Below, in pieces: positions 1-64,000 of a DNA stretch of 64,000 nt; positions within the stretch are counted from its first letter, which is position 1; each line of letters begins with the position of its first letter. The translations under genes were made by a program, and so were the position numbers. This DNA is from Paenibacillus stellifer. GTDB lineage: Bacteria; Bacillota; Bacilli; Paenibacillales; Paenibacillaceae. The DNA is taken from positions 402,501 through 466,500 of the forward strand of contig NZ_CP009286.1 of assembly GCF_000758685.1 (NCBI RefSeq), read 5' to 3'. The notes under the pieces are model-generated. The model was not told where the DNA came from, ran no database searches, and was given only the letters and a program-made list of their open reading frames with translations.

Positions 1-1
1 T

Positions 2-562
2 GTAGAACCGTATACCCAGTGGGCTCCCGGCGTTCATTCATCTTCATCGGCATGCGGACCGGCGACGATGGCTGCGATCGCGGAGTACTGGGGGCGCCGT
101 CTCGGGGTGTCCGGAAGAATCGGGCTGGAACGTTTTGGTTCCAAAGAGAATCAAATGAATCATTTATACCGAAGATATGGAGGACGGCCCTGGGGAATGA
201 GCGCTGCTGCTTATACCAGGGGAATGAGAGCGTTTCTTCGAGACTCGCTCGGGCAATCCCGGGTTATCGGGACGAGGCGTTTTAACAATTTCGACCAATA
301 TAAGGCTGAGATCGACGCGGAACGACCGGTCGCCGTCAAGTTCGATAAATGGTTGTCCTTTCGCTGGAGAGGGCGCTATGACTTCGACTACCACTGGACC
401 GTCGGGATCGGGTACGAGTTGACGGAACAGGGGCCGCTGCTTCTAGTTCAGGATAACGGCTTAAGGCGCGGAGAAGGCGTCTTTATCCCGAGCCGGGAGC
501 GAAGGATCAGCTATGCCGGGAACGCGGACGTGCTGTCCATGGTAGCTCTGCGGATCGAATAG
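2..562 (+). CDS. C39-like peptidase family protein, C-terminal part (cut by window start)
   Basis: Reading frame 2 is open from the first base and ends at 562. The best feature lies before the first ATG at 68: the frame reads SSSACGPATMAAIAEYW, the catalytic-cysteine motif of the Peptidase_C39_2 family, with the cysteine codon at 53-55. A histidine follows in DYHWTVGIGYEL, then a conserved aspartate in QDNG. The gene is therefore cut by the window edge, not started at the internal ATG. C39-like proteins are usually exported or membrane-associated cysteine peptidases or peptidase-like domains. The substrate cannot be told from this fragment, and its signal peptide, if any, is outside the window. 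Confidence 0.75.
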   Translation, partial: VEPYTQWAPGVHSSSSACGPATMAAIAEYWGRRLGVSGRIGLERFGSKENQMNHLYRRYGGRPWGMSAAAYTRGMRAFLRDSLGQSRVIGTRRFNNFDQYKAEIDAERPVAVKFDKWLSFRWRGRYDFDYHWTVGIGYELTEQGPLLLVQDNGLRRGEGVFIPSRERRISYAGNADVLSMVALRIE

Positions 563-615
563 CAGTCAACGGATGATGGCTTGAAAATAGAATGACTTAT
601 TTTGCAGAAAACGTA

Positions 616-647
616 GGGGGAAGTTGGTTTGACAGCCAACTTCCCCC
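616..647 (+). promoter_or_regulatory. Operator-like 12-bp inverted repeat over the pulA promoter
   Basis: GGGGGAAGTTGG (616-627) and CCAACTTCCCCC (636-647) form perfect 12-bp arms around an 8-base loop that contains the start of the -35 box. No T-run follows, so this is more likely a repressor operator than a terminator. The regulator is unknown. Confidence 0.6.
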
Positions 648-657
648 ATTGTATAAT
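629..657 (+). promoter_or_regulatory. Consensus sigma-A promoter of pulA
   Basis: TTGACA at 629-634 and TATAAT at 652-657 are both perfect hexamers with a 17-base spacer. The pullulanase start lies about 75 bases downstream of the expected start of transcription. Confidence 0.85.
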
Positions 658-739
658 CCCGGGTGAAAGTTGTAGAAACGTTTGCACTGGGAGGGGCACG
701 CCTCCTTAAGTGCTATGGGATAAAGGAGAGGTGTCTGGA

Positions 740-2695
740 TTGTCGGTACAAAGGGAGATGGATGAACCGATTCGCTACGGCGATTCCGCGGTAACTGGCG
801 GAGTTTCGGTCTTCGATGAACGTTTTGATGAGCTGTTCGGTTATGACGGAGATGATTTGGGGCTGAGCTATGCCCCGGAGCAATCGTCTTTCCGATTGTG
901 GGCCCCGACCTCGGAGCAGGCTGAGCTTGTTCTGTATGCTTCCTGGCAGGGAGAACCCGAAAGAGTGATCTCCATGGACCGGGGGACCGGCGGTACGTGG
1001 ACCGCAAGCGTAACAGGTGATCTGGAAGGCAAGTACTATACTTACCGTGTGATGATTGAAGGCCAGTGGAACGAAGCGGCGGACCCCTATGCCAGAGCTG
1101 TCGGCGTCAACGGCGACCGCGGCGCCATTCTGGATCTGCGGAAGACGGACCCGGAGGGATGGTCTGGCAGGATGCCGGCATTCGGGAACCCGGTTGATGC
1201 CGTCATTTATGAGCTGCATGTGATGGATTATTCGATTCATCCTGAAAGTGGTATCCGGCACAAAGGTCTGTTCGCCGGGCTTGCGGAGAACGGGACGCGG
1301 GGCCCGGGGGGGATTTTAACCGGACTCGATCATATCGCGGACCTGGGCGTTACTCATGTGCAACTGCTGCCGGTGTATGATTACGCCACGGAAAGCGTGG
1401 ATGAGACGAAGCTCGACCTCCCCCACTACAATTGGGGATATGACCCGAAGAACTATAACGTTCCGGAGGGCTCCTATGCTACCGATCCTTATGAACCGGC
1501 GTCCCGAATCCGGGAGCTCAAGGAGCTGATCCAGAGCCTTCATGACCGTGGAGTGCGCGTTATTATGGATGTCGTCTACAATCATGTCTACGACGGATAC
1601 CGCGTCAATTTCACGAAGCTTGTACCCGGCTACTATTTGCGGTATAAGCCGGACGGCAGCCTCGCTAACGGCTCGGGCTGCGGCAACGACTGCGCCACCG
1701 AGCGGAAGATGATGTCCCGCTTCATTGCGGACTCCGTCCTGTACTGGGCGAAGGAGTACAAGTTCGACGGATTCCGGTTCGACCTGATGGGACTGATGGA
1801 CGTGGATACGATCAACGAAATCCGGCGGCGGCTCTCGGAGATCGATCCGTCCATCATGATGATCGGCGAAGGCTGGGACCTTGACACGGAGCTTGCGCCA
1901 GAGCGCAAGGCAAGCCAGCATAATAGCGAGGCGATTCCGCTCATCGGCCAGTTCAACGACAGATTCCGCGATGTAGTGAAGGGCGACATTTTCCTGCATG
2001 ACGTCAAAGGGTTTGTCAGCGGCGGACCCGTGCCCAAGCAAGAGGTGATGGCGGGCATCGCCGGGGGGATTCCCTATGCGCCGGGCATCCATCAGTTCGT
2101 GCAGGAGCCACAGCAAAGCGTCAATTACGTGGAGTGCCACGACAATCACACCCTCTGGGATAAGCTGGTGCTGTCGGCGGGGGAAGTTACGGAGGCAGAG
2201 CTTCGCGCTATGCACCGGCTTGCGACGGCAATGGTCGTGATGAGCCAGGGCATTCCGTTCCTGCATGCCGGCCAGGAGTTCATGCGGACGAAGAACGGCG
2301 TGGAGAACAGCTATAAGAGTCCTGTCGAGATCAACCGGATCGACTGGGAGCGCTGTGCCGCGCTTCAGGATGAGGTCGCCTATGTCAAGAAGCTGATCGG
2401 GCTGCGCCGCGCGCATCCGGCGTTCCGCATGCGGAGCGCGGAAGAGATCCGCGCGAAGCTGGTCTTCGAGGCATCGCCGGCAGACGTCATCGCGTATACG
2501 CTTCGCGGTCATGCCGGAGGCGACCAGGCGGAGCATCTGCTGGTCATCTATAGCGCTGTGCCGGGCGAAGTGGCGCTTCCGATTCCGAAGCTCGGCTCGT
2601 GGCAGCCGCTGCTTGGCGCAGAGTCCATTTCCGCGCTGGAAGACGGCAAGATAACGATCAGCGGCATCGGAATGACGGTGCTGGCCGTTCTCTGA
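740..2695 (+). CDS. pulA: Type I pullulanase (GH13)
   Basis: Hydrolyses alpha-1,6 branch points in pullulan, starch or glycogen limit dextrins. An N-terminal CBM48-like beta domain (about residues 45-130) precedes the GH13 barrel. The type I pullulanase signature YNWGYDPKNYNVPEGSY is near residue 230. The catalytic residues are visible as the Asp in FRFDLMG (about 347), the Glu in IGEGWD (about 376) and the Asp in ECHDNHT (about 468). No signal peptide is seen, so the enzyme is probably cytosolic and acts on glycogen or imported dextrins. Start: TTG at 740, eight bases after AAAGGAGAGG. An ATG at 710 gives ten more residues but has no ribosome site. The gene is monocistronic, with its own promoter and terminator. 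Confidence 0.93.
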   Translation: MSVQREMDEPIRYGDSAVTGGVSVFDERFDELFGYDGDDLGLSYAPEQSSFRLWAPTSEQAELVLYASWQGEPERVISMDRGTGGTWTASVTGDLEGKYYTYRVMIEGQWNEAADPYARAVGVNGDRGAILDLRKTDPEGWSGRMPAFGNPVDAVIYELHVMDYSIHPESGIRHKGLFAGLAENGTRGPGGILTGLDHIADLGVTHVQLLPVYDYATESVDETKLDLPHYNWGYDPKNYNVPEGSYATDPYEPASRIRELKELIQSLHDRGVRVIMDVVYNHVYDGYRVNFTKLVPGYYLRYKPDGSLANGSGCGNDCATERKMMSRFIADSVLYWAKEYKFDGFRFDLMGLMDVDTINEIRRRLSEIDPSIMMIGEGWDLDTELAPERKASQHNSEAIPLIGQFNDRFRDVVKGDIFLHDVKGFVSGGPVPKQEVMAGIAGGIPYAPGIHQFVQEPQQSVNYVECHDNHTLWDKLVLSAGEVTEAELRAMHRLATAMVVMSQGIPFLHAGQEFMRTKNGVENSYKSPVEINRIDWERCAALQDEVAYVKKLIGLRRAHPAFRMRSAEEIRAKLVFEASPADVIAYTLRGHAGGDQAEHLLVIYSAVPGEVALPIPKLGSWQPLLGAESISALEDGKITISGIGMTVLAVL

Positions 2696-2770
2696 TTCCC
2701 GTAACGAATTGACGTTATAGTGAAGCGGCGGAGCCGGGCAACCGGAGCGCTCCCGCCGCTTACCAGAGGC

Positions 2771-2803
2771 AAGCACTTCCGCCGCAGGCGGGAGTGCTTT
2801 TTT
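2771..2803 (+). terminator. Rho-independent terminator of pulA
   Basis: AAGCACTTCCGCC and GGCGGGAGTGCTT pair over 13 bp with one wobble around a GCA loop, followed by a T-run. Confidence 0.85.
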
Positions 2804-2914
2804 GACATGAAGATTTTTTGACATGAAGAGGGATGGTGGCGCGTTCGGAATTTTCCACTAAAAGGTACAGTATGCAGACTTGCAGCAATAAAATATAATA
2901 ACTTCCAGATTTAA

Positions 2915-3070
2915 TTTAGGCAGTTTCTTCCCGGCCGCCGTTCTCTGTTCGGCAAGGAGGAGTGGGTTATTTACGGATGGATGAGTCCGTTTGTGGCGGT
3001 CTATGTCGTCTCTGTGGCGCTGCTTCTGCTGAAGACCGGTTTGAAGCGTTATGAAAGTACAGGCAATTAG
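2915..3070 (+). pseudogene. Remnant of a membrane protein C-terminus, possibly an ABC-2 type permease
   Basis: A frame opening directly after a stop encodes about 50 residues with a hydrophobic helix (SPFVAVYVVSVALLLL) and the tail LKTGLKRYESTGN, then a stop. The ending resembles the C-termini of ABC-2 family permeases, which often finish in a G-(L/x)-RRYxSxG pattern. No start codon and no upstream part are present. An ATG at 2981 could make a 29-residue peptide with AAGGAGG about 20 bases upstream, which is too far. I read it as the relic of a deleted gene; the family assignment is tentative. Confidence 0.4.
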
Positions 3071-3158
3071 TTCCTCGGCGGCGAGCTTCAGGACCATCCA
3101 GCCTAACAAGACCCTGTTATCTCGCCGTGACCGGTCTGAATGGACATGTTTTTAAAGA

Positions 3159-3192
3159 TTCAAATTTGAAATTTGTGTGAGAATGCTAAAAT
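3159..3192 (+). promoter_or_regulatory. Promoter-like region with AT-rich palindrome upstream of gltD
   Basis: TTCAAATTTGAA (3159-3170) and the overlapping CAAATTTGAAATTTG (3161-3175) are inverted repeats that cover a possible -35 box (TTGAAA, 3166-3171). TAAAAT at 3187-3192 could be the -10, 15 bases on, which is a short spacer. The 12-bp core also occurs in the MFS/PadR promoter near 53.8 kb. Confidence 0.45.
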
Positions 3193-3225
3193 GATGTTCT
3201 CAGTTCGGGGAAAAGGTGACATTGC

Positions 3226-3242
3226 TCACGTTCGGAACGTGA
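3226..3242 (+). promoter_or_regulatory. 17-base palindrome in the gltD leader
   Basis: TCACGTTCGGAACGTGA is perfectly symmetric around G3234. It lies about 35 bases after the putative -10, so it could be a protein-binding site or a small leader hairpin. Confidence 0.4.
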
Positions 3243-3464
3243 AAGCGGATGTTAATATGGATTCACTTCTTATTACTTCTAATTTTAAATGTGGCGGACA
3301 ACCATGAGCCGGGGCAGTAGACCGGCTGCAGCCTGCCGCTTCGCTGCTTTACTGCGTCATACAACAGACGCCCGGAGGGACTGAAGTCCTTGGTGTAAGC
3401 GGCATCTAGAAGGAATCGCGGCCGACGAAGGCGGCCAATCTACCTAACACGGAGGATGACAGGG

Positions 3465-4949
3465 ATGGGTAAAGCTACGGGATTTCTGGAATATGCGCGG
3501 GTAACCCCCGGCGAATGCGACGCGCTTGAGCGTATCAAGAATTGGGATGAATTTTCGGTGCCGCTGAGCGAAGAGAAGCTGCGCGAGCAGAGTGCGCGCT
3601 GTATGGACTGCGGAACGCCGTTCTGCCATGTAGGGCGTGTGCTGTCCGGCATGGCTGCGGGCTGTCCGCTTCACAATTTGATTCCGGAATGGAATGATAT
3701 GGTCTTCAAAGACAATTGGGAAGTGGCCCTGAAACGGTTGCACAAGACGAACAACTTCCCTGAATTCACAAGCCGCGTCTGCCCTGCGCCCTGCGAAGGC
3801 TCCTGCACCGTTGGCATGAACGGCCAGCCGGTTGCCATTCGCTCGATCGAGAAGGCGATTGTAGACAAGGGATTTGAAATGGGCTGGATCAAGCCCGAGC
3901 CGCCGCTCGCCCGCACGGGCAAGAAGGTGGCTGTGGTCGGCTCCGGACCGGCGGGTATGGCCTGCGCGGCGCAGCTCAACAAGGCGGGTCATACCGTGAC
4001 CGTCTATGAGCGGGCCGACCGCATTGGCGGGCTGCTGACATACGGCATCCCGAACATGAAGCTCGACAAGAAGAAAGTGCAGCGGCGCGTTGACCTGCTC
4101 GCGGCGGAAGGCGTTGAGTTCGTTACCGGAACCGAAGTCGGCAGAGACATTTCGGCGGATGAGCTGAAGGCCGGTTATGACGCAGTCGTTCTCTGCGGCG
4201 GATCGACCAAGGGACGCGATCTGCAGATTGAAGGCCGTGAGCTGTCCGGCATCTATCAGGCGATGGAGTTCCTGACGCTGAACACGAAGAGCCTGCTTGA
4301 CTCCGACCTGAAGGACGGTGAGTATCTGTCCGCTGCCGGCAAGGATGTCGTCGTAATCGGCGGCGGCGACACCGGTACCGACTGCGTAGGCACCTCGCTG
4401 CGTCACGGCTGCAAGAGCGTGATCCAGCTGGAGATTATGCCCCAGGCTCCTGCTACCCGCCAGCCGAACAATCCGTGGCCGGAATTCCCGAAGGTGCTGA
4501 AGGTGGATTACGGCCAGGTTGAGGCGAAGGCCGTATACCACGAGGACCCGCGCCGGTATCTTGTATCGACGAAGGGCTTCGTCGGCGACGGAAACGGCCA
4601 CGTGAAGGAGCTGCGTACGGTCAAGATCGAGTGGGCCCGCAATGAGGAAGGCCGCGTGGTACCGAGAGAGGTTCCGGGCAGCGAAGAAGTGATTCCGGCG
4701 CAGCTCGTGCTGCTGGCGCTCGGCTTCACCGGCCCGGAAGACACAGCGGCGTCGCAGTTCGGTGTGGAACGCGATGAGCGCACGAACGTCAAAGCCGAAT
4801 ACGGCGTGCATACGACCAATGTGGAAGGCGTCTTCGCCGCCGGCGATATGCGCCGCGGTCAGAGCCTTATCGTGTGGGCGATCAGCGAAGGCCGTCAGGC
4901 TGCCCGCGAAGTCGACCGCTACCTGATGGGCTCGTCCAATCTGCCGTAA
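3465..4949 (+). CDS. gltD: Glutamate synthase small subunit
   Basis: Supplies electrons from NADPH for conversion of glutamine plus 2-oxoglutarate to two glutamates. The N-terminal iron-sulfur region has [10 protein letters not shown] (about residues 46-55) and CPAPCEGSC (about 106-115). It is followed by an FAD dinucleotide fold ([13 protein letters not shown], about 157) and an NADPH fold (GGGDTGTDC, about 296), and the C-terminal [14 protein letters not shown] binds FAD. The length of 494 residues is typical. Start: ATG 3465, nine bases after GGAGG; the ATG at 3456 abuts that site and is unlikely. The large subunit gene is not in the window. NADPH-dependent relatives that work alone exist, but the N-terminal Cys pattern is that of true GltD. 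Confidence 0.93.
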
Positions 4950-4975
4950 GTTTTCATCATAGAAGCCGAACATGA

Positions 4976-4999
4976 GGCGCCCAAGCGGGCGCCTTTTTT
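4976..4999 (+). terminator. Terminator of gltD
   Basis: GGCGCCC, an AAGC loop, GGGCGCC, then six Ts. Confidence 0.9.
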
Positions 5000-5330
5000 C
5001 CGGAAGTGCCCCGGCAATCCCGTAAGTACATCGCTGTCCCCCCGGCCGAGGGGGACTCTATGCCGGTCGCGCTATCGGCCGCAAGCCGCGCCAGTCCCGC
5101 GCTGCCGGCTCTGTGCTGTCAGCCGCATCCTTGACGGGAGCTGCCCGCCTGCACGGGCGGAAGCCGCAATCCGGCCGGAGAGGCGCCGCTGCCGGGACAT
5201 TTACCCTTCGTCTGGTGGATTGGTGTATGATGGTATACAGCGCTAATTATTGGCTTTTTATTACCCGATAAACGCTGAGGCGTCTAAAGAACACCCCAGG
5301 CGTTTATCCTTGACGAAAGGAATGAATTCG
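5000..5330. other. GC-rich intergenic stretch before the yfcE-like gene
   Basis: No convincing ORF. A TATGAT box at 5226-5231 may be the -10 of the downstream gene, but no good -35 sits at the right distance. No other feature is recognised. Confidence 0.4.
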
Positions 5331-5879
5331 ATGAAACTGATGTTCATCTCCGACATTCACGGATCGCTCCACTGGCTGAAGCTTGCGCTTGAGAAGGTTA
5401 ACGAGGAGACGCCGGACGGGCTCGTATTCCTCGGAGATTTCCTGTATCACGGCCCCCGCAATCCGCTTCCCGAAGGGTATGATCCCCAAGGCGTGGCGAA
5501 GGAGCTGAATGCCATCAAGGGAAGGATTACGGCGGCTGTCCGGGGTAACTGCGACGCCGAGGTAGACCAGATGCTGCTGGCGTTCCCGATGATGGGCGAC
5601 TACGCGCAGTTGTGGGCAGATGGAAGACGCATCTACGTCACCCACGGACACGGGTTCAGCATCGATAATCTGCCGGAGCTGCAGCCTGGTGATATTTTTA
5701 TCCAGGGCCATACCCATGTGCCGGTAGCGGACAAGAAGGACGGCATTTATGTGCTGAATCCGGGCTCCATCTCTCTGCCGAAAGAGAATTATCCGAATTC
5801 GTATGCGGTGCTGGAGGGCGGGAAATATACCGTCAAGAGCTTCACAGGTGATACGATCAAGGAAATCGAGATCGTCTGA
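5331..5879 (+). CDS. yfcE: YfcE-family metallophosphoesterase
   Basis: A 182-residue calcineurin-like phosphodiesterase of the YfcE/MJ0936 group. The metal-binding motifs appear in order: SDIHG (about residues 6-10), LGDFLYHGPRN, RGNCDAE, THGHGFS, and GHTHVPV near the C-terminus. Characterised YfcE proteins hydrolyse artificial phosphodiesters with manganese; the natural substrate is not settled. Start: ATG 5331, ten bases after AAAGG; upstream in-frame starts at 5250 and 5322 lack spacing or a ribosome site. It stands alone in its transcript, between the gltD terminator and a terminator-like hairpin. Confidence 0.85.
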   Translation: MKLMFISDIHGSLHWLKLALEKVNEETPDGLVFLGDFLYHGPRNPLPEGYDPQGVAKELNAIKGRITAAVRGNCDAEVDQMLLAFPMMGDYAQLWADGRRIYVTHGHGFSIDNLPELQPGDIFIQGHTHVPVADKKDGIYVLNPGSISLPKENYPNSYAVLEGGKYTVKSFTGDTIKEIEIV

Positions 5880-5924
5880 CATTCCGTTAGCGCGCAAGTC
5901 GAAGTGAAGAAGTCAGGCATCCAA

Positions 5925-5979
5925 ACGGGCGATACGCAGGAAGAGCCGGCAGACGGCATTCGGCGGGTCGCCTGTTTTT
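5925..5979 (+). terminator. Probable terminator after yfcE-like gene
   Basis: ACGGGCGA (5925-5932) can pair with TCGCCTGT (5968-5975), with a smaller GCCG/CGGC hairpin inside, followed by a short T-run. Confidence 0.55.
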
Positions 5980-6049
5980 GAGTTATGCGGGAAGTACAAG
6001 CTGCCCGCTTCGGCCTTGCGTCCGAGTAATATTGCCCCCTGAATTGAGT

Positions 6050-6078
6050 TTGAGTGCGGATTGATATTATTGTATGAT
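6050..6078 (+). promoter_or_regulatory. Sigma-A promoter of aguA-aguB
   Basis: TTGAGT at 6050-6055 and TATGAT at 6073-6078, spacer 17 bases, about 60 bases before the aguA start. Confidence 0.65.
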
Positions 6079-6137
6079 GGGTGAGGAATGCGCAGGTGAG
6101 CGCGTGTCCTATCCTAATTGCAAGGCGGGCTAACTAC

Positions 6138-7172
6138 ATGAATCCAACTATTTTCTACTATAAAATGCCGCCCGAATGGGCGCCGCATGAGCGCACGTTC
6201 ATTTCGTGGCCGGTGCAAGATTCCATGTGCTATCCGGACCAGCATGAATCCGTATGCCAGGGCTATGCCGAAATCATCCGGGCGATCGCTGAGTTCGAGC
6301 CGGTGACTGTAATTGTCAATCCGGGTGAGCAGGAGCAGGTGATGCGAATCGTGGGCAGACCGGGCGTCGCCTATGAGCCGATCGCGCACAGCGACGCGTG
6401 GATTCGCGACAACGGGCCGACCTTCCTCGTCGATCCGGCCGGACAGCTGGCTGGTGTGAACTGGAAGTTCAACGCCTGGGGCGGGAAATATTCGCCGTGG
6501 GATCTGGACGATAAGGTTGCGCCTCAAATTTTGGAATCGGTCAAGGCCACGCGGTTCGACGCGCCGCTGGTCATGGAAGGCGGCTCGCTCCATACGGACG
6601 GCGAAGGCACGCTGATTACAACCGAGGAGTGCCTGCTGAACCCGAATCGCAACCCGGGACTCGGACGCGGCGATATCGAGGAATATTTGCGCCAGTATAC
6701 CGGCGTAGAGAAGATCATCTGGCTGAAGCGGGGCCTGAGCGGCGACGAGACGGACGGGCATGTCGACAATATCGCCTGCTTCGCGGCTCCCGGCAAGGTC
6801 ATCCTGCAAGTATGCGACGATCCGCAGGACGAGAATTATGCCATCACGCAGGAGAATCTGCGGATTCTGGAAGAGGCGACGGATGCGCAGGGACGGAAGC
6901 TGGAGGTCATCACCATCCAGCAGCCGCCGCGCGCCGACTATGAGGACAGCCGCCTGACGCTGAGCTACCTCAATTTCTATTTCGTCAACGGCGGCATTAT
7001 CCTGCCCGTCTTCGGCGCGCCGGAGACCGATGCGGCGGCGGAGCAGACGCTTACGCGCCTGTTCCCGGACCGCAAGGTCAAGACGGTGAACGGACTCGCG
7101 GTTATCCGTGAAGGCGGCAATGTGCACTGCCTCACCCAGCAAATGCCGGCAGCAAGCGGCAATAGGGTGTAA
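6138..7172 (+). CDS. aguA: Agmatine deiminase
   Basis: Converts agmatine to N-carbamoylputrescine and ammonia; member of the guanidino-modifying (peptidyl-arginine deiminase-like) superfamily. Visible motifs: N-terminal MPPEWAPHERTFISWP, substrate-site HSDAWIRDNGPTF, EGGSLHTDGEGTL, the catalytic His in ETDGHVDN, and the catalytic Cys in EGGNVHCLTQQMP close to the C-terminus (about residue 331). The length of 344 residues matches the family. Start: ATG 6138, where homology begins; an ATG at 6081 would add 19 unlikely residues. aguB follows after a 69-base gap with no terminator, so the pair forms a two-step route from agmatine to putrescine. Confidence 0.93.
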   Translation: MNPTIFYYKMPPEWAPHERTFISWPVQDSMCYPDQHESVCQGYAEIIRAIAEFEPVTVIVNPGEQEQVMRIVGRPGVAYEPIAHSDAWIRDNGPTFLVDPAGQLAGVNWKFNAWGGKYSPWDLDDKVAPQILESVKATRFDAPLVMEGGSLHTDGEGTLITTEECLLNPNRNPGLGRGDIEEYLRQYTGVEKIIWLKRGLSGDETDGHVDNIACFAAPGKVILQVCDDPQDENYAITQENLRILEEATDAQGRKLEVITIQQPPRADYEDSRLTLSYLNFYFVNGGIILPVFGAPETDAAAEQTLTRLFPDRKVKTVNGLAVIREGGNVHCLTQQMPAASGNRV

Positions 7173-7241
7173 AGAAGGCCGTACGTAAGACGGACGATTG
7201 ATCACATTTATCCAACTTAGACAGCAGGGAGGCTGAACACT

Positions 7242-8117
7242 TTGAGAAAAGTAACAGTAGCGGCGACGCAAATGAGCTGCTCCACCAATATAGAAGAGAA
7301 CATCGCGAAGGCGGACCGGCTCGTCCGGGAAGCAGCTGCGCAGGGTGCCCAGATTATCCTGCTGCAGGAGCTGTTCGAGACCCCGTACTTCTGCCAGAAG
7401 GAGAAGTCGGATTACTATGTGTATGCAACGGAGCTGGAGCAGAACAAGGCTGTGAACCACTTCAAGGAAGTGGCGGAAGAGCTGAAGGTGGTTCTGCCGA
7501 TCAGCTTCTACGAGAAGAAGAACTATGCCCGCTACAATTCGCTCGCCGTCATCGACGCAGACGGAACCGTGCTGGGCAAGTACCGCAAGAGTCATATCCC
7601 GGACGGTCCGGGTTATGAGGAGAAATTCTACTTCAACCCTGGCGACACCGGGTTCAAGGTATGGAACACGCGCTACGCCAAAATCGGCGTCGGCGTATGC
7701 TGGGATCAGTGGTATCCCGAAGCGGCGCGCGTCATGGCACTGATGGGCGCCGAGCTGCTGTTCTACCCGACGGCTATCGGCTCGGAGCCGCAGGACAGCG
7801 CCATCGATTCCAAGGATCACTGGCAGATGTGCATGCTCGGCCATGCCGCATCCAATCTCATTCCCGTCGTGGCGTCCAACCGGATCGGCCGCGAAGAGGA
7901 TGAAGACTCGAGCATCAACTTCTACGGCTCTTCGTTCATTGCCGGACCGCAGGGCAACAAGGTAGCTGAAGCCGGACGCGACGAGGAAGCCGTGCTCGTG
8001 GCCGACTTCGATCTGGATGCGCTGGAGACCGGCCGGATCGAATGGGGGATTTTCCGCGACCGGCGGCCGGAGCTGTACCGCCTGATCGCCTCCTATGACG
8101 GAGATCTCACCTTCTGA
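7242..8117 (+). CDS. aguB: N-carbamoylputrescine amidase
   Basis: Nitrilase-superfamily enzyme that hydrolyses N-carbamoylputrescine, the AguA product, to putrescine, CO2 and ammonia. The Glu-Lys-Cys triad is clear: E43 in LLQELFE, K116 in KYRKSHIP and C153 in GVCWDQWYPE. The 291-residue length and the C-terminal DRRPELY segment fit AguB. Start: TTG 7242 with AGGGAGG nine bases upstream. It is the last gene of the aguAB transcript, followed by a strong terminator. Confidence 0.93.
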   Translation: MRKVTVAATQMSCSTNIEENIAKADRLVREAAAQGAQIILLQELFETPYFCQKEKSDYYVYATELEQNKAVNHFKEVAEELKVVLPISFYEKKNYARYNSLAVIDADGTVLGKYRKSHIPDGPGYEEKFYFNPGDTGFKVWNTRYAKIGVGVCWDQWYPEAARVMALMGAELLFYPTAIGSEPQDSAIDSKDHWQMCMLGHAASNLIPVVASNRIGREEDEDSSINFYGSSFIAGPQGNKVAEAGRDEEAVLVADFDLDALETGRIEWGIFRDRRPELYRLIASYDGDLTF

Positions 8118-8155
8118 TCGGCGCATAGGCAGGCGCATAAGCTTAGATAAATGCA

Positions 8156-8195
8156 AAGGCACTTTCGGTTACTTCAACCGGGAGTGTCTTTTTTT
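8156..8195 (+). terminator. Terminator of aguA-aguB
   Basis: AAGGCACTTTCGGTT pairs with AACCGGGAGTGTCTT around ACTTC, followed by seven Ts. Confidence 0.88.
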
Positions 8196-8336
8196 GCGGC
8201 AAATATCAGAATGTATCAGTATCTTGCGTATTCTTTTCTCCATTTTCCGGGAAATGCCCGTGCGGCCTAAAGGACGGCTGTCAGTAGCTGCACGGAGCGT
8301 TTCAGCACGGCTCAGAATGTTACAAACTTCCGATAA

Positions 8337-8350
8337 ATGTTATGTAACAT
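8337..8350 (+). promoter_or_regulatory. Inverted repeat upstream of amino acid ABC transporter
   Basis: ATGTTATGTAACAT is a pair of 6-bp arms around TG, about 22 bases before the -35 box. It could be an activator or repressor site; no family is assigned. Confidence 0.35.
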
Positions 8351-8371
8351 GACACAATGGAGAAATGATAA

Positions 8372-8400
8372 TTGTCATCCATGCTTTATTCTGTTAAAAT
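8372..8400 (+). promoter_or_regulatory. Sigma-A promoter of amino acid ABC operon
   Basis: TTGTCA (8372-8377) and TAAAAT (8395-8400) with a 17-base spacer, 40 bases before the start codon. Confidence 0.7.
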
Positions 8401-8440
8401 CTCTGTATGTTAATAGATAAATCATTGGGGGGATTGAGAG

Positions 8441-9256
8441 ATGAAGGGTACAAATAAATGGATCATGTCAGCTTTGATCGCGATTCTGGTGCTGGCTTTG
8501 GCAGGCTGCGGATCGGATAACTCGAGTTCCGGCTCCGGCGGAGACGGTGAAGTGATTAAATTCGCGAGCGATGCTACATATGCGCCGATGGAGTATATGG
8601 ACAAGGATACAATTAAGGGCTTTGACATCGACTTTATTGCCGCTGTTGCGGAAGAAGCCGGTATTAAATACGAAGTCGTCAACACGGGCTGGGATACGAT
8701 GCTGGAGAGCGTGAAGCAGGGAACGGAATACAAGGCCGGCCTGTCCTCCGTATCGATCACTGACGACCGCAAGCAGACCTATGATTTCTCGGTTCCCTAT
8801 TTTGAGTCGACGAACATGATCATGGTGAAGGAAGGCAGCGACATCAAGAGCGCGCTGGACTTGAAGGACAAGAAGGTTGCTGTGCAGACGGCCACTACCG
8901 CCGATGAGCTCATGAGCGGCATTATGGGCGTTGGCAACACGGACCTGAAGCGGTTCGACAGCAACGCGGTAGCCATGATGGAGCTGGATAACGGCGGAGC
9001 CGACGCGGTTGTAGCCGACATCGCGATTGTACGGGAATACATCAAGAACAATCCGAAGATGAAGCTGGTGGGCATCACGGACAAGGAGAATTTCGGCTCC
9101 GAGTATTACGGCATCCTGTACCCGAAGGGCAGTGACCTGAAGGCGAAGCTGGACCCGGCGATCAAGAAGATCATCGAGAACGGCAAGTACGAGGAGATTT
9201 ACAAGAAATGGTTCGGCGAAGCTCCGGACCTGACCAACCTGAAGAACGCACAGTAA
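8441..9256 (+). CDS. Amino acid ABC transporter substrate-binding lipoprotein
   Basis: A 271-residue SBP_bac_3 family protein. A signal peptide with lipobox LALAGC puts the mature Cys near residue 23, so it should be lipid-anchored outside the membrane; a Ser/Gly-rich tether follows. The core shows family blocks such as DATYAPMEYMD, GFDIDFIAAVAEE, GLSSVSITDDRK and YDFSVPYFES. Polar amino acids (His, Gln, Arg or Cys types) are typical ligands, but the exact one cannot be read from sequence. First gene of a binding protein - permease - ATPase operon, with a partial terminator behind it. Confidence 0.9.
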   Translation: MKGTNKWIMSALIAILVLALAGCGSDNSSSGSGGDGEVIKFASDATYAPMEYMDKDTIKGFDIDFIAAVAEEAGIKYEVVNTGWDTMLESVKQGTEYKAGLSSVSITDDRKQTYDFSVPYFESTNMIMVKEGSDIKSALDLKDKKVAVQTATTADELMSGIMGVGNTDLKRFDSNAVAMMELDNGGADAVVADIAIVREYIKNNPKMKLVGITDKENFGSEYYGILYPKGSDLKAKLDPAIKKIIENGKYEEIYKKWFGEAPDLTNLKNAQ

Positions 9257-9268
9257 TCAGGAGCAATG

Positions 9269-9311
9269 ACAAGCATGCGTAATGAGTACTATTGCGCGTG
9301 CTTGTTTTTTT
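9269..9311 (+). terminator. Intra-operon terminator/attenuator after the binding-protein gene
   Basis: ACAAGCATGCG pairs with the CGCGTGCTTGT region and is followed by seven Ts. Placed between the lipoprotein and permease genes, it probably allows partial read-through, so more binding protein is made than membrane components. Confidence 0.75.
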
Positions 9312-9379
9312 AGAAGAGAAGATTTTTATAGAGTACAAGATTTATAGATGAAGAGATACAAGAGAAGGGGAAGAACAAG

Positions 9380-10027
9380 ATGGATTTCAGATTTAACATC
9401 GTAGGCGATTACCTGCCCTTATTTTTACGCGGTACCCTGTATACGATCGGCTTCTCGATCGCATCTATCATCATCGGTTCCCTCCTGGGTCTCGCGATCG
9501 GCTTTGGCCGAATGGCGAAGAATCCCGTAGCCCGGTGGCCTTTTGTCGCCTACATCAACTTCCTGCGCGGCACACCGCTGTACGTGCAAATTCTGATGGT
9601 GCACTTCGGGGTCGTTCCGTTCTTCTACGGCAGCACCAATGCGCTGATTTCGGGCGTCGTCGCGCTGTCTCTGAATTCGGCCGCCTACTCGGCGGAGATC
9701 TTCCGCGCGGGCATTCAGTCCATCGATCCCGGCCAGCGCGAGGCCGCGCTGTCGCTCGGTATGACGGGGCGGCAGACGATGCGGTTCGTCATTTTGCCTC
9801 AGGCGATCAAACGGATGGTTCCGGCTTTTGGCAACGAATTCATCGTCCTGGTCAAGGATTCCTCATTGCTCGCACTGATCGCAGCGCCCGAGATTATGTA
9901 CTGGGGCAACACGATGAAGGGCCAGTATATGCGGATCTGGGAGCCGTATCTGACGGCAGCCGTCATCTACTTCGTGCTGACCTACCTGCTTAACAAGCTG
10001 CTGGCGTATATCGAACGGAGGATGTAG
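9380..10027 (+). CDS. Amino acid ABC transporter permease
   Basis: A 215-residue HisM/GlnP-type inner-membrane subunit. About five hydrophobic segments are visible. The family motifs are an N-terminal GTLYTIGFSIASIIIGS, YINFLRGTPLYVQILM, and the ATPase-contact loop AGIQSIDPGQREAALSLGMTGRQTM with IILPQA-like ILPQAIKRMVPAFGNEFI. It follows the binding-protein gene after an attenuator and ends six bases before the ATPase gene, so the two are co-translated. Confidence 0.92.
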   Translation: MDFRFNIVGDYLPLFLRGTLYTIGFSIASIIIGSLLGLAIGFGRMAKNPVARWPFVAYINFLRGTPLYVQILMVHFGVVPFFYGSTNALISGVVALSLNSAAYSAEIFRAGIQSIDPGQREAALSLGMTGRQTMRFVILPQAIKRMVPAFGNEFIVLVKDSSLLALIAAPEIMYWGNTMKGQYMRIWEPYLTAAVIYFVLTYLLNKLLAYIERRM

Positions 10028-10033
10028 AGAGTT

Positions 10034-10765
10034 ATGGAACCGATTATTTCCGTCAAAAATCTTCATAAGGCGTACGGAAGCCATGTGGTGCTAAGCGATA
10101 TCAGCGTCGATATCAAGACAAGCGAGGTTGTTGTCGTGATCGGGCCTTCGGGCTCGGGCAAGTCCACCTTCCTGCGCTGTCTGAATCTGCTGGAGCAGCC
10201 GCAGGGCGGCGATATCCTCATTGAGGGTGTCAATCTGATGGACAAGAAGACCAAAATCAACGAGGTCCGGACCGAGGTGGGGATGGTTTTTCAGCAGTTC
10301 AACCTGTTCCCGCACAAGAAGGTTATCGAGAATATTATGCTGGCTCCCGTTCAGGTGCGGAAATGGACCGAGGAACGCGCCCGGCAGAAGGGCATGGAGC
10401 TGCTGCACAAGGTTGGTCTAGCCGAGAAGGCGGAGGCTTATCCATCCTCGCTCTCTGGCGGACAGTCCCAGCGGGTGGCGATTGCCCGGGCGCTGGCGAT
10501 GGAGCCGAAGATTATGCTCTTCGACGAGCCGACTTCTGCACTCGATCCCGAAATGGTCGGCGAGGTGCTTGCAGTCATGAAGGATCTGGCAGGCGAAGGA
10601 ATGACGATGGTGGTCGTGACGCATGAAATGGGCTTCGCCCGCGAGGTCGGCGACCGCGTTCTGTTCATGGAGCAGGGCGTAGTCGTCGAGCAGGGAACGC
10701 CGGCGGAGCTGTTCGGCAATCCGCAGCATATGCGGACGCAGGAATTCTTGTCAAAGGTGCTGTAA
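10034..10765 (+). CDS. Amino acid ABC transporter ATP-binding protein
   Basis: A 243-residue GlnQ/HisP-type ATPase that powers the transporter encoded just upstream. Walker [10 protein letters not shown], the Q-loop in [11 protein letters not shown], signature [15 protein letters not shown], Walker [14 protein letters not shown] and the H-loop [10 protein letters not shown] are all intact. Six bases separate it from the permease gene. Confidence 0.93.
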
Positions 10766-10795
10766 CAGGCACGAATCCGAAGATATGCAGACGGA

Positions 10796-10825
10796 AGGCG
10801 GCGGCCGGGGAACCGCCGCTTTTTG
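10796..10825 (+). terminator. Terminator of amino acid ABC operon
   Basis: GGCGGCGG (10797-10804) pairs with CCGCCGCT (10813-10820), followed by Ts. Confidence 0.8.
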
Positions 10826-10924
10826 TTATAATATCGGCAGAGGGATTCGGCAGATCCTTCGGCAAGACTCCGATTAGCGTTTTTCTTGTCACAGCGGCGA
10901 GATATATCTTTTTCTGTCAATAAT

Positions 10925-10950
10925 TGAAACATATGCGGATTGTCCGCGTA
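10925..10950 (+). promoter_or_regulatory. Sigma-W-type (ECF) promoter of the Ter cluster
   Basis: TGAAAC at 10925-10930 and CGTA at 10947-10950 with a 16-base spacer match the known Bacillus sigma-W consensus. The homologous yceC operon of B. subtilis is known to be driven by ECF sigma factors including sigma-W, so envelope stress is the likely inducer. Confidence 0.8.
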
Positions 10951-11020
10951 TGACCTTGTGTACGCTTTTCACGCCGGATATCCGGCAATACCTAAAGTTG
11001 CTTGAATGGAGGGCTAACGC

Positions 11021-11614
11021 TTGGCTGGAATCAATCTTGTTAAGGGTCAAAAAATCGATCTGACCAAGGGCAACGCCGGTCTGTCGAATGTCATTGTAGG
11101 ATTGGGCTGGGACCCTGCTGAGTCCAAAGGGCTGTTCGGGTTCAAAAAGCAGGCGAACATCGACTGCGACGCTTCGGCCCTGCTGCTGAACGCAGACGGG
11201 AAGTTAACCAAGAAATCCAACCTGGTCTGCTTTCATAACAAGCAGAGCGCATGCAATTCCGTTGTTCATTCGGGAGACAATCTGACCGGTGAAGGGGACG
11301 GAGACGACGAACAAATCCGGGTTAATCTTAGTGCAGTTCCGGCGGACGTCAGCCGCATTCTGGTCGTTGTGAATATTTATGATGCGGTCAACCGCAAGCA
11401 GGATTTCGGCATGATCCGATCAGCCTATATCCGGGTGGCGAACGCTTCAGGCGGCGCGGAGCTGGTCAAATACAACCTGACGGACAATTATTCGGGCTTC
11501 ACGGCCCTGATCTGCGGCGAGCTGTACCGCCACGGGTCCGAGTGGAAATTCGCCGCCATAGGCGAAGGCAGCCAGGCTGCCCATATCAATCAGCTTGCCG
11601 AACGCTACTTGTAA
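11021..11614 (+). CDS. TerD-family protein (first, YceC-like)
   Basis: First gene after the ECF-type promoter. A 197-residue TerD domain with [26 protein letters not shown], the strand [10 protein letters not shown], and the acidic calcium-site loop [15 protein letters not shown]. Compared with the next two paralogues it has an insertion ([10 protein letters not shown]) before the core strand and several Cys residues. TerD-domain proteins bind calcium and are linked to tellurite and stress resistance; their biochemical role is unsettled. Start: TTG 11021, seven bases after TGGAGGG. The next gene begins 38 bases downstream. Confidence 0.9.
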
Positions 11615-11652
11615 GTCCAATCCATATTTTAGAGAAGAGAGGTTATGTGCAA

Positions 11653-12228
11653 ATGGCAATCAACTTATCCAAAGGCCAGAAAATCGATTTAACCAAAACG
11701 AACCCGGGTCTCTCCAAAATTACGGTTGGCCTCGGCTGGGACACGAACAAGTATGATGGAGGCAAGGACTTTGACCTGGATGTATCCGTGTTTTTGGCCG
11801 ATGCCAACGGCAAAGTAACGAGGGAGAGCAACTTCATCTTCTTCAACAACAGACAGAATGAGAACGGCTCCGTGGTGCATACGGGCGACAACCGCACCGG
11901 CGAGGGCGAAGGCGACGACGAACAGATTCAGATCGACCTGGCCAGCGTGCCTGCCGATGTCGAGAAGATTGCTTTTACCATCACCATCTATGAAGCGGAG
12001 CACCGCAACCAGAACTTCGGACAGGTCTCCCGCTCCTATGTGCGGATTGTAAACGAGGTTAACAACGAAGAGCTGATCCGCTTCGACCTGGGCGAGGATT
12101 TCTCCATCGAAACGGGCGTTGTGGTGGGCGAGCTGTACCGGCATGCCGGCGAATGGAAGTTCAGCGCGATCGGCAGCGGCTACAAGGACGGACTTGCCGG
12201 ACTGACCCGGGACTACGGTCTGCAGTAA
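11653..12228 (+). CDS. terD: TerD-family protein (second)
   Basis: A 191-residue canonical TerD domain with [41 protein letters not shown] and the calcium-site loop [15 protein letters not shown]. The DFDLDVS acidic strand and the GDNRTGEG loop are both complete, so calcium binding is expected. Start: ATG 11653, ten bases after AGAGAGG; a GTG two codons earlier is possible. It is closely similar to the next gene, which suggests tandem duplication within the cluster. Confidence 0.92.
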
Positions 12229-12399
12229 ATCGACAGCCGGTTAGCTGCAAGAGGAATACCGGCCTTATTGGCGTGAAGTGAATTTGAGAATTGTCATGCG
12301 GCTGTCCTGGAATGTCAAAGCGGCAGCCGTTACCGGGGTGAGAAACGGTATATTGCTCAAGTTCAGCTTGATATTTAGCTCAAAGAAAGGGTGTTAGTT

Positions 12400-12981
12400 A
12401 TGACGATCAGTCTCTCCAAGGGACAGCGCATCGACTTGACGAAGACCAACCCCGGTCTGACCGAGGTTGTGGTCGGTCTTGGCTGGGATACGAACAAGTA
12501 CAGCGGCGGACATGATTTTGACCTCGACGCCTCGGCTTTTCTGCTCTATGAAGACGGCAAGGCCAAGAGTGCGGATGATTTCGTCTTCTACAACAACCAG
12601 ACTGGCGGCGGCGGTTCCGTGGTGCACACGGGCGACAACCGTACAGGCGAAGGCGACGGGGATGACGAGCAGATCCGGGTCGATTTCAGCAAGGTTCCGG
12701 CCCATATCCACCGGATCGGCATTACGGTCACAATCTATGATTACGAGTCCCGGGCGCAAAATTTCGGACAGGTATCCAACGCCTTCGTGCGCGTCGTCGA
12801 CGCCGTGACGAACCGGGAGATTCTCCGGTACGATCTGGGCGAGGACTTCTCTACGGAGACGGCGGTTGTATTCTGCGAATTCTACCGCAATGGCGCCGAT
12901 TGGAAGTTCCAGGCTGTCGGAAGCGGGTTCAGCGGCGGACTTGCCGCGCTGTGCAAAAACTACGGACTGGACGCGAGCTAA
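12400..12981 (+). CDS. terD: TerD-family protein (third)
   Basis: A 193-residue canonical TerD domain with [41 protein letters not shown] and [15 protein letters not shown], all calcium-site positions retained. A 171-base gap separates it from the previous paralogue. A hairpin after the gene suggests transcript processing or attenuation here. Start: ATG 12400, preceded by AAAGAAAGGG. Confidence 0.92.
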
Positions 12982-12987
12982 GCATCC

Positions 12988-13017
12988 GGGCGGGATCGGA
13001 AGCGATCCCGCCCTTTT
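12988..13017 (+). terminator. Terminator-like hairpin between third and fourth TerD genes
   Basis: GGGCGGGATCG, GAAG loop, CGATCCCGCCC, then four Ts. The short T-run suggests partial termination inside the cluster. Confidence 0.75.
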
Positions 13018-13098
13018 CAAACGGATACTGCCGTTTGTTACAACCAGGCTTGGCATCTCCAAATGAAATGCGGGCTGTGCAAAGGTGGGGATTATCGC

Positions 13099-14520
13099 AT
13101 GGGCATTCAGGTGGTTAAAGGACAAAAAGTCGATATCACCAAGGGAAATCCGGCACTCCGGAATCTGCGCGTGGAGCTTGGCTGGCAGCATGCCGCCGGA
13201 CAGGAAATCGACGCCTCTGCCTTCCTGCTGGGAAGCAGCGGAAAGGTGTCGGGCGATGAGGACTTGATCTTCTATAACAATCGGACCGCGCCCTTCATCA
13301 GGTATGCCGATGAGGCGGGGACAGTTCGTAGCTTTGAGGTGAAGCTGGACCGGGTTCCGGACGATGTGTCCCGGATCGCATTCACGCTCACCCTGTATGA
13401 TGGAGACGGCCGGCGGCAGCAGTTCGGGGATGTGCGGGGCATTTATCTTCGCATCCTGGAGCTTGGGACAGGCGCCGAGGCGGTTCGCTGTGATCTTGAA
13501 CATACCTTCTCCTCGGAAACGGCCATTGTGGCGGGAGAGTTATATAGATGGGGCGCGGAATGGAAGTTCGGCGCCATCGCTTCGGGTTTCAACGGCGGGC
13601 TGAGGGAGCTGTGTCGTCATTTCGGCGTCGATGCCGAGGACAGCCCGGCGCCGCCGGCTCCGGAAGTGCGGCCTTCCCCGGAAGCGCGGCCTGCGCCGCC
13701 GGCTCGGGATTTGCGGCCTGCACCGCCGGTTGCGGAGCCGCGCCCGGCGCCTGCAAGCGGGCAGGGAGACCGGCGGGAGCCGATGAGGTTCCCGCCTCCT
13801 CCGGGAACGCAGCGGCCTCCCGGAGAGTCCGCCAGAGAGGAAGCGCCGAGGCGATCGCCTGACGACAGCCTCCGGCAGCGGGAGCAGGCCAATACATCAG
13901 CCGGCGGCCCGCCCGGTTCCGGTCTCAATCTGCGAAAGATCGAGCTCAAGAAGAAGGGCGATACGATTAACCTGACCAAGTCTGCCGGAATGGGAGAAAT
14001 TCTGGTGAACTTGAACTGGAATATGCGCCGGAGCGGCGGTTTGCTGGGCCGGTCGCGAGGCGTGGACCTCGATCTGGCCTGTCTGTATGAGCTGAACGAT
14101 GGACGGAAGGGTGTTGTTCAGGCGCTCGGCCGCTCCTTCGGCTCCCTGCAGGCGGCGCCCTATGTGGCGCTCGACGGCGATGACCGGACCGGTGCGATTG
14201 CGGAAGGCGAGAATCTGCGCATCAACGGCGCGAGAATTGCCGAAATCAGACGGATTTTGGTGTTTGCCTTCATCTACGAGGGCGCGACCAATTGGTCAGA
14301 GGCGGACGGTGTCGTCACCATTCACCAGAATGGCGGCCCCGACATCGTAGTCAATCTGGACGAGCATGACAACCGCAAGGGAATGTGTGCCATCGCGCTC
14401 ATTTCCAATGTTAACAATGAAACCTTCAGCATTGAAAGACTTGTGCAGTATTACCGCGGACACCGCGAAATGGACGAAGCGAACCGCTGGGGGCTGCGTT
14501 GGGTTTCGGGGAAAAAATAA
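13099..14520 (+). CDS. Double TerD-domain protein with proline-rich linker
   Basis: A 473-residue fusion. The N-terminal TerD domain (about 1-180) starts MGIQVVKGQKVDITKGNPAL but has lost the [13 protein letters not shown] loop, which reads IRYADEAGTVRSF here, so it probably no longer binds calcium. A Pro/Ala/Arg-rich linker follows (about 190-275). The C-terminal TerD-like domain (about 285-465) keeps a modified site, VALDGDDRTGAIAEGENL. One domain may serve as a structural partner and the other as the active module. Start: ATG 13099 after AAAGGTGGGG; an upstream ATG at 13063 adds a Cys-rich leader unlike the paralogues. terC follows 27 bases later. Confidence 0.85.
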   Translation: MGIQVVKGQKVDITKGNPALRNLRVELGWQHAAGQEIDASAFLLGSSGKVSGDEDLIFYNNRTAPFIRYADEAGTVRSFEVKLDRVPDDVSRIAFTLTLYDGDGRRQQFGDVRGIYLRILELGTGAEAVRCDLEHTFSSETAIVAGELYRWGAEWKFGAIASGFNGGLRELCRHFGVDAEDSPAPPAPEVRPSPEARPAPPARDLRPAPPVAEPRPAPASGQGDRREPMRFPPPPGTQRPPGESAREEAPRRSPDDSLRQREQANTSAGGPPGSGLNLRKIELKKKGDTINLTKSAGMGEILVNLNWNMRRSGGLLGRSRGVDLDLACLYELNDGRKGVVQALGRSFGSLQAAPYVALDGDDRTGAIAEGENLRINGARIAEIRRILVFAFIYEGATNWSEADGVVTIHQNGGPDIVVNLDEHDNRKGMCAIALISNVNNETFSIERLVQYYRGHREMDEANRWGLRWVSGKK

Positions 14521-14547
14521 AGATAATGAAACCGGAGGCAGGCAAAG

Positions 14548-15294
14548 ATGGATTGGTTTACTGATTTTTTTAGGAGCATAAGCGAGAATTACGGACACTT
14601 CTTCTCCTGGCATGATGTGGTGGCGACGCTTTCGGACCCGGTCAGCTGGGGGATCATTGCCAGCCTCGTCCTGCTCGAAGGGCTGCTGTCGGCGGACAAC
14701 GCGCTCGTGCTGGCCGTCATGGTCAAGCATCTGCCCAAGGAGCAGCAGCGCAAAGCGCTGTTCTACGGTATTTTGGGCGCTTACCTGTTCCGGTTTCTGG
14801 CAATCGGACTTGGCACCTATCTCATTAACTTCACTTTGGTCAAAGTGCTTGGCGCGCTTTATCTCTTTTACATCGCCTATAAAGGGATCTTTAAGGGCGG
14901 CGGCGATGAGGCTGTAGAGAACAAAGGGGCTTCCTTCTGGAAAACGGTCCTGCTCGTCGAGCTGATGGACATCGCCTTCAGTATCGACAGCGTAATCGCG
15001 GCCTTCGGCGTGAGCAGCGAGGTCTGGGTGCTGTTCATGGGCGGCATACTCGGCGTACTCATGATGCGGGGCGTCGCCCAAATCTTCCTGAAGCTGATCG
15101 ACAAATTCCCCGAGCTGGAGCAGACAGCCTTCCTGCTGATCGCCATTATCGCGGGCAAAATGATGGCCGGCGCCTTCGGCTACGAAATGTCGCATGTCGT
15201 CTTCTTCGCTATTATTATCTCGGTATTTGTTGGCACCATCTTGTACAGCGTGGGACGCCGGAAGAAAGAAGAGAAGAAAGAAGTTCACCGCTAA
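14548..15294 (+). CDS. terC: TerC-family integral membrane protein
   Basis: A 248-residue protein with about seven hydrophobic helices. The TerC signature acidic residues lie within membrane helices, in LLEGLLSADNALVLAVMV and in LLVELMDIAFSIDSVIAAFGV, where they could coordinate metal ions. Recent work links TerC-type proteins to manganese efflux and to metal loading of exported proteins; the present protein is the YceF-like form. It sits between the TerD genes and the biosynthetic block. A GC-rich inverted repeat without T-run overlaps its stop codon. Confidence 0.9.
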   Translation: MDWFTDFFRSISENYGHFFSWHDVVATLSDPVSWGIIASLVLLEGLLSADNALVLAVMVKHLPKEQQRKALFYGILGAYLFRFLAIGLGTYLINFTLVKVLGALYLFYIAYKGIFKGGGDEAVENKGASFWKTVLLVELMDIAFSIDSVIAAFGVSSEVWVLFMGGILGVLMMRGVAQIFLKLIDKFPELEQTAFLLIAIIAGKMMAGAFGYEMSHVVFFAIIISVFVGTILYSVGRRKKEEKKEVHR

Positions 15295-15413
15295 GCGGCG
15301 CCCGCCGCTTCCGGATTCCGATACGAAGAATCATTTCTGTACAACGGCAGCCGTCCCCGTAAGGACGGCGAAGCCGGTTTCAAGGCATTATTCCAAACCG
15401 GGAGGGCTGTGAG

Positions 15414-16625
15414 ATGAGGTATTTTGAGTACTTGACGCCGGATTTGGAAGAGTCGCTGTTCTATTCCCGGCCTATGCATTTCAACCGCAGCACCGGCAAG
15501 GATCTGCTGGCCCACGCTGTCGGCGCCGCCCTCTATATGCCCGCTACCCGGCCGCAGGCGGCCGAGAGTATCTGGGAGCTGAAGAAGAACGAAGGCCTGA
15601 TCGCCGCCATTCTCGACCTGGAGGACGCGGTGGGCGACCTGGAGGCAGCGGAGGCGGAAGAGCGGGCGATTCTTCATTTGGCCCGCCTCGCCGAGCTTGC
15701 GGAGAGAGAGGAAGACCCCGGGGCCGATCTCCCGCTGCTGTTCATTCGGGTGCGCAATCCCCGGCAGCTGCGCAGGCTGATTCGGCGGCTGGATTCGCTG
15801 ATCCTGCTGCTGACCGGTTTTGTCTTCCCGAAATTTACTGTCGAGGATGGCGGCGAGTACCTGGAAGCCGTCGCCGATTATAACCGTTCCCGGCTGGCGG
15901 GGACCCCTCCGCTGTACGGCATGCCGATTCTCGAGAGCAAGGAGATTCTGTACCGGGAAAGCCGGCTGGGCAGTCTGCTGTCGGTTCGGGAGCTGCTGTC
16001 GGCTTACCGGGAGGAGGTGCTGAACGTGCGAATCGGCGCAACCGATTTCTCCAGCGCCTTCGGCCTCAGGCGCAGCGCCGGGACCAGCATCTACGAGCTG
16101 GCGCCGATCCGGGACTGCATCTCCGACATCATTAACTTGTTCGGCCGGGCGGAGGATGGCTATGTCATTTCCGGGCCCGTCTGGGAGTATTTCGCTTCAA
16201 GAGGCGGCCCCGGTCTCCGATTTCGGCCGGATGAACAACCTCTTGGAGGACTGCCGCCTCAAGGGCTGGCGGGAGCGCTTCGGCCGAACCGCCTGAATAC
16301 GCTGAACGGGCTGATCCGGGAGACACTGCTCGACAAGGAGAACGGGATCGTCGGCAAGACGGTCATCCATCCCTCCCATCTGAAGCCGGTGCAAGCGCTG
16401 TATGCGGTCACACATGAAGAATACATCGACGCGAAGGGAATTATGGAGAGCACGGACGGATCGCTCGGCGTGTTCAAGAGCATGTATCACAATAAAATGA
16501 ATGAAATCAAGCCGCATCTGAACTGGGCCAGACGCATTTTAATACGATCTCAAATCTACGGGGTGTTGCATGAAGAACAGCATTTTTCCGGATTACTGCC
16601 CGAATACGCCTACGCACACGTTTAA
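15414..16625 (+). CDS. HpcH/HpaI aldolase/citrate lyase-like enzyme of the Ter biosynthetic block
   Basis: A 403-residue member of the citrate lyase beta/HpcH-HpaI superfamily in the subgroup found in Ter gene clusters. Visible pieces include the metal/acid motif LIAAILDLEDAV (about residues 60-72), FVFPKFTVEDGGEYL, GMPILESKEI, LNVRIGATDFSSAFG and the C-terminal GIVGKTVIHPSHLKPV. Members cleave or form C-C bonds in 3-hydroxy acid or acyl-CoA type substrates, but here the substrate is unknown. First gene of a five-gene block; the next gene starts within its last 56 bases in another frame. Confidence 0.82.
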   Translation: MRYFEYLTPDLEESLFYSRPMHFNRSTGKDLLAHAVGAALYMPATRPQAAESIWELKKNEGLIAAILDLEDAVGDLEAAEAEERAILHLARLAELAEREEDPGADLPLLFIRVRNPRQLRRLIRRLDSLILLLTGFVFPKFTVEDGGEYLEAVADYNRSRLAGTPPLYGMPILESKEILYRESRLGSLLSVRELLSAYREEVLNVRIGATDFSSAFGLRRSAGTSIYELAPIRDCISDIINLFGRAEDGYVISGPVWEYFASRGGPGLRFRPDEQPLGGLPPQGLAGALRPNRLNTLNGLIRETLLDKENGIVGKTVIHPSHLKPVQALYAVTHEEYIDAKGIMESTDGSLGVFKSMYHNKMNEIKPHLNWARRILIRSQIYGVLHEEQHFSGLLPEYAYAHV

Positions 16626-18222
16626 GATTGTCGATCATCTGTCGGTGCAGGTCACCGAAACCGCTAATCCTTTCTCGCTTCCTGTATCCGCTCTCTTCTC
16701 CATGGCCGCCCGCATTAACAAAAAGCGCAGCTTTCTGTTCGTCAGCAAGGTGCTCGGCAAGCATATTCCAGTTGACCCCTATACACCGCTGCTGACGGGA
16801 GCCGCGCTCGGCCTGCTGCTGTACCGCCGGCAGTGGGAGCGCCTGAAGGAGGTGGAGGCGGCCCAAATGCAGGGAAGCTTGTATGCGGCGGAAGCGGCCT
16901 CCGGGCAAGAGCAGGCGGGCGGGCAAGCCGAGCTAGCCGGGCAAGCAGGGGATGCCGGGAATGCCCGGAATGCCGGGGAGGCGAGCGCTGAAGCTCCGGG
17001 ACCGGCAACCGACCATATCCATCCCGGCGTCACGCTCGGCGAGGCGGAAGAGCGGCTGGCAGAAGCGGCCCGGCTGCTGGAGACGGCGGTCCGGGGCTTG
17101 TCGCAGCCGGAGTTTGCGCGGGAGGCTTACACCGAGTTAGCCGGTGCGAAGCTCGTTCTGCCGGAGCCCGTTCTGTTCATCGGCTACGCGGAGACCGCGA
17201 CTGCGCTTGGCCACAGCATGTTCCGGCTGTTTCATGACGGCGCTGCTTACATTCATACGACGCGCGAGGATATTCCGGAGCTGTCTTCGGCGATCTCCTT
17301 CGAGGAAGAGCATTCCCACGCGGTCGACCATCTGTGCTACACGCTGGACCCGGAGCTGTTGTCCGGCGGCGAGCCTGTAGTTCTGGTCGATGACGAAATT
17401 ACGACTGGTAACACGGTCGTCAACACGATCCGGGATATGCAGTCCAAATTTCCGCGAAGCGACTATGTGGTGGCTTCGATTTTGGACTGGCGCACAGGGG
17501 CGAACCGGGAAGCCTACGCCGCTCTTGAGCAGGAGCTGGGAATTCGCATAGCTTCCCTCTGTCTGCTGGAGGGAAGCATCGAAGTGAGCGGAACGCCTCT
17601 GCTGGAGGCGTCAGCAGCACCGTCCGCCGCACACGGCGCAGCGGGCGAAGCTACCGGAAGTGCAAGAAGAGCGTCGGCTCCGGTCAACCTGTCCCTGCTG
17701 CAGGACGGCATGGACCGCCTTCCTGTCTCTTCGCGTGATTCACTCGGCGAAATCAATGCCGCGCCCTATATCCGCGGCTCAGGGCGGTTCGGCATCCGTT
17801 CCGGCGACAATGAGGAGCTGGATCTGGCCGCTTCCGCCGTTGCCATGCGGCTTCAGGCGCTAAGAGAAGGCGGCCCTGCCCTGGTTCTGGGCACGGGGGA
17901 ATTCATGTATTTGCCGATGCGGATTGCGGCTGCTATGGGCGAAGGAGTGTCCTATCAGTCGACGACCCGCAGTCCGATTTATCCGGTGGACAAACCGGGA
18001 TACGGGGTGGCCAGCGCGGAAGCGTATCCGTCGGCGGGCGATCCCGGAATCATCAATTATTTGTATAATATTGCGCCGGATCAATACGACGATATCTTCG
18101 TGCTGTTGGAGCGGGAAGTGCCGATTCCCCGCATCCAGCCTATGCTGGATGTGCTGGACAAGCTGGCCGGACGCAGAGTTCATGTCATTATGCTGGGCGG
18201 CGGCCCGGGGAAGGAGGAGTAG
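16570..18222 (+). CDS. Phosphoribosyltransferase-TRSP domain protein of the Ter biosynthetic block
   Basis: A 550-residue protein. An N-terminal PRTase fold carries the PRPP-binding loop VVLVDDEITTGNTVVNTI (about residues 268-285). The C-terminal TRSP region includes LVLGTGEFMYLPMRIA and SPIYPVDKPGYGVASAE. It should transfer or remove a ribosyl phosphate in a nucleoside-like metabolite, as proposed for these clusters from comparative genomics. Two low-complexity Ala/Gly-rich insertions interrupt it (about 95-145 and 345-370) and look like linker expansions. It overlaps the upstream gene by 56 bases and nearly abuts the downstream one. Confidence 0.82.
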   Translation: MKNSIFPDYCPNTPTHTFKIVDHLSVQVTETANPFSLPVSALFSMAARINKKRSFLFVSKVLGKHIPVDPYTPLLTGAALGLLLYRRQWERLKEVEAAQMQGSLYAAEAASGQEQAGGQAELAGQAGDAGNARNAGEASAEAPGPATDHIHPGVTLGEAEERLAEAARLLETAVRGLSQPEFAREAYTELAGAKLVLPEPVLFIGYAETATALGHSMFRLFHDGAAYIHTTREDIPELSSAISFEEEHSHAVDHLCYTLDPELLSGGEPVVLVDDEITTGNTVVNTIRDMQSKFPRSDYVVASILDWRTGANREAYAALEQELGIRIASLCLLEGSIEVSGTPLLEASAAPSAAHGAAGEATGSARRASAPVNLSLLQDGMDRLPVSSRDSLGEINAAPYIRGSGRFGIRSGDNEELDLAASAVAMRLQALREGGPALVLGTGEFMYLPMRIAAAMGEGVSYQSTTRSPIYPVDKPGYGVASAEAYPSAGDPGIINYLYNIAPDQYDDIFVLLEREVPIPRIQPMLDVLDKLAGRRVHVIMLGGGPGKEE

Positions 18223-18224
18223 TG

Positions 18225-19376
18225 ATGAAGGAGACGGAGAGAGCGGAATGGATGGAGAGAATGATCGCGCCGCCGGTTCCGCTGGGCAGCTATCACCCGG
18301 GGGATGTTACCTTTCTGCTGAAGGATCTCAGCGGAGCCGATCTGGAGCGCGGCACGTCGGAGCGTGAGACCGCCATCCAGTCAGGCGTGCATTACTCGGA
18401 AATGCTGCCGGTGGAATACCGGCCGACAGAGCCGTACATCCGCCTGTTCCATGAGACGCTGGACGAATCAGCGGCCCGCGTGGCGGAGGCTGCCGCCGCC
18501 GTTGCCGAGCTGATCTGGGCGCGGAAGGGGCCGGAGGCGGTTCTGGTATCGCTAGCGAGAGCCGGCACACCGATCGGCGTGCTGGTCAAGCGTTATCTTC
18601 TTCAGGCCTATGGGGCCGATCTCCCCCATTACAGCATTTCGATCATCCGGGGCAAGGGAATCGACGAGAATGCGCTGCTCTATATGCTGCAGCGGCACGG
18701 CCGGGAAGCCCGGCTCCAGTTCATAGACGGCTGGACGGGCAAGGGGGCGATCCGGCAGGTGCTGATTGAAGCATGCCGGAGCTTTGCAGCCCGGTACGGC
18801 ATCGCGCTTGATGACGATCTCGCGGTGCTGGCCGATCCTGGGCACTGCTCGGCTACGTTTGGAACGCGCGAGGATTATTTGATTCCGAGCGCTTGTCTGA
18901 ATTCGACCGTCTCGGGCCTGATGAGCCGGACTGTACTGCGGGACGACTTGATCGGACCCGGAGAGTTCCATGGAGCCAAGTTCTACGCGGAGTGGATGGA
19001 GGAGGATGTGTCGAATCTGTTCGTCGACAAGATCGCCTCCCATTTCGACTCCGTCGCCGAAGAAGGGCGCCGCAGGGCCGCCGCTATACTGGCATCACCG
19101 CCGCAGGTGACCTGGCAGGGGCTGGCGGATATCGAGGCCATCCGGGAACGGTACGGCATTGCCGACATCAACCTCGTCAAGCCCGGTGTGGGCGAGACGA
19201 CGCGCGTGCTGCTGCGCCGCGTGCCCTGGAAGATCCTCGTCGACCGGCCGGATAATCCGCATCTCCGCCATATCAGACTGCTGGCGGAAGACCGGGGCGT
19301 CCCGATCGAAGTCTTCCCGGGACTGACCTATTCCTGCTGCGGCTTGATCAAGCCGCTGAAAGGAGATGCGCCATGA
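18225..19376 (+). CDS. StiP-family protein with PELOTA-like C-terminal domain
   Basis: A 383-residue protein of the family annotated as cysteine protease StiP and earlier described as a PRTase-related domain. Recognisable blocks are GSYHPGDVTFLLKDL, VLVSLARAGTPIGVLVKR, HYSISIIRGKGID, FIDGWTGKGAI and a PELOTA-type RNA-binding-like C-terminus (about residues 300-378). Whether it is a protease or a PRTase-like enzyme cannot be decided here; the GWTGKGAI segment resembles a PRPP loop. Start: ATG 18225, seven bases after AAGGAGG. Its stop overlaps the start of the HAD gene (ATGA). Confidence 0.8.
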   Translation: MKETERAEWMERMIAPPVPLGSYHPGDVTFLLKDLSGADLERGTSERETAIQSGVHYSEMLPVEYRPTEPYIRLFHETLDESAARVAEAAAAVAELIWARKGPEAVLVSLARAGTPIGVLVKRYLLQAYGADLPHYSISIIRGKGIDENALLYMLQRHGREARLQFIDGWTGKGAIRQVLIEACRSFAARYGIALDDDLAVLADPGHCSATFGTREDYLIPSACLNSTVSGLMSRTVLRDDLIGPGEFHGAKFYAEWMEEDVSNLFVDKIASHFDSVAEEGRRRAAAILASPPQVTWQGLADIEAIRERYGIADINLVKPGVGETTRVLLRRVPWKILVDRPDNPHLRHIRLLAEDRGVPIEVFPGLTYSCCGLIKPLKGDAP

Positions 19377-20473
19377 TCTATGTCAGCGATCTTGACCGCA
19401 CGCTGATCTACTCCCCGGCGGCGCTCGGCGTGCCGGAGAACACGCCGGGACTTCTCCCGGCGGAATCGGACGGCGGCCGGACCTTGTCCTATATATCCGC
19501 AGCCGCCCTGGAGGCGCTGAGCGGGCTGCCGCCGGAGGTGGTCTTCATTCCGGTGACAACACGCACCGTGGCCCAGTACCGGCGCATCGAGTTGTTCCAG
19601 GACCTTGTGATCCCGGAATACGCCGTGACAAGCAACGGCGGCACCATTCTGGTGAACGGCGCCGTTGATCAGGAATGGCGGGCCGGCATGGAAGCGAAGG
19701 TGAAGGCCGGGTCCGCCTCCGCTGCGGAAGTCAGAACGATTGTGCTTGAAGCGCTGCGGCAGGAATGGATCGCCAGCGAACGCTGGTGCGATGAATTCTT
19801 CTTCACTTTTGTAGTGCACCGTGACCTCATTCCGGCAGAGACGGCGCTCGCGCTGTCGGACAGGCTGTACGGTCTTGGCTGGCGGGTGTCGCTGCAGGGC
19901 CGCAAGCTGTATGCCGTTCCGGCAGCCGTCAGCAAGAGCGAGGCGGTGCTGCATATCAGCAGCAGGCTGGGCAGGCGCGTGATGGCGGCCTCCGGCGATT
20001 CGCTGCTGGACCGGAGTATGCTGGATATCGCCGACTGCGCCATCGTTCCGCCGCATGGCGAAATCTACGCCCAAGCCGCGCAGCGGGCTAATGCGGATGG
20101 CGCGAGTGGCGCAGGAGAGACGGTAGACGCGGGCAGCACAAGAGATGCAGGCGGCGCAAGAGGTACAGGCAGCGCAAAAGACGCTGCCAGCACCACGGGC
20201 ACGGGCGGAACAGGCGGCGCAAGAGGTACAGGCAGCGCAAAAGACGCTGCCAGCACCACGGGCACGGGCGGAACAGGCGGCGCAAGAGGTACAGGTCGCG
20301 CAAAAGACGCTGCCAGCACCACGGTCGCAGGTGGCACAGGCGATGTCCACCCCGGCGGCTACCGGTTTACAAACCAGTCCGGCGTGTTCGCCGCCGACGA
20401 AATTCTGTCGATGGTCCGGGAGTTCCATGAACGGAACCGAGCGGCCGCCGAAGCGGAAGCAGGTGCCTCATGA
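19373..20473 (+). CDS. HAD-family hydrolase of the Ter biosynthetic block, with internal repeats
   Basis: A 366-residue HAD phosphatase. The nucleophile motif DLDRTLIYS (Asp 6 and Asp 8) is at the N-terminus. VTTRT is the second motif, AVSKSEAVLHI the Lys motif, and ASGDSLLDRSMLDIAD the acidic motif. In the Ter cluster it probably dephosphorylates the pathway product. It contains three tandem copies of a 21-residue Gly/Thr/Ala-rich unit (about residues 260-322) between the catalytic domain and the C-terminal tail. Overlapping ATGA junctions on both sides show translational coupling. Confidence 0.85.
   Translation: MIYVSDLDRTLIYSPAALGVPENTPGLLPAESDGGRTLSYISAAALEALSGLPPEVVFIPVTTRTVAQYRRIELFQDLVIPEYAVTSNGGTILVNGAVDQEWRAGMEAKVKAGSASAAEVRTIVLEALRQEWIASERWCDEFFFTFVVHRDLIPAETALALSDRLYGLGWRVSLQGRKLYAVPAAVSKSEAVLHISSRLGRRVMAASGDSLLDRSMLDIADCAIVPPHGEIYAQAAQRANADGASGAGETVDAGSTRDAGGARGTGSAKDAASTTGTGGTGGARGTGSAKDAASTTGTGGTGGARGTGRAKDAASTTVAGGTGDVHPGGYRFTNQSGVFAADEILSMVREFHERNRAAAEAEAGAS
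20150..20338 (+). repeat. Three tandem 63-bp repeats inside the HAD gene
   Basis: Copies at 20150-20212, 20213-20275 and 20276-20338 keep the reading frame. The first two look identical; the third has a few changes (for example Ser to Arg). Each unit encodes GGARGTGSAKDAASTTGTGG plus Thr, a flexible linker. The near-identity points to recent slippage or unequal crossover. Confidence 0.92.
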
Positions 20474-21522
20474 AGCCCGTCCGCGTCTATTTTAACCGCT
20501 GGTTCTCGGTCGCCTATCACTATATGAATCTCATTCGCGAGAATCCGGATGGCGTGCCGTTCACGATTTATGCAACCCATCCCGATATTAATCATATGTC
20601 GCTTCAGGGGGCCGATATTGCCGAGACGGAGCCTGAACTCACAGGGCTGGCCTATGTGGAGTTCTGCCTGGATTTCTGCCGCAGGCACGCTATCGACGTG
20701 TTCATTCCCCGGCTGCACATGCTTGAGATTTCGCGGCATATCGCGCGGTTTGACGAGATCGGAACCAAGGTGCTGGTGTGCCGGGATACGGAGCTGCTGG
20801 AGAGCGTCATGCTCAAGGCCAGCTTTTACGAGCGCGTACGGGCAACCGGCATTATGCCGGTTCCCGAATACCGGATTGTCCGCAGCGCAGAAGCTTTCGG
20901 CGAAGCCTGCCGAGAGCTCGGGGACATGGGCTACCGCGTCTGCTTCAAGCCCAATGATTCCGAGGGCGGCCTCGGGTTCCGGATCATCGACAACAAGCGG
21001 GATCACCTTGCGGACCTGTTTGGCTACGTGACGCCCTACATTTCCCTGGAGGAGGCGCAGACGATTCTGGCGAAGGCGTCCTCCTTCCCCGATCTGATGG
21101 TGATGGAGTTGCTGGAGGGGGATGAATACAGCATTGACTGCCTGTCTGACGGAGAGGGCCGTCTGCTTGCAGCGGTTCCGCGCCGGAAGGCGGGCGGACG
21201 CCTGCGCTTGTTGGAACGGCATCCTGATTTCCTGGAGCTTGCGGCCCGGGTGGCGGAAACCTTCCGTTTTCCCTACAACTTTAATATCCAAATGAAGTAT
21301 AACCAAGAGACGGCGAAATTGCTGGAGATCAATCCCAGAATGTCAGGCGGGTTGCATCTGTCCTGTCTGTCCGGCATTAATTTCCCCTATTTGGCGGTAA
21401 AAAGCGCGCTCGGCGGCAAAGTTCCGGCGATGGAGCTGGAAGCCGATATTTTGGCAACCCATATCGAGCAGCCGGTGATTGTCCAGCGGCGGGAGTACCA
21501 GCTGCCGGAGCGATTCAATTGA
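20470..21522 (+). CDS. ATP-grasp ligase of the Ter biosynthetic block
   Basis: A 350-residue ATP-grasp protein, likely forming an amide or peptide-type bond with ATP to complete a nucleoside-like metabolite. Visible ATP-grasp elements: GYRVCFKPNDSEGGLGFRII (substrate/ATP loop), LMVMELLEGDEYSIDCL (nucleotide contact) and the magnesium site KLLEINPRMSGGLHLSCLSG. The start overlaps the HAD stop by four bases. It ends the five-gene block. Confidence 0.85.
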   Translation: MKPVRVYFNRWFSVAYHYMNLIRENPDGVPFTIYATHPDINHMSLQGADIAETEPELTGLAYVEFCLDFCRRHAIDVFIPRLHMLEISRHIARFDEIGTKVLVCRDTELLESVMLKASFYERVRATGIMPVPEYRIVRSAEAFGEACRELGDMGYRVCFKPNDSEGGLGFRIIDNKRDHLADLFGYVTPYISLEEAQTILAKASSFPDLMVMELLEGDEYSIDCLSDGEGRLLAAVPRRKAGGRLRLLERHPDFLELAARVAETFRFPYNFNIQMKYNQETAKLLEINPRMSGGLHLSCLSGINFPYLAVKSALGGKVPAMELEADILATHIEQPVIVQRREYQLPERFN

Positions 21523-21567
21523 CAGGAGCGCGCGGAAAATGTTACTTTTCTTCCAAAGAAGACAGGC

Positions 21568-21573
21568 TATAAT
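21568..21573 (+). promoter_or_regulatory. Possible internal promoter before the telA pair
   Basis: TATAAT at 21568-21573 lies 34 bases before the next gene. No good -35 hexamer is at 16-18 bases, so this is a weak call. Confidence 0.35.
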
Positions 21574-21606
21574 CCCCGGGGAAAGATGGCCTAAGAGGTG
21601 ACTACG

Positions 21607-22407
21607 ATGAAATCTCAAGCGAAAGTATTGGTATATGCAGGCATTGGCTACGCCGCGGCCGTGCTGACGAGCTCCATTCTGCCGGAAATGCTGTCCCTGC
21701 TGCTTCCCGTAGGAGGAGCGGCGCTAGGACTGATGGGCGGCGGAAGCCGGCGGAGCAATCTGCCGGCGGAAGTGCTGCCGGCCGGCCAGGAGACCGCAGC
21801 CTCACTGCCTTCCCGGCAAGGAGCGGGCGGCGCCGGAGGCAGCGGCGGCCTTCCGGGCGCCAGCGGGCGTCCCGGAGCTCCGGGCGGCGCAGCAGGCAGC
21901 CGCGGGCAGGCGGCGGCACCCCAGGCAAGCGCCTCCGGCTTCCAGGCGGCGCATCCCGCAGAGGAGCCCGGAAGCGGAGCACCTGGCCGCAGCGGCGGAG
22001 GAATCAACCCCGAATTCCTTCCCGTGGTCGAGTACCTCGGTATTCTGGAGGATATGATCATCTCCGAGGGCCAAAAGTACACGCTCGACAATGAAATCGT
22101 CGAGAAGTCGCTTGCGCTGTTCGCCCGTCTGCAGCGCGTCATTCCGCAGCTTCAGGAGCTGAACAGCGGCGAGATCAACCATACGATCCGCCGCCTCGTG
22201 CTGAAGGACCTGAACGCCGTGATCAACCCGTTCCTCAGGCTCAGCGGCGAAGCCAAAACGCGGAATCGCCGGATGCTGCTGAACGGTATCAAGGATATTG
22301 ATTCCAAAATTACCGAGATCGCTTCGACGATCGAACACAAGGATTTGATGGAACTGCAGAGCAAGGCGGAGCTGATTCACCAGCGCTATAACAGCGCCGA
22401 ATTATAG
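21607..22407 (+). CDS. Conserved unknown membrane-associated protein next to TelA
   Basis: A 266-residue protein of no named function. An N-terminal hydrophobic stretch (YAGIGYAAAVLTSSILPEMLSLLLPVGGAALGLMGG) can span or hairpin in the membrane. A Gly/Ala/Pro-rich low-complexity region follows (about 45-125, with a short collagen-like GLPGASGRPGAPG run), then a helical domain (about 135-266) rich in charged heptads. The gene pair with telA, 12 bases apart, suggests a protein that acts with TelA. Start: ATG 21607 after AAGAGGTGA. Confidence 0.65.
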   Translation: MKSQAKVLVYAGIGYAAAVLTSSILPEMLSLLLPVGGAALGLMGGGSRRSNLPAEVLPAGQETAASLPSRQGAGGAGGSGGLPGASGRPGAPGGAAGSRGQAAAPQASASGFQAAHPAEEPGSGAPGRSGGGINPEFLPVVEYLGILEDMIISEGQKYTLDNEIVEKSLALFARLQRVIPQLQELNSGEINHTIRRLVLKDLNAVINPFLRLSGEAKTRNRRMLLNGIKDIDSKITEIASTIEHKDLMELQSKAELIHQRYNSAEL

Positions 22408-22418
22408 GAGGGAAGAGC

Positions 22419-23516
22419 ATGTCCACACCGCTGATTCCACTGAAGAAGGAAGATGAAGACAAGGTTGTCCAGGAAGCCTCGCAGTTGATCGAGAGAGTTG
22501 CGAAGACCGACACCGTTCAATTGGACACGCTGATGGACGATATTGGCAAGCTGGGCGTCAAGACGCAGGAGAAGGCGGGGCAGACGCTGAAGCTGCTGGA
22601 CCGTCCGGTCAACGAGCTGATGAGCGGGAAGCGGACTGAAGTGTCGAACATGATTCTGAAGCTGCGGAATGAATGCGAGGATCTGCAGCAGAGCAAGAAT
22701 GTGAGCTTTTTCGGCAAAATGCTCCGCAAAAGCCCGCTCAAGAACTACGTCTACAAGTACCAGTCCGTCCGCACGAATATCGACGCCATCATCACCGGCC
22801 TCCGGGACGGCAGGGACACGCTGGAGGAGAGCATCGTCAACATGCGCCAGCTCAAGCGCACCTCCATGGATGAGATCTATAATCTCCAGACCAAAATCGC
22901 GTTCGGCAATCGGCTGAAGGAGATGTTCGATGCCGAAATCGCCAAGCCGGAGAACGAGTACCGTAAGACTTATCTGGAGAGAGGCCTGCGCAAGGTCGTG
23001 ACGCGCATCCAATCGATGACCGAAATGATCATGCTGTACAACCAGGCGATCGCTGCCACGGACATCATCAACGACAACAACGACAAGCTGATCGACTCCG
23101 TGAACAATGCGATCGACAAGACCTCGAATCTCATCACGGTCTCGGCCATGATCGCCATGTCGCTGGCGGACCAGGAGAATGTCATCTCCGCCGTCGAGGC
23201 GACCAACAAGACGATCGAGGACCAGTTCAAGGAGAACGCGCGGCTGCTGCGTACGACGACGGAGAAGACGACCGAGCTTCTGGCCAAGCCGTCCATGTCC
23301 ATGGAGGCCGTCAATCAGGCGATCGGCGATCTGATGTCCGCCCTCGATACGTCGGAGCAGTCCAACCGCCGCATCATCGAGAGCTGCCAGGATTACACGA
23401 CCAAGATGACCGCGATCAATACGCAGCTCGGCAACCGTCTCGGGCAGGGCGAGCAGAACCGTCCCCAGGCGCTGAATCAGGATGCGGACAGCGGGCTCGG
23501 CAGCTTTTTGAACTGA
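22419..23516 (+). CDS. telA: TelA-family toxic anion resistance protein
   Basis: A 365-residue, almost entirely helical protein of the TelA/KlaA family (YceH in B. subtilis), associated with tellurite and other stress resistance. Family features visible are the central block LLRKSPLKNYVYKYQSVRTNID-like region (residues about 100-125), LETIV-like ESIVNMRQLK, and the C-terminal ISAVEATNKTIEDQFKENARLL. The protein has no signal peptide and is predicted cytosolic. AGGAGGGAAG precedes the start. It closes the main Ter cluster, parallel to the yceC-yceH order of B. subtilis. Confidence 0.9.
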   Translation: MSTPLIPLKKEDEDKVVQEASQLIERVAKTDTVQLDTLMDDIGKLGVKTQEKAGQTLKLLDRPVNELMSGKRTEVSNMILKLRNECEDLQQSKNVSFFGKMLRKSPLKNYVYKYQSVRTNIDAIITGLRDGRDTLEESIVNMRQLKRTSMDEIYNLQTKIAFGNRLKEMFDAEIAKPENEYRKTYLERGLRKVVTRIQSMTEMIMLYNQAIAATDIINDNNDKLIDSVNNAIDKTSNLITVSAMIAMSLADQENVISAVEATNKTIEDQFKENARLLRTTTEKTTELLAKPSMSMEAVNQAIGDLMSALDTSEQSNRRIIESCQDYTTKMTAINTQLGNRLGQGEQNRPQALNQDADSGLGSFLN

Positions 23517-23620
23517 CCGGCCAGACTTTTATGCCAGAATACGGCATCCATCATAATCCTCCTTTCCCGTTCATACACTGCGACATGGCGCGCGGCGATG
23601 CGGAGAGGAGGATTTTTATT

Positions 23621-23710
23621 ATGATCCTGGGCGGTCTGATCCTGGTGCTGATTGTGGTGGCCAGCAGCGAGAAGGCGGAAGGGATTGCCGCACTGAACGA
23701 CGACGAGTGA
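23621..23710 (+). CDS. 29-residue single-helix microprotein
   Basis: An ATG at 23621 with GGAGAGGAGG about nine bases upstream opens 30 codons. Translation: MILGGLILVLIVVASSEKAEG followed by IAALNDDE. Residues 2-14 form a hydrophobic helix long enough to insert in the membrane; the tail is acidic. It sits 104 bases after telA and 102 bases before the FNT gene. The ribosome site and the charge pattern argue for a real membrane microprotein, but there is no family match I know. Confidence 0.5.
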   Translation: MILGGLILVLIVVASSEKAEGIAALNDDE

Positions 23711-23812
23711 GCGAACCGGCCGGATAACGAACCTCCGAAGGATGCTGATTCAAGCGATTTCTTACGGGTTATTGGGAATAATAAGCTAAAAATCCCATCC
23801 TGCGGAGGAACT

Positions 23813-24604
23813 ATGGAAAACGAAGCGCTGCTTAAAGTCGAGCAACTTGCTCTAAAGAAGCAAAAGATCTACCGAAACAGCATTTTTCGCTATATCGCCC
23901 GCGCCATGCTGGCCAGTATGTTCATCGGATTCGGCGTTATCGTCGCATTCAAGACGGGCAACTTCTTCTTCATGGAGCAGTCTCCGCTCACGTATCCGAT
24001 GGCTGCCGTCACCTTCGGCGCTGCCATCATTCTGATCTCCTACGGCGGAGGGGATCTATTCACCGGCGACACGTTCTACTACACCTATACGGCCCTGCGC
24101 CGGAAAATGCGGTGGACCGATGTCGGGCGAATGTGGGTGCTGAGCTATATCGGCAATATTTTGGGCGCGGGGGCTTTCGCACTGCTCATTTATTTGACCG
24201 GGTTGTTCGATGCCTCGAATGTGAACGGCTTCCTGCTGAGCGTCGTGGAGCACAAAATGGAAGCTCCCGCTTTCGAACTCTTCTGGCGGGCTATCCTCTG
24301 TAACTGGCTCGTCTGCCTGGCCTTCTTCGTCCCCATGTCCATGAAGACCGACGGGGCCAAAATGTTCGCCATGGTGCTGTTCGTCTTCTGCTTCTTCATT
24401 TCCGGCTACGAGCACAGCATCGCCAACATGTGTACCTTTGCCATCGCGCTTGTGCTGAACCATCCGGGCACGATCTCCTGGGGAGGCGTGTTTCATAATC
24501 TGATCCCGGTTACCTTCGGCAATCTCATCGGCGGCGGCGTGCTGATGGGCGTCATGTATTATTATGTGAACAAGCCGTTTCTGGATACGGAAGATCATGC
24601 TTAA
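23813..24604 (+). CDS. Formate/nitrite transporter (FNT) family channel
   Basis: A 263-residue inner-membrane protein of the FocA/NirC family with six hydrophobic helices. Signature elements: SMFIGFGVIVAFKTG (helix 1), GGGDLFTGDTFYYTY (in place of the usual GNLFTGN loop), NWLVCLAFFVPMS and SIANMCTFAIALV with the second half-helix region. Family members pass formate, nitrite or hydrosulfide as weak acids; the substrate here is not determined, and an adjacent rhodanese makes a sulfur anion worth considering. GGAGG precedes the start. Confidence 0.85.
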   Translation: MENEALLKVEQLALKKQKIYRNSIFRYIARAMLASMFIGFGVIVAFKTGNFFFMEQSPLTYPMAAVTFGAAIILISYGGGDLFTGDTFYYTYTALRRKMRWTDVGRMWVLSYIGNILGAGAFALLIYLTGLFDASNVNGFLLSVVEHKMEAPAFELFWRAILCNWLVCLAFFVPMSMKTDGAKMFAMVLFVFCFFISGYEHSIANMCTFAIALVLNHPGTISWGGVFHNLIPVTFGNLIGGGVLMGVMYYYVNKPFLDTEDHA

Positions 24605-24657
24605 GTATTCGACTGTCTGGCTCTGGGGGCATATGCTCCACTGATTGGATTCTTGTG

Positions 24658-24706
24658 AAAAAAAGACCCTCCCGCCGCTCGGAGAAGCGGCGGCCGAGGG
24701 TCTTTT
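24658..24706. terminator. Bidirectional terminator between FNT gene and rhodanese gene
   Basis: AAAAAAAGACCCTC and GAGGGTCTTTT flank CGCCGCT/AGCGGCG arms around a short loop. The structure serves both converging genes. Confidence 0.88.
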
Positions 24707-24760
24707 GGCGCTGCGGCTGCACAGGGATGGACGGGGAAGCATAACCGAAGCGAATGCCGG

Positions 24761-25219
24761 TTAACGTTCCGGCCAGGCCGGCATCCGGTAATAGAGCGGC
24801 GCCTCCCCGCGAAGCGTTCCTTCCAGCGGGCCGCCCTCCTTCCGCCAATATTCGATGCCGCCAAGCATCTCCTTGACGGCGTACCCCTGGCGGGCCAGCC
24901 TTGCCGCCGCTTTGCTCGCTCCGTTGCAGGCGGGGCCCCAGCAGTACAGCACCAGCGTCCGACCGCGGGGAAGCCTCTCTTCATCGCCGGGATGCAGCCG
25001 GCCGGAAGGAATGGATACCGCGCCGGGCAGATGCGCCTCCTCGAATGAGCGGGCGTCGCGGACATCGACCAGGATGAAGTCCGCGAGGCCTTCGCGGAGA
25101 TCGTATGCAACATCGGCGACATCGGTCTCGAAGGCTTCCTTGGCGGCGAAGTGGGCCGCCGCTTCTGCGGGGCCGGCGGCAGGAACCGCCAATACCTGGC
25201 TTTTGGGTCGTACGTTCAT
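24761..25219 (-). CDS. Rhodanese-like domain protein
   Basis: A 152-residue single rhodanese domain. Residues about 45-140 carry FILVDVRDARSFEEAHLPGAVSIPSG and the active-site loop LVLYCWGPACNGASKAAARLA with the presumed persulfide Cys (CWGPACNG, one of the two Cys). Likely roles are sulfur transfer or thiosulfate/cyanide handling. It diverges from the LysR gene, with an inverted repeat in the shared intergenic region, so it is a likely target of that regulator. Confidence 0.85.
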   Translation of the reverse strand: MNVRPKSQVLAVPAAGPAEAAAHFAAKEAFETDVADVAYDLREGLADFILVDVRDARSFEEAHLPGAVSIPSGRLHPGDEERLPRGRTLVLYCWGPACNGASKAAARLARQGYAVKEMLGGIEYWRKEGGPLEGTLRGEAPLYYRMPAWPER

Positions 25220-25299
25220 GATAATTCCTCCTCATGATTTGTTTTTTGGACGGAAGTTGTGTCTTCTCCGTTATTGTAGCTTGAAAGAGATATTGCCGT

Positions 25300-25341
25300 T
25301 ATCTATAGTTATAGATAGCAATTATCGAAATGATTGATAAT
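25300..25341. promoter_or_regulatory. LysR-type operator region between rhodanese and LysR genes
   Basis: TATCTATAGTTATAGATA (25300-25317) is a perfect 18-bp palindrome containing the LysR T-N11-A pattern. ATTATC (25321-25326) and GATAAT (25336-25341) form a second, gapped inverted repeat just before the lysR start. This arrangement fits autoregulation plus control of the divergent gene. Confidence 0.65.
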
Positions 25342-25356
25342 AGAGAGGGTAACGGT

Positions 25357-26241
25357 ATGGAACTTACGTATTTGCGCACATTCTGCGAGGTAGCGGCAAG
25401 CGGCAGCTACACACGGGCTGCGGAGAATCTCGGCTATGCCCAGTCCAGCATTACCGCCCAGATCGCCAAGCTGGAGGAGCTGTACGGCGCGAAGCTGCTG
25501 GAGCGCTCCGGCCGGGGGATGGCGCCGACCTTCGCCGGGCGGACGCTTCTCGGGTATGCCCATCATATTCTCGCGCTCGTAGGGGAAGCGAAGGAGGCCG
25601 TCTCCGAAGGGCATAGCGGCGAGCTGGCCATAGGCTCGATCGAGACGCTGGCCGCCTATTTCCTGCCTCATCGGCTTCACCGCTACCGCAGCGCCTACCC
25701 CGGCATCCGGCTGCGCGTAGTCCCCGGCTCCGAGCCGGACATTATCGCTTCGGTGCGGAATAATACAGCGGATTTCGGCTTGATTTTCGACAAGCCCTGT
25801 ACGCTGGATGAACTGAACACGCTGGCTCTGAGCCAGGAGGAGCTGTTCGTCGTTGTCCCTCCCGGACATCATCTCGCGGAGCGGAAATCGGCGGACTTTG
25901 CCATGCTGGCCGGGGAGAAGCTGGTGCTTACCGAGGAGAGCTGCACATACCGGAATCATCTGCTGCATGCTCTGAGGGAGCGGGGGATTTCGCCACGAAT
26001 CGAGCTGGAGCTTGGGAATCTGGAGGGAATCAAACAGGCGGTTAGGCATGAATGGGGAGTTGCTTATCTGCCGGGTTATACGATTAAGGATGAGGTGGAA
26101 AAGGGTGAACTGAAGGCGGTTCCGCTTGCTGCTGGCGGCGGCCTGGGCTTTCAGATTCAGCTCGTCTACCGCAAGGACCGCTGGCTGTCTCCTTCGCAGC
26201 GGCGGTTCATCGAGACGATGGAGGGACGGTCGCCGGAATAG
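25357..26241 (+). CDS. LysR-family transcriptional regulator
   Basis: A 294-residue LysR regulator. The N-terminal winged helix-turn-helix is MELTYLRTFCEVAASGSY with TRAAENLGYAQSSITAQIAKLEE. The C-terminal effector domain (about 90-290) has the usual two lobes. Start: ATG 25357; an ATG at 25330 would put nine unlikely residues before the domain and lies in the operator. Divergent from the rhodanese gene, which it probably controls; a sulfur or redox signal is a guess from context. Confidence 0.9.
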   Translation: MELTYLRTFCEVAASGSYTRAAENLGYAQSSITAQIAKLEELYGAKLLERSGRGMAPTFAGRTLLGYAHHILALVGEAKEAVSEGHSGELAIGSIETLAAYFLPHRLHRYRSAYPGIRLRVVPGSEPDIIASVRNNTADFGLIFDKPCTLDELNTLALSQEELFVVVPPGHHLAERKSADFAMLAGEKLVLTEESCTYRNHLLHALRERGISPRIELELGNLEGIKQAVRHEWGVAYLPGYTIKDEVEKGELKAVPLAAGGGLGFQIQLVYRKDRWLSPSQRRFIETMEGRSPE

Positions 26242-26290
26242 GCATCACGGCCGTATACAGCAGGTTCCCAACCATCCGGGGCGGGCACAT

Positions 26291-26332
26291 CAACAAAAAC
26301 AAGCGCCGCCGGTCGTTGAAGACCAGCGGCGC
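26291..26332 (-). terminator. Terminator read on the minus strand (TPM gene transcript)
   Basis: On the minus strand AGCGCCGCTGGTC pairs with GACCGGCGGCGCT around TTCAAC and is followed by TGTTTTTG. It lies about 340 bases beyond the TPM stop, so the repeat array is in that transcript's 3' region. It may also stop the LysR transcript weakly. Confidence 0.7.
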
Positions 26333-26338
26333 TGTTAA

Positions 26339-26564
26339 GTTCAAGCCGGACACATTCAGGCTGGACACGTTCAAGCCGAACACGTTCAAGCCGGACACAT
26401 TCAGGCTGGACACGTTCAAGCCGAACACGTTCAAGCCGAACAGGTTCAAGCTGAACAGGTTCAAGGCCGGACACATTCAGGCTGGACACGTTCAAGCCGA
26501 ACACGTACAGGCCGAGCACGTTCAAGCCGGACACATTCAAGCCGACATGTTCAGGCCGATACAC
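26339..26564. repeat. 15-bp minisatellite, about 15 units
   Basis: Units of the form GTTCAAGCCGGACAC or ATTCAGGCTGGACAC run from 26339 to about 26564. A higher-order three-unit pattern (GTTCAAGCCGGACAC, ATTCAGGCTGGACAC, GTTCAAGCCGAACAC) occurs twice in a row. One unit (26459-26474) has an extra base, and the tail is degenerate. On the minus strand units read as LNVSG/LNVFG/LNVSS pentapeptides, but the extra base breaks the frame, so no intact gene is claimed. Confidence 0.9.
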
Positions 26565-26669
26565 ATTCCAGTCCGGCCGCTGCCTTAGCCGGGTAAGCTT
26601 GACTTTCATCGCCCGGCGCCAGCGGATTGGCGCAAGCCGGAACAGTCTCCGGCTGCGGACCCGGTGCTC

Positions 26670-28934
26670 CTACCATTTAGAGCCGCCGCCCGACTTGCCT
26701 CCGCCTCCCCAGGAGGAGCCGCCGGAGGACCGGCCGCCTCCGCCTCCGCTGTGTCCACCACCGCCACTGCGGCCCCCGCCTCCGCCGAAGCCATCACCGC
26801 CACCGCCAAAGCCGCCACCCCCAAAGGGAGGCGTTCCCGGCGGACGCTGCTGTCTGCGCGCCTGCTCCTCAAGCATCGCCATCTGGGCCCGGCGCTCCTC
26901 TTCTTCACGCCGCCGGATCAGACGGGCCGCCTCATCCGCGATCTGGGCAACCTGAGCGGTATAGCTCCCGGCCGCTGCCTCCAGCTCATCGAGGTTGAAG
27001 GGCGCTGCAGACAGGCCGCTCTGCAGCTCCCGGTATCCCGGGACGGACGAGAGCGAGAGTCCGCCCCCCAGGGACAGGCCCTTGCTGCGCAGCTGCATCC
27101 GGGCCGCCTCCAGCCGGCTCTCGCCTTCCTGGAGCGCCGCGCTTACCCGGTTCAGCCGGTCGCCAAGCCCGGCGACGGCATCGGCTGCGCCGCCAAGCGC
27201 GTGGCCGCCTTCCTCCTGGAGCGCCAGCAGGCGATCCAGCGCGGTACGGGCCTGCTCGAATTCCCCGCGCTCATCGCTCGTCAGAGCTTCGATCCGGGGA
27301 AGCTCGCCTTCCGCTTCCGCTATGCGGCGGCTCCATTCGTCCAGTGCCGTCTGCGGCGAAGCGATATGCCGCGAGTCGAAGCGGCGGCCGGCTTCCGAAA
27401 TCCGGCTCTGCAGCTCGCTCCGGCGCTGGCGGAGAGTGCCGAAGCCGCTGCGGGCCGTCTCCAGATCGCTGCGGTTGCTCTCCCGCAGCCGTGCCTGCCG
27501 CTCGGTCATGGCGACCGCCTCTTCGACCAGCACATCGACCGCTGCGGAAATGCTCCGCACCTCGTCCATCATTCCGCTGCTCAGCGGAGCCTCCAGAGTC
27601 GCCATCCGCGAGGAAGCCGACTCCAGATTATCGTAAGGCTTCACCTTCATGTTCTGAAGCGAGTTCGCCTGAATCAATTCCGCGATCCTGGCTCTGGCTG
27701 CCGCCAGGCGTTCCGGGAATTGGCGCAGCTTGTTGCGGTAGACCTCCACGTCCTGAATATCCCGTTCGATCTGCTCCTGCTTCGCTTGCGCCTCGCCGGC
27801 AAGCTCCTGGACAGCTACCGGGTCGAACAGCTCTAACTGGTCCGCTTTATCCGTCTCCTCGGACAGCTCCTTCAGATCTTCCGCGATCTCCTGAAGCCCG
27901 AATCCCGTCTCCTTCAGCGTCTCCTGAAGATCCTCGTTCAGTTCGGGCATATCCTGCTTCAATTCGTTGATCTTCGCCTTGACGCCACGGTCCGCTTCGC
28001 TGATGACCGCGATCTGCTTCTCCTCTCCCTCCAGCAAGCTCCGGTAGGAGTCTTCCTTCTCCTGAAGGACGCCGATGACTGTCCGCAGGGCGCCCAGCTT
28101 CCAGAAGGCGGGAAGCTCACCCTGGTTCTCCGAGTTCAGGGCGGAGAGCTCGATAAGCGCATTCGAGAGGCGGGAGGAGATTCCCTCCGCCATTTCGCCG
28201 GTCTTGCCCTGCACAATGCCCTGAAACGGCTTCAGAGAATCCAGCGCCCGGTTGGCCCGCACGAGCAGGTCGCCGATCTGCTCGCGCCGGCCCGACAGCT
28301 GTCTGCGCAGCCGGGAGCCGGAGATCGCCACATAGGCGATGACTCCGAGTATCAGCACACCGATCAGCAGAGCGGCGATCGTGCCCAGCGGAAAGGAACC
28401 CGCTGTGGAATTGGCGGCCCCTTGTCCGCCGCCGCCGATGTCTTGTCTGCCGCTGCCGATGTCATCAAGGGCGCCAGCCAGCGCCTTGATACCACCCGCG
28501 AAATCTCCGCTCTTCGCATGGGGGATGAAATAGGTATCAATCACCTGCTTGACCGCAGCAGACCCGGTTCCGGCTCCGCTGCTGGAAGACCAGGAATCCA
28601 GGGCGCTCTGGAGCTGCGGATTGATGAAGCTGAGCTCCGCCTGCTGATCGCTGGATGAGAGGAGCAGCAGGATATCACGGCCCGACAACCGCCAGGCGTC
28701 GTAGACGTCTGCCGCGTATGTGGCCGAGGATTCGCCGTTCAAGGAGTCGATCGTCAGCACGTACAGCCGGTAATTTCCGCTCTCCGCTTCCCGGGCGAGC
28801 TCACTAGCTTCGCCGGAGGTCAGCATTCCCGCCCGGTCAGTTACAATGCCCGTGCGCTCCGGGATTGCCGCTGCGGAGCAAAGGCCGGGCAGCCATAATA
28901 GACCGATCAACAGTAACATCACATATCTTTTCAA
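26670..28934 (-). CDS. TPM-domain membrane protein with coiled coil and Gly-rich tail
   Basis: A 754-residue protein. A signal peptide (MKRYVMLLLIGLLWLPGLCSA) leads to an extracytoplasmic TPM domain (about 25-160: TGIVTDRAGMLTSGEASELA, YRLYVLTIDSLNG, RDILLLLSSSDQQAEL). A transmembrane helix (about 185-207) is followed by a long, charged coiled-coil cytoplasmic region (about 215-690) and a Gly/Ser-rich tail ending GGGKSGGGSKW. TPM proteins in other organisms act in photosystem II repair or are of unknown role; the Gly-rich tail is common in YgcG-type members. Start: TTG 28934, spaced from GGAG; an upstream TTG at 28949 has no ribosome site. Confidence 0.85.
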   Translation of the reverse strand: MKRYVMLLLIGLLWLPGLCSAAAIPERTGIVTDRAGMLTSGEASELAREAESGNYRLYVLTIDSLNGESSATYAADVYDAWRLSGRDILLLLSSSDQQAELSFINPQLQSALDSWSSSSGAGTGSAAVKQVIDTYFIPHAKSGDFAGGIKALAGALDDIGSGRQDIGGGGQGAANSTAGSFPLGTIAALLIGVLILGVIAYVAISGSRLRRQLSGRREQIGDLLVRANRALDSLKPFQGIVQGKTGEMAEGISSRLSNALIELSALNSENQGELPAFWKLGALRTVIGVLQEKEDSYRSLLEGEEKQIAVISEADRGVKAKINELKQDMPELNEDLQETLKETGFGLQEIAEDLKELSEETDKADQLELFDPVAVQELAGEAQAKQEQIERDIQDVEVYRNKLRQFPERLAAARARIAELIQANSLQNMKVKPYDNLESASSRMATLEAPLSSGMMDEVRSISAAVDVLVEEAVAMTERQARLRESNRSDLETARSGFGTLRQRRSELQSRISEAGRRFDSRHIASPQTALDEWSRRIAEAEGELPRIEALTSDERGEFEQARTALDRLLALQEEGGHALGGAADAVAGLGDRLNRVSAALQEGESRLEAARMQLRSKGLSLGGGLSLSSVPGYRELQSGLSAAPFNLDELEAAAGSYTAQVAQIADEAARLIRRREEEERRAQMAMLEEQARRQQRPPGTPPFGGGGFGGGGDGFGGGGGRSGGGGHSGGGGGRSSGGSSWGGGGKSGGGSKW

Positions 28935-29041
28935 TAGGACACGCTCCAATCGGTGGGACTGTATAGCCTGTATTAAATATACTATATATTTACCTTCCTC
29001 CGCTTGCCGATGCGCCTGCCCGGATGATTCCCGTAAACGTC

Positions 29042-29078
29042 AACAGCCGCCCTCCGGCTGATCGGAGAGCGGCTGTTC
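29042..29078 (-). terminator. Hairpin after the Fur-controlled small gene
   Basis: AACAGCCGCCCTCCG and CGGAGAGCGGCTGTT form a 15-bp stem with one mismatch. The T-run on the minus strand is poor (TTGACGTTTACG), so termination is only likely. Confidence 0.5.
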
Positions 29079-29104
29079 AAGACTTTAGAGCAGGATGTCT
29101 ATGT

Positions 29105-29257
29105 TTATTTTCTGGAGTTGTCGGTGCAGAGCAAAAATTGCAGGCGGGACTTGATCTGCTGCTGCCATTTCACATCTCCGACTTTGACGGCAAGATTCAG
29201 CAGATCCAGGTAATCATCAACTTCCAGCGACGTCCGGGCGGTAGCGTTCATGGGCAT
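29105..29257 (-). CDS. Small 50-residue protein behind a Fur box
   Basis: Translation starts MPMNATARTSLEVDDYLDLL and ends LQFLLCTDNSRK at a TAA (29105-29107). AAGGAG lies five bases before the ATG at 29257 and eleven before a second ATG at 29251. The protein is helical, with VDDYLDLLNLAVKVGDVKWQQQI as an amphipathic stretch. A near-consensus Fur box at 29288-29306 lies about 30 bases upstream. Bacilli use short Fur-regulated proteins (FbpA, B, C) as helpers of the iron-sparing response, but I see no sequence match with them. A hairpin follows the gene. Confidence 0.65.
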   Translation of the reverse strand: MPMNATARTSLEVDDYLDLLNLAVKVGDVKWQQQIKSRLQFLLCTDNSRK

Positions 29258-29287
29258 TCAGTCTCCTTCAAACTTGAAATTGTAATC

Positions 29288-29306
29288 GATAATGAGAATC
29301 GTTATC
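29288..29306 (-). promoter_or_regulatory. Fur box (iron-responsive operator)
   Basis: GATAATGAGAATCGTTATC matches the 19-bp consensus GATAATGATAATCATTATC at 17 positions. It lies 31 bases upstream of the small minus-strand gene and about 240 bases from the plus-strand GGDEF-EAL gene, so the small gene is the likely target. Confidence 0.85.
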
Positions 29307-29359
29307 ATCTAAACCGATAATGCTATTATCCACATTTTATAAATAAAAAGCAATATGAA

Positions 29360-29377
29360 AAGTGAATATTCTCACTT
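29360..29377 (+). promoter_or_regulatory. Short inverted repeat upstream of GGDEF-EAL gene
   Basis: AAGTGAATATTCTCACTT has 6-bp arms around ATATTC in an AT-rich stretch about 165 bases before the start codon. It may be a regulator site; function unknown. Confidence 0.3.
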
Positions 29378-29542
29378 TAAATTGTTACAATTTTAGTGAT
29401 AAGGCGGGGTAGGGCGTTTGGCTCATTAAAAATTACATTTTCCCCCTTAAGAAGCAGGAATTCTCCCAATATTTGTCGAACCAACTCATATACTTTCCTA
29501 TTTCTGTTGATAACCGACAAATAAATCTAAGGAGAAATAGCG

Positions 29543-32500
29543 ATGAAGCGTCATGCGTTCATCCTGCCGTTTCTTGTACTGCTGCTTGCCATACTGCCCG
29601 AGGCTGCTCTTGCCGCCAAGAAGGAAGTGGCTTACAGGGCGGAGCTGGACTATCCCCCTTATAAATATGTTCAGAACAATTACTTGACCGGTTTTGATAT
29701 CGATCTGACGAACCGGATCTTTGAGAAGCAGACGTACCACGTGGATTACAGCAGTGAACCTTGGAACAAGGTGTATCGGCAGCTGGTGAACGGGGAAATC
29801 GATACGGGCGGCCTGATGGCGGTTAACGCCGATCGGGCGCGGGACATACTCTACTCCAAGCCGGTGATGCAGACCTTCATATCGGTGTATGCCAGACCGG
29901 GATTTACAGGGCAGGTCACGCTTAAGAATTTGGGAAGTTACAGGATTGGCGTGGGCAAGGGGCAGTATACGGAGAGCGTGCTTCTCAAGAAGGCGGGAGT
30001 CAGCGGATACACTGCGTATCCGACGGTTGCCGAAGCTCTTGATGCCCTGACGAAGGGCCATATCGATCTGCTCTTCGAGAATCAATCGGTCGTTGACTAT
30101 CTCATTGTCGAAGAGGGATTAACGGGGAAGATCATACATAAATTGAGAAATTTATATCCGGCAGATGTGGCCTACGGCGTGAGCAAGGACTCGGCAGAAC
30201 TGATTCCCTATATCAATAAGCGCCTGGATCTCCTTCAGCGGGACGGAACCTTCGAGCAGCTGTACCAGCAGTATTTCTTCAGCCATTCCGATGGATATAT
30301 GGATCAGAAGCGCTACCGGGCTATTCTGTGGCTTGCCGCCGCCGTTCTTCTGATGACCGCAGGCATTCTCCTTCTCCGCATATACATCGGGCGTCTGCGC
30401 AAGGGACTCCGCGCCGAACAGCGTTTCACGGAGAGCATCATCGAGCATACAGGCGTGTTCGTGCTGGCGGTCCGGGAGGACCGGACGATCATGCGGCTTA
30501 ACAAGCTCGGTGAACAGGTTCTCGGGGTCAGCGAAGCGGAGCTGATCGGAAGAAAACTGGACGAGGCGGCAATTATAATTCCGGGTGCGAGCCAGATCAA
30601 GGAGCTGCTGCATCGCGCGGTCGCCTATCATTTTGTCGACCGAAAGGAGCTGCAGATTCCGGAGAACAGTCCGGATGGCAGATTCTATCTGTGCCGGACG
30701 ACGCTGATCAGGGAGCTCGGAGGCCGCGACTCGGACACTTTTGTGCTGATCGGGATCGATATCGATGAACAAAAGCGCAATGAGCTGAAGCTGCATTCCA
30801 GCTACTGCAAGCTGGAGGCGGCGAACCGGGAGCTGGCGCATGCCCAGGAGGAACTCCAGGAGCATAACGAGAAGCTGGGATTCAGCGAACGGCGGTTCCG
30901 TTTGGCGGTTGAAGCCTCGGGGGCTTACATCTGGGAGCTGGAGATCGATAGCTGGACGTATTGGGTCTCCGAGCGATGGTATGAGACGATGGGGTTCACC
31001 GAGAAGGGCATCGACCGCTCTGTCGAATCGCTCCTGATGCTCATTCATCCGGACGACAGGGAGTATTCGGACCGCGCGCTGTACGATCATCTTGCAGGCC
31101 GTACACCAGTCTATGAGACAGAGTACCGGATGCGGACCGAAGACGGAAGATATCTCTGGTTCGAGGTCAGAGGCAAGTCCATCGGAGATATCGGCGGTGG
31201 CCGCCCGCTGTTTATCGGATCGCTGATCGACATCACCCACCGGAAGCAGATAGAGTTCAAGCTGAGCAACAGCTACCAGGAGCTTGAGGCAACCTATGAG
31301 CAGCTTACAGCCACTCAGCATGAGCTCATGGAGCATTATGATATTTTGCTCGAGAATCAGAAGGAAATGCATCATCTCGCTTATTTCGATTCCTTAAGCC
31401 ATCTGCCGAACCGTCCGTATCTGCTGGATGCGATGGAGAAATATTTCCTCTTTCCCGGAGGAAATGCCGCGCTGCTGTTCGTGGATACGGACAACTTCAA
31501 ATATATCAATGACACGATGGGCCATAAGTTCGGCGATATTCTGATCCGGCAGATGAGCGAGAGATTGCAGGAGATTTTATCCGGAGAAGGCAGCATGCTC
31601 TCCCGCCTGGGAGGAGATGAATTCGTAATCTTCGTCAAGGATGTCGCAGGCAGGGATGATGTGACGCGCATGGCCGAGAACATTATCTGCGAGTTCAAGA
31701 AGCCGTTCTCGATCGGCGAGAGCAGCATCTATGTCTCGGTGAGCGTCGGCATTTCCTTTTATCCGGAAGACGGAAGCTCCACGGAGGAGATTCTCAAGAA
31801 CGCCGATATTGCCATGTACCGGGCCAAAGAAGCGGGCAAGGGCATTTATGCCGTGTATGACAAATCGATGCACACCGAATTCAGCGAACGGATGATGATC
31901 GAGAAGCATCTGCGCAGCGCGCTCGACAATGCGGAGTTTGAGCTGTACTATCAACCCCAGGTGGAGATTGCGACAGGCTCCATTACCGGCTTCGAAGCAC
32001 TGATCCGCTGGAACAGCCCCGAGCTTGGCTTCGTGTCGCCTCTGACGTTCATCCAGATTGCCGAGGATTCGCGGCTGATTATTCCGATCGGAAGGTGGGT
32101 GCTGCGAGAGGCCTGCTTCTTCATGAAATCAGTGTGCCGGGACCGGCGCCATTCCTACAAGATCTCGGTTAACATTTCGGTGATCCAGTTGCTTCAGGAC
32201 GACTTTATCGATATGCTAACCGAAATTCTTGAAGAAAGCGGCATGGCGCCGGAATGCCTGGAGCTTGAGATCACGGAGTCGGTCTTTATCGAATCGTATG
32301 AGCGGACGATCGCCAAGCTCAACGAGCTGCGCTCAAGGGGCATCCGCATTGCGCTGGACGATTTCGGCACAGGCTATTCCTCGCTTAGCTACCTGCAGCA
32401 GCTTCCGATCTCCACGCTGAAAATGGACAAGACCTTCATCGACCCCCTTCCGGGCGACCCCTTCAGCCAGTCATTCATCCGGACGATGGTGTCGCTGGGC

Positions 32501-32668
32501 CATGAAATCGGGCTTGAGGTCGTGGCGGAAGGCGTAGAGGACAAGGAGCAGCTTGCCTTCCTGAAGGGTTCAGGATGCGATATGGTGCAGGGCTATCTGA
32601 TCAGCCGCCCGCTGTCCCGGCAGCATACGGAGGCATTCATCCGGCAGCAGGGCGGCGGTTGGATGTAA
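29543..32668 (+). CDS. Sensor protein: SBP_bac_3-TM-PAS-PAS-GGDEF-EAL
   Basis: A 1041-residue membrane protein that can both make and break c-di-GMP. Signal peptide, then an extracytoplasmic solute-binding domain of the amino-acid type (about 25-255), a transmembrane helix (about 258-280), two PAS domains (about 290-410 and 450-565), a GGDEF domain with intact LGGDEFVIF (about 688), and an EAL domain with EALIRW (about 818), ELEITES, LDDFGTGYSS, LKMDKTF, VVAEGVED and MVQGY all intact. Both catalytic halves therefore look active, with net output set by ligand or PAS signals. AAGGAG precedes the start. Bidirectional terminator follows. Confidence 0.93.
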   Translation: MKRHAFILPFLVLLLAILPEAALAAKKEVAYRAELDYPPYKYVQNNYLTGFDIDLTNRIFEKQTYHVDYSSEPWNKVYRQLVNGEIDTGGLMAVNADRARDILYSKPVMQTFISVYARPGFTGQVTLKNLGSYRIGVGKGQYTESVLLKKAGVSGYTAYPTVAEALDALTKGHIDLLFENQSVVDYLIVEEGLTGKIIHKLRNLYPADVAYGVSKDSAELIPYINKRLDLLQRDGTFEQLYQQYFFSHSDGYMDQKRYRAILWLAAAVLLMTAGILLLRIYIGRLRKGLRAEQRFTESIIEHTGVFVLAVREDRTIMRLNKLGEQVLGVSEAELIGRKLDEAAIIIPGASQIKELLHRAVAYHFVDRKELQIPENSPDGRFYLCRTTLIRELGGRDSDTFVLIGIDIDEQKRNELKLHSSYCKLEAANRELAHAQEELQEHNEKLGFSERRFRLAVEASGAYIWELEIDSWTYWVSERWYETMGFTEKGIDRSVESLLMLIHPDDREYSDRALYDHLAGRTPVYETEYRMRTEDGRYLWFEVRGKSIGDIGGGRPLFIGSLIDITHRKQIEFKLSNSYQELEATYEQLTATQHELMEHYDILLENQKEMHHLAYFDSLSHLPNRPYLLDAMEKYFLFPGGNAALLFVDTDNFKYINDTMGHKFGDILIRQMSERLQEILSGEGSMLSRLGGDEFVIFVKDVAGRDDVTRMAENIICEFKKPFSIGESSIYVSVSVGISFYPEDGSSTEEILKNADIAMYRAKEAGKGIYAVYDKSMHTEFSERMMIEKHLRSALDNAEFELYYQPQVEIATGSITGFEALIRWNSPELGFVSPLTFIQIAEDSRLIIPIGRWVLREACFFMKSVCRDRRHSYKISVNISVIQLLQDDFIDMLTEILEESGMAPECLELEITESVFIESYERTIAKLNELRSRGIRIALDDFGTGYSSLSYLQQLPISTLKMDKTFIDPLPGDPFSQSFIRTMVSLGHEIGLEVVAEGVEDKEQLAFLKGSGCDMVQGYLISRPLSRQHTEAFIRQQGGGWM

Positions 32669-32690
32669 CTTAAGCTGTTCATTCACCGAC

Positions 32691-32746
32691 ACAAATAAGG
32701 GATGCCCGATCGGCCGCAAGGCCGAAAGGTGCATCCCTTGTTTGTG
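32691..32746. terminator. Bidirectional terminator between two GGDEF genes
   Basis: ACAAATAAGGGATGC and GCATCCCTTGTTTGTG pair almost completely, with an inner CGGCC/GGCCG hairpin. It serves the converging GGDEF-EAL and GGDEF genes. Confidence 0.85.
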
Positions 32747-32748
32747 TT

Positions 32749-33786
32749 CTAAAGCACGATAATCCGGTTCTTCCCCGTCTTCTTCGCTTCGTACAGGGCA
32801 TCGTCAGCTTTTTGAAAGACATAGCTCTTCGAATCCGCGCCCTGAAAATCATGCATGCCGATGCTCACCGTCACCGACTTTCCTTCCATCTCGGAAATAT
32901 GGTGGCCGGCGACGCCGGTCCTTATCCGTTCCATAATGTCCCGCGCTTCCTCTAGCGTCTTGGCGGTCAGAATGATGGCGAATTCCTCTCCGCCGTATCG
33001 GGCGGCAAAATCGTCGGTTCCAATATGGAAGAGCACCTCGGACGCAACCTGCTTCAGCGCGATGTCGCCGACCCAGTGGCCGTAGGTGTCGTTCACTTTC
33101 TTGAAGTTATCGATATCGAGAATCGCCAGCTGCATGGGAAAAGGATTGGATTGCTGGTGATCGATCAGCCAGCCCAAGTATTCATGGAAAGTCTTATGGT
33201 TGTATAAGTCGGTCAGCGGGTCGATTTTGGACAGGCGGTCCATGATGATGTTCTGAATCCGCAGATCCTGCTCGGTTTTCTCGGAATTCGCAAGGGAACG
33301 GATCAGGTCGTTGCCGCGCCGGATGACGCCAAGCCCGGTCAGGGCAAGAGCGGCGAACATCATGCCGATCAGCAACGTGTCTGGCAGCTGGGAGGCGTTC
33401 AAGCCTTGAACTTCTCCAAGTATCGCCAGAAACAGGAGCGCCCCCGCGGCAGAAGCGAACAGGTAGGAGGTTCTCATGTAGATCATGGATACCAGCAGCG
33501 GGAGAGCCATAATCAGCGGCCATACACGAACATCCGGAGCCAGAAACGCGACGATCAGAACGGATATAACATAGCTTCCAACCGTGATGGAAACTTCGCT
33601 TGCATCGGGCTTCCATTTGCAGATGCTTTCAAGCAGAACAATGATACCCACAATAATCAAATCAGGCAGAATGAGGCGGCTGTTTAACAGTTGACTTGAT
33701 GTATGAATAAGCAGCACAATCCAGAAGGCATTCAGCAGCGCACGGTTCCAATTGAATTGGCGAGGAGGTTGCAAAGGGTTGGGCAT
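32749..33786 (-). CDS. Membrane-bound diguanylate cyclase (GGDEF)
   Basis: A 345-residue protein with six or so hydrophobic N-terminal helices (about 20-200) and a C-terminal GGDEF domain. The active-site motif is YGGEEFAII (about residue 265), the accepted GGEEF variant, and the substrate contacts DIDNFKKVNDTYGHWVGD are present. No RxxD inhibitory site is visible five residues before it. It is likely a c-di-GMP synthase responding to a membrane signal. Start: ATG 33786, seven bases after TGAGGA; an in-frame start at 33966 would add a segment unlike the family and lies in the promoter region. Confidence 0.9.
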   Translation of the reverse strand: MPNPLQPPRQFNWNRALLNAFWIVLLIHTSSQLLNSRLILPDLIIVGIIVLLESICKWKPDASEVSITVGSYVISVLIVAFLAPDVRVWPLIMALPLLVSMIYMRTSYLFASAAGALLFLAILGEVQGLNASQLPDTLLIGMMFAALALTGLGVIRRGNDLIRSLANSEKTEQDLRIQNIIMDRLSKIDPLTDLYNHKTFHEYLGWLIDHQQSNPFPMQLAILDIDNFKKVNDTYGHWVGDIALKQVASEVLFHIGTDDFAARYGGEEFAIILTAKTLEEARDIMERIRTGVAGHHISEMEGKSVTVSIGMHDFQGADSKSYVFQKADDALYEAKKTGKNRIIVL

Positions 33787-33959
33787 CGAAGTTTCCTCAT
33801 TTCCAGTGGCAATAACCGAATATATTCGACAGGAATCCCTAATTTTCCTTCCATGTCGAGGGAAGTTCATAATGTTCGGTTTTTGATCAAATTCACTTGG
33901 ATTATCAAGAAGAAAGTTTGTGTTTTTCGTTGAAATACGTATAATATCGAGTTTTTTCA

Positions 33960-33989
33960 TTGACATATTCGTCAGTATTCAGGTAAACT
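33960..33989 (+). promoter_or_regulatory. Promoter of the riboswitch-controlled FAD oxidoreductase gene
   Basis: TTGACA (33960-33965) and TAAACT (33984-33989), 18-base spacer. Transcription would begin near 33996, just before the aptamer. Confidence 0.7.
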
Positions 33990-34013
33990 GCTAATGGCTT
34001 AAAAAATCTTGCT

Positions 34014-34080
34014 GTTCGTATATCCTCAGAAATACGGTTTGAGGGTCTCTACAGGGAACCGTAAATTCCCGGCTACGGAT
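34014..34080 (+). ncRNA. Purine riboswitch, guanine type
   Basis: The three-way junction can be drawn in full. P1: GTTCGTA (34014-34020) with TACGGAT (34074-34080). P2: CCTCAGA with TTTGAGG around the loop AATACGG. P3: GGGAA with TTCCC around CCGTAAA. The junction has GTCTCTAC, and the specificity base before the P1 3' strand is C (34073), as in guanine aptamers; a U would mean adenine. It lies upstream of an FAD oxidoreductase gene, an unusual target. Confidence 0.87.
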
Positions 34081-34122
34081 GGGCGCCCTCTTTGGCGTGC
34101 CCAGGTCCTGGACGGGATTTTT
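34067..34122 (+). terminator. Candidate riboswitch expression platform terminator
   Basis: TCCCG (34067-34071) could pair with CGGGA (34113-34117), enclosing a GGGCGCC/GGCGTGCCC hairpin and followed by TTTTT. Its 5' arm overlaps the P3/P1 strand of the aptamer, as expected for a ligand-promoted or ligand-released terminator. The middle has a large internal loop, so this is provisional. Confidence 0.45.
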
Positions 34123-34165
34123 GCCGTGCCTTGCTTCCCAAATCCATTGATTGCTGGAGGAACAG

Positions 34166-35596
34166 ATGAGTAAATATGATGTGATTGTCGTAGGTGCCGG
34201 TCCTGCCGGGATATTTGCATGCTATGAGCTGACGCGGAAGGCCCCTCACTGGAAAGTGCTGCTGATCGACAAAGGACATGACATATACAAACGCAGATGT
34301 CCGATTCTGGAGGAGAAGATTCAATTCTGCCCTCCGGCATCCGGACGCAAGGAGTTCGCAGGCTGTCTTCCAGCCTGCTCCATTACCGCCGGCTTTGGCG
34401 GAGCCGGTGCATACAGCGACGGCAAATTCAATATTACGACCGAGTTCGGCGGCTGGATGACGGATTATTTGCCGCCGTCGAAGGTTACGGAACTGATCCG
34501 CTACGTTGACGATATCAATCTGGAGCATGGGGCGACGGATGTGATTACCGACCCGACGACCGAGCCGATCCGCCGCATCGAGCAGCGCGGCTACGCGGCG
34601 GGGCTGAAGCTGCTGCGCGCCCAGGTGCGCCACTTGGGAACGGAGCAGAATCTCGAGATTCTGAAATCCATTTACGAATACCTGCAGACGAGAATTGACA
34701 TGCAGTTCCGGACCGAGGTCCAGGATATCGTAACGGTCAAGGAGGATGGGGGACACCGGGTAACCGGCGTCACGCTGAAGAATGGCGAAACCTACGAGGC
34801 CGGACTGGTGATGATTGCCCCGGGACGGGACGGCTCAGCCTGGCTGACCGAGGTCTTCAAGAGCCGCCGCCTGAAGATGTACAACAACCAGGTGGATGTC
34901 GGTGTCCGCGTTGAGACCTCGGATGTTGTCATGCAGGAGATCAACGAGCATCTCTATGAAGGCAAATTCATTTTCAATACGTCGGTGGGCACCCGGGTCC
35001 GCACCTTCTGCAGCAACCCGTCGGGCCATGTGGTGGTCGAGAATCACAGCGGCGTAATGGCGGCGAACGGCCACTCCTATAACGATCCGGCGCTTGGTTC
35101 TGCCAACACCAACTTTGCGCTGCTGGTCTCCCACAAATTCACTGAACCATTCGACAAGCCTAACGAATACGCGCGCGAAATTTGCAAACGGGCGAATGAT
35201 CTTTCAAACGGCGGGGTCATCGTGCAGAAATACGGCGATATTCTGCGGGGCCGGCGCTCGACCGCTACCAGAATCGCGGAAGGCTTCGTCGAGCCTACGC
35301 TGAAAGAGGCGGTTCCCGGCGATCTCGGTCTGGTTCTGCCGTATAACACGATGAAGAGCCTGATCGAAATGGTCGAGGCGCTGGAGAAGGTCACCCCCGG
35401 CATCGCCTCGGAGCATACGCTGTTCTACGGGGTGGAAGCGAAGTTCTACTCCGCCCGTCCGAAGCTGAAGATGACCTTCGAGACGGAGATTGCCGGGCTC
35501 TTCTGCGGCGGAGACGGCGCGGGAATAACACGGGGACTCGCTCAGGCGGGCGCGGCAGGCATATGGATTGCGCGGGGCATGCTGGACCGCGCGTAA
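34166..35596 (+). CDS. FAD-dependent oxidoreductase, COG2509 type
   Basis: A 476-residue flavoprotein. An N-terminal dinucleotide-binding fold (VIVVGAGPAGIFACYEL), the Cys-containing FCPPASGRKEFAGCLPACSITAGFGGAGAYSDGKF region, and a C-terminal GLFCGGDGAGITRGLAQAGAAGIWIARGM that closes the FAD site. Family members are uncharacterised dehydrogenases, sometimes annotated as BFD/NAD(P)/FAD-dependent. Start: ATG 34166, six bases after GGAGGA. It is the only gene after the guanine riboswitch, so its product should relate to purine metabolism or a redox step that uses guanine-derived molecules. Terminator follows. Confidence 0.85.
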   Translation: MSKYDVIVVGAGPAGIFACYELTRKAPHWKVLLIDKGHDIYKRRCPILEEKIQFCPPASGRKEFAGCLPACSITAGFGGAGAYSDGKFNITTEFGGWMTDYLPPSKVTELIRYVDDINLEHGATDVITDPTTEPIRRIEQRGYAAGLKLLRAQVRHLGTEQNLEILKSIYEYLQTRIDMQFRTEVQDIVTVKEDGGHRVTGVTLKNGETYEAGLVMIAPGRDGSAWLTEVFKSRRLKMYNNQVDVGVRVETSDVVMQEINEHLYEGKFIFNTSVGTRVRTFCSNPSGHVVVENHSGVMAANGHSYNDPALGSANTNFALLVSHKFTEPFDKPNEYAREICKRANDLSNGGVIVQKYGDILRGRRSTATRIAEGFVEPTLKEAVPGDLGLVLPYNTMKSLIEMVEALEKVTPGIASEHTLFYGVEAKFYSARPKLKMTFETEIAGLFCGGDGAGITRGLAQAGAAGIWIARGMLDRA

Positions 35597-35943
35597 GAGC
35601 GGCCCGATCCCGAACCCAAGAGTTTGTCCCACAGAAGCATCTTCTCTTAGTGCCAAGAATTCAGTATATGGGCCGGCAGTTCATCATCCAGGATGAGCTG
35701 CCGGCTTTTTTTCTCAACTGAGTCCTCGCAAGCATGTCAGGTTCGTAAATTTCAACAATTTCCGCGGTCCAAGAAGGGACTTTAGTCCTGCCTGTAGAAG
35801 TGTTCAAATGGCTAACCGAAAATCATCCAGGGGAGGGGGAGGTTGCCATGTGTCTCACTTGAGATCATTGATACATACACGGGCTGCATCGACCAGATTT
35901 TTATTTTTAATAAGAAAAAATGCATTAATGAGGTGATTTGTTT
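35597..35943. other. Intergenic stretch between FAD oxidoreductase and M14 peptidase
   Basis: Holds the oxidoreductase terminator at 35672-35712. A small GGACTTTAGTCC inverted repeat at 35777-35788 and an AT-rich region before the peptidase gene are the only other features I see. No promoter was called with confidence. Confidence 0.4.
35672..35712 (+). terminator. Terminator of FAD oxidoreductase gene
   Basis: GCCGGCAGTTCATC and GATGAGCTGCCGGC, six-base loop, seven Ts. Confidence 0.92.
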
Positions 35944-37560
35944 TTGTTTTCACGACGACTGCGTATTCCTGTCATTTTCCTTTCTTTCCTTCTAGGGTTT
36001 GCTGCCATTATGCCATCCCTGGTTAGTGCCGCTTCAACATCGATCGTCAACCCCAAACAGGTCTATACCTATGCCCAAATGACGAAAGATATACAGGCTC
36101 TGGCCGCCGCTTATCCCAATCTGATCCGCTATGAGAGCATTGGCAAGACCGCTTTCGGCCGCGACATTTGGGCGGTTGCGCTCGGAAATGGAGAGGCGAC
36201 GATTTTTATTAACGGTTCCCATCATGCCCGGGAATGGCTGACGACAACCTTGAATCTGTACATGCTGGAGCAATATGCCCAGGCCTATATCAGCGACGGG
36301 CAAATCGGGAAATATTCAGCCAGGCAGAGCCTGAATGAGACGACCATTTGGTTTGTTCCTATGGTCAATCCTGACGGTGTGACCCTGCAGCAGTTCGGAG
36401 CTTCCGCTTTCCCGCAATCGGTGCGGACAAGGCTTATCCAGATGAACGGCGGCAGCGCCAACTTTGACCGCTGGAAAGCGAATGCGAAAGGTGTCGACCT
36501 GAATCGCCAATATGATGCGGATTGGGCGCATATTCAAAAAGCAGTCTCATATCCGAACTTTATGAATTATAAAGGGACGGCTCCCGAACAGGCCGAAGAG
36601 ACGAAAGCTCTGGTTGCGTTTACGAAACGGATCGACCCTGAAATCGCGGTGTCCTACCATACCGCAGGCAGCATTTTGTATTGGAATTTTCATACCCAGA
36701 AAGCCAATCTGTCACGCGATCAACGGTTGGCCCGCACTTTTTCCTCCAAAACGGGATATTCTCTCGTGGCTCCTTCGTCCAATCCTTCGGGCGGCGGATA
36801 TACGGATTGGTTCATTCAAACGTACGGCCGGCCTGCCTTCACACCGGAGCTGGGCACGAAGACGGGAGAAACCAATCTGCCGATCTCCGCTTTTTCTTCA
36901 GAATGGAGGAAGAACAAGACGATTGGCCTGTGGCTCGCGGATGAAGGATATAAGCTGTGGTATCAGAAAAATAAAAATAACAGGGTGGTCCAGGACTATG
37001 CCGCCTCGTTCAACATAACGGAAACCAAGAGGGCTTATAGTCAAAACAACTTCCTTTCCCAGGCATCCATCCAGATCTCGCCGCAGACGTTACAGTCCAT
37101 ACGCCGGTCAGGAAATTGGTTCTTGATTCAGACTTACGCGGGACCAAAATGGATTTATGAAGCACATCCGCAAATCGGAACGCCGGAGACGGTTGATGTG
37201 TATCTGGATCTGCAAGACAAAGTTTCGCTCTATGCTTCACCGCTCGATCAAACCTCTGAGACGCTGCTTCCTCCGCAGGAAGTGCATGCGATTAAGCGCT
37301 GGAAATCCTGGTATCTGGTCGAAGTGCAGACGGGGACGAAATGGGTTAATTTGACGAATCTATCGTTCAGAGAGCTGACGCCCATGAATCAAAACCTGAC
37401 CTTGTCGCAGCCTGTGTCGCTGTACGATGAACCGGACGGCAAGGTGATTCTGGAAATCAGCGAAGTGCCGCAAGATGTCACAGCTATTCGGCAGTGGAAG
37501 AACTGGGTGGAAGTCCAATTGCCGAATCAACAGACGGGCTGGGTCCAGCTGGAGCTATAA
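35944..37560 (+). CDS. Secreted M14 family zinc carboxypeptidase with C-terminal SH3-like repeats
   Basis: A 538-residue exported protein. Signal peptide (FSRRLRIPVIFLSFLLGFAAIMPSLVSA), M14 domain (about 45-345) with zinc ligands in GSHHAREW (H-x-x-E) and SYHTAGS, FVPMVNPDGV, and the catalytic Glu in FTPELGTKTGETN. The C-terminal part (about 365-538) has repeats ending in W-x-x-V/I patterns (IRRSGNWFLIQTYAGPKWI, IKRWKSWYLVEVQTGTKWV, IRQWKNWVEVQLPNQQTGWV), like bacterial SH3 or cell-wall-binding modules. Likely trims peptides outside the cell or at the wall. Start: TTG 35944, eight bases after GAGGTG; the TTG at 35938 is too close. Codon composition looks less GC-rich than neighbours, judged by eye. 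Confidence 0.88.
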   Translation: MFSRRLRIPVIFLSFLLGFAAIMPSLVSAASTSIVNPKQVYTYAQMTKDIQALAAAYPNLIRYESIGKTAFGRDIWAVALGNGEATIFINGSHHAREWLTTTLNLYMLEQYAQAYISDGQIGKYSARQSLNETTIWFVPMVNPDGVTLQQFGASAFPQSVRTRLIQMNGGSANFDRWKANAKGVDLNRQYDADWAHIQKAVSYPNFMNYKGTAPEQAEETKALVAFTKRIDPEIAVSYHTAGSILYWNFHTQKANLSRDQRLARTFSSKTGYSLVAPSSNPSGGGYTDWFIQTYGRPAFTPELGTKTGETNLPISAFSSEWRKNKTIGLWLADEGYKLWYQKNKNNRVVQDYAASFNITETKRAYSQNNFLSQASIQISPQTLQSIRRSGNWFLIQTYAGPKWIYEAHPQIGTPETVDVYLDLQDKVSLYASPLDQTSETLLPPQEVHAIKRWKSWYLVEVQTGTKWVNLTNLSFRELTPMNQNLTLSQPVSLYDEPDGKVILEISEVPQDVTAIRQWKNWVEVQLPNQQTGWVQLEL

Positions 37561-37675
37561 ATGAAACGATGATTTGATAAAGCCTTTTGTTTGTTAACTC
37601 TCCGAAAAATGTGCGGAATTTGGGCGAAAAGGGCGGATTATTGCTGAGGAATGCATATCCATGGCGAATTTTACC

Positions 37676-37684
37676 TGCTATAAT
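37676..37684 (+). promoter_or_regulatory. Extended -10 promoter of chemoreceptor-like gene
   Basis: TGCTATAAT at 37676-37684 is an extended -10 element, 35 bases before the start codon. No good -35 is required for this class. Confidence 0.6.
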
Positions 37685-37718
37685 GTCATGATACATAACA
37701 TGAAGGAAGTGGGTCGAA

Positions 37719-39245
37719 ATGCTCTTGCAACACAAGCGTCTCGTTTTCGCCTGGAATGCCGTCTTTTTGCTGCTTGCTGTACTGTACGTACTGTTGTTCA
37801 TCAAAATGTTCTGGGTACACAAGCTGGTACTGGTGCTGATCTTCTTGTCATCGATGCTTCTTTCATACGCCGTGTACCGATCCCGTGGCCGGCTGGACTC
37901 GGTCCTGGTCCAGGCGGAAGATCAGGTGCGGACGCTCGGCAGCGAAATGCTGGTGACCTCCGACCGGATGCACGGCGCGCTGGCGGAGATCAGCCGGCAT
38001 ACCGAGGAGCTCCAGCGGACAGCCGATCTATCGCATGAGCTGGAAGTGGCCCTTAAGAGCCGTAGCTATGAGGCCAAAGCCAATATGGAGGAAGCCTCCT
38101 CCACAATGAACGGGGTCGCCGGGGCCGCAGAGAGCATTCAGCAGCTTACCGACAAGCTGGGCCGGAGCATGCAGGCGGCCAGCCGGGAGGTTGCCGAAAT
38201 GGTCGACTCCCTGAAGAATACGGATGAGGTCATGAAAGAGCTTAAAGAGCAGAGCGGCGATATGTTCGAGAAGTTCACTGCGCTCAGCAAGCATATCGCG
38301 ACTGTCGAGAGCATTAATGAAGTGATCGTCGGCGTTGTGGAAGAAACGTCGCTGCTGGCGCTTAACGCATCCATCGAAGCGGCGCGCGCGGGCGAGCAGG
38401 GACGAGGCTTCGCGGTCGTCGCCGGCCGCATCAGCAAGCTTGCGGAGCAGAGCCGCTCGTCGGTGGACCGTTCCTCTGCACTGCTGGTCGATATCAATCA
38501 GGGCGTGCGGCAGGTACTGGAGTCGGTGGAGCGGGAACGCGTTTCTGTCGATCGTGGAGTAAGCGAGGTAGCCTCCGTTAAGGTGCGGCTCGCCGAGATG
38601 TCGGGAACGGTTCGGGTCGTGGATGAAGCGGTCGGGGAGACCGTGAAGGCGACCGTCCGCCAGAGCGAGCTCATCGCCGGGGGGCTGGAGGAGCTGACCG
38701 TGGCGGTCGGCCTGCTCAACGAGACGATTGCCAGCGTCGATGTAACGCTGGAGCAGGTGGACCGGCAGCGGAGCCAGATCGGCGAGCTGAACGGCGTCAG
38801 CGCCCAGATGCTTGCCGAGTCGCAGGCGCTGCGCGAGTCCGTCGCGGAAATCGCCGGCAGCCACGAGATTCAGGACAGCCGTTACTCGGAGAAGCTGGAG
38901 TATGCGAAGAAGCTGCTGCTGCGCCTGGCGGCCAGAGAGGAGCTTAGCGTTCCCGATATGGACACGCACAAGAAGGTGCTGGCCGGCTGCCTGAAAGAAT
39001 CGGAAGACGTACAGGCGATCTGGTCCAACCGGACGGACGGCACATTCATCTTCTCGCAGCCGGAAGCGGGGCTGCTTAATGCGAAGCAGCGGGATTGGTG
39101 GATCGGAGCGATGAACGAGGGGGATTATGTATCTGAGCCTTACATCTCGGCCATTACGAAGCGCCCCTGCATTACGCTCTCGCGGTCGATTACCGACGGA
39201 AGCGGGAACAAGGTCGGCGTTGTCGGCGTCGATCTTGCGGTGTGA
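37719..39245 (+). CDS. Methyl-accepting chemotaxis-like protein with C-terminal Cache-type domain
   Basis: A 508-residue protein. Two close N-terminal hydrophobic helices (about 8-30 and 34-52) form a hairpin with no sizeable outside loop and no HAMP domain. The MCP signalling tip is [38 protein letters not shown] (about 206-243). After the coiled coil, the C-terminus (about 410-508) resembles a PDC/Cache sensor ([52 protein letters not shown]). The sensor would thus lie in the cytoplasm, the reverse of the usual order. It may sense a metabolite inside the cell. Own extended -10 promoter upstream; terminator downstream. Confidence 0.85.
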
Positions 39246-39327
39246 GACATACCGGCACCCGGCTCACTGGCCTACTACTACAAGGCATCGCTCTCGAATC
39301 GCACCTTTAATCTGCATCTGTAGTCAG

Positions 39328-39360
39328 ACGCCCTGGCCATAACCGGCCGGGGCGTTTTTT
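39328..39360 (+). terminator. Terminator of chemoreceptor-like gene
   Basis: ACGCCC/GGGCGT and GGCC/GGCC arms with small mismatches, ATAACC loop, six Ts. Confidence 0.8.
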
Positions 39361-39384
39361 CATGGAGGAGGCGGCGGACGATAG

Positions 39385-39414
39385 TTGGACAAACAGGGGG
39401 GCGAGGCCTATAAT
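39385..39414 (+). promoter_or_regulatory. Sigma-A promoter of the LytS/LytTR genes
   Basis: TTGGAC (39385-39390) and TATAAT (39409-39414), 18-base spacer, about 34 bases before the LytS start. Confidence 0.65.
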
Positions 39415-39447
39415 GACCGATATCTATGGATATGGGGGCTTGTTACG

Positions 39448-41112
39448 ATGTCTTACGCAATTACGATCCTGCTGCAGCTGCTCGAACGGGCGGCGCTGCT
39501 CCTGATGACCCTGTTCGTGCTGACCCGGATTCCGAGGTTCAAGGAGATTTTTCAGAAGGGGGCCTACGCGCCGCCCGAGCTGTTCATCGGCACTGTCATC
39601 TTCAGCCTGTTCGCGATCTTCAGCACGTACAGCGGGATCAAGGTGGATGGCTCGCTGGTGAATGTCCGCATTGTGGCGATCATGGCCGGGGGCATTTTGT
39701 TCGGCCCGTGGGTAGGCATGATCACCGGGCTGATCTCCGGCGTTCACCGGTTCCTGATCGATATCGGCGGTGTAACCTCGGTTCCCTGTCTCATTACGAG
39801 CGTTACTGCGGGGATTGTCTCGGGGATCATTCACCGCCGGGTTCCGGCCGGGCGCCGCTGGAAGGTGGGTATTCTGGCCGGGATGGGCTGCGAGGCGCTC
39901 ACGATGCTGCTGATTATCGCAATGGCGCATCCGATGTCGCTGGGAATCGATATTGTCTCCAAGATCGCTTTTCCGATGATCGTCAGCCAGGTCAGCGTCG
40001 GACTGATCGTCATGCTCGTGCAGAGCGTTGAAGGCGAGAAGGAACGGATTGCTGCCCGGCAGTCCAAGCTCGCGCTGGATATCGCCAACAAGACCCTCCC
40101 TTATTTTCGCAGCATCAATCCCGAGTCCCTGCGCCGGATCTGCACAATCATCAAGGAGGATATCGGAGCCGATGCGGTTGCAATCACCGATACGAGATGG
40201 ATTCGCGCTTATGTCGGCGTCGGGGAGGAATATTATACGGAGAAGAACGAGATTATCAGTGACGAGACGAAACAGACGCTGTCAAGCGGGGAAATCACGA
40301 TCCGCAACAATGACACGGATTACAATCATCAGCATATCCGTTCTCTTATCATCATTCCGCTGAAGGAGAAGGGCGAGGTTACCGGCGCGCTCAAAATTTA
40401 TTACACCAAAGCCCACAAAATCACTTATTCCCTGCAGGCAATGGCCATCGGCCTCTCGCAGATTATTTCCACGCTGATGGAGGTTTCGCGGGTGGAGGAT
40501 ATCAAGGAGATGGCGAACAAGGCGGAGCTGAAGGCGCTGCAGACGCGGATCAATCCGCATTTTCTGTTCAACGCCCTGAATGCGATCGCCTCCTCGATCC
40601 GGATCGACCCGGACAAGGCAAGGGAACTGATTGTGAACCTGTCGGGCTATATGCGCTACAACCTGGAGCTGACGGACGACTTCATTGATATCCGCAAGGA
40701 GCTTCAGCAGGTCCGCTATTATGTCGAGATTGAAAAGGCGCGCTTCGGCAAACGCCTCAACGTTATATACGACATTGACGACGAAGCGGATGTCCGGATT
40801 CCGAGCCTGATTATCCAGCCGCTGGTCGAGAACGCGATCGTGCACGGGATTCTTAAAGAGCGGGGAGCGGGTACAGTCACAATTTCCGTCAAGGACCGGG
40901 GGGAGAGCGTGGAGATCGGCATAGCCGACACCGGTGTCGGCATCAGCGAAGAGACCATTCAGAAGGTATATACCGGCGATATGCCGGAGAATAAGATCGG
41001 CCTGTTCAACGTGCACCAGCGGGTGAAGCTGATCTATGGCGAGGGACTGCGCATCACGAGAGCGGAGAAGGGTACTATCATTACCTTTACGGTGAAAAAG
41101 GAGCATCGATGA
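39448..41112 (+). CDS. LytS/YpdA-type sensor histidine kinase
   Basis: A 554-residue membrane kinase. The N-terminal 5TM-LYT-type region (about 1-200) is followed by a GAF domain (about 215-350), a HisKA_7TM/His_kinase domain with the phospho-accepting His in NPHFLFNAL (about 371) and a HATPase domain (about 450-545; [22 protein letters not shown]). Paired with the LytTR regulator whose start is one base after its stop. The sensor group LytS/YpdA/BtsS includes pyruvate-responsive members; the ligand here is inferred from context only. Start: ATG 39448 after GGGGG; no upstream alternative looks better. Confidence 0.9.
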
Positions 41113-41113
41113 C

Positions 41114-41842
41114 ATGAGAGCCATCATTGTCGAAGACGAAGAACTGGCAAGACAGGAGCTGGCCTATCTGATCCGGGCGAACAGCGGGATCGAGATCGTT
41201 GCCGAGTTCGAGGATGGGCTGGATGCGCTGAAATATGTGCAGGCCAATGAAGTAGATGTGCTGTTTCTCGATATTAATATCCCGTCGGTGGACGGCGTGC
41301 TGCTGGCCCAGAATATTAGCAAGTTCACGGTGAAACCCTATATTGTATTCATCACCGCATACAAGGAGCATGCCGCCGAAGCGTTCGAAATCGAGGCGTT
41401 TGATTACATCCTGAAGCCGTACAATGAGACGCGGATCAAGGGAATGCTGGCGAAGCTGGAGACGGCGGCCTCGGCCCGGCATGCGGGAGCGAAGGAAGGG
41501 CGAAGCCCGGTCAGCAACAAGGTCAATCTGTGGGAAAATGAGAAGATCATCGTCGTCGACGCCGATGACATCTATTACGCCTCGGCGCAGGAGAAGACGA
41601 CCAGCGTGTTCACGCGCAGCCACGAATATTCGATGGGCGTCAGCATCAGCGAGTTTCACGGCAGACTGCCGCAGGACCGCTTCTTCCGCTGCCATCGCTC
41701 CTTCATCGTGAACCTCTCGAAGATCAAGGAGATTATCCCGTGGTTCAACAATACGTACCTGCTTCGGCTGCGCGATCTGGACTTTGAAGTGCCGGTAAGC
41801 CGCAGCAAGGTGAAGGAATTCAGGCAGCTCATGAGGCTGTAG
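41114..41842 (+). CDS. LytTR-family response regulator
   Basis: A 242-residue regulator. REC domain (about 1-120) with the phosphorylation site D53 in VLFLDINIPS and acidic residues VEDEE at the N-terminus, then a LytTR DNA-binding domain (about 140-240: VNLWENEKIIVVDADDIYYASA, FFRCHRSFIVNLSKIKEI). The start follows the kinase stop by one base, so they are translationally coupled. It likely binds the direct repeats just downstream (41844-41895) and activates the OFA transporter gene. Confidence 0.92.
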   Translation: MRAIIVEDEELARQELAYLIRANSGIEIVAEFEDGLDALKYVQANEVDVLFLDINIPSVDGVLLAQNISKFTVKPYIVFITAYKEHAAEAFEIEAFDYILKPYNETRIKGMLAKLETAASARHAGAKEGRSPVSNKVNLWENEKIIVVDADDIYYASAQEKTTSVFTRSHEYSMGVSISEFHGRLPQDRFFRCHRSFIVNLSKIKEIIPWFNNTYLLRLRDLDFEVPVSRSKVKEFRQLMRL

Positions 41843-41843
41843 A

Positions 41844-41895
41844 GGCACTTCATTCCGTCTTTTCGTCATTTCATTCCGTATTTGAGCCGTTCATT
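41844..41895 (+). promoter_or_regulatory. LytTR-type direct repeats ahead of the OFA transporter gene
   Basis: GGCACTTCAT (41844-41853), 11 bases, GTCATTTCAT (41865-41874), 11 bases, then GCCGTTCATT (41886-41895, with one base fewer). The 10-bp motif and 11-bp spacing match the E. coli YpdB site GGCATTTCAT-N11-GGCATTTCAT at the yhjX promoter as I remember it. A TACAAT -10 at 41908-41913 follows, with a poor -35 inside the last repeat, as expected for an activated promoter. Confidence 0.8.
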
Positions 41896-41907
41896 CCGCC
41901 GCTGATC

Positions 41908-41913
41908 TACAAT
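41908..41913 (+). promoter_or_regulatory. -10 box of the OFA transporter gene
   Basis: TACAAT at 41908-41913, 55 bases before the start codon. The -35 position (41885-41890, AGCCGT) is weak and overlaps the third direct repeat. Confidence 0.55.
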
Positions 41914-41968
41914 AAAGAAGCAATAGAGCGCTCATGATATGAAATGATAGCGAAAGAAGGGACCGGCC

Positions 41969-43207
41969 ATGTCGGCAGATCAAAAAAGCAATCGCTTTCT
42001 TATTGTACTCGGAACCATACTGACGCAGATGGGTCTTGGCACGATTTATACCTGGAGCCTGTTCAACCAGCCTCTTGTTACGAAATTCGGATGGCAGCTG
42101 AGCTCCGTCTCGATTACGTTCTCCATTACCAGTTTCGCGCTGGCTTTTGCGACACTGTTCGCCGGCCGGCTGCAGGATCGCATCGGCATCCGCAAGCTTA
42201 CTGCGGCAGCGGGCATCGTGCTCGGTCTTGGCCTGATGCTGAGCTCCCAGGCGAGCTCGCTTCCGATGTTCTACCTGCTCGCAGGCCTCATTGTCGGGTA
42301 TGCCGACGGTACAGCTTATATTACCTCCTTGTCCAACCTGATCAAATGGTTCCCGCGCCGCAAAGGCCTCATCTCGGGCGTTTCGGTCGGCGCTTACGGA
42401 ACGGGAAGCCTGGTCTTCAAATATATTAACGGCAGCTTGATCAGCTCGGTGGGCGTATCCGCCGCCTTCCTCTACTGGGGACTGATCGTGATGGCCATGG
42501 TTATAGTCGGTTCGTTGCTGATCCGGGAAGCCGCCGTGTCTCCGGTAGAGAAGAGCGCCACCGTGCAGCAACCGACGGAGAACAGAGATTACACCGTCCG
42601 CGAAATGCTGCGCACGAAGCAGGCATATCTGCTGTTCGTCATCTTCTTCACCGCCTGCATGAGCGGACTATATCTGATCGGCATCGTGAAGGATATCGGC
42701 GTGAAGCTTGCCGGACTTGACGTGCAGACTGCCGCGAACGCCGTGGCGATGATCGCCATCTTCAATACGGCCGGACGCCTGGTCCTGGGCGCACTGTCCG
42801 ATAAGATGAGCCGCCTCAAGCTGGTCGGCTGCACACTCGCCGTAACGGCGGCTGCAGCGCTGACTCTCAGCTATGCGGAACTGAACTTCGGTCTCTTCTT
42901 CGCCTGTGTGGCTGCCATCGCCTTCTGCTTCGGCGGCAACATTACCGTCTTCCCGGCGATCGTCAGTGACTTCTTCGGGCTGAAGAACCATAACAAGAAC
43001 TACGGCATCATTTACCAGGGCTTCGGCATCGGCGCACTGTCCGGCTCGTTCGTTGCGGCCTTTCTCGGAGGCTTCCAGCCAACCTTTGTTACCATCGGGG
43101 CGCTGTGCCTGCTCTCCAGTCTGATTGCCCTGACCCTGAAATCGCCGACGGCGTCCCGCCGGGAGCCCAAAGCAGGCAAACAGGCGCTCCAGCCGCGCCG
43201 CGCATAA
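41969..43207 (+). CDS. MFS transporter of the oxalate/formate antiporter (OFA) family, YhjX-like
   Basis: A 412-residue transporter with 12 hydrophobic helices. OFA-type features include LGTIYTWSLFNQPL in helix 1, FAGRLQDRIGIRK between helices 2 and 3, GTAYITSLSNLIKWFPRRKGLISG and NYGIIYQGFGIGALSG. The family carries small organic acids (oxalate, formate, pyruvate or lactate). In E. coli the LytTR system YpdAB induces the OFA member YhjX in response to pyruvate. The same kinase - regulator - transporter arrangement and the repeats in the promoter suggest that this protein handles pyruvate or a related acid. GAAGGGA precedes the start. Confidence 0.9.
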   Translation: MSADQKSNRFLIVLGTILTQMGLGTIYTWSLFNQPLVTKFGWQLSSVSITFSITSFALAFATLFAGRLQDRIGIRKLTAAAGIVLGLGLMLSSQASSLPMFYLLAGLIVGYADGTAYITSLSNLIKWFPRRKGLISGVSVGAYGTGSLVFKYINGSLISSVGVSAAFLYWGLIVMAMVIVGSLLIREAAVSPVEKSATVQQPTENRDYTVREMLRTKQAYLLFVIFFTACMSGLYLIGIVKDIGVKLAGLDVQTAANAVAMIAIFNTAGRLVLGALSDKMSRLKLVGCTLAVTAAAALTLSYAELNFGLFFACVAAIAFCFGGNITVFPAIVSDFFGLKNHNKNYGIIYQGFGIGALSGSFVAAFLGGFQPTFVTIGALCLLSSLIALTLKSPTASRREPKAGKQALQPRRA

Positions 43208-43608
43208 CAGCTTCTAAGCTTGCCTGCGCATTCCAATCCACGGAAGCTTCAGCTTGAAGGCTTCGGCCTTTTGCAAGCTGACTTCATAGATAAAACCAAA
43301 TAGATATAGACAAATATGTCGGCTAAACAAAAAAGTTGCTCATCGGACCCTTGGGGGACGAGAGCAGCTTTTTTGCGTGGAAGAGACAACTTGGGGCAGG
43401 CATGGCTTCGGGCATTCGTACGGGCGGGAACTCTCATTAAACTCTAATGAAGGGTAAATTGAAATATCCGCCTTACAAGAACGAACCTGCACGGTAGAGA
43501 GGCTTTCTGCTAAGATAAGGAGAGTGTCCTCCGCTGCCATCGGGATGGACTAACCGCAACGCCGACGCGGGAAGGGCAGCGGGATTCAGTGCCGAGGAGG
43601 AGATAGAG
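43208..43608. other. Intergenic stretch after the OFA transporter
   Basis: Contains a stem-loop without a T-run at 43251-43279 (AGCTTG/CAAGCT with an inner AAGGC-TTCG-GCCTT) and the terminator at 43330-43374. No gene is seen, and no clear promoter for the following hydrolase. Confidence 0.4.
43330..43374. terminator. Terminator-like hairpin after OFA transporter gene
   Basis: AAAAAAGTTGCTC pairs with GAGAGCAGCTTTTTT, imperfectly in the centre, with A and T tracts on both sides. Confidence 0.65.
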
Positions 43609-44418
43609 ATGCCATACTGCCGGACAGGCAAGGCCGAGCTGTATTATGAGGAGAAAGGCGAGGGCAAACCGATCGTTCTGATTCACGGTTATACTCCTGA
43701 CCACAGGCTGATGAGCGGGTGCATGGAGCCTGTATTCCGGGAACGGACCGGCTGGAGACGGTTGTATCTGGATCTGCCGGGAATGGGGAAGAGCAGAGGA
43801 TACTCGGACATCCAGAATTCCGATGAGATGCTGGAGGCCGTGCTGGACTTTCTGGACGTCATGCTGCCCGGAGAGAGCTTCGCTCTGGCTGGCGAGTCCT
43901 ACGGCGGCTATATCGCAAGAGGCATCATCGCGAAGAGACCGGAACGGGTGGACGGAATGGCCTTGATCTGTCCGATGATCGTACCGGAGAAGCGGGACCG
44001 AACTCTTCCTCCGCACACCATCATTCGGCAGGATGCCGGCCTTGCCGAGAGACTGACGCCGGAAGAGCTTGCGGACTTCGCTTCGATGGGCGTCGTGCTC
44101 GATCCCTATACCTGGAACCGGTATAAAGAAGAGATTGTGCCGGGCTGTCTGCTGGCCGACGAGCCCTTTCTGGCCAAGATTAAAGCCCGCTACGCCTTTT
44201 CCTTCCCGGTCGATCGGGAGGAATTCCGCAAGCCGGGAATTCTCCTGGCAGGCAAGCAGGATGCCGTTACCGGCTACGAGGATGCCTTCAGCATCCTGAA
44301 GATGTACCCCCGGACAACCTTCGCCGTCCTGGACCGTGCCGGACATAATCTGCAGATCGAGCAGCCCCGGCTGTTCGAGGCTTTGATCATGGAATGGCTG
44401 GATCGGGTGGAGGAATAG
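43609..44418 (+). CDS. Alpha/beta hydrolase
   Basis: A 269-residue alpha/beta-fold enzyme. The oxyanion strand IVLIHGYTPDHRLM, nucleophile elbow GESYGGY (Ser about 103), the acid Asp in LLAGKQDAVTGYED, and the His in DRAGHNLQIEQP are all present. It has no signal peptide. Substrate and pathway are unknown; the gene is isolated by terminators on each side. Confidence 0.88.
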   Translation: MPYCRTGKAELYYEEKGEGKPIVLIHGYTPDHRLMSGCMEPVFRERTGWRRLYLDLPGMGKSRGYSDIQNSDEMLEAVLDFLDVMLPGESFALAGESYGGYIARGIIAKRPERVDGMALICPMIVPEKRDRTLPPHTIIRQDAGLAERLTPEELADFASMGVVLDPYTWNRYKEEIVPGCLLADEPFLAKIKARYAFSFPVDREEFRKPGILLAGKQDAVTGYEDAFSILKMYPRTTFAVLDRAGHNLQIEQPRLFEALIMEWLDRVEE

Positions 44419-44477
44419 GCTGAACAGTAAACGATGGATTTATTCTTATTTGCTTATACACGAATTTAACCTACGCA

Positions 44478-44527
44478 AACAAGCGGAACCTCGCTGGCGG
44501 CAAGCCGGCGGGGTTCCGCTTGTTCTT
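44478..44527. terminator. Bidirectional terminator between hydrolase and odhB
   Basis: AACAAGCGGAACC and GGTTCCGCTTGTT with GCCGGC/GCTGGC inner arms and T-rich flanks. It serves both converging genes. Confidence 0.88.
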
Positions 44528-44556
44528 TATGGAGGAGACCCTGTATCGTCGCCGTC

Positions 44557-45870
44557 TTAGCCTTCCAGCAGCAGCGCCTCCGGGTCTTCCAGCAGTTCCT
44601 TGACTTTGACAAGGAAGCTGACTGCCTCCGAGCCGTCCACGATCCGGTGATCGTAGGAGAGGGCGATATACATCATCGGTCGGTTGACTGTCGTCTCTTC
44701 ATCGAGCGCGATCGGACGAAGCTGAATCTTGTGCATGCCCAGTATGCCGACTTGCGGCGCGTTCAGAATCGGCGTCGACATCAGGGAGCCGAATACGCCG
44801 CCATTGGTAATGGTGAATGTGCCGCCCTGGAGATCGGACAGCGCGAGCGTGTTGGCCCGGGCCTTCGACGCCAGATCGGCGATTCTGCGCTCGATCTCCG
44901 GGAAGCTCAGCCGGTCGGCGTCCCGCACAACCGGAACGACGAGGCCTTCCTTGGCCGATACGGCGATGCCGATGTCGTAAAATTTCTTGATGAGCAGATC
45001 CTCGCCGTCAATCTCGGCGTTCAGCAGCGGGTAGGCCTTGAGCGCGCCCACAACCGCCTTGGTGAAGAAGGACATGAAGCCGAGGCCGATGTCATGCTTC
45101 TCCTTGAAGGCATCCTTCCGGCGCTTGCGGATGTCGAGAATGGCTGTCATGTCCACCTCGTTGAAGGTGGTCAGCATCGCCGCCGTCTGCTGCGCTTCGA
45201 CCAGGCGGCTCGCGATCGTCAGCCGCCGGCGCGACATGCGCTTGCGCTCGACTTCCTTGCCCTCCGCCTTCGGCGCGGAGGGCGGGGGCGTCACGGCCGG
45301 CGCGCTCTGCGCAGCCGCCGTTGCCGGTGCCGGCGCGGCGGCCGGGGCCGCGCCGTGGGTGTCCACATCGGCCCGGCCAATCCGGCCGATGGGATCGCGC
45401 GCGCCGACCTCGCCGAGGTCGATGCCTCGCTCGCGCGCGAGCTTGCGCGCACCCGGCGTAGCCAGGTACGCGGAACCGCCGGCGGCCTGGGCCTCCTGGG
45501 CCGCCGCCGCGGCTGTCGCTCCGCCAGGCTGTGCCGGCGGAGCTTCGGGGGCCGGAGCGGCCTTCGCCGGCTCCGGCAGCTTCGGCGCATCGGCGCTCTG
45601 GCCGCCAGCCGCCGCCTGTCCGGCGGCTCCGGCTCCGGCTTCGCCGATGATGCCGATGGCTTCGCCGACGGCGACGTTCTCGCCCGCCTGGCGCAGAATT
45701 TGGGCGATCACGCCGCTCTCTTCGGCGCTGATCTCCAGATTGACCTTATCCGTCTCAAGCTCAGCCAGAACATCTCCCTGACCGACGGAATCTCCTTCCT
45801 TGACCAGCCATTTATAGATCGTACCTTCAGTAATCGATTCGCCCAGATCGGGCACTTTGATTTCAGACAC
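44557..45870 (-). CDS. odhB: 2-oxoglutarate dehydrogenase E2 (dihydrolipoyl succinyltransferase)
   Basis: A 437-residue E2 subunit of the TCA-cycle 2-oxoglutarate dehydrogenase complex. Lipoyl domain (1-75) with the lipoylated K42 in [11 protein letters not shown], an E3-binding domain (about 128-165, [18 protein letters not shown]), and the catalytic core ending in the [10 protein letters not shown] active-site motif. The linkers are long and Ala/Pro-rich. Second gene after odhA with a 186-base gap; E3 (lpd) is not nearby and is presumably shared with another complex. Confidence 0.95.
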
Positions 45871-46056
45871 AGGCCGCTACCTCCCCAAAATTTATTGCGC
45901 TGCTAGGACACCGCCCCTAGACGGGACGGCACAACCGCTTTGGCTTGACATGGAAGAAAGGTTCAAGCTGGGCGCTATTCAAGTAGTGATCTCTTCATTG
46001 TGACAGGCGGGAGTCCCTAGCGAAGGGCCGGGCTGCCCGCCGATCCACGGCCGCTG

Positions 46057-48945
46057 TCAGGAACGGGCCGAGGTATTAAAGACGCGGACCGGTTCTTCGT
46101 TCTTCCGGTTCCAGGTCAGAGCTTCGCCAACAATTCTCCGCTGCTCGAAGCTGTGGACGTCGGCGTATCCGCTGGCAGGGCTGGAGCGCTCCGGCCGGCC
46201 GGCGTACCGGACCGGCACTCCCTTCGGTGCGATAGCCCGCAGCCGGGGCTCCGCGTAGCTCCAGGCGCCCATGTTCTTCGGCTCTTCCTGCACCCAGACG
46301 ATGTCCTCGAGAGAGCCGAAGGTATCCAGATAGGCGGCAAGCTCCCGTTCCGGGAACGGGTAGAGCTGCTCCAGCCGCAGAATATGCAGCCATGACCAGT
46401 CTTTGTCCGGGCCGGCTTCAAGCTCGGCCTGCAGATCGATGGCAACTTTGCCGGTGCAGACCAGGAGCCGCTTGATTCCGCCCGGCTTCTGTCCGAGCAG
46501 CGGGTCCGGAAGCACCGCTTCGAAGCGTCCGGAAGCAAGCTCCGCGCCGGGCGAAGCGCTGCGCGCGTTGCGGATCAGGCTCTTCGGCGTCATGATGACG
46601 AGCGGTCTTGCGTCCGGCTGGCCGCACAGCGCGGCCTGGCGGCGGAGCAGGTGGAAATACTGCGCTGCGCTGGTGAGGTTCGCGACAGTCCAGTTCTCCT
46701 CGGCCGACAGCTGCAGATAACGCTCCAGGCGGCCGCTGGAGTGCTCCGGCCCCTGGCCTTCATAGCCGTGGGGCAGCAGAATCGTCAGGCTGCTGCGCTG
46801 GGTCCATTTGGCCCGGCCCGCCGAAATGAACTGGTCGAAGATGACCTGCGCCGCATTCGCGAAGTCGCCGTACTGCGCTTCCCAGATGACGAACGTCTCG
46901 GGAGCGAATACGTTATATCCGTATTCGTAGCCCAGCACCGAGGCCTCCGACAGCGGGCTGTTGTAGACGCCGAAGCTGGCCTTGGCGTCCTCCAGCTGGT
47001 GCAGCGGAGCGAAGACTTTGCCCGTCTCGCTGTCATGCAGAACCAGATGGCGCTGGGAGAATGTGCCGCGCTGGGCGTCCTGTCCGCTCAGCCGGATCGG
47101 CGTTCCGTCCTGGAGGATGGTTGCGAAGGCGAGCGTCTCGGCCAGTGCCCAGTCCACCTTCTCCCCGTCGTTCAGGAGTGACCCGCGCCGCTGCAAAATG
47201 CGCTGCAGCTTCGGATACACTTTGAAGCCCGCAGGAACTTCCAGCAGCTTGCGGTTGATGAATTGCAGGCGTTCCAACGGAACGGCAGTCACGGCAGCCG
47301 AGGCAGGATGAATGTCAGCCGACACGGCCACAGCGTTCTTGACTTCGCCGCTCTCTTTGTTTGCTTTCATCTTCTCATAGGCTTGCTGAAGCACCTTCTC
47401 CGCTTCGGCCTCCATGGCTTCCGCTTCCCCGCGCGTCACGAGCTTCTCCTGCTCAAGACGTTCGGCGTAGATCCGGGAGACGGTCGGATGATTTTTGACC
47501 TTGGCGTACTTCAGCGGCTGCGTCATCTCAGGATCGTCCATTTCATTATGTCCGTGTCTGCGGTAGCCGACAAGGTCAATCAGGAAATCCTTCTTGAATT
47601 GGCTGCGGTAGGCGCTGGCCAGCCGGACAGCGGCGATGCAGGCATCCGAATCGTCGGCGTTGACATGCACGATCGGAATTTCGTAGCCTTTGGCCAGATC
47701 GCTGGCATAGCGGGTGGAGCGGGAGTCTTCACTCTCGGTGGTGAACCCGATGCGGTTGTTCACGATAATATGGATCGTGCCCCCGTTCAGGTAGCCGTTC
47801 AGCTTGCTGATGTTCAGTGTCTCGGCGACGATTCCCTCGCCGGGGAATGCGGCGTCGCCGTGCATGAGCACAGCCAGTGCGCGGTTCGTATTCAGAACCG
47901 GCAGCCCCGTGCCGCTGCGATCTTCCTGCGCAGCCCGGGCGAAGCCTTCGACGACCGGATTGACGAACTCCAGATGGCTCGGGTTGTTGGCCAGCGTCAG
48001 CCGGGTGCGTACGGTCTCGCCTTCATGGAAGGCGTGGTCGGCTCCAAGATGATATTTCACATCGCCGGTCCAGCCGTAATTGATGCCCATCGAGCCCTCG
48101 GAAGGGAAGAGCTCCTTGTTCGGAGAGTGGTGGAACTCCGAGAAAATAATATCGTAAGGTTTGCCCAAAATATGGGCAAGCACGTTGAGGCGTCCCCGGT
48201 GGGCCATGCCCATCAAAATATTCTCCGCACCGTCATGCGCGGCTGCCCGGACGATTTCATCCAGCATCGGAACCAGAATGTCATTGCCTTCGAGGCTGAA
48301 GCGTTTCTGGCCGACGAAGGTTTTATGGAGGAAGGTTTCGAAATGCTCCACTTCGATCAGGCGTTTCAGCAGCGCCTTCCGCTCCGGATCGGTCAGCGGA
48401 GCCGGCGAACTGGAGGATTCGGCCTGGCTGTTCAGCCAGCGGAGCTCCTGCTCGTCGTGGACATGTCCGAATTCATAGGCAATCGTTCTTGTATAGGCCT
48501 GGCGCATCCGGTGATAGGCATCCCAGCCGGTCTGCACCCCGGTTGGCGCGTTCTCCCAGATCAGGGAGGCCGGCAGGGCGAGCAGATCAGCTTGCGTCAG
48601 CCCGTATGTCTCGGGATCGAGCCATTTTGCCATGGAATCCCCGCTCTTCTCCAGCGGATCTATATCGGCGGCCAAGTGGCCAAAGATGCGGATATTGGCG
48701 ATCAGCTTGGAAGCGCGGACCGCCTTGCGGAGCCAATCGGCATCGCCGGAGAGAACGGGGGCCGGGGCGGGGGCTTCTTCGGTTGTCAGCGGAGGGGGGC
48801 CGTATATCGTAAAAAGCTCCCGGTAGTGGGCCTCCACGGAGGAAGGGTCTTCGCTGAACTGTTCGTATTTTTCCTGGATGTAGCCTAGGTTGGGGCCGCA
48901 ATACTTGCTCCAAACAGATTCATTGTAGGACTCTTTGGCTGACAT
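46057..48945 (-). CDS. odhA: 2-oxoglutarate dehydrogenase E1
   Basis: A 962-residue TPP-dependent decarboxylase of 2-oxoglutarate. The TPP/magnesium motif GDAAFPGEGIVAETLNIS with NNRIGFTTE, the MGMAHRGRLNVLAHI block, and the C-terminal MSPKSLLR-like MTPKSLIRN segment are visible. The N-terminus (YNESVWSKYCGPNLGYIQEKYEQF) is of the Bacillus OdhA type. TAGGAGGA precedes the start. Odh genes are often under catabolite control; I do not see a clear CRE box. odhB follows on the same strand. Confidence 0.95.
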   Translation of the reverse strand: MSAKESYNESVWSKYCGPNLGYIQEKYEQFSEDPSSVEAHYRELFTIYGPPPLTTEEAPAPAPVLSGDADWLRKAVRASKLIANIRIFGHLAADIDPLEKSGDSMAKWLDPETYGLTQADLLALPASLIWENAPTGVQTGWDAYHRMRQAYTRTIAYEFGHVHDEQELRWLNSQAESSSSPAPLTDPERKALLKRLIEVEHFETFLHKTFVGQKRFSLEGNDILVPMLDEIVRAAAHDGAENILMGMAHRGRLNVLAHILGKPYDIIFSEFHHSPNKELFPSEGSMGINYGWTGDVKYHLGADHAFHEGETVRTRLTLANNPSHLEFVNPVVEGFARAAQEDRSGTGLPVLNTNRALAVLMHGDAAFPGEGIVAETLNISKLNGYLNGGTIHIIVNNRIGFTTESEDSRSTRYASDLAKGYEIPIVHVNADDSDACIAAVRLASAYRSQFKKDFLIDLVGYRRHGHNEMDDPEMTQPLKYAKVKNHPTVSRIYAERLEQEKLVTRGEAEAMEAEAEKVLQQAYEKMKANKESGEVKNAVAVSADIHPASAAVTAVPLERLQFINRKLLEVPAGFKVYPKLQRILQRRGSLLNDGEKVDWALAETLAFATILQDGTPIRLSGQDAQRGTFSQRHLVLHDSETGKVFAPLHQLEDAKASFGVYNSPLSEASVLGYEYGYNVFAPETFVIWEAQYGDFANAAQVIFDQFISAGRAKWTQRSSLTILLPHGYEGQGPEHSSGRLERYLQLSAEENWTVANLTSAAQYFHLLRRQAALCGQPDARPLVIMTPKSLIRNARSASPGAELASGRFEAVLPDPLLGQKPGGIKRLLVCTGKVAIDLQAELEAGPDKDWSWLHILRLEQLYPFPERELAAYLDTFGSLEDIVWVQEEPKNMGAWSYAEPRLRAIAPKGVPVRYAGRPERSSPASGYADVHSFEQRRIVGEALTWNRKNEEPVRVFNTSARS

Positions 48946-49388
48946 GAGACATCCTCCTAACGGATAAACTCCAGGCAGTGCCCCAGCGGGCGTAACCGGA
49001 GCTGCAATGATTACGTTTACATTCTATAGTATAGTTACACGATTTTAAACGTATTGCCACATTCTATTGTGCAACTTTAGGTCAGGGTAATCAATTCAAC
49101 CTTTCGTCCAATCCGTTCGAAAAAAGGCATCATTGCGCAGGCTTCATTTCGGCGGCCCAAAGGATCGGGGGAGACGCGCAATCGGCGGTCGGGACCATAA
49201 ACCTATATAAATCCTTCCAGTAATCCACTAGAATTTGATTAGTGGGACGAAGATGTGGGTATTAGTAGTTTATAGTTCCTAACGACTAGAGGGTTTTACA
49301 TAAATATTGGAATTTAGTTCACTGCCAGTCGCCGTTGCAGGCACTCAATTTTAGGTTTCAGCCGCGCATTGAATGTATTGTCATTTTT
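48946..49388. other. Intergenic stretch between odhA and the sinI leader
   Basis: Holds the odhA promoter region on the minus strand, with CGTTTA/TAAACG arms around 49015-49052 and TATACT/TATAGA boxes but no convincing -35. CCACTA and TAGTGG (49225-49245) form a small inverted repeat. No coding sequence is seen. Confidence 0.4.
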
Positions 49389-49421
49389 TTGACACACTTT
49401 TAGGCGAACATCTTGTATAAT
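49389..49421 (+). promoter_or_regulatory. Promoter region of sinI leader
   Basis: TATAAT at 49416-49421 is a perfect -10. The nearest -35, TTGACA at 49389-49394, is 21 bases upstream, longer than normal, so the promoter may need an activator or use another -35. Confidence 0.5.
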
Positions 49422-49467
49422 ATCTTTGCAAGCTTATCGCTTAACACAACATCATAAGATCCTTGAA

Positions 49468-49558
49468 TGCAAGGATCCAGCAAAAGGTAAACCTGTTGAA
49501 AAGCAGGGGCACAAAGTCTCGGGTCTAAGGTTATTAAGGGAAACAGACGGGGGGAAGA
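49468..49558 (+). ncRNA. Cyclic di-GMP-I (GEMM) riboswitch
   Basis: The core has GGTAAACC (49486-49493), a 6-bp stem CCTGTT/AGCAGG closed by a GAAA tetraloop (49498-49501), then GGCACAAAGTCTC and GGGTCTAAGG (to 49530). These are the conserved GEMM blocks GGCAAACC, GNRA loop, GGGNCRCAAAGCC and GGCCUAA. A second helix, GTCT with AGAC, follows. P1 could not be drawn with certainty. It lies about 75 bases before a SinI-like gene. Confidence 0.82.
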
Positions 49559-49610
49559 AGCTTCCGTGCGTGTTATCCTCGTAACTATGACGGCTGGACT
49601 GCCTGGGGAC

Positions 49611-49631
49611 AAAATCTTAGGAGGAGATTTT
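49611..49631 (+). promoter_or_regulatory. Hairpin holding the sinI ribosome binding site in its loop
   Basis: AAAATCT (49611-49617) and AGATTTT (49625-49631) can form a 7-bp stem whose loop, TAGGAGG, is the Shine-Dalgarno sequence. The stem ends at the TTG start codon, so pairing could limit translation and may be linked to the upstream riboswitch. Confidence 0.45.
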
Positions 49632-49784
49632 TTGAACAAGTCCAACCAGGGGAATAACGGAGAACTGCAGACGGTCGCTTTGGATATGGAATGGGTGCAG
49701 CTGATGCTCGCCGCCAAGAAGCAGGGGATTCACGCGGATGAGATCCGGCGGTTCTTGGGCGACAAGACACTCAAAGCCATGTGA
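49632..49784 (+). CDS. sinI: SinI-like anti-repressor
   Basis: A 50-residue protein with an anti-repressor SinI domain: LDMEWVQLMLAAKKQGIHADEIRRFL corresponds closely to B. subtilis SinI LDQEWVELMVEAKEANISPEEIRKYL. SinI binds SinR and removes it from DNA, relieving repression of matrix genes. Start: TTG 49632 with AGGAGG seven bases upstream. The gene is not co-transcribed with sinR as in B. subtilis but converges on it, and it carries a c-di-GMP-I riboswitch in its leader. Confidence 0.82.
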   Translation: MNKSNQGNNGELQTVALDMEWVQLMLAAKKQGIHADEIRRFLGDKTLKAM

Positions 49785-49820
49785 ACCAAATAAGAATGAG
49801 TGTTTCTAAAGGATAACGAA

Positions 49821-49852
49821 AGAGGACATGACGGCGCGGCGTCATGTCCTCT
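49821..49852. terminator. Hairpin between converging sinI and sinR genes
   Basis: AGAGGACATGAC and GTCATGTCCTCT are perfect 12-bp arms. The T-run is short on both sides. Confidence 0.75.
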
Positions 49853-49883
49853 CTATGTAAATACGCAATATTTCGGATCCCGG

Positions 49884-50222
49884 TCACTGGTTCTTCTGTT
49901 CAATCCGCCATTTCTGGTAATCCAGAAATTCCTTGAACTCCCTCTTGCTGACCCCTGAAGCCATAGCTTCCTGAACCAGCTTGAACCAGTCGGAGTCGAG
50001 CGGTTCTTCCTCGGCGAGCTCTCCGTACAGAAGAATGTGGACGGAGACATCCAGAGCCTCTGCAATTTTCTCGATGAACTGGATGGAGGGGTTGGATTGA
50101 ATATTGCGTTCGACATTGCTTAAGTATGATTTAGCCACATCCGCCCTGCCGGCAAGCTCGGATAAAGATAATCCCTTCTCCTGGCGAAGCTGTTGAATGT
50201 GCTGTCCAATATTGTCCGGCAC
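49884..50222 (-). CDS. sinR: SinR-like transcriptional repressor
   Basis: A 112-residue homologue of SinR, the repressor of biofilm matrix genes. The N-terminal helix-turn-helix is IGQHIQQLRQEKGLSLSELA with GRADVAKSYLSNVERNIQSNPSIQFIEKIAEALDVSVHILL. The C-terminal SinI/SinR dimerisation segment SDWFKLVQEAMASGVSKREFKEFLDYQKW is very similar to B. subtilis SinR. Start: GTG 50222, supported by an extended -10 (TGCTATACT on the minus strand, -10 at 50257-50262); a longer frame to 50300 would start upstream of the promoter. It converges on the SinI-like gene. Confidence 0.9.
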   Translation of the reverse strand: MPDNIGQHIQQLRQEKGLSLSELAGRADVAKSYLSNVERNIQSNPSIQFIEKIAEALDVSVHILLYGELAEEEPLDSDWFKLVQEAMASGVSKREFKEFLDYQKWRIEQKNQ

Positions 50223-50256
50223 GGTAAATAATGCTCCCTCCTTGTTTTTTGGTATA

Positions 50257-50262
50257 AGTATA
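50257..50262 (-). promoter_or_regulatory. Extended -10 promoter of sinR-like gene
   Basis: On the minus strand TGCTATACT reads toward sinR, 35 bases before the GTG start at 50222. Confidence 0.6.
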
Positions 50263-50365
50263 GCAAAGGTCCGCCCAAAAGGAAAACTAGCTTTTACCAT
50301 TTATGAGCTTAACAGGGAAGTTTATTTAACGGCAGCCAGGCTGCGGCTCTGAAAATAATCATATC

Positions 50366-50384
50366 GCCGGAGTAGCCCTCCGGC
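50366..50384 (-). terminator. Weak hairpin after aldo/keto reductase gene
   Basis: GCCGGAG and CTCCGGC around TAGCC, without a clear T-run on the minus strand. Confidence 0.35.
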
Positions 50385-50437
50385 GCGGCTGCCGGAATCG
50401 GACCCAAGGCGCCGGAACGGGCGAGTAACCCAGCTTG

Positions 50438-51412
50438 TTACGGCAGGCGGGTGCCTCTTGCGCTGATATACAGGTCGTACCATTCCTTGCGCGTCAGCTC
50501 CAGCTTGTCCGCTCCTTCGCAGGCTTTAATCCGCTGCGGGTTCACCGTGCCGATAACCGGCTGGATCGCGGCCGGATGCGACATCAGCCAGGCGAGCACG
50601 ACCGCTTCGGGTGTCGTTCCTTTATCTTCCGCCAGCGAGCGAACCATGGCGGCAGTGCGGATCACATGCTCGGGTTGTCCGTCAAGCGGACGGCCGGTGT
50701 ATTTGCCCTGGGCGAGCGGCCCCCAGGCCTGAAGCTGGATCTTCTCCAGACGGCAGTGCTCGATCGTTCCGTCCGGCATGCCATGCTCTCTCCAGGCCGG
50801 ACGGTTCACGCTGACCATGGAATCGAGCCAGAACGTCTTCTCCAGATTCATTTCGAGCTGATTGATAATCAGGGGCTCATCGGAGTAAGCCTGAAGCAGC
50901 CGGATCTGCGATCCGCTCATATTGGATACCCCGAAGTGCCGGACCTTGCCGGACTCCTTGAGCAGCCGCAGCGCTTCTCCAACCTCCTCGGGGTCCATAA
51001 ACGGATCGGGGCGGTGCAGCAGCAGAATGTCGAGATACGGGGTGCCCAGCCGGGACAGAATGCCGTCGACGCTGCTCAGGATATGCTCACGGGAAAGATC
51101 GAATGTGTTGGAGCTCTCTCCCGGCTCTTGCAGCTTAATGCCGCATTTGGACTGGATAATCAGCTTATCGCGCAGCTCCGGGCGCTCCTTCAGCACGGTT
51201 CCGAAGACAAGCTCGGCCTTTCCCCGCGTGTAAATGTCCGCCAGGTCAAACATGTTGATGCCGATGGAGAGCGCGGCTTCGACGGCCATATGCCCTTCCC
51301 GGATTTGCTCCGCCGTGACCGGCTCCCGGTCCCAGCCTCCGCCAAGTCCCATGCAGCCCTGAACGATACGCCCAGCGGGAATGCCGCGGACATTAAGTGG
51401 TAACGTTTTCAA
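50438..51412 (-). CDS. Aldo/keto reductase
   Basis: A 324-residue NADPH-dependent aldo/keto reductase. Characteristic pieces: FDLADIYTRGKAELVFG (Asp/Tyr of the active site), IIQSKCGI, DILLLHRPDPFMD (Lys and His region), VRHFGVSNMSGSQI and the cofactor-binding C-terminal VIGTVNPQRIKACEGA. The substrate is unknown. Start: TTG 51412, seven bases after AAGGAGG; longer frames upstream do not match the fold. Confidence 0.88.
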   Translation of the reverse strand: MKTLPLNVRGIPAGRIVQGCMGLGGGWDREPVTAEQIREGHMAVEAALSIGINMFDLADIYTRGKAELVFGTVLKERPELRDKLIIQSKCGIKLQEPGESSNTFDLSREHILSSVDGILSRLGTPYLDILLLHRPDPFMDPEEVGEALRLLKESGKVRHFGVSNMSGSQIRLLQAYSDEPLIINQLEMNLEKTFWLDSMVSVNRPAWREHGMPDGTIEHCRLEKIQLQAWGPLAQGKYTGRPLDGQPEHVIRTAAMVRSLAEDKGTTPEAVVLAWLMSHPAAIQPVIGTVNPQRIKACEGADKLELTRKEWYDLYISARGTRLP

Positions 51413-51550
51413 TCCATTCCCTCCTTCATCGAATCTCATCTTACTGCTACAGCCATTGTACCGCATCAGAACCAGGTATGTTATTTCCGGCACCCGATGA
51501 ACGGTGACTGAAGCCTTCTTTCGAACTTTCTCGATGTTCCTTCCATAGCG

Positions 51551-51610
51551 AAAAAAAAGCCGAATGCGCATGATCAAGGGACTCGTCCCTTAATAAACGC
51601 ATTCGGCTTG
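51551..51610 (-). terminator. Terminator of the MFS-PadR transcript
   Basis: On the minus strand GCCGAATGCG pairs with CGCATTCGGC around a long loop that itself contains AAGGGAC/GTCCCTT, followed by eight Ts. Confidence 0.85.
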
Positions 51611-51675
51611 TGGATAAACGAGATCCGGCCTGTGGTTACACAGGACTTGCTGGTTATCAGCATTCGTTCAGCGCT

Positions 51676-52245
51676 TCATTCCTCTTCCCTATCAAGCGGA
51701 CCGCCCTGGACGCCAAGCTTGTGGTCCAGCGCATCGGCATAGAGCCGTTTGAGCCATTTCAGCTCCGTCAGGGTGTGTTCATAACGTCCATACATCAAGT
51801 GCAGAACAGCCCGGGAGACGATCCCGATATGCTCTTCATAGACCTGATAGGCCAGATTGACTTCATGCTCGGCCTCCCGGATGCGCTCCTCCAGCAGCTT
51901 CGCAATTTTGTCCGGATCAGCATGTCTGGAGAAGGCAAGCGCGATATACATCGGGTGGTAGACCGCGTCGTTCTTGCGGAACTGCTGAAGCAGCAGCTGC
52001 TCAAACAGCGCTCGCCCGGATTCGGTAATCCGGTATATCGTCTTCTCAGGCCGGTCGCGGCTCTGGATAACCTCCACCTGCTCGATCTGTCCGTTCTTGG
52101 ACAACTGGTCAACGGCATAGTAGAGGGAGCCCATCTGCAGCTTCGCAATCTTGTTGATGGACCGGTCCTTCAGGACAACCATCATCTCGTAAGGATGCAT
52201 GTCCCGCTCCAGCAGCAGACCGAGAATCGCCAGCTTGATCGACAT
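51676..52245 (-). CDS. PadR-family transcriptional regulator
   Basis: A 189-residue PadR-type regulator. N-terminal winged helix (IKLAILGLLLERDMHPYEMMVVLKDRSINKIAKLQMGSLYYAVDQLSKNGQIEQVE) and a helical C-terminal Vir_act_alpha_C-like dimerisation region. It is the second gene after the MFS transporter, with a five-base gap. It probably represses the operon through the palindrome in the MFS promoter (53829-53844) and is released by the transported compound. Confidence 0.88.
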   Translation of the reverse strand: MSIKLAILGLLLERDMHPYEMMVVLKDRSINKIAKLQMGSLYYAVDQLSKNGQIEQVEVIQSRDRPEKTIYRITESGRALFEQLLLQQFRKNDAVYHPMYIALAFSRHADPDKIAKLLEERIREAEHEVNLAYQVYEEHIGIVSRAVLHLMYGRYEHTLTELKWLKRLYADALDHKLGVQGGPLDREEE

Positions 52246-52250
52246 GGCGT

Positions 52251-53786
52251 CTATTCTCTGCCGGGTGCCGGGCGGGCAGCTCCACGGTGGACGAGAAGGC
52301 GGTCTTTAGGCATCAGAACTACCGTCACCAGCGCCAGCACCGCAGGGGCGAGCGCCCACATAAAGGTATGGGCGATGGAAGACGAGAGCGCGGCCGATAT
52401 TTTCTCCAGCACCGGAGCCGGAATCTTCGCCCGGGCTTCCGGTGTCAGCGCGGAGCGCGAGTCGCCGAAGGAAGCCGCTTGGGCGCTTCCCCCGAATGCA
52501 TCAGACAGCGAGTTCGAGAATAAATTGCGCTGAATGATGCCGAAGATGGTGATGCCGAGCGTCATGCCGAGCGAACGCAGGAAGGTGCTGGTCGAGGTCG
52601 CGGAGCCGCGCTGGCGCATGTCGAAATGATGCACGGAGGACATATTCAGGACAGAGAATGAGAAGCCGACGCCAAATCCGGTGACGGCCATGAAGACGTT
52701 GACCAGCAGCCGCGCCGTATCCGGCGTTAGCGTGGTCAGCATGGCAACGCCCGCCACGAAGAAGACGGCCGACAACAGCATGATGTTGCGGAAGCTAGTG
52801 CGCGACGTAAGCTGGCCGCCGAGCTGGGCGCCCACCACGGAGCCGATCATCATCGGCATCAGGATAAGGCCCGAATTCGTTGCGGAGCCCCCGAACACGC
52901 CCTGCACGAAGATCGGCAAATACACGGTCGCCACGATAAAGGCCGAGCCGTAGAAGAATGCGGCCAGAGCGCTTGTCGCGAACAGCCGGTTCTTGAACAT
53001 GGAGAAGGTGATTACCGGCTCCGCTGCGCGGCGCTCGATCAGCAGGAAGGCGATCAGCAGAACGGCGAAGCCTGCGAACAGGCCGAGAATTTCAGGAGAA
53101 TTCCAGGCATACAGCTTGCCGCCGATTGTCTGGCCGCCGAGCTCCAGGCCGAACATGAGGCAGACGATCGAGCCCACCAGCGTGAAGGCGCCGCCCCAGT
53201 CGATGCGCTGCTTGGAATGAATGACAGACTCTTTATACGACATGGCGATCAGGATGAAGGAGATGACGCCAAGCGGCAGATTAATGTAGAACACCCACTG
53301 CCAGCCGATATAATCGGTGATATAGGCGCCGAGCAGCGGACCGAGCACGCTCGAAATGCCGAAGACCGCGCCGAACAAGCCGGTCATCTTGCCGCGTTTC
53401 TCCGGCGGGAAAATGTCAAAGATAATAGTGAACGAGATCGGCATCAGCGCGCCGCCGCCGACCCCTTGAATGGCGCGGTAAATGCTGAGCTGTGTAATGC
53501 TGCCTGCGGTTCCGCACAGGGCCGAGCCGATCAGGAACAGCACCAGTCCCAGCATGAAGAAGCGCTTGCGGCCGTACATATCCGAGAGCTTGCCGAAAAT
53601 CGGCGTGCCCGCCATGACCATAACCATGTAGGCGGAGGTGACCCAGACGATTTTGTCCAGACCTCCGAGGTCGGCGACAATCGTACCCATTGCAGCGGCG
53701 ACGATTGTGTTGTCCATCGCGGACATCAGAATCCCGAGAAGCAGGCCGACCACGACGAGCTTCATGTTGCTTTCCTTCGAATGCAT
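52251..53786 (-). CDS. DHA2-family MFS multidrug efflux transporter
   Basis: A 511-residue proton-driven exporter of the EmrB/QacA type with about 14 hydrophobic segments. Visible motifs include MSAMDNTIVAAAMGTIVADLG (motif D1), GKLSDMYGRKRFFMLG (motif A), YRAIQGVGGGALMPISF (motif B) and GPLLGAYITDYIGWQWVFYINLPLG (motif C). Followed directly by padR, a typical drug-responsive pair. A strong promoter with an operator palindrome lies upstream. Confidence 0.9.
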   Translation of the reverse strand: MHSKESNMKLVVVGLLLGILMSAMDNTIVAAAMGTIVADLGGLDKIVWVTSAYMVMVMAGTPIFGKLSDMYGRKRFFMLGLVLFLIGSALCGTAGSITQLSIYRAIQGVGGGALMPISFTIIFDIFPPEKRGKMTGLFGAVFGISSVLGPLLGAYITDYIGWQWVFYINLPLGVISFILIAMSYKESVIHSKQRIDWGGAFTLVGSIVCLMFGLELGGQTIGGKLYAWNSPEILGLFAGFAVLLIAFLLIERRAAEPVITFSMFKNRLFATSALAAFFYGSAFIVATVYLPIFVQGVFGGSATNSGLILMPMMIGSVVGAQLGGQLTSRTSFRNIMLLSAVFFVAGVAMLTTLTPDTARLLVNVFMAVTGFGVGFSFSVLNMSSVHHFDMRQRGSATSTSTFLRSLGMTLGITIFGIIQRNLFSNSLSDAFGGSAQAASFGDSRSALTPEARAKIPAPVLEKISAALSSSIAHTFMWALAPAVLALVTVVLMPKDRLLVHRGAARPAPGRE

Positions 53787-53824
53787 GTTTGGTAAACTCC
53801 TTTTTTTGGTGAATTGTGAACCTA

Positions 53825-53853
53825 ATTATATTCAAATTTGAATAGGGAAGCAA
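53825..53853 (-). promoter_or_regulatory. Sigma-A promoter of the MFS-PadR operon
   Basis: Read on the minus strand: TTGCTT (53848-53853), 17-base spacer, TATAAT (53825-53830). Confidence 0.8.
53829..53844 (-). promoter_or_regulatory. PadR operator candidate within the promoter spacer
   Basis: TATTCAAATTTGAATA, a perfect 16-bp palindrome, lies exactly between the -35 and -10 boxes, overlapping the end of the -10. Binding there would block RNA polymerase. Confidence 0.75.
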
Positions 53854-53901
53854 CCTCTTTTTCATGAAATTTTTCATAGTAAGAGCATATGTGTACACAC
53901 C

Positions 53902-53925
53902 AAAAAACCCGCCGAACCCGGCGGG
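53902..53925 (-). terminator. Terminator of the GGDEF/HD-GYP gene
   Basis: On the minus strand CCCGCCG, GGTT loop, CGGCGGG, then six Ts. Confidence 0.88.
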
Positions 53926-54003
53926 GCTATGAAAGCCGCAGATAGATGAAACGCTAAAGAGGGATGTGCTGGAACCGGAATGCGGTGTGCTAAGATGGCT
54001 TGG

Positions 54004-55842
54004 CTAAATGGCGGCCTCCGCGAGACGGAGCTGCCGGCTCTCGATATAGCGGATAAAGAGCTCGGTAAGCTCCGGATCGAACTGCGTTCCCGCACAGGCC
54101 CGCAGCTCCACGATCGCTTCCTCCACAGATTTGGTCGGCTGGTAGGGCCGCTCGGTCGTCATGGCGTCGAAGGAATCGATGACCGTCAGCATCCGGCACA
54201 ATCTTGGAATCTGCTCGCCCTTGAAGCCGTGCGGATAGCCCTTGCCGTCATATCTTTCGTGATGAAGCTCGATGTAGGGCGCCAGTTCTTTATATTTAAC
54301 GTTGGTCGAGGCCATTTCCTTGCCCCAGGTAACATGCCATTTGACCATTTCCCATTCCTCGGCGGACAGCTTCTCCTTCTTGTTCAGAATGCCCCAAGGG
54401 ATTTCCAGCTTGCCGATATCGTGGATCAGCGCGCCAAGCGTGAATTGGCGTTTCGTGGAATTATCCAGCTCCAGCAGCTCGCTCATGTCCATTGCATAGC
54501 GGAATACCCGTTTGGAATGCTTGAACGTCTCCAGATCCTTGTACATGAACAGGCGCAGCTGCTGCTCGATGTCCCGGACATCCTGGCTGAAGTCGATTTC
54601 CCGCTCAAGCGTCGACTGGCGGCCGTAAATATGGACCATGTTCTTGCCCTGCTTCTTGGCATAGTAGAGAGCCTGGTCGGCCTCCTCCACCAGCTGCGAT
54701 TTATCGTGGATGTCAAGGCGGAAGCCCGCAATGCCTGCTGAGAAGGAGAGACAGCCTTGCGGAAAAATCTCGGCTCCTTCAAAGGGAGAATTATTGAGCG
54801 TCCTGCGCAGACGTTCGAGGAAGCTGTAGGCCTCCGCCGTATCGAGTCCGGGCATCAGCAGCGTGAATTCCTCCCCGCCGTACCGGGAGACGAGCATATC
54901 TTCACCGCCGCATTCCCGGGTCAGGAGATCCGCCAGGAACACGATCAGGCCGTCGCCTTTTAAATGGCCGAAATGATCGTTGTATTTCTTGAAATCGTCG
55001 ATGTCGATCATGGCGAGCGAGAGGGAAGCGCCGGAGTTGCAGGCTTTACGGATCTCCTCTTCAAGGGCCAGCTCGAAATAGCTGTGATTGAATAGTCCGG
55101 TGCGCGGATCACGGTTCGCCCGCTCTTCGATATCCCGGTACATCGCGAACATCCGCTTGAACGAATAGGACATCATAATGCTGATGCAGAGGAAAAGGCC
55201 GAGGCCGAATAATTGATTGTGGTACAGCAGGATGGTCAGCACCAGCGCAAGCACCAGCGTACAGAGATAGGCGAGAACCGTGTCCTTCAGCATGCCTTTC
55301 AGCGTGTCGTACAGATTCTCGTTAAAGGTCAAATAATAATAGAAAGCAATCAACAGTGTGTTCAGCGCAAAATACATCGCCATGGCTGCGGCATAGGCGG
55401 GCAGGTGGCCCTCCAACAGCGGTCCCTGTTCGCCCCCCAGCGCTCTGTAAATATAGGCGGCGGAAGTGATCATAATCGAATAGACCGCGAAATTGTTCAC
55501 ATGTCTCCACCACGCCAATCCCCGATCGATGAAGAAGATGGCGATTGCAGAAATCAGCAGGACGGTGAGGCTGAAGGAGGCCCCGAATACGAACAGGCAG
55601 GCGAGATACACGGAGGAGTCCAGGGATAAGCCGTTTCCCTGCGGGGGAAGCTGGAAGGTGAACACAATCAGGGATACGGCTGCGCCTGACAGGGCAAGCG
55701 CCCATATCCAGGCCGGGAAGCTGTAAGCCACGAACACGCCCTGATTGTACACGGCAAAAAGGGACACACCCGTTATGCACAGCAGCAGCCTGTACAGATA
55801 GCTCAAATTCAATTTGGAGACGGGTGCTTGTCCTTTATCCAT
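54004..55842 (-). CDS. Membrane GGDEF and HD-GYP domain protein
   Basis: A 612-residue protein. About six hydrophobic N-terminal segments (about 10-215), a GGDEF domain with RYGGEEFTLLM (about 324), and an HD-GYP phosphodiesterase domain with HSKRVFRYA, HDIGK (about 474) and HHERYDGKGYPHG (about 537). Both a synthase-type motif (GGEEF) and a phosphodiesterase domain are intact, so it may switch between making and degrading c-di-GMP. Start: ATG 55842, eight bases after AGGGAGGAGA. Terminator follows. Confidence 0.9.
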   Translation of the reverse strand: MDKGQAPVSKLNLSYLYRLLLCITGVSLFAVYNQGVFVAYSFPAWIWALALSGAAVSLIVFTFQLPPQGNGLSLDSSVYLACLFVFGASFSLTVLLISAIAIFFIDRGLAWWRHVNNFAVYSIMITSAAYIYRALGGEQGPLLEGHLPAYAAAMAMYFALNTLLIAFYYYLTFNENLYDTLKGMLKDTVLAYLCTLVLALVLTILLYHNQLFGLGLFLCISIMMSYSFKRMFAMYRDIEERANRDPRTGLFNHSYFELALEEEIRKACNSGASLSLAMIDIDDFKKYNDHFGHLKGDGLIVFLADLLTRECGGEDMLVSRYGGEEFTLLMPGLDTAEAYSFLERLRRTLNNSPFEGAEIFPQGCLSFSAGIAGFRLDIHDKSQLVEEADQALYYAKKQGKNMVHIYGRQSTLEREIDFSQDVRDIEQQLRLFMYKDLETFKHSKRVFRYAMDMSELLELDNSTKRQFTLGALIHDIGKLEIPWGILNKKEKLSAEEWEMVKWHVTWGKEMASTNVKYKELAPYIELHHERYDGKGYPHGFKGEQIPRLCRMLTVIDSFDAMTTERPYQPTKSVEEAIVELRACAGTQFDPELTELFIRYIESRQLRLAEAAI

Positions 55843-55984
55843 GAACGTCTCTCCTCCCTGCGGACTCATACTAAGTGTTCATTTATTTTAAGGGATTTGG
55901 GATTATTTTCATAGAGTCAACCGCACAAATGAGAGCCCAAAGACCCTTTGGACGGACTTTGTTTTTTATTTTGCCATTCAGCAT

Positions 55985-56013
55985 TTACATACCCCATGGG
56001 GGTATGCTATATT
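55985..56013 (+). promoter_or_regulatory. Promoter of csoR-copZ
   Basis: TTTACA (55985-55990), 17-base spacer, TATATT (56008-56013). The CsoR operator fills the spacer. Confidence 0.7.
55988..56006 (+). promoter_or_regulatory. CsoR operator (csoR promoter)
   Basis: CATACCCCATGGGGGTATG, a perfect palindrome with the TACCCC...GGGGTA core of CsoR sites, placed between the -35 and -10 boxes. Confidence 0.85.
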
Positions 56014-56033
56014 GGAGTCAAGGAGGCTGAATC

Positions 56034-56387
56034 ATGGCGACACATCATAAGCGCGAAGACGATTCGGAGACGTCAGTCTGTGCAGGCGACTGCCATCCTT
56101 CCGGCGAACGCAAGAGTCATCACGCGCCGGAATTCAAGAGCGGGCTTACTGCCCGGCTCAACCGCATCGAAGGCCAGATCCGCGGCATCAAAGGCATGAT
56201 CGAACGCGACACGTACTGCGACGATGTCCTTACCCAGCTGGCGGCGGTGCAGTCCGCGCTCGGAAGCGTTGGCAAGCTGCTGCTTGAAGGTCATATGAAG
56301 AGCTGCATCGTAGAACGAATCGAAGCCGGAGAACATGAGGTTATTGACGAACTGCTGATTACCGTCGGCAGATTAATGAAATCATAA
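56034..56387 (+). CDS. csoR: Copper-sensing repressor CsoR
   Basis: A 117-residue CsoR/FrmR-family helical repressor. The Cu(I) ligands Cys 62 (TYCDD), His 87 and Cys 91 (EGHMKSC) are present, and RLNRIEGQIRGIKGMIERD is the family core. An N-terminal tail of about 30 residues is His/Cys-rich. Cu(I) binding should release it from the two TACCCC/GGGGTA operators. First gene of the copper efflux set, 14 bases before copZ. Confidence 0.93.
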   Translation: MATHHKREDDSETSVCAGDCHPSGERKSHHAPEFKSGLTARLNRIEGQIRGIKGMIERDTYCDDVLTQLAAVQSALGSVGKLLLEGHMKSCIVERIEAGEHEVIDELLITVGRLMKS

Positions 56388-56401
56388 AGGAGAGGATCAG
56401 A

Positions 56402-56605
56402 ATGACGAATGTTGTGTTGAATGTAGAAGGAATGTCCTGCGGACATTGTGTAAGCGCAGTGGAGAAAGCAGTCGGAAATCTGGGCGCTTCGGCCAAGGTC
56501 GATCTGGCGGCCAAGACGGTGGCAGTGGATTTTGATGAATCCAAGCTCAGCGTATCGGCAATCAAGGATGCGATCGAAGACCAGGGCTACGACGTCGTAC
56601 AGTAA
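56402..56605 (+). CDS. copZ: Copper chaperone CopZ
   Basis: A 67-residue single HMA domain with the Cu(I)-binding GMSCGHC loop. Delivers Cu(I) to CopA or CsoR. Fourteen bases after csoR, in the same transcript, followed by a terminator-like hairpin before copA. Confidence 0.93.
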   Translation: MTNVVLNVEGMSCGHCVSAVEKAVGNLGASAKVDLAAKTVAVDFDESKLSVSAIKDAIEDQGYDVVQ

Positions 56606-56623
56606 TTTTCGGGATTTTCGCAT

Positions 56624-56672
56624 GAGGGGCCTTGGAGCGGGAAGCAAGTGACGCTGCGGGCCTTCTCTTTTT
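56624..56672 (+). terminator. Terminator between copZ and copA
   Basis: GAGGGGCC and GGCCTTCTC pair with two wobbles and are followed by five Ts. copA therefore probably starts from its own promoter. Confidence 0.6.
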
Positions 56673-56682
56673 AAAGTCAGCA

Positions 56683-56697
56683 TACCCCTAGGGGGTA
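56683..56697 (+). promoter_or_regulatory. CsoR operator (copA promoter)
   Basis: TACCCCTAGGGGGTA, the same core as the csoR operator, 20 bases before the copA start. Confidence 0.82.
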
Positions 56698-56717
56698 CAT
56701 GAAAGAGAGTGATTCAC

Positions 56718-59171
56718 ATGGAAAAAGCAGTGGCGGCGCCCGAAGAGCAGGCTACCCTGCAGATTACCGGCATGACCTGTTCTGCGTGCGCGGCGCGCAT
56801 TGAGAAAGGGTTGTCCCGAATGGAGGGGGTATCGCGGGCCAATGTGAACCTCGCGCTGGAGCAGGCAGCGGTTGGCTTTGACCCCAGCGTTGTCGATGTG
56901 CCGAAGCTTGAGGAGAAGATCCGGTCGCTCGGCTACGATACGGTCAAGGAGACCGCCAATTTCGATATTTCCGGCATGACCTGTGCCGCCTGTTCGGCCC
57001 GGATCGAGAAGGTGCTCGGCCGTATGCCCGGGATTGCCGAAGTGAATGTAAATCTGGCGCTGGAGACGGCGCATGTGGAATATACCCCAAGTATGGTGAC
57101 GCCCCAGGACATCATCGCCAAGGTCGACTCGATCGGCTACAAGGCTTCGCTTAAGAAGGACAGCGAGGAGACATCCGGCCGCAAGGGCGAGGAAATCCGG
57201 CGCAAACGGAATAAGTGGATCGTGTCTGCGGTGCTGTCTTTGCCGCTGCTGTGGGCGATGGTCGGCCACTTCTCCTTCACCTCCTGGATTCCCGTGCCGG
57301 AGCTGTTTATGAATCCGTGGTTCCAACTGGCACTGTCCACGCCTGTCCAGTTCATCATCGGCTGGCAGTTCTACGTGGGTGCTTATAAAGCGCTCCGCAA
57401 CGGCAGTGCGAATATGGATGTGCTGGTGGCGCTGGGGACATCGGCCGCTTATTTCTACAGCCTGTATTTGACGCTGGACTCCTTAAGCATGAGTGGAATG
57501 AATCATGCGGTGGAGATGTATTATGAGACGGGAGCGATCCTCATAACGCTCATTCTGGTCGGCAAATGGTTCGAGGCCTTGGCGAAGGGCCGCTCCTCCG
57601 ATGCGATCCGCAGCCTGATGGGGCTGCAGGCCAAGAGCGCGGTCGTCATCCGGGATGGTGCTGAAATTAGCATTCCGGTTGAAAATGTCGTCATCGGAGA
57701 TATCGTGCTCGTCAAGCCCGGCACAAAAATTCCGGTGGACGGCCAGGTTGTAGAAGGGATATCGTCCGTCGATGAGTCGATGCTCACGGGCGAGAGCATC
57801 CCGGTAGACAAGGGTCCCGGGGACACCGTTATCGGAGCGACCGTCAACAAGAACGGCGCACTGAAGATCGAAGCCCGCAAGGTAGGCAGAGACACCGCCC
57901 TTGCCCAGATTATTCGCGTGGTTGAGGAAGCCCAGGGCTCCAAGGCGCCGATCCAGCGGGTGGCGGACGTCATTTCGGGCATTTTCGTTCCGATTGTCGT
58001 CGGAATTGCGGCGCTGACCTTTATCGTCTGGTACCTCTGGGGGGCGCCGGGGCAGTTCGCGGAAGCGCTGGAGAAAGCGATCGCCGTGCTTGTCATCGCC
58101 TGCCCTTGCGCACTGGGGCTTGCTACGCCGACCTCCATCATGGCCGGCTCCGGCCGCGCTGCCGAGCTGGGCATTCTGTTCAAGGGAGGCGAGCATCTGG
58201 AAGCTGCGCAGGGCATCGAGCTCGTCGTTCTGGACAAGACGGGCACCGTGACCGCCGGCAAGCCGGTGCTGACGGATGTGCTCGTGTCTCCGGACTTTAA
58301 AGGTCCTGAAGCCCTGTCTGCGGAGGATGGCCTGCTGTCGCTGGCAGCCTCTGCCGAGAAGCTGTCGGAGCATCCGCTGGCCGAAGCGGTGGCCGCAGGC
58401 GCGGCGGAGAAGGGATTGATCCTTGCCGAAGCGGCAGACTTCGTCAATATTCCGGGCCGCGGCATCAAGGCTGCCGTGCAGGGCAGAGACATCTCTGTCG
58501 GCACGCGCCGGCTGATGGAAGAGAGCGGCGCGGAGACTGCCGCATGGCAGGGTGAGATGCAGCGTCTGGAGCAGGAGGGCAAGACCGCTATGCTGGTGGC
58601 AGTGGACGGCAAGGTTCAAGGCATCGTCGCCGTTGCCGACACGATCAAGCCGACCTCGCGGGAGGCGGTCGCCGCGCTGCGGCGGATGAACATCGATGTC
58701 GTCATGATTACCGGCGACAACGAGCGTACGGCCCGGGCGATTGCGGCGGAAGCCGGCATCGACCGGGTCATGGCCGAAGTGCTGCCTGAAGGCAAGGCGG
58801 AGGCGGTCCGCAAGCTGCAGGAGGGAGGCCGCAAAGTCGCGATGGTCGGCGACGGAATCAATGATGCCCCGGCGCTGGCTACCGCCGATATCGGGATGGC
58901 TGTCGGCACGGGAACGGACGTGGCGATGGAGGCCGCGGACATTACCCTGATGCGCGGCGATCTGAAGGCGATCGCGGACGCCATCGAAATGAGTCGGCGA
59001 ACCATGGGCAATATCAAGCAAAATCTGTTCTGGGCGCTGGGCTATAATACGATCGGCATTCCGGTGGCCGCTCTTGGCTTTCTGGCACCCTGGCTGGCTG
59101 GTGCAGCGATGGCGTTCAGCTCGGTTTCGGTCGTGCTGAACGCGCTGCGGCTGCAGCGGGTCAAGCTGTAA
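56718..59171 (+). CDS. copA: Copper-exporting P1B-type ATPase
   Basis: An 817-residue Cu(I) pump. Two N-terminal HMA domains ([13 protein letters not shown] and [13 protein letters not shown]), eight predicted helices, the CPC metal site [15 protein letters not shown] (about 462), phosphorylation motif DKTGTVT (about 505), HP motif SEHPLAEAV, and hinge [10 protein letters not shown]. Start: ATG 56718; a GTG at 56709 is closer to the ribosome site but less likely. Has its own CsoR operator. Terminator downstream. Confidence 0.95.
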
Positions 59172-59179
59172 CGGGCATG

Positions 59180-59227
59180 CCGCCCGCTTCCAATAGAGAT
59201 GGAGGCGGGCGGTTTGCTGTCTTTTTA
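59180..59227 (+). terminator. Terminator of copA
   Basis: CCGCCCGCTTCC and GGAGGCGGGCGG around AATAGAGAT, then a T-rich tail. Confidence 0.78.
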
Positions 59228-59357
59228 TCATGGCTGGAACCCAAGGAGGGAAGACGATAGCTGTCTTATACCAGGCCGCTGGCTTGCGCTCATCCTTCAT
59301 TGTCCAGCCTCTCAACGGCCCAAGTTGGCAAAAGGACTCAAATGGTGTTAATACTTA

Positions 59358-59395
59358 TACTAGAAAGAGGTACTAGAAAAGAGGTACTAGAAAGA
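59358..59395. repeat. Short tandem repeat before nfsA
   Basis: Three copies of TACTAGAAA(A)GAGG run from 59358, the last truncated. They lie in the leader just downstream of a possible promoter (TTGGCA about 18 bases before TAATAC). Confidence 0.7.
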
Positions 59396-59447
59396 CAGGT
59401 CCTCCCCAATTCGGGCGGGCGAAGATGAATAGGAGATGAAGAAGACG

Positions 59448-60200
59448 ATGAGTATATCCAATGAAACGCTCGAGCTGATGCGAAATCACAGCTCCATCCG
59501 CAAGTTCCGCGAAGATCCGGTCAGCGAAGATCAGCTTACCGCCATTATCGGGGCGGCGCAGATGGCCTCGACGTCCAGTAATGTGCAAGCATACAGCGTG
59601 ATCGCGGTCACCGACGCGGCGCTGAAGTCCGAGCTTGCGGCTCTGGCGGGCAATCAGGCGTATGTGGCCGAATGCCCCGTCTTCCTGGTCTGGTGCGCCG
59701 ATCTGTACCGGCTGCGGGAGGTGGCCCGTCCGCACCTGAACAGCGCGGTGACGTATGAGGGCTCAACGGAGAATTTCATCATAGGCACCATCGATGCGGC
59801 ACTGGCTGCCCAGAACGCTGCCGTGGCTGCCGAATCGCTGGGGCTTGGCATCGTCTACATCGGCGGCCTTCGCAATCAAATCGCCGCTGTCGCCGAGCGG
59901 CTTGGCCTGCCGGAGCTGGTCTATCCGCTGTTCGGCATGTGCCTCGGCTATCCCGACCAGTCGCCGGGCATCCGTCCGCGCCTGCCGCAGCAGGCTGTGC
60001 TGCACCGCAACCGGTATGACGCAGAAGAGACGGTCCGTCAAGTTGACGAATACGACCGGATTATGTCGGATTATCTGAGCAAACGGACCGGAGGGGCGAA
60101 CGAAACGCCATGGTCGGCCATCATGGCCAAGTGGATTGCCGAGCCTAACCGGTTGGATCTGGGCGACTTCCTGCGAAGCAAAGGCTTCCTCCGCCGATAA
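59448..60200 (+). CDS. nfsA: NfsA-type oxygen-insensitive nitroreductase
   Basis: A 250-residue FMN- and NADPH-dependent nitroreductase. Motifs: N-terminal HSSIRKFREDPVSEDQL, QMASTSSNVQAYSVIAV (FMN contact), ESLGLGIVYIGGLRN and FGMCLGYPDQSPGIRPRLP. Reduces nitroaromatics, quinones or similar compounds. Start: ATG 59448; the ATG at 59436 directly adjoins the AGGAG site. The leader contains a short triple repeat. Confidence 0.9.
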   Translation: MSISNETLELMRNHSSIRKFREDPVSEDQLTAIIGAAQMASTSSNVQAYSVIAVTDAALKSELAALAGNQAYVAECPVFLVWCADLYRLREVARPHLNSAVTYEGSTENFIIGTIDAALAAQNAAVAAESLGLGIVYIGGLRNQIAAVAERLGLPELVYPLFGMCLGYPDQSPGIRPRLPQQAVLHRNRYDAEETVRQVDEYDRIMSDYLSKRTGGANETPWSAIMAKWIAEPNRLDLGDFLRSKGFLRR

Positions 60201-60323
60201 ACGGAACGGGTTTCCCGGTGGAGAGGGCGCAGGCGCGCCGGCCGCCCGGATAGCGCCCGGGCGGCCAGTTGTTCCAGGGACAGACACGCTCAATCTGCTC
60301 AACATGTCATATCTGTCAACAGT

Positions 60324-60360
60324 AAAAAGGCCGGACATCGCCATGATGTCCGGCCTATTG
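60324..60360. terminator. Bidirectional terminator between nfsA and thi transport operon
   Basis: GGCCGGACATC and GATGTCCGGCC, GCCAT loop, with A/T tracts on both sides. Confidence 0.85.
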
Positions 60361-60437
60361 CTTGCGTTGATGCGGAATAGCTCTTACATCGGCAGTAATT
60401 CAATTCCCAGGCCTGACGGTCGCAGACAGTCCTCGGC

Positions 60438-61274
60438 TCACCGGCGAGCTGCCGCCGCTGACTTCGCCTGCTCCTCGCGCATCCATTCCGACATCTGGCG
60501 CTTCAGCCGCAGGAATTCGGGATGCTCCGTTATCTCGTCGCGGCGCGGCCGGGGGAAGGGCACCTCGACCGTATGCAGGATCGTGCCCGGCCTGCCGGAG
60601 AAGACATAGATCCGGCTGGAGAGCAGCAGCGCCTCCTCGATGCTGTGCGTGATGAACAGCACGGAGCGGCGGTTCTCCTCCCACAGCTCCAGCAGCCACC
60701 GCTGCATGTCGCTGCGGGTCAGGGCGTCGAGCGCGCTGAACGGCTCATCCAGGAGCATAAGCTCCTGGGGCGCCAGCAGCGCGCGGAGAAAGGCGGCGCG
60801 CTGCTGCATGCCGCCCGACAGCGTGTGCGGATACGCGGTTTCGAATCCGCCGAGACCCGCCTTCGCGAGCCAGCGCCGCGCTTCCTCGCGGGCTGCGCCT
60901 CTCGCCGCGCCTTTCAGCTCGCGGGCGAGAATGACGTTGTCCTCGACGCTGCGCCACGGCAGCAGCGCCGGCTGCTGCGGCATATAGCTGATGCCGCCTC
61001 TCTCGCCAGTGACGGGCTTGCCGCTCATCGAGATTGAGCCGGAATCCGGCCGGATCAATCCTCCGATAATCTGGAGCAGCGTGCTTTTGCCACAGCCGGA
61101 AGGCCCGACGATCGACACGAACTCCTGGCGGCTGACGGTCAGGGAGACGTTGTCCAGGACCTGTAGGCTCTGTCCTTTCTGGCGGAACGATTTGGAGACG
61201 CCGGATACGTTCAGAGCGGGCGATTGAGAGGCCGGCTCAGGGACGCCGGAGCCGGGTATATTCATAGGCTTCAT
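60438..61274 (-). CDS. ABC transporter ATP-binding protein, ThiZ-like
   Basis: A 278-residue ATPase of the nitrate/sulfonate/thiamine-precursor class. Walker A GPSGCGKST, signature LSGGMQQRAAFLRALL, Walker B LMLLDEPFSALDA and the His-loop VLFITHSIEEAL are intact. Last gene in a TPP-riboswitch operon, so it most likely powers uptake of a thiamine precursor such as HMP. Confidence 0.88.
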   Translation of the reverse strand: MKPMNIPGSGVPEPASQSPALNVSGVSKSFRQKGQSLQVLDNVSLTVSRQEFVSIVGPSGCGKSTLLQIIGGLIRPDSGSISMSGKPVTGERGGISYMPQQPALLPWRSVEDNVILARELKGAARGAAREEARRWLAKAGLGGFETAYPHTLSGGMQQRAAFLRALLAPQELMLLDEPFSALDALTRSDMQRWLLELWEENRRSVLFITHSIEEALLLSSRIYVFSGRPGTILHTVEVPFPRPRRDEITEHPEFLRLKRQMSEWMREEQAKSAAAARR

Positions 61275-61310
61275 AAGGCCGCTCCTTTCAAGGCTCCCAG
61301 GATCTGACGT

Positions 61311-62072
61311 CTATTCATGCTTGCGGGGCTTCCAGCGGATCAGCCACTTCTCCAGCAAGGCGACGGCGGCGAACAGCAGAAGACTGAGCAGAACAATCAG
61401 AATAATGGCGAGAAACATGCGGTCCGTGCGGTAGGCCGCTTTCTGCAACTGCATGTAATAGCCCAGTCCTTCGCCGGAGCCGACCAGCTCGGCGACGACC
61501 GCGCCGGTCACGGCATAGGCTGCGGAAATTTTGATGCCCGAGAATAGCGAGGGCAGCGAGTGCGGCAGCTCGAGCTTGGTGAATATTTGCCACCGCGAGG
61601 CGCCGGCCATCTTCATGTAGTTCAGCATGACCCGGTCGGTCTGGGCCAGTCCGCCCAGGCCGGCAACGGCGACGGGAAAGAAGCAGACCAGCGTGATAAG
61701 AATCACCTTCGGCAGCAGACCGAAGCCGAACCAGATGACGAGCAGCGGACCGAGCGCGACGATGGGCACATTCTGGCTCAGAATGAGCAGCGGGTAGAAC
61801 GCCCGCGACAGACCGGGCAGCAGATAGAGTATCATGGCAGCAAGGATACCGGTCAGCACGCCGATCGGGAAGCCGATGAGAGTCAGCCGCAGCGTCGCCA
61901 GCATATGGCCCCTGAGCGAAGCGGAGCCTGCCGACGCCTCTTTCCAGAGATCGGAGGGGGCGGGCAGGACCCATTTTTCAATATGAAACCAGGAGACCGA
62001 CAGCTGCCACAGTGCGAGGAACAGAATGACCGTCAGCAGCGGCGGCCAGATTTTATTCCAAAGGGAATTCAC
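61311..62072 (-). CDS. ABC transporter permease, ThiX-like
   Basis: A 253-residue permease of the NitT/TauT type with about six helices. The EAA-like loop TDRVMLNYMKMAGASRWQIFTKLELPHSLPSLFSGIKISA is present. It overlaps the preceding thiamine-binding gene by four bases and precedes the ATPase gene by 36 bases. Confidence 0.88.
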   Translation of the reverse strand: MNSLWNKIWPPLLTVILFLALWQLSVSWFHIEKWVLPAPSDLWKEASAGSASLRGHMLATLRLTLIGFPIGVLTGILAAMILYLLPGLSRAFYPLLILSQNVPIVALGPLLVIWFGFGLLPKVILITLVCFFPVAVAGLGGLAQTDRVMLNYMKMAGASRWQIFTKLELPHSLPSLFSGIKISAAYAVTGAVVAELVGSGEGLGYYMQLQKAAYRTDRMFLAIILIVLLSLLLFAAVALLEKWLIRWKPRKHE

Positions 62073-62362
62073 GGACGATATTTCTCCGTCAGTCCGTCCA
62101 TGCTGATTCCGCCCGGATAATGGGCGATTTTGATTTGGGAGATGACGCTCGGGCAGCCGGCTTCAATCAGTGCTTCCTGCATCTCCTTCACGATCTCCAG
62201 CAGTTCCGGCAGCTCGCCTTCCATTGTCGTCTCCAGCGCGTTCACCTGATGCTTCACGCCGGAGCGCTGAATGACCTCAATCGCTGTGTCCACATAGGGG
62301 ATCGAATCTTCGCCTCCCGGCGTCTTCGGAATGACCTGAATGCTCAGCAGTGTGCTTGCCAT
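62069..62362 (-). CDS. Thiamine-binding protein of the MTH1187/YkoF-like family
   Basis: A 97-residue single-domain protein with LLSIQVIPKTPGGEDSIPYVDTAIEVIQRSGVKHQVNALETTMEGELPELL. Members of this family bind thiamine or its hydroxymethylpyrimidine moiety. It lies between the binding protein and the permease genes, so it may assist uptake or bind the product inside the cell. Its stop overlaps the permease start. Confidence 0.8.
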   Translation of the reverse strand: MASTLLSIQVIPKTPGGEDSIPYVDTAIEVIQRSGVKHQVNALETTMEGELPELLEIVKEMQEALIEAGCPSVISQIKIAHYPGGISMDGLTEKYRP

Positions 62363-62409
62363 AATTATCTCTTCCTTTCGGTTGTATGGAATCTAAGCAA
62401 AGGGCGGTC

Positions 62410-63477
62410 TTACTGTCCGTCCGGCAAAAAATCGTTCGTGAACGCCTTGGAAGATTCAAGCGGCTGATCGAGCAGCTTCAGCCCGTACATCCAGTCCGCG
62501 TAATTCTTCCATACCTCGGCCTTCTGCTCGCCCCAGCGGGAAGCGTCGTCCTTGTATTTCGGACTGAGCCATTTCTGGCTCGCCTGCACGAGATCGGCAT
62601 CCAGATCCGGCACCGCCTTGATCAGGATGTCCGCGGCTTCCTTCGGATGGTCGATCGCGTACTGATAGCCCTTCGACGTCGCTTTCAGGAAAGCCTTCAC
62701 CACTTCGGGGTGATCGGCGATTTCCTTCTCGCTGGTCGTCAGCACCGGCGTATAGTAATCGAGCTGCGGCGCATAGTCTTTCAGGTACAGCATATCGAGC
62801 GGCTCGTTCCGGAGCTCGGCCTGAATGCCTGTCCATCCGTAGAAAATCCAGGCGAAGTCAATGTCGCGTTTGACGGCCGTGAAATAATCGGCTTCCCCGA
62901 TCGTAACCTGCTTGACCTTCTTCACGTCTCCGCCTTCGGGGTCCATGATGGCCTTCATCGCGGCTTCTTCTACCGGCGAGCCCCAGCCGCCGTAGGTTTT
63001 GCCCTCGAAGTCCTTGGGCGACTTGATGTTCCGGTCCTTGGGAGCCGCGAAGCCGGAGGTATTATGCTGGATGATGGCGGCGATGGAGACGAGCGGCACG
63101 CCTTGAATGCGGGCCAGCGTCAGGCTGTCCTGGGCGCCGACGCCGAAGGCGGCTTCTCCGGATGCGACCATCGTGTCCGAACCGGCCTCGCCCGGCTGTA
63201 CGATCTCGACATCCAGGCCTTCCTCCTGGTAATATCCGAGCTCCTTGGCCACGTACAGTCCGGTATGATTCGTATTCGGCGTCCAGTCGAGCGCGACCTT
63301 CACCTTGGCGCTTACGGCTGGCGAAGCGGCCGCCGATGCTGCGGAACTGGCAGAAGGCGAGGTCTGACCTTCTCCGGCTTTGTCAGTGCCTCCTGCGTTA
63401 TTCCCTGCTCCGCAGCCCGATACGGCAAGTACGAGCAGGCCGGCCAGAGCCGGTCTTAACCATTTGTTGATCCCCAT
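62410..63477 (-). CDS. ABC transporter substrate-binding lipoprotein, NMT1/THI5-like (ThiY)
   Basis: A 355-residue lipoprotein with lipobox LAVSGC and a Ser/Ala-rich tether, followed by an NMT1/THI5-like fold (VALDWTPNTNHTGLYVAKELGYYQEEGLDV, VASGEAAFGVGAQDSL). Members bind thiamine pyrimidine precursors. Start: ATG 63477, with AAGGAGAGAAG upstream. First gene after the TPP riboswitch, followed by three co-directional genes. Confidence 0.9.
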   Translation of the reverse strand: MGINKWLRPALAGLLVLAVSGCGAGNNAGGTDKAGEGQTSPSASSAASAAASPAVSAKVKVALDWTPNTNHTGLYVAKELGYYQEEGLDVEIVQPGEAGSDTMVASGEAAFGVGAQDSLTLARIQGVPLVSIAAIIQHNTSGFAAPKDRNIKSPKDFEGKTYGGWGSPVEEAAMKAIMDPEGGDVKKVKQVTIGEADYFTAVKRDIDFAWIFYGWTGIQAELRNEPLDMLYLKDYAPQLDYYTPVLTTSEKEIADHPEVVKAFLKATSKGYQYAIDHPKEAADILIKAVPDLDADLVQASQKWLSPKYKDDASRWGEQKAEVWKNYADWMYGLKLLDQPLESSKAFTNDFLPDGQ

Positions 63478-63565
63478 CACAGTGCTTCTCTCCTTTATAT
63501 CTGTCTTGGGACCGTTAATCGCGGTCCCGAAAGCTTTCAAGCAGACGGTTCTCCCCCCCGAAACG

Positions 63566-63597
63566 ACAAAAAAGCGTCCCTGGATACGGCGGGACGC
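63566..63597 (-). terminator. Expression-platform terminator of the TPP riboswitch
   Basis: On the minus strand GCGTCCC, GCCGTATCCA loop, GGGACGC, then TTTTTT. It would stop transcription before the binding-protein gene when TPP is bound. Confidence 0.85.
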
Positions 63598-63647
63598 GGC
63601 TGAGCGCATGAGGTGCGGCTGCCTTGGCAAGGCGGGCTGCACGGCGA

Positions 63648-63745
63648 TGTCATTCCTACGCTGGCATTATCCAGATCAGGTATAAGGGTCAGTATCTTTG
63701 CGGGATACACTCTCAGCCGGCCGTTATTCCAGCACCCCTGGTTCA
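63648..63745 (-). ncRNA. TPP riboswitch (THI element)
   Basis: Minus-strand blocks typical of THI elements appear in order: GGGGTGCTGG, CTGAGAG, ACCC, ACCTGATCTGGATAATGCC and AGCGTAGGAA. It precedes the thiamine-precursor transport operon and a terminator, so thiamine pyrophosphate would switch the operon off. Confidence 0.93.
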
Positions 63746-64000
63746 TATGAAGTTCCGGGCATTTCTTCTGCTGCTTACGGGTATTATAGACACAGGACTC
63801 GGGAATTGTCCAGTGGGCGGGGACCCGGTCAAGGCCTTATAACGGGCGGAATTTTCCGGAAACAGGCTGTTGTTCTGCATGTCCCGGCGGCCTCCCGCCT
63901 GCTGCCTGCGCTTTCTGCCCGGCACTGGAATTGGGCGGTCCAACCGCGACGCGGGCCATAAGGAACGGCGTCAGGCGAAATCTGGCGGCGTCTCCGTCCG
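63746..64000. other. Promoter region of the thi transport operon and window end
   Basis: On the minus strand TGGACA (63807-63812) and TATAAT (63783-63788), spacer 18, would start the riboswitch transcript. Beyond about 63820 no gene or other feature is recognised up to the window end. Confidence 0.5.

Follow-up and report, generated by a model that had tools for sequence, protein, structure and literature searches.

A conserved c-di-GMP-I riboswitch aptamer precedes sinI in Paenibacillus stellifer and its relatives and probably controls SinI translation in cis

SinI and SinR constitute a classic biofilm switch, and c-di-GMP is a widespread signal for sessility. In Bacillus subtilis the two genes are arranged as a sinI-sinR operon. 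The input described for B. subtilis sinI is Spo0A~P (PMC11925247). A c-di-GMP riboswitch upstream of sinI was listed in 2015 as "(c-di-GMP)-sinI" (BMMGA3_08510) among the RNA-seq-mapped 5'-UTRs of Bacillus methanolicus MGA3, where it was predicted with Rfam; in the available part of that paper, which concerns another genus, it appears as a table entry and one sentence that give no mechanism, sign or class (PMC4342826). In 2023, a c-di-GMP-I riboswitch from Paenibacillus sp. FSL P4 was described as acting in antisense on a SinR-like gene (PMC9943018). This locus, from another Paenibacillus, is probably of the same kind as that analysed here, but the main text assigns the riboswitch to the SinR-like gene and does not contain the term "sinI", whereas our locus has a sense sinI ORF; on our reading of that text, the small sinI ORF appears to have been left unconsidered (PMC9943018). 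The original prediction for the P. stellifer locus had known of no described case of such wiring, which does not hold in view of the B. methanolicus entry (PMC4342826) and the FSL P4 locus, given its probable likeness (PMC9943018). For Bacillus thuringiensis, upregulation of sinI at high c-di-GMP has been stated, with a citation of unpublished array data (PMC7793685). In Clostridioides difficile, biofilm is influenced by c-di-GMP riboswitches as well as by SinR-like proteins; the SinR-like regulators there affect c-di-GMP levels, and the accessible parts of the three sources mention no sin riboswitch (PMC6143707, PMC8653836, PMC8470499).

In the window, the whole stretch of 64,000 nucleotides of P. 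stellifer DNA analysed, to which all positions refer unless stated otherwise, cmscan identified a c-di-GMP-I riboswitch aptamer (RF01051) at 49476-49606 on the forward strand, with 66.8 bits (E 6.9e-11, gathering score 35 bits) over all 87 model positions. The original prediction had named a GEMM-I core at this site (GGTAAACC, a GAAA-capped stem, CACAAAG and GTCTAAGG), which is present in the sequence, and had proposed a covariance-model check, which gave this full-length match. In an RF01051 search of the whole 5.66-Mb single-contig genome its score was limited to 37.4 bits, as the match ended at a 46-nt P3-loop insert that is spanned by the cmscan alignment; eleven c-di-GMP-I matches were found in this genome, the leader element included, and all were above the cut-off. 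The P3-loop insert lies at 49536-49581 and has a similar counterpart in a close relative (L049), while the other members of the genus have shorter loops. The element shares with RF01051 the full-length match, the core motifs, the GAAA-capped P2, a P3 with receptor bulge and covarying helices. It differs in an extra 5' hairpin, an alternative partner inside the ORF for the 3' strand of P1, and its target, sinI. The extra hairpin, P0 (GATCCTT..AAGGATC, 49458-49477, forward strand), abuts P1 with one C in common, and its pattern recurred in 60/60 leaders of the genus. The 5' strand of P1 (CCAG, 49477-49480, forward strand) is complementary to 49603-49606.

The sinI ORF (49632-49784, forward strand, stop codon included) starts with TTG 25 nt downstream of the aptamer and encodes 50 amino acids. 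Its product is a stand-alone short protein with a PF08671 SinI domain (39.6 bits, cut-off 31.4 bits) and resembles the B. subtilis SinI chain of PDB entry 1b0n (1b0n_B, E 1.7e-4). The NCBIfam model for the Bacillus SinI equivalog (NF046031) gave 37.1 bits and its cut-off of 80 bits was not reached; by its sequence the ORF product is a SinI homologue outside this equivalog. Among the 17 matches listed, Paenibacillus sinensis HN-1 had the closest sinI, at 96% identity; all 17 listed named loci were from Paenibacillus, and 16 aligned with the query over 46-50 residues. The Shine-Dalgarno sequence AGGAGG (49619-49624, forward strand) lies in a small A+U-rich hairpin, as judged from sequence and fold. 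On the opposite strand, a sinR homologue (49884-50300, reverse strand) converges on sinI. Its product has an HTH_3 domain (PF01381, 56 bits) and a C-terminal SinI-like domain (PF08671, 44 bits), and it aligned with residues 2-110 of 111 of B. subtilis SinR (1b0n_A, E 2.8e-39, 137 bits). This alignment begins at residue 31 of the open frame, inside which the true sinR start is probably located. In the intergenic region, a hairpin at 49821-49852 (13-bp stem, -23.1 kcal/mol) is a probable bidirectional terminator; since it separates sinI from sinR, sinI looks like the sole gene after the leader. The 50-residue SinI-type protein, apparently the only gene behind the leader, and the converging SinR homologue had both been claimed from the letters of the window and were found as described. 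By script, 43/60 genus loci had an uninterrupted intergenic stem of 8 bp or more, in a count that misread L055 and L105 at the least. The locus resembles B. subtilis sinI-sinR in its SinI (1b0n_B) and SinR (1b0n_A) homologues and in a Spo0A-box-like sinI promoter, and differs in the convergent orientation of the genes and the c-di-GMP aptamer in the leader. A further SinI-domain frame, a possible SinR/SlrR paralogue of 123 amino acids as an open frame, was observed outside the window (G000:C1:1107592-1107672, reverse strand).

A PF08671 profile search of 150 genomes, that of P. stellifer included, gave a match in 87; approximately 31 of the 91 genomes from the genus had none. From among the matches listed, 60 genus loci were sampled, one per matching genus genome and including our own. 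cmscan placed an aptamer of the c-di-GMP-I clan before sinI in all 60 of them, so that the search of other Paenibacillus genomes for sinI genes with the same leader, which had been proposed for this locus, was positive throughout. The SinI ORF began 24-29 nt past the aptamer in every case and was 49-55 amino acids long, with TTG as start codon in 59 loci and GTG in one. With the same layout in 60/60 genus loci, the riboswitch-sinI arrangement is not due to chance. An OdhA match was found near sinI in 60/60 loci, which therefore represent one ancestral inherited locus and not 60 independent events. The aptamer helices are conserved with covariation among the relatives within the genus: over 51 distinct leaders, 98.5% of the cells in aptamer and P0 were paired, and 27 double-change cells were counted versus 9.9 ± 2.2 after shuffling (0/500 shuffles as high), whereas slid structures were merely 24-48% paired. 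For P0 alone, 98.6% of cells were paired in the genus alignment, with one pair varying between U-G, U-A and C-G; for P1, the count covered three of the four pairs, all invariant in the 51 distinct rows, and one P2 pair was open in 15/51 rows.

The analysis favours, with a probability of roughly 70%, a reading in which the leader acts as a c-di-GMP-I riboswitch, exerting translational control on sinI in cis and being ON with ligand, with SinI then countering SinR. Control of sinI in cis by a c-di-GMP riboswitch is, taken by itself, very likely. In the model, the 3' strand of P1, CUGGGGAC, would pair in the absence of c-di-GMP with GUCC-AA-CCAG in the sinI ORF, and this anti-P1 hairpin would enclose both the Shine-Dalgarno sequence and the TTG codon. 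With c-di-GMP bound, P1 would form, the outer hairpin would open at least partly, and SinI would be made; SinI would then antagonise the convergently encoded SinR and thereby switch on the SinR-repressed (matrix) genes. Ligand binding, the ON direction, Spo0A control and SinI-SinR antagonism in P. stellifer are predicted steps of this model. The original claim that c-di-GMP sets the amount of SinI, and hence the activity of SinR, is supported by the genus-wide conservation, by an exchange of aptamer class in relatives (see below) and by the complementarity of P1 and anti-P1 strands that extends into the ORF, and in this form it remains a prediction from sequence. The B. methanolicus entry (PMC4342826) and the B. 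thuringiensis statement (PMC7793685) count in favour of the reading, and the sinI loci outside the genus and the genus genomes in which an aptamer or a PF08671 match was not detected count against it.

The P1 3' strand, which serves as the left arm of the anti-P1 hairpin, is located at 49603-49610 (forward strand; CTGGGGA in 60/60 loci) and is complementary to the right arm GUCC-AA-CCAG at 49640-49649 (forward strand), inside the sinI ORF. The right arm was present in 60/60 loci as GTCCAACCAG, always starting at base 9 of the ORF. In the genus alignment the anti-P1 helix comprises 8 pairs with 100% of the cells paired and 7/8 pairs invariant; there is no covariation for it within the genus because the helix hardly varies. 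The codons TCC AAC CAG were invariant in 58/58 distinct sinI CDS, while other fully conserved residues that have synonymous codons (D18, E20, L24, A28, G32, R39 and F41) used 2-4 codons each. Two partly conserved residues outside the arm, K3 (AAG, 43/43) and D16 (GAT, 50/50), were likewise encoded by a single codon. A serine-codon effect (PMC11925247, accessible in part) was rejected as the cause of the invariant TCC, as it leaves the later invariant codons unexplained. The minimum free energy fold of the window leader (-68.1 kcal/mol) contains the anti-P1 hairpin around Shine-Dalgarno sequence and start, compared with -60.7 kcal/mol for the fold with P1 forced; the probability of the anti-P1 hairpin exceeded 0.5 in 59/60 free folds. 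By eye, the genus alignment showed no pairing of P0 or the aptamer core with the Shine-Dalgarno sequence that held across clades. With this complementarity in invariant codons the riboswitch platform looks translational, and one arm of the switch is apparently written into the sinI coding sequence.

In addition to the invariant codons, support for the anti-P1 helix comes from another genus, g33, in which 9/13 aptamer-bearing loci have GTCC-GC-CCAG; relative to the genus arm, the Asn codon is replaced by an Ala codon and the change is confined to the two bulged bases. The other four arms read ATCC-GC-CCAG (L214), GTCT-GC-CCGG (L208, L212) and ACCG-GC-CCAG (L218), with pairing retained through wobbles in L208 and L212 as judged by eye. 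The left arm is more variable in g33, and in L205 a C for U breaks a pair. The arm motif is retained in two truncated g33 loci (L207, L211). Two sinI leaders without a detected aptamer (L220, L222) were observed to retain another hairpin with complementarity to the beginning of the ORF, so that motif and aptamer are imperfectly coupled. In L216, also without aptamer, the anti-P1 arm motif was matched by chance.

The sign of control was assessed from fold energies computed without ligand or tertiary terms. Forcing a 4-bp P1 (3 bp in L053) had a median cost of 8.0 kcal/mol (window: 6.7 kcal/mol). With P1 forced, the cost of opening the region from -20 to +16 dropped by a median of 2.4 kcal/mol, with a decrease in 52/60 leaders (window: from 13.1 to 11.0 kcal/mol); for -20 to +13 the drop was 0.5 kcal/mol (38/60), and for -15 to +5 no drop was obtained (lower in just 17/60). 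The opening cost from the Shine-Dalgarno sequence to the start was unchanged, with a median difference of -0.1 kcal/mol and lower values in 2/60. This local cost is not moved by P1 because a GGAC:GUCC pairing and the small Shine-Dalgarno hairpin can persist; the latter has no covariation support in the genus alignment and persists in both states in the folds. The simple claim that P1 frees the Shine-Dalgarno sequence was thereby weakened, as only the wider footprint responds to forced P1, and the energies back an ON switch modestly.

A model with the same riboswitch and target and the reverse sign, in which c-di-GMP turns sinI OFF and high c-di-GMP keeps SinR active, is unlikely, though it deserves to be kept in mind. 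It would accord with a Shine-Dalgarno sequence that stays in its small hairpin when P1 is forced, with a local opening cost at the ribosome binding site that does not drop, and with the failure of the -20 to +16 cost to drop in 8/60 leaders. Against it stands the alternative partner of the P1 3' strand, which encloses the ribosome binding site, so that P1 and the anti-P1 hairpin are mutually exclusive; furthermore, the class II leaders of another genus of the family (g36) pair the Shine-Dalgarno sequence itself with their P1 3' strand. In all 11 of these leaders the minimum free energy fold pairs a C-run with the G-rich Shine-Dalgarno sequence, and the Rfam alignment of L158 identified the C-run as the P1 3' strand of class II. 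The folds of class I and class II thus share the predicted sign and both point to an ON switch. That c-di-GMP turns SinI ON is probable, to about the same degree as the reading as a whole.

An action of the element on transcription of sinI by termination or antitermination, instead of on translation, is improbable. Many Firmicute riboswitches do work in this way, and in part of the clade a T-run follows AGATT; yet a C interrupts the T-run in many members, no G+C-rich hairpin with a U-run was evident by eye in the gap of 24-29 nt between aptamer and start, and the invariant pairing partner lies downstream of the start codon.

Upstream of the leader, the sinI promoter contains a -10 box (TATAAT, 49416-49421, forward strand) that is conserved in the genus alignments, and a 0A-box-like element (TTTGACA, 49388-49394, forward strand) 21 bp upstream of it. 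This wide spacing resembles the spoIIG promoter of B. subtilis, which has a Spo0A box near -35. The 0A box has been quoted as TTCGACA in Paenibacillus polymyxa (PMC10782996, accessible in part). The motif [CT]GACA was found exactly 21 bp ahead of a TATAAT-like hexamer in 60/60 genus loci, and 343 of 6000 mononucleotide-shuffled upstream regions gave any match at a spacing of 20-22. Within the genus the box most often read ATCGACA (26 loci) or AACGACA (20), with the full TTCGACA in 8. The 21-bp spacing was also found in 11/11 g36 class II loci, four of them with merely a 4-of-6 hexamer, and in three loci from other families of the order (L106, L109, L113); it was 22 bp in L108, and no box was found in L165 and L167. 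The aptamer-bearing g33 loci had a spacing of 21 in 12/13 and 22 in one, with TGACA (10/13) or CGACA (3/13) as box core, which is farther from the 0A box. With the 0A-box-like motif in 60/60 genus loci, Spo0A control of sinI was probably retained and c-di-GMP control added. The original prediction had contrasted this locus with B. subtilis, where sinI would be controlled by Spo0A instead: Spo0A is indeed the described input in B. subtilis, and the "instead" does not apply to this locus. If transcription starts at the Spo0A-box-like promoter, sinI would have two gates, Spo0A~P on the DNA and c-di-GMP on the RNA.

Beyond the genus, the scan covered 19 loci of other families in the order. An aptamer above the cut-off was present in four (class I in L106 and L108, class II in L109 and L113) and in none of the other 15, some of which contain SinR-like frames only. 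Class II aptamers (RF01786) bind the same ligand as class I with an unrelated fold; in g36 and a small number of further genomes they stand before sinI, the predicted sign being the same. RF01786 matches occurred in 81/392 genomes of the order, in 79 of them above the cut-off; there was no RF01786 match in the P. stellifer genome, and none above the cut-off within the window. RF01786 sites were joined to PF08671 matches for 80 genomes, among the matches listed, plus G119. On this basis, RF01786 was matched in 12 g36 genomes among the matches listed, and in 11 of these, with G366 as the exception, a class II aptamer stands directly before sinI. These aptamers were confirmed by cmscan, with a gap of 46-50 nt between aptamer and SinI domain. 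All 11 loci have a converging SinI-domain frame with a SinR match by tblastn (11/11), and 6/11 of the sinI frames are below the Pfam cut-off for PF08671. OdhA was absent from all g36 loci within the stretch fetched, and their neighbourhoods therefore differ from that of the genus locus. Class II was also found directly upstream of SinI domains in G272 and at two G119 sites (one of them L113). It precedes the SinI domain by approximately 330 nt with a small ORF in between in G106 and by approximately 550 nt in G221; both were counted as non-direct. At the former site (L109), the short ORF between class II aptamer and sinI is accompanied by two SinR-like frames on the opposite strand, and at the latter (L166) sinI is immediately preceded by CTATGACGGCTGGATTGCC, apparently the 3' part of a class I aptamer, a small ORF and the class II aptamer both being located farther upstream. 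The replacement of class I by an unrelated class II at sinI argues for a selected c-di-GMP control.

In g33, PF08671 matches were found in 22/40 genomes, and 21 stand-alone sinI loci were scanned (20 at E <= 0.01, plus G195; G293 with a 47-aa frame was left out). A class I aptamer preceded sinI in 13/21, among them L212 below the cut-off of its best family and the weak L205 (39.9 bits); eight had no detected aptamer, including L207 and L211, the leaders of which appear truncated by eye. Together, L207, L211 and L205 form an apparent series of aptamer decay, 5'-truncated or weak-scoring before sinI, with the C for U in the left arm. The presumed sinR of g33, a longer SinI-domain frame, was divergent from sinI in 21/21 listed pairs, at a distance of 1.7 kb in G334 and of 3-4 kb in the other 20; thus, the aptamer stays with sinI when sinR is elsewhere.

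The ligand could in principle be c-AMP-GMP or that of the Rfam "GGC" variant, and it is for this variant that 42 of the 60 genus loci scored best (RF03167, c-di-GMP-I-GGC), with RF01051 best in 18. This possibility is very improbable. The window aptamer has its top score with RF01051. Across the genus leaders, GGTAAAC, CACAAAG and TGCC are invariant; via the model alignment they contain the positions G20, A47 and C92, which we take to be the residues that contact c-di-GMP, and with this numbering CACAAAG and GGTAAAC are of the c-di-GMP type. At the junction where the RF03167 consensus has GCGAA and that of RF01051 GCAAA, the window and all 60 leaders have ACAAA and not the GCGAA of the variant. 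The reading as a GGC variant was therefore dropped, the deciding residue being of the c-di-GMP-I type although RF03167 scores best in 42/60. The class II aptamers that take the place of class I in another genus of the family speak against a different ligand as well.

An antisense action on sinR, as published for the c-di-GMP-I element facing a SinR-like gene in Paenibacillus sp. FSL P4 (PMC9943018, accessible in part) and compatible with the convergent geometry of our locus, was rejected as the main model and is hardly to be expected, since a sense sinI ORF follows the aptamer after 24-29 nt in 60/60 genus loci, so that the element does not lack a sense target of its own, the complementary arm sits within that ORF, the script counted an uninterrupted intergenic stem (8 bp or longer) in 43/60 loci, and the presumed sinR of g33 is divergent in 21/21 listed pairs and 3-4 kb off in 20.

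Taken together, the riboswitch class is known and its target had been predicted once before in another genus; here the element is conserved across a genus, is matched by a second aptamer class elsewhere in the family and apparently has one switch arm in the coding sequence. Among the papers listed from the openly licensed PMC literature, none was found to describe conservation throughout the genus, the exchange of class I and class II or the in-ORF anti-P1 arm. The riboswitch before sinI, conserved across the genus, would link c-di-GMP directly with SinI-SinR, and c-di-GMP probably controls the biofilm switch directly, as far as can be read from the genomes; a possible entry of c-di-GMP into the matrix control of spore-formers is thus made testable. 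Two unrelated aptamers at one tiny gene amount to a natural replicate experiment in network rewiring. We lean slightly towards a broader view, in which SinI would serve recurrently as an effector of c-di-GMP among the Paenibacillaceae and their relatives, two or more unrelated aptamer classes having been recruited independently to the sinI leader behind a kept Spo0A promoter to form an AND gate of DNA and RNA on the biofilm switch. In this same view, the first SinI residues of the class I loci (S-N-Q or S-A-Q) would be dictated by the RNA switch and not by the protein, because the class I anti-P1 strand lies in the coding sequence. With a conserved riboswitch on sinI, the published antisense assignment would be corrected and the one-line B. 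methanolicus prediction would be given substance.

The P. stellifer genome has 29 GGDEF matches and one Spo0A_C match, in keeping with the favoured reading. Three of the GGDEF matches lie inside the window (31379-31840, forward strand; 32764-33228 and 54640-55119, reverse strand), one of them approximately 5 kb from the riboswitch. The window also contains a purine riboswitch (33996-34095, forward strand, 64.4 bits) and a TPP riboswitch (63636-63749, reverse strand) that, at 55.6 bits, is barely above the cut-off of 54.3 bits. Elsewhere in the genome, two c-di-GMP-I aptamers are arranged in tandem on one strand, 71 nt apart (G000:C1:735947-736027 and 736099-736179).
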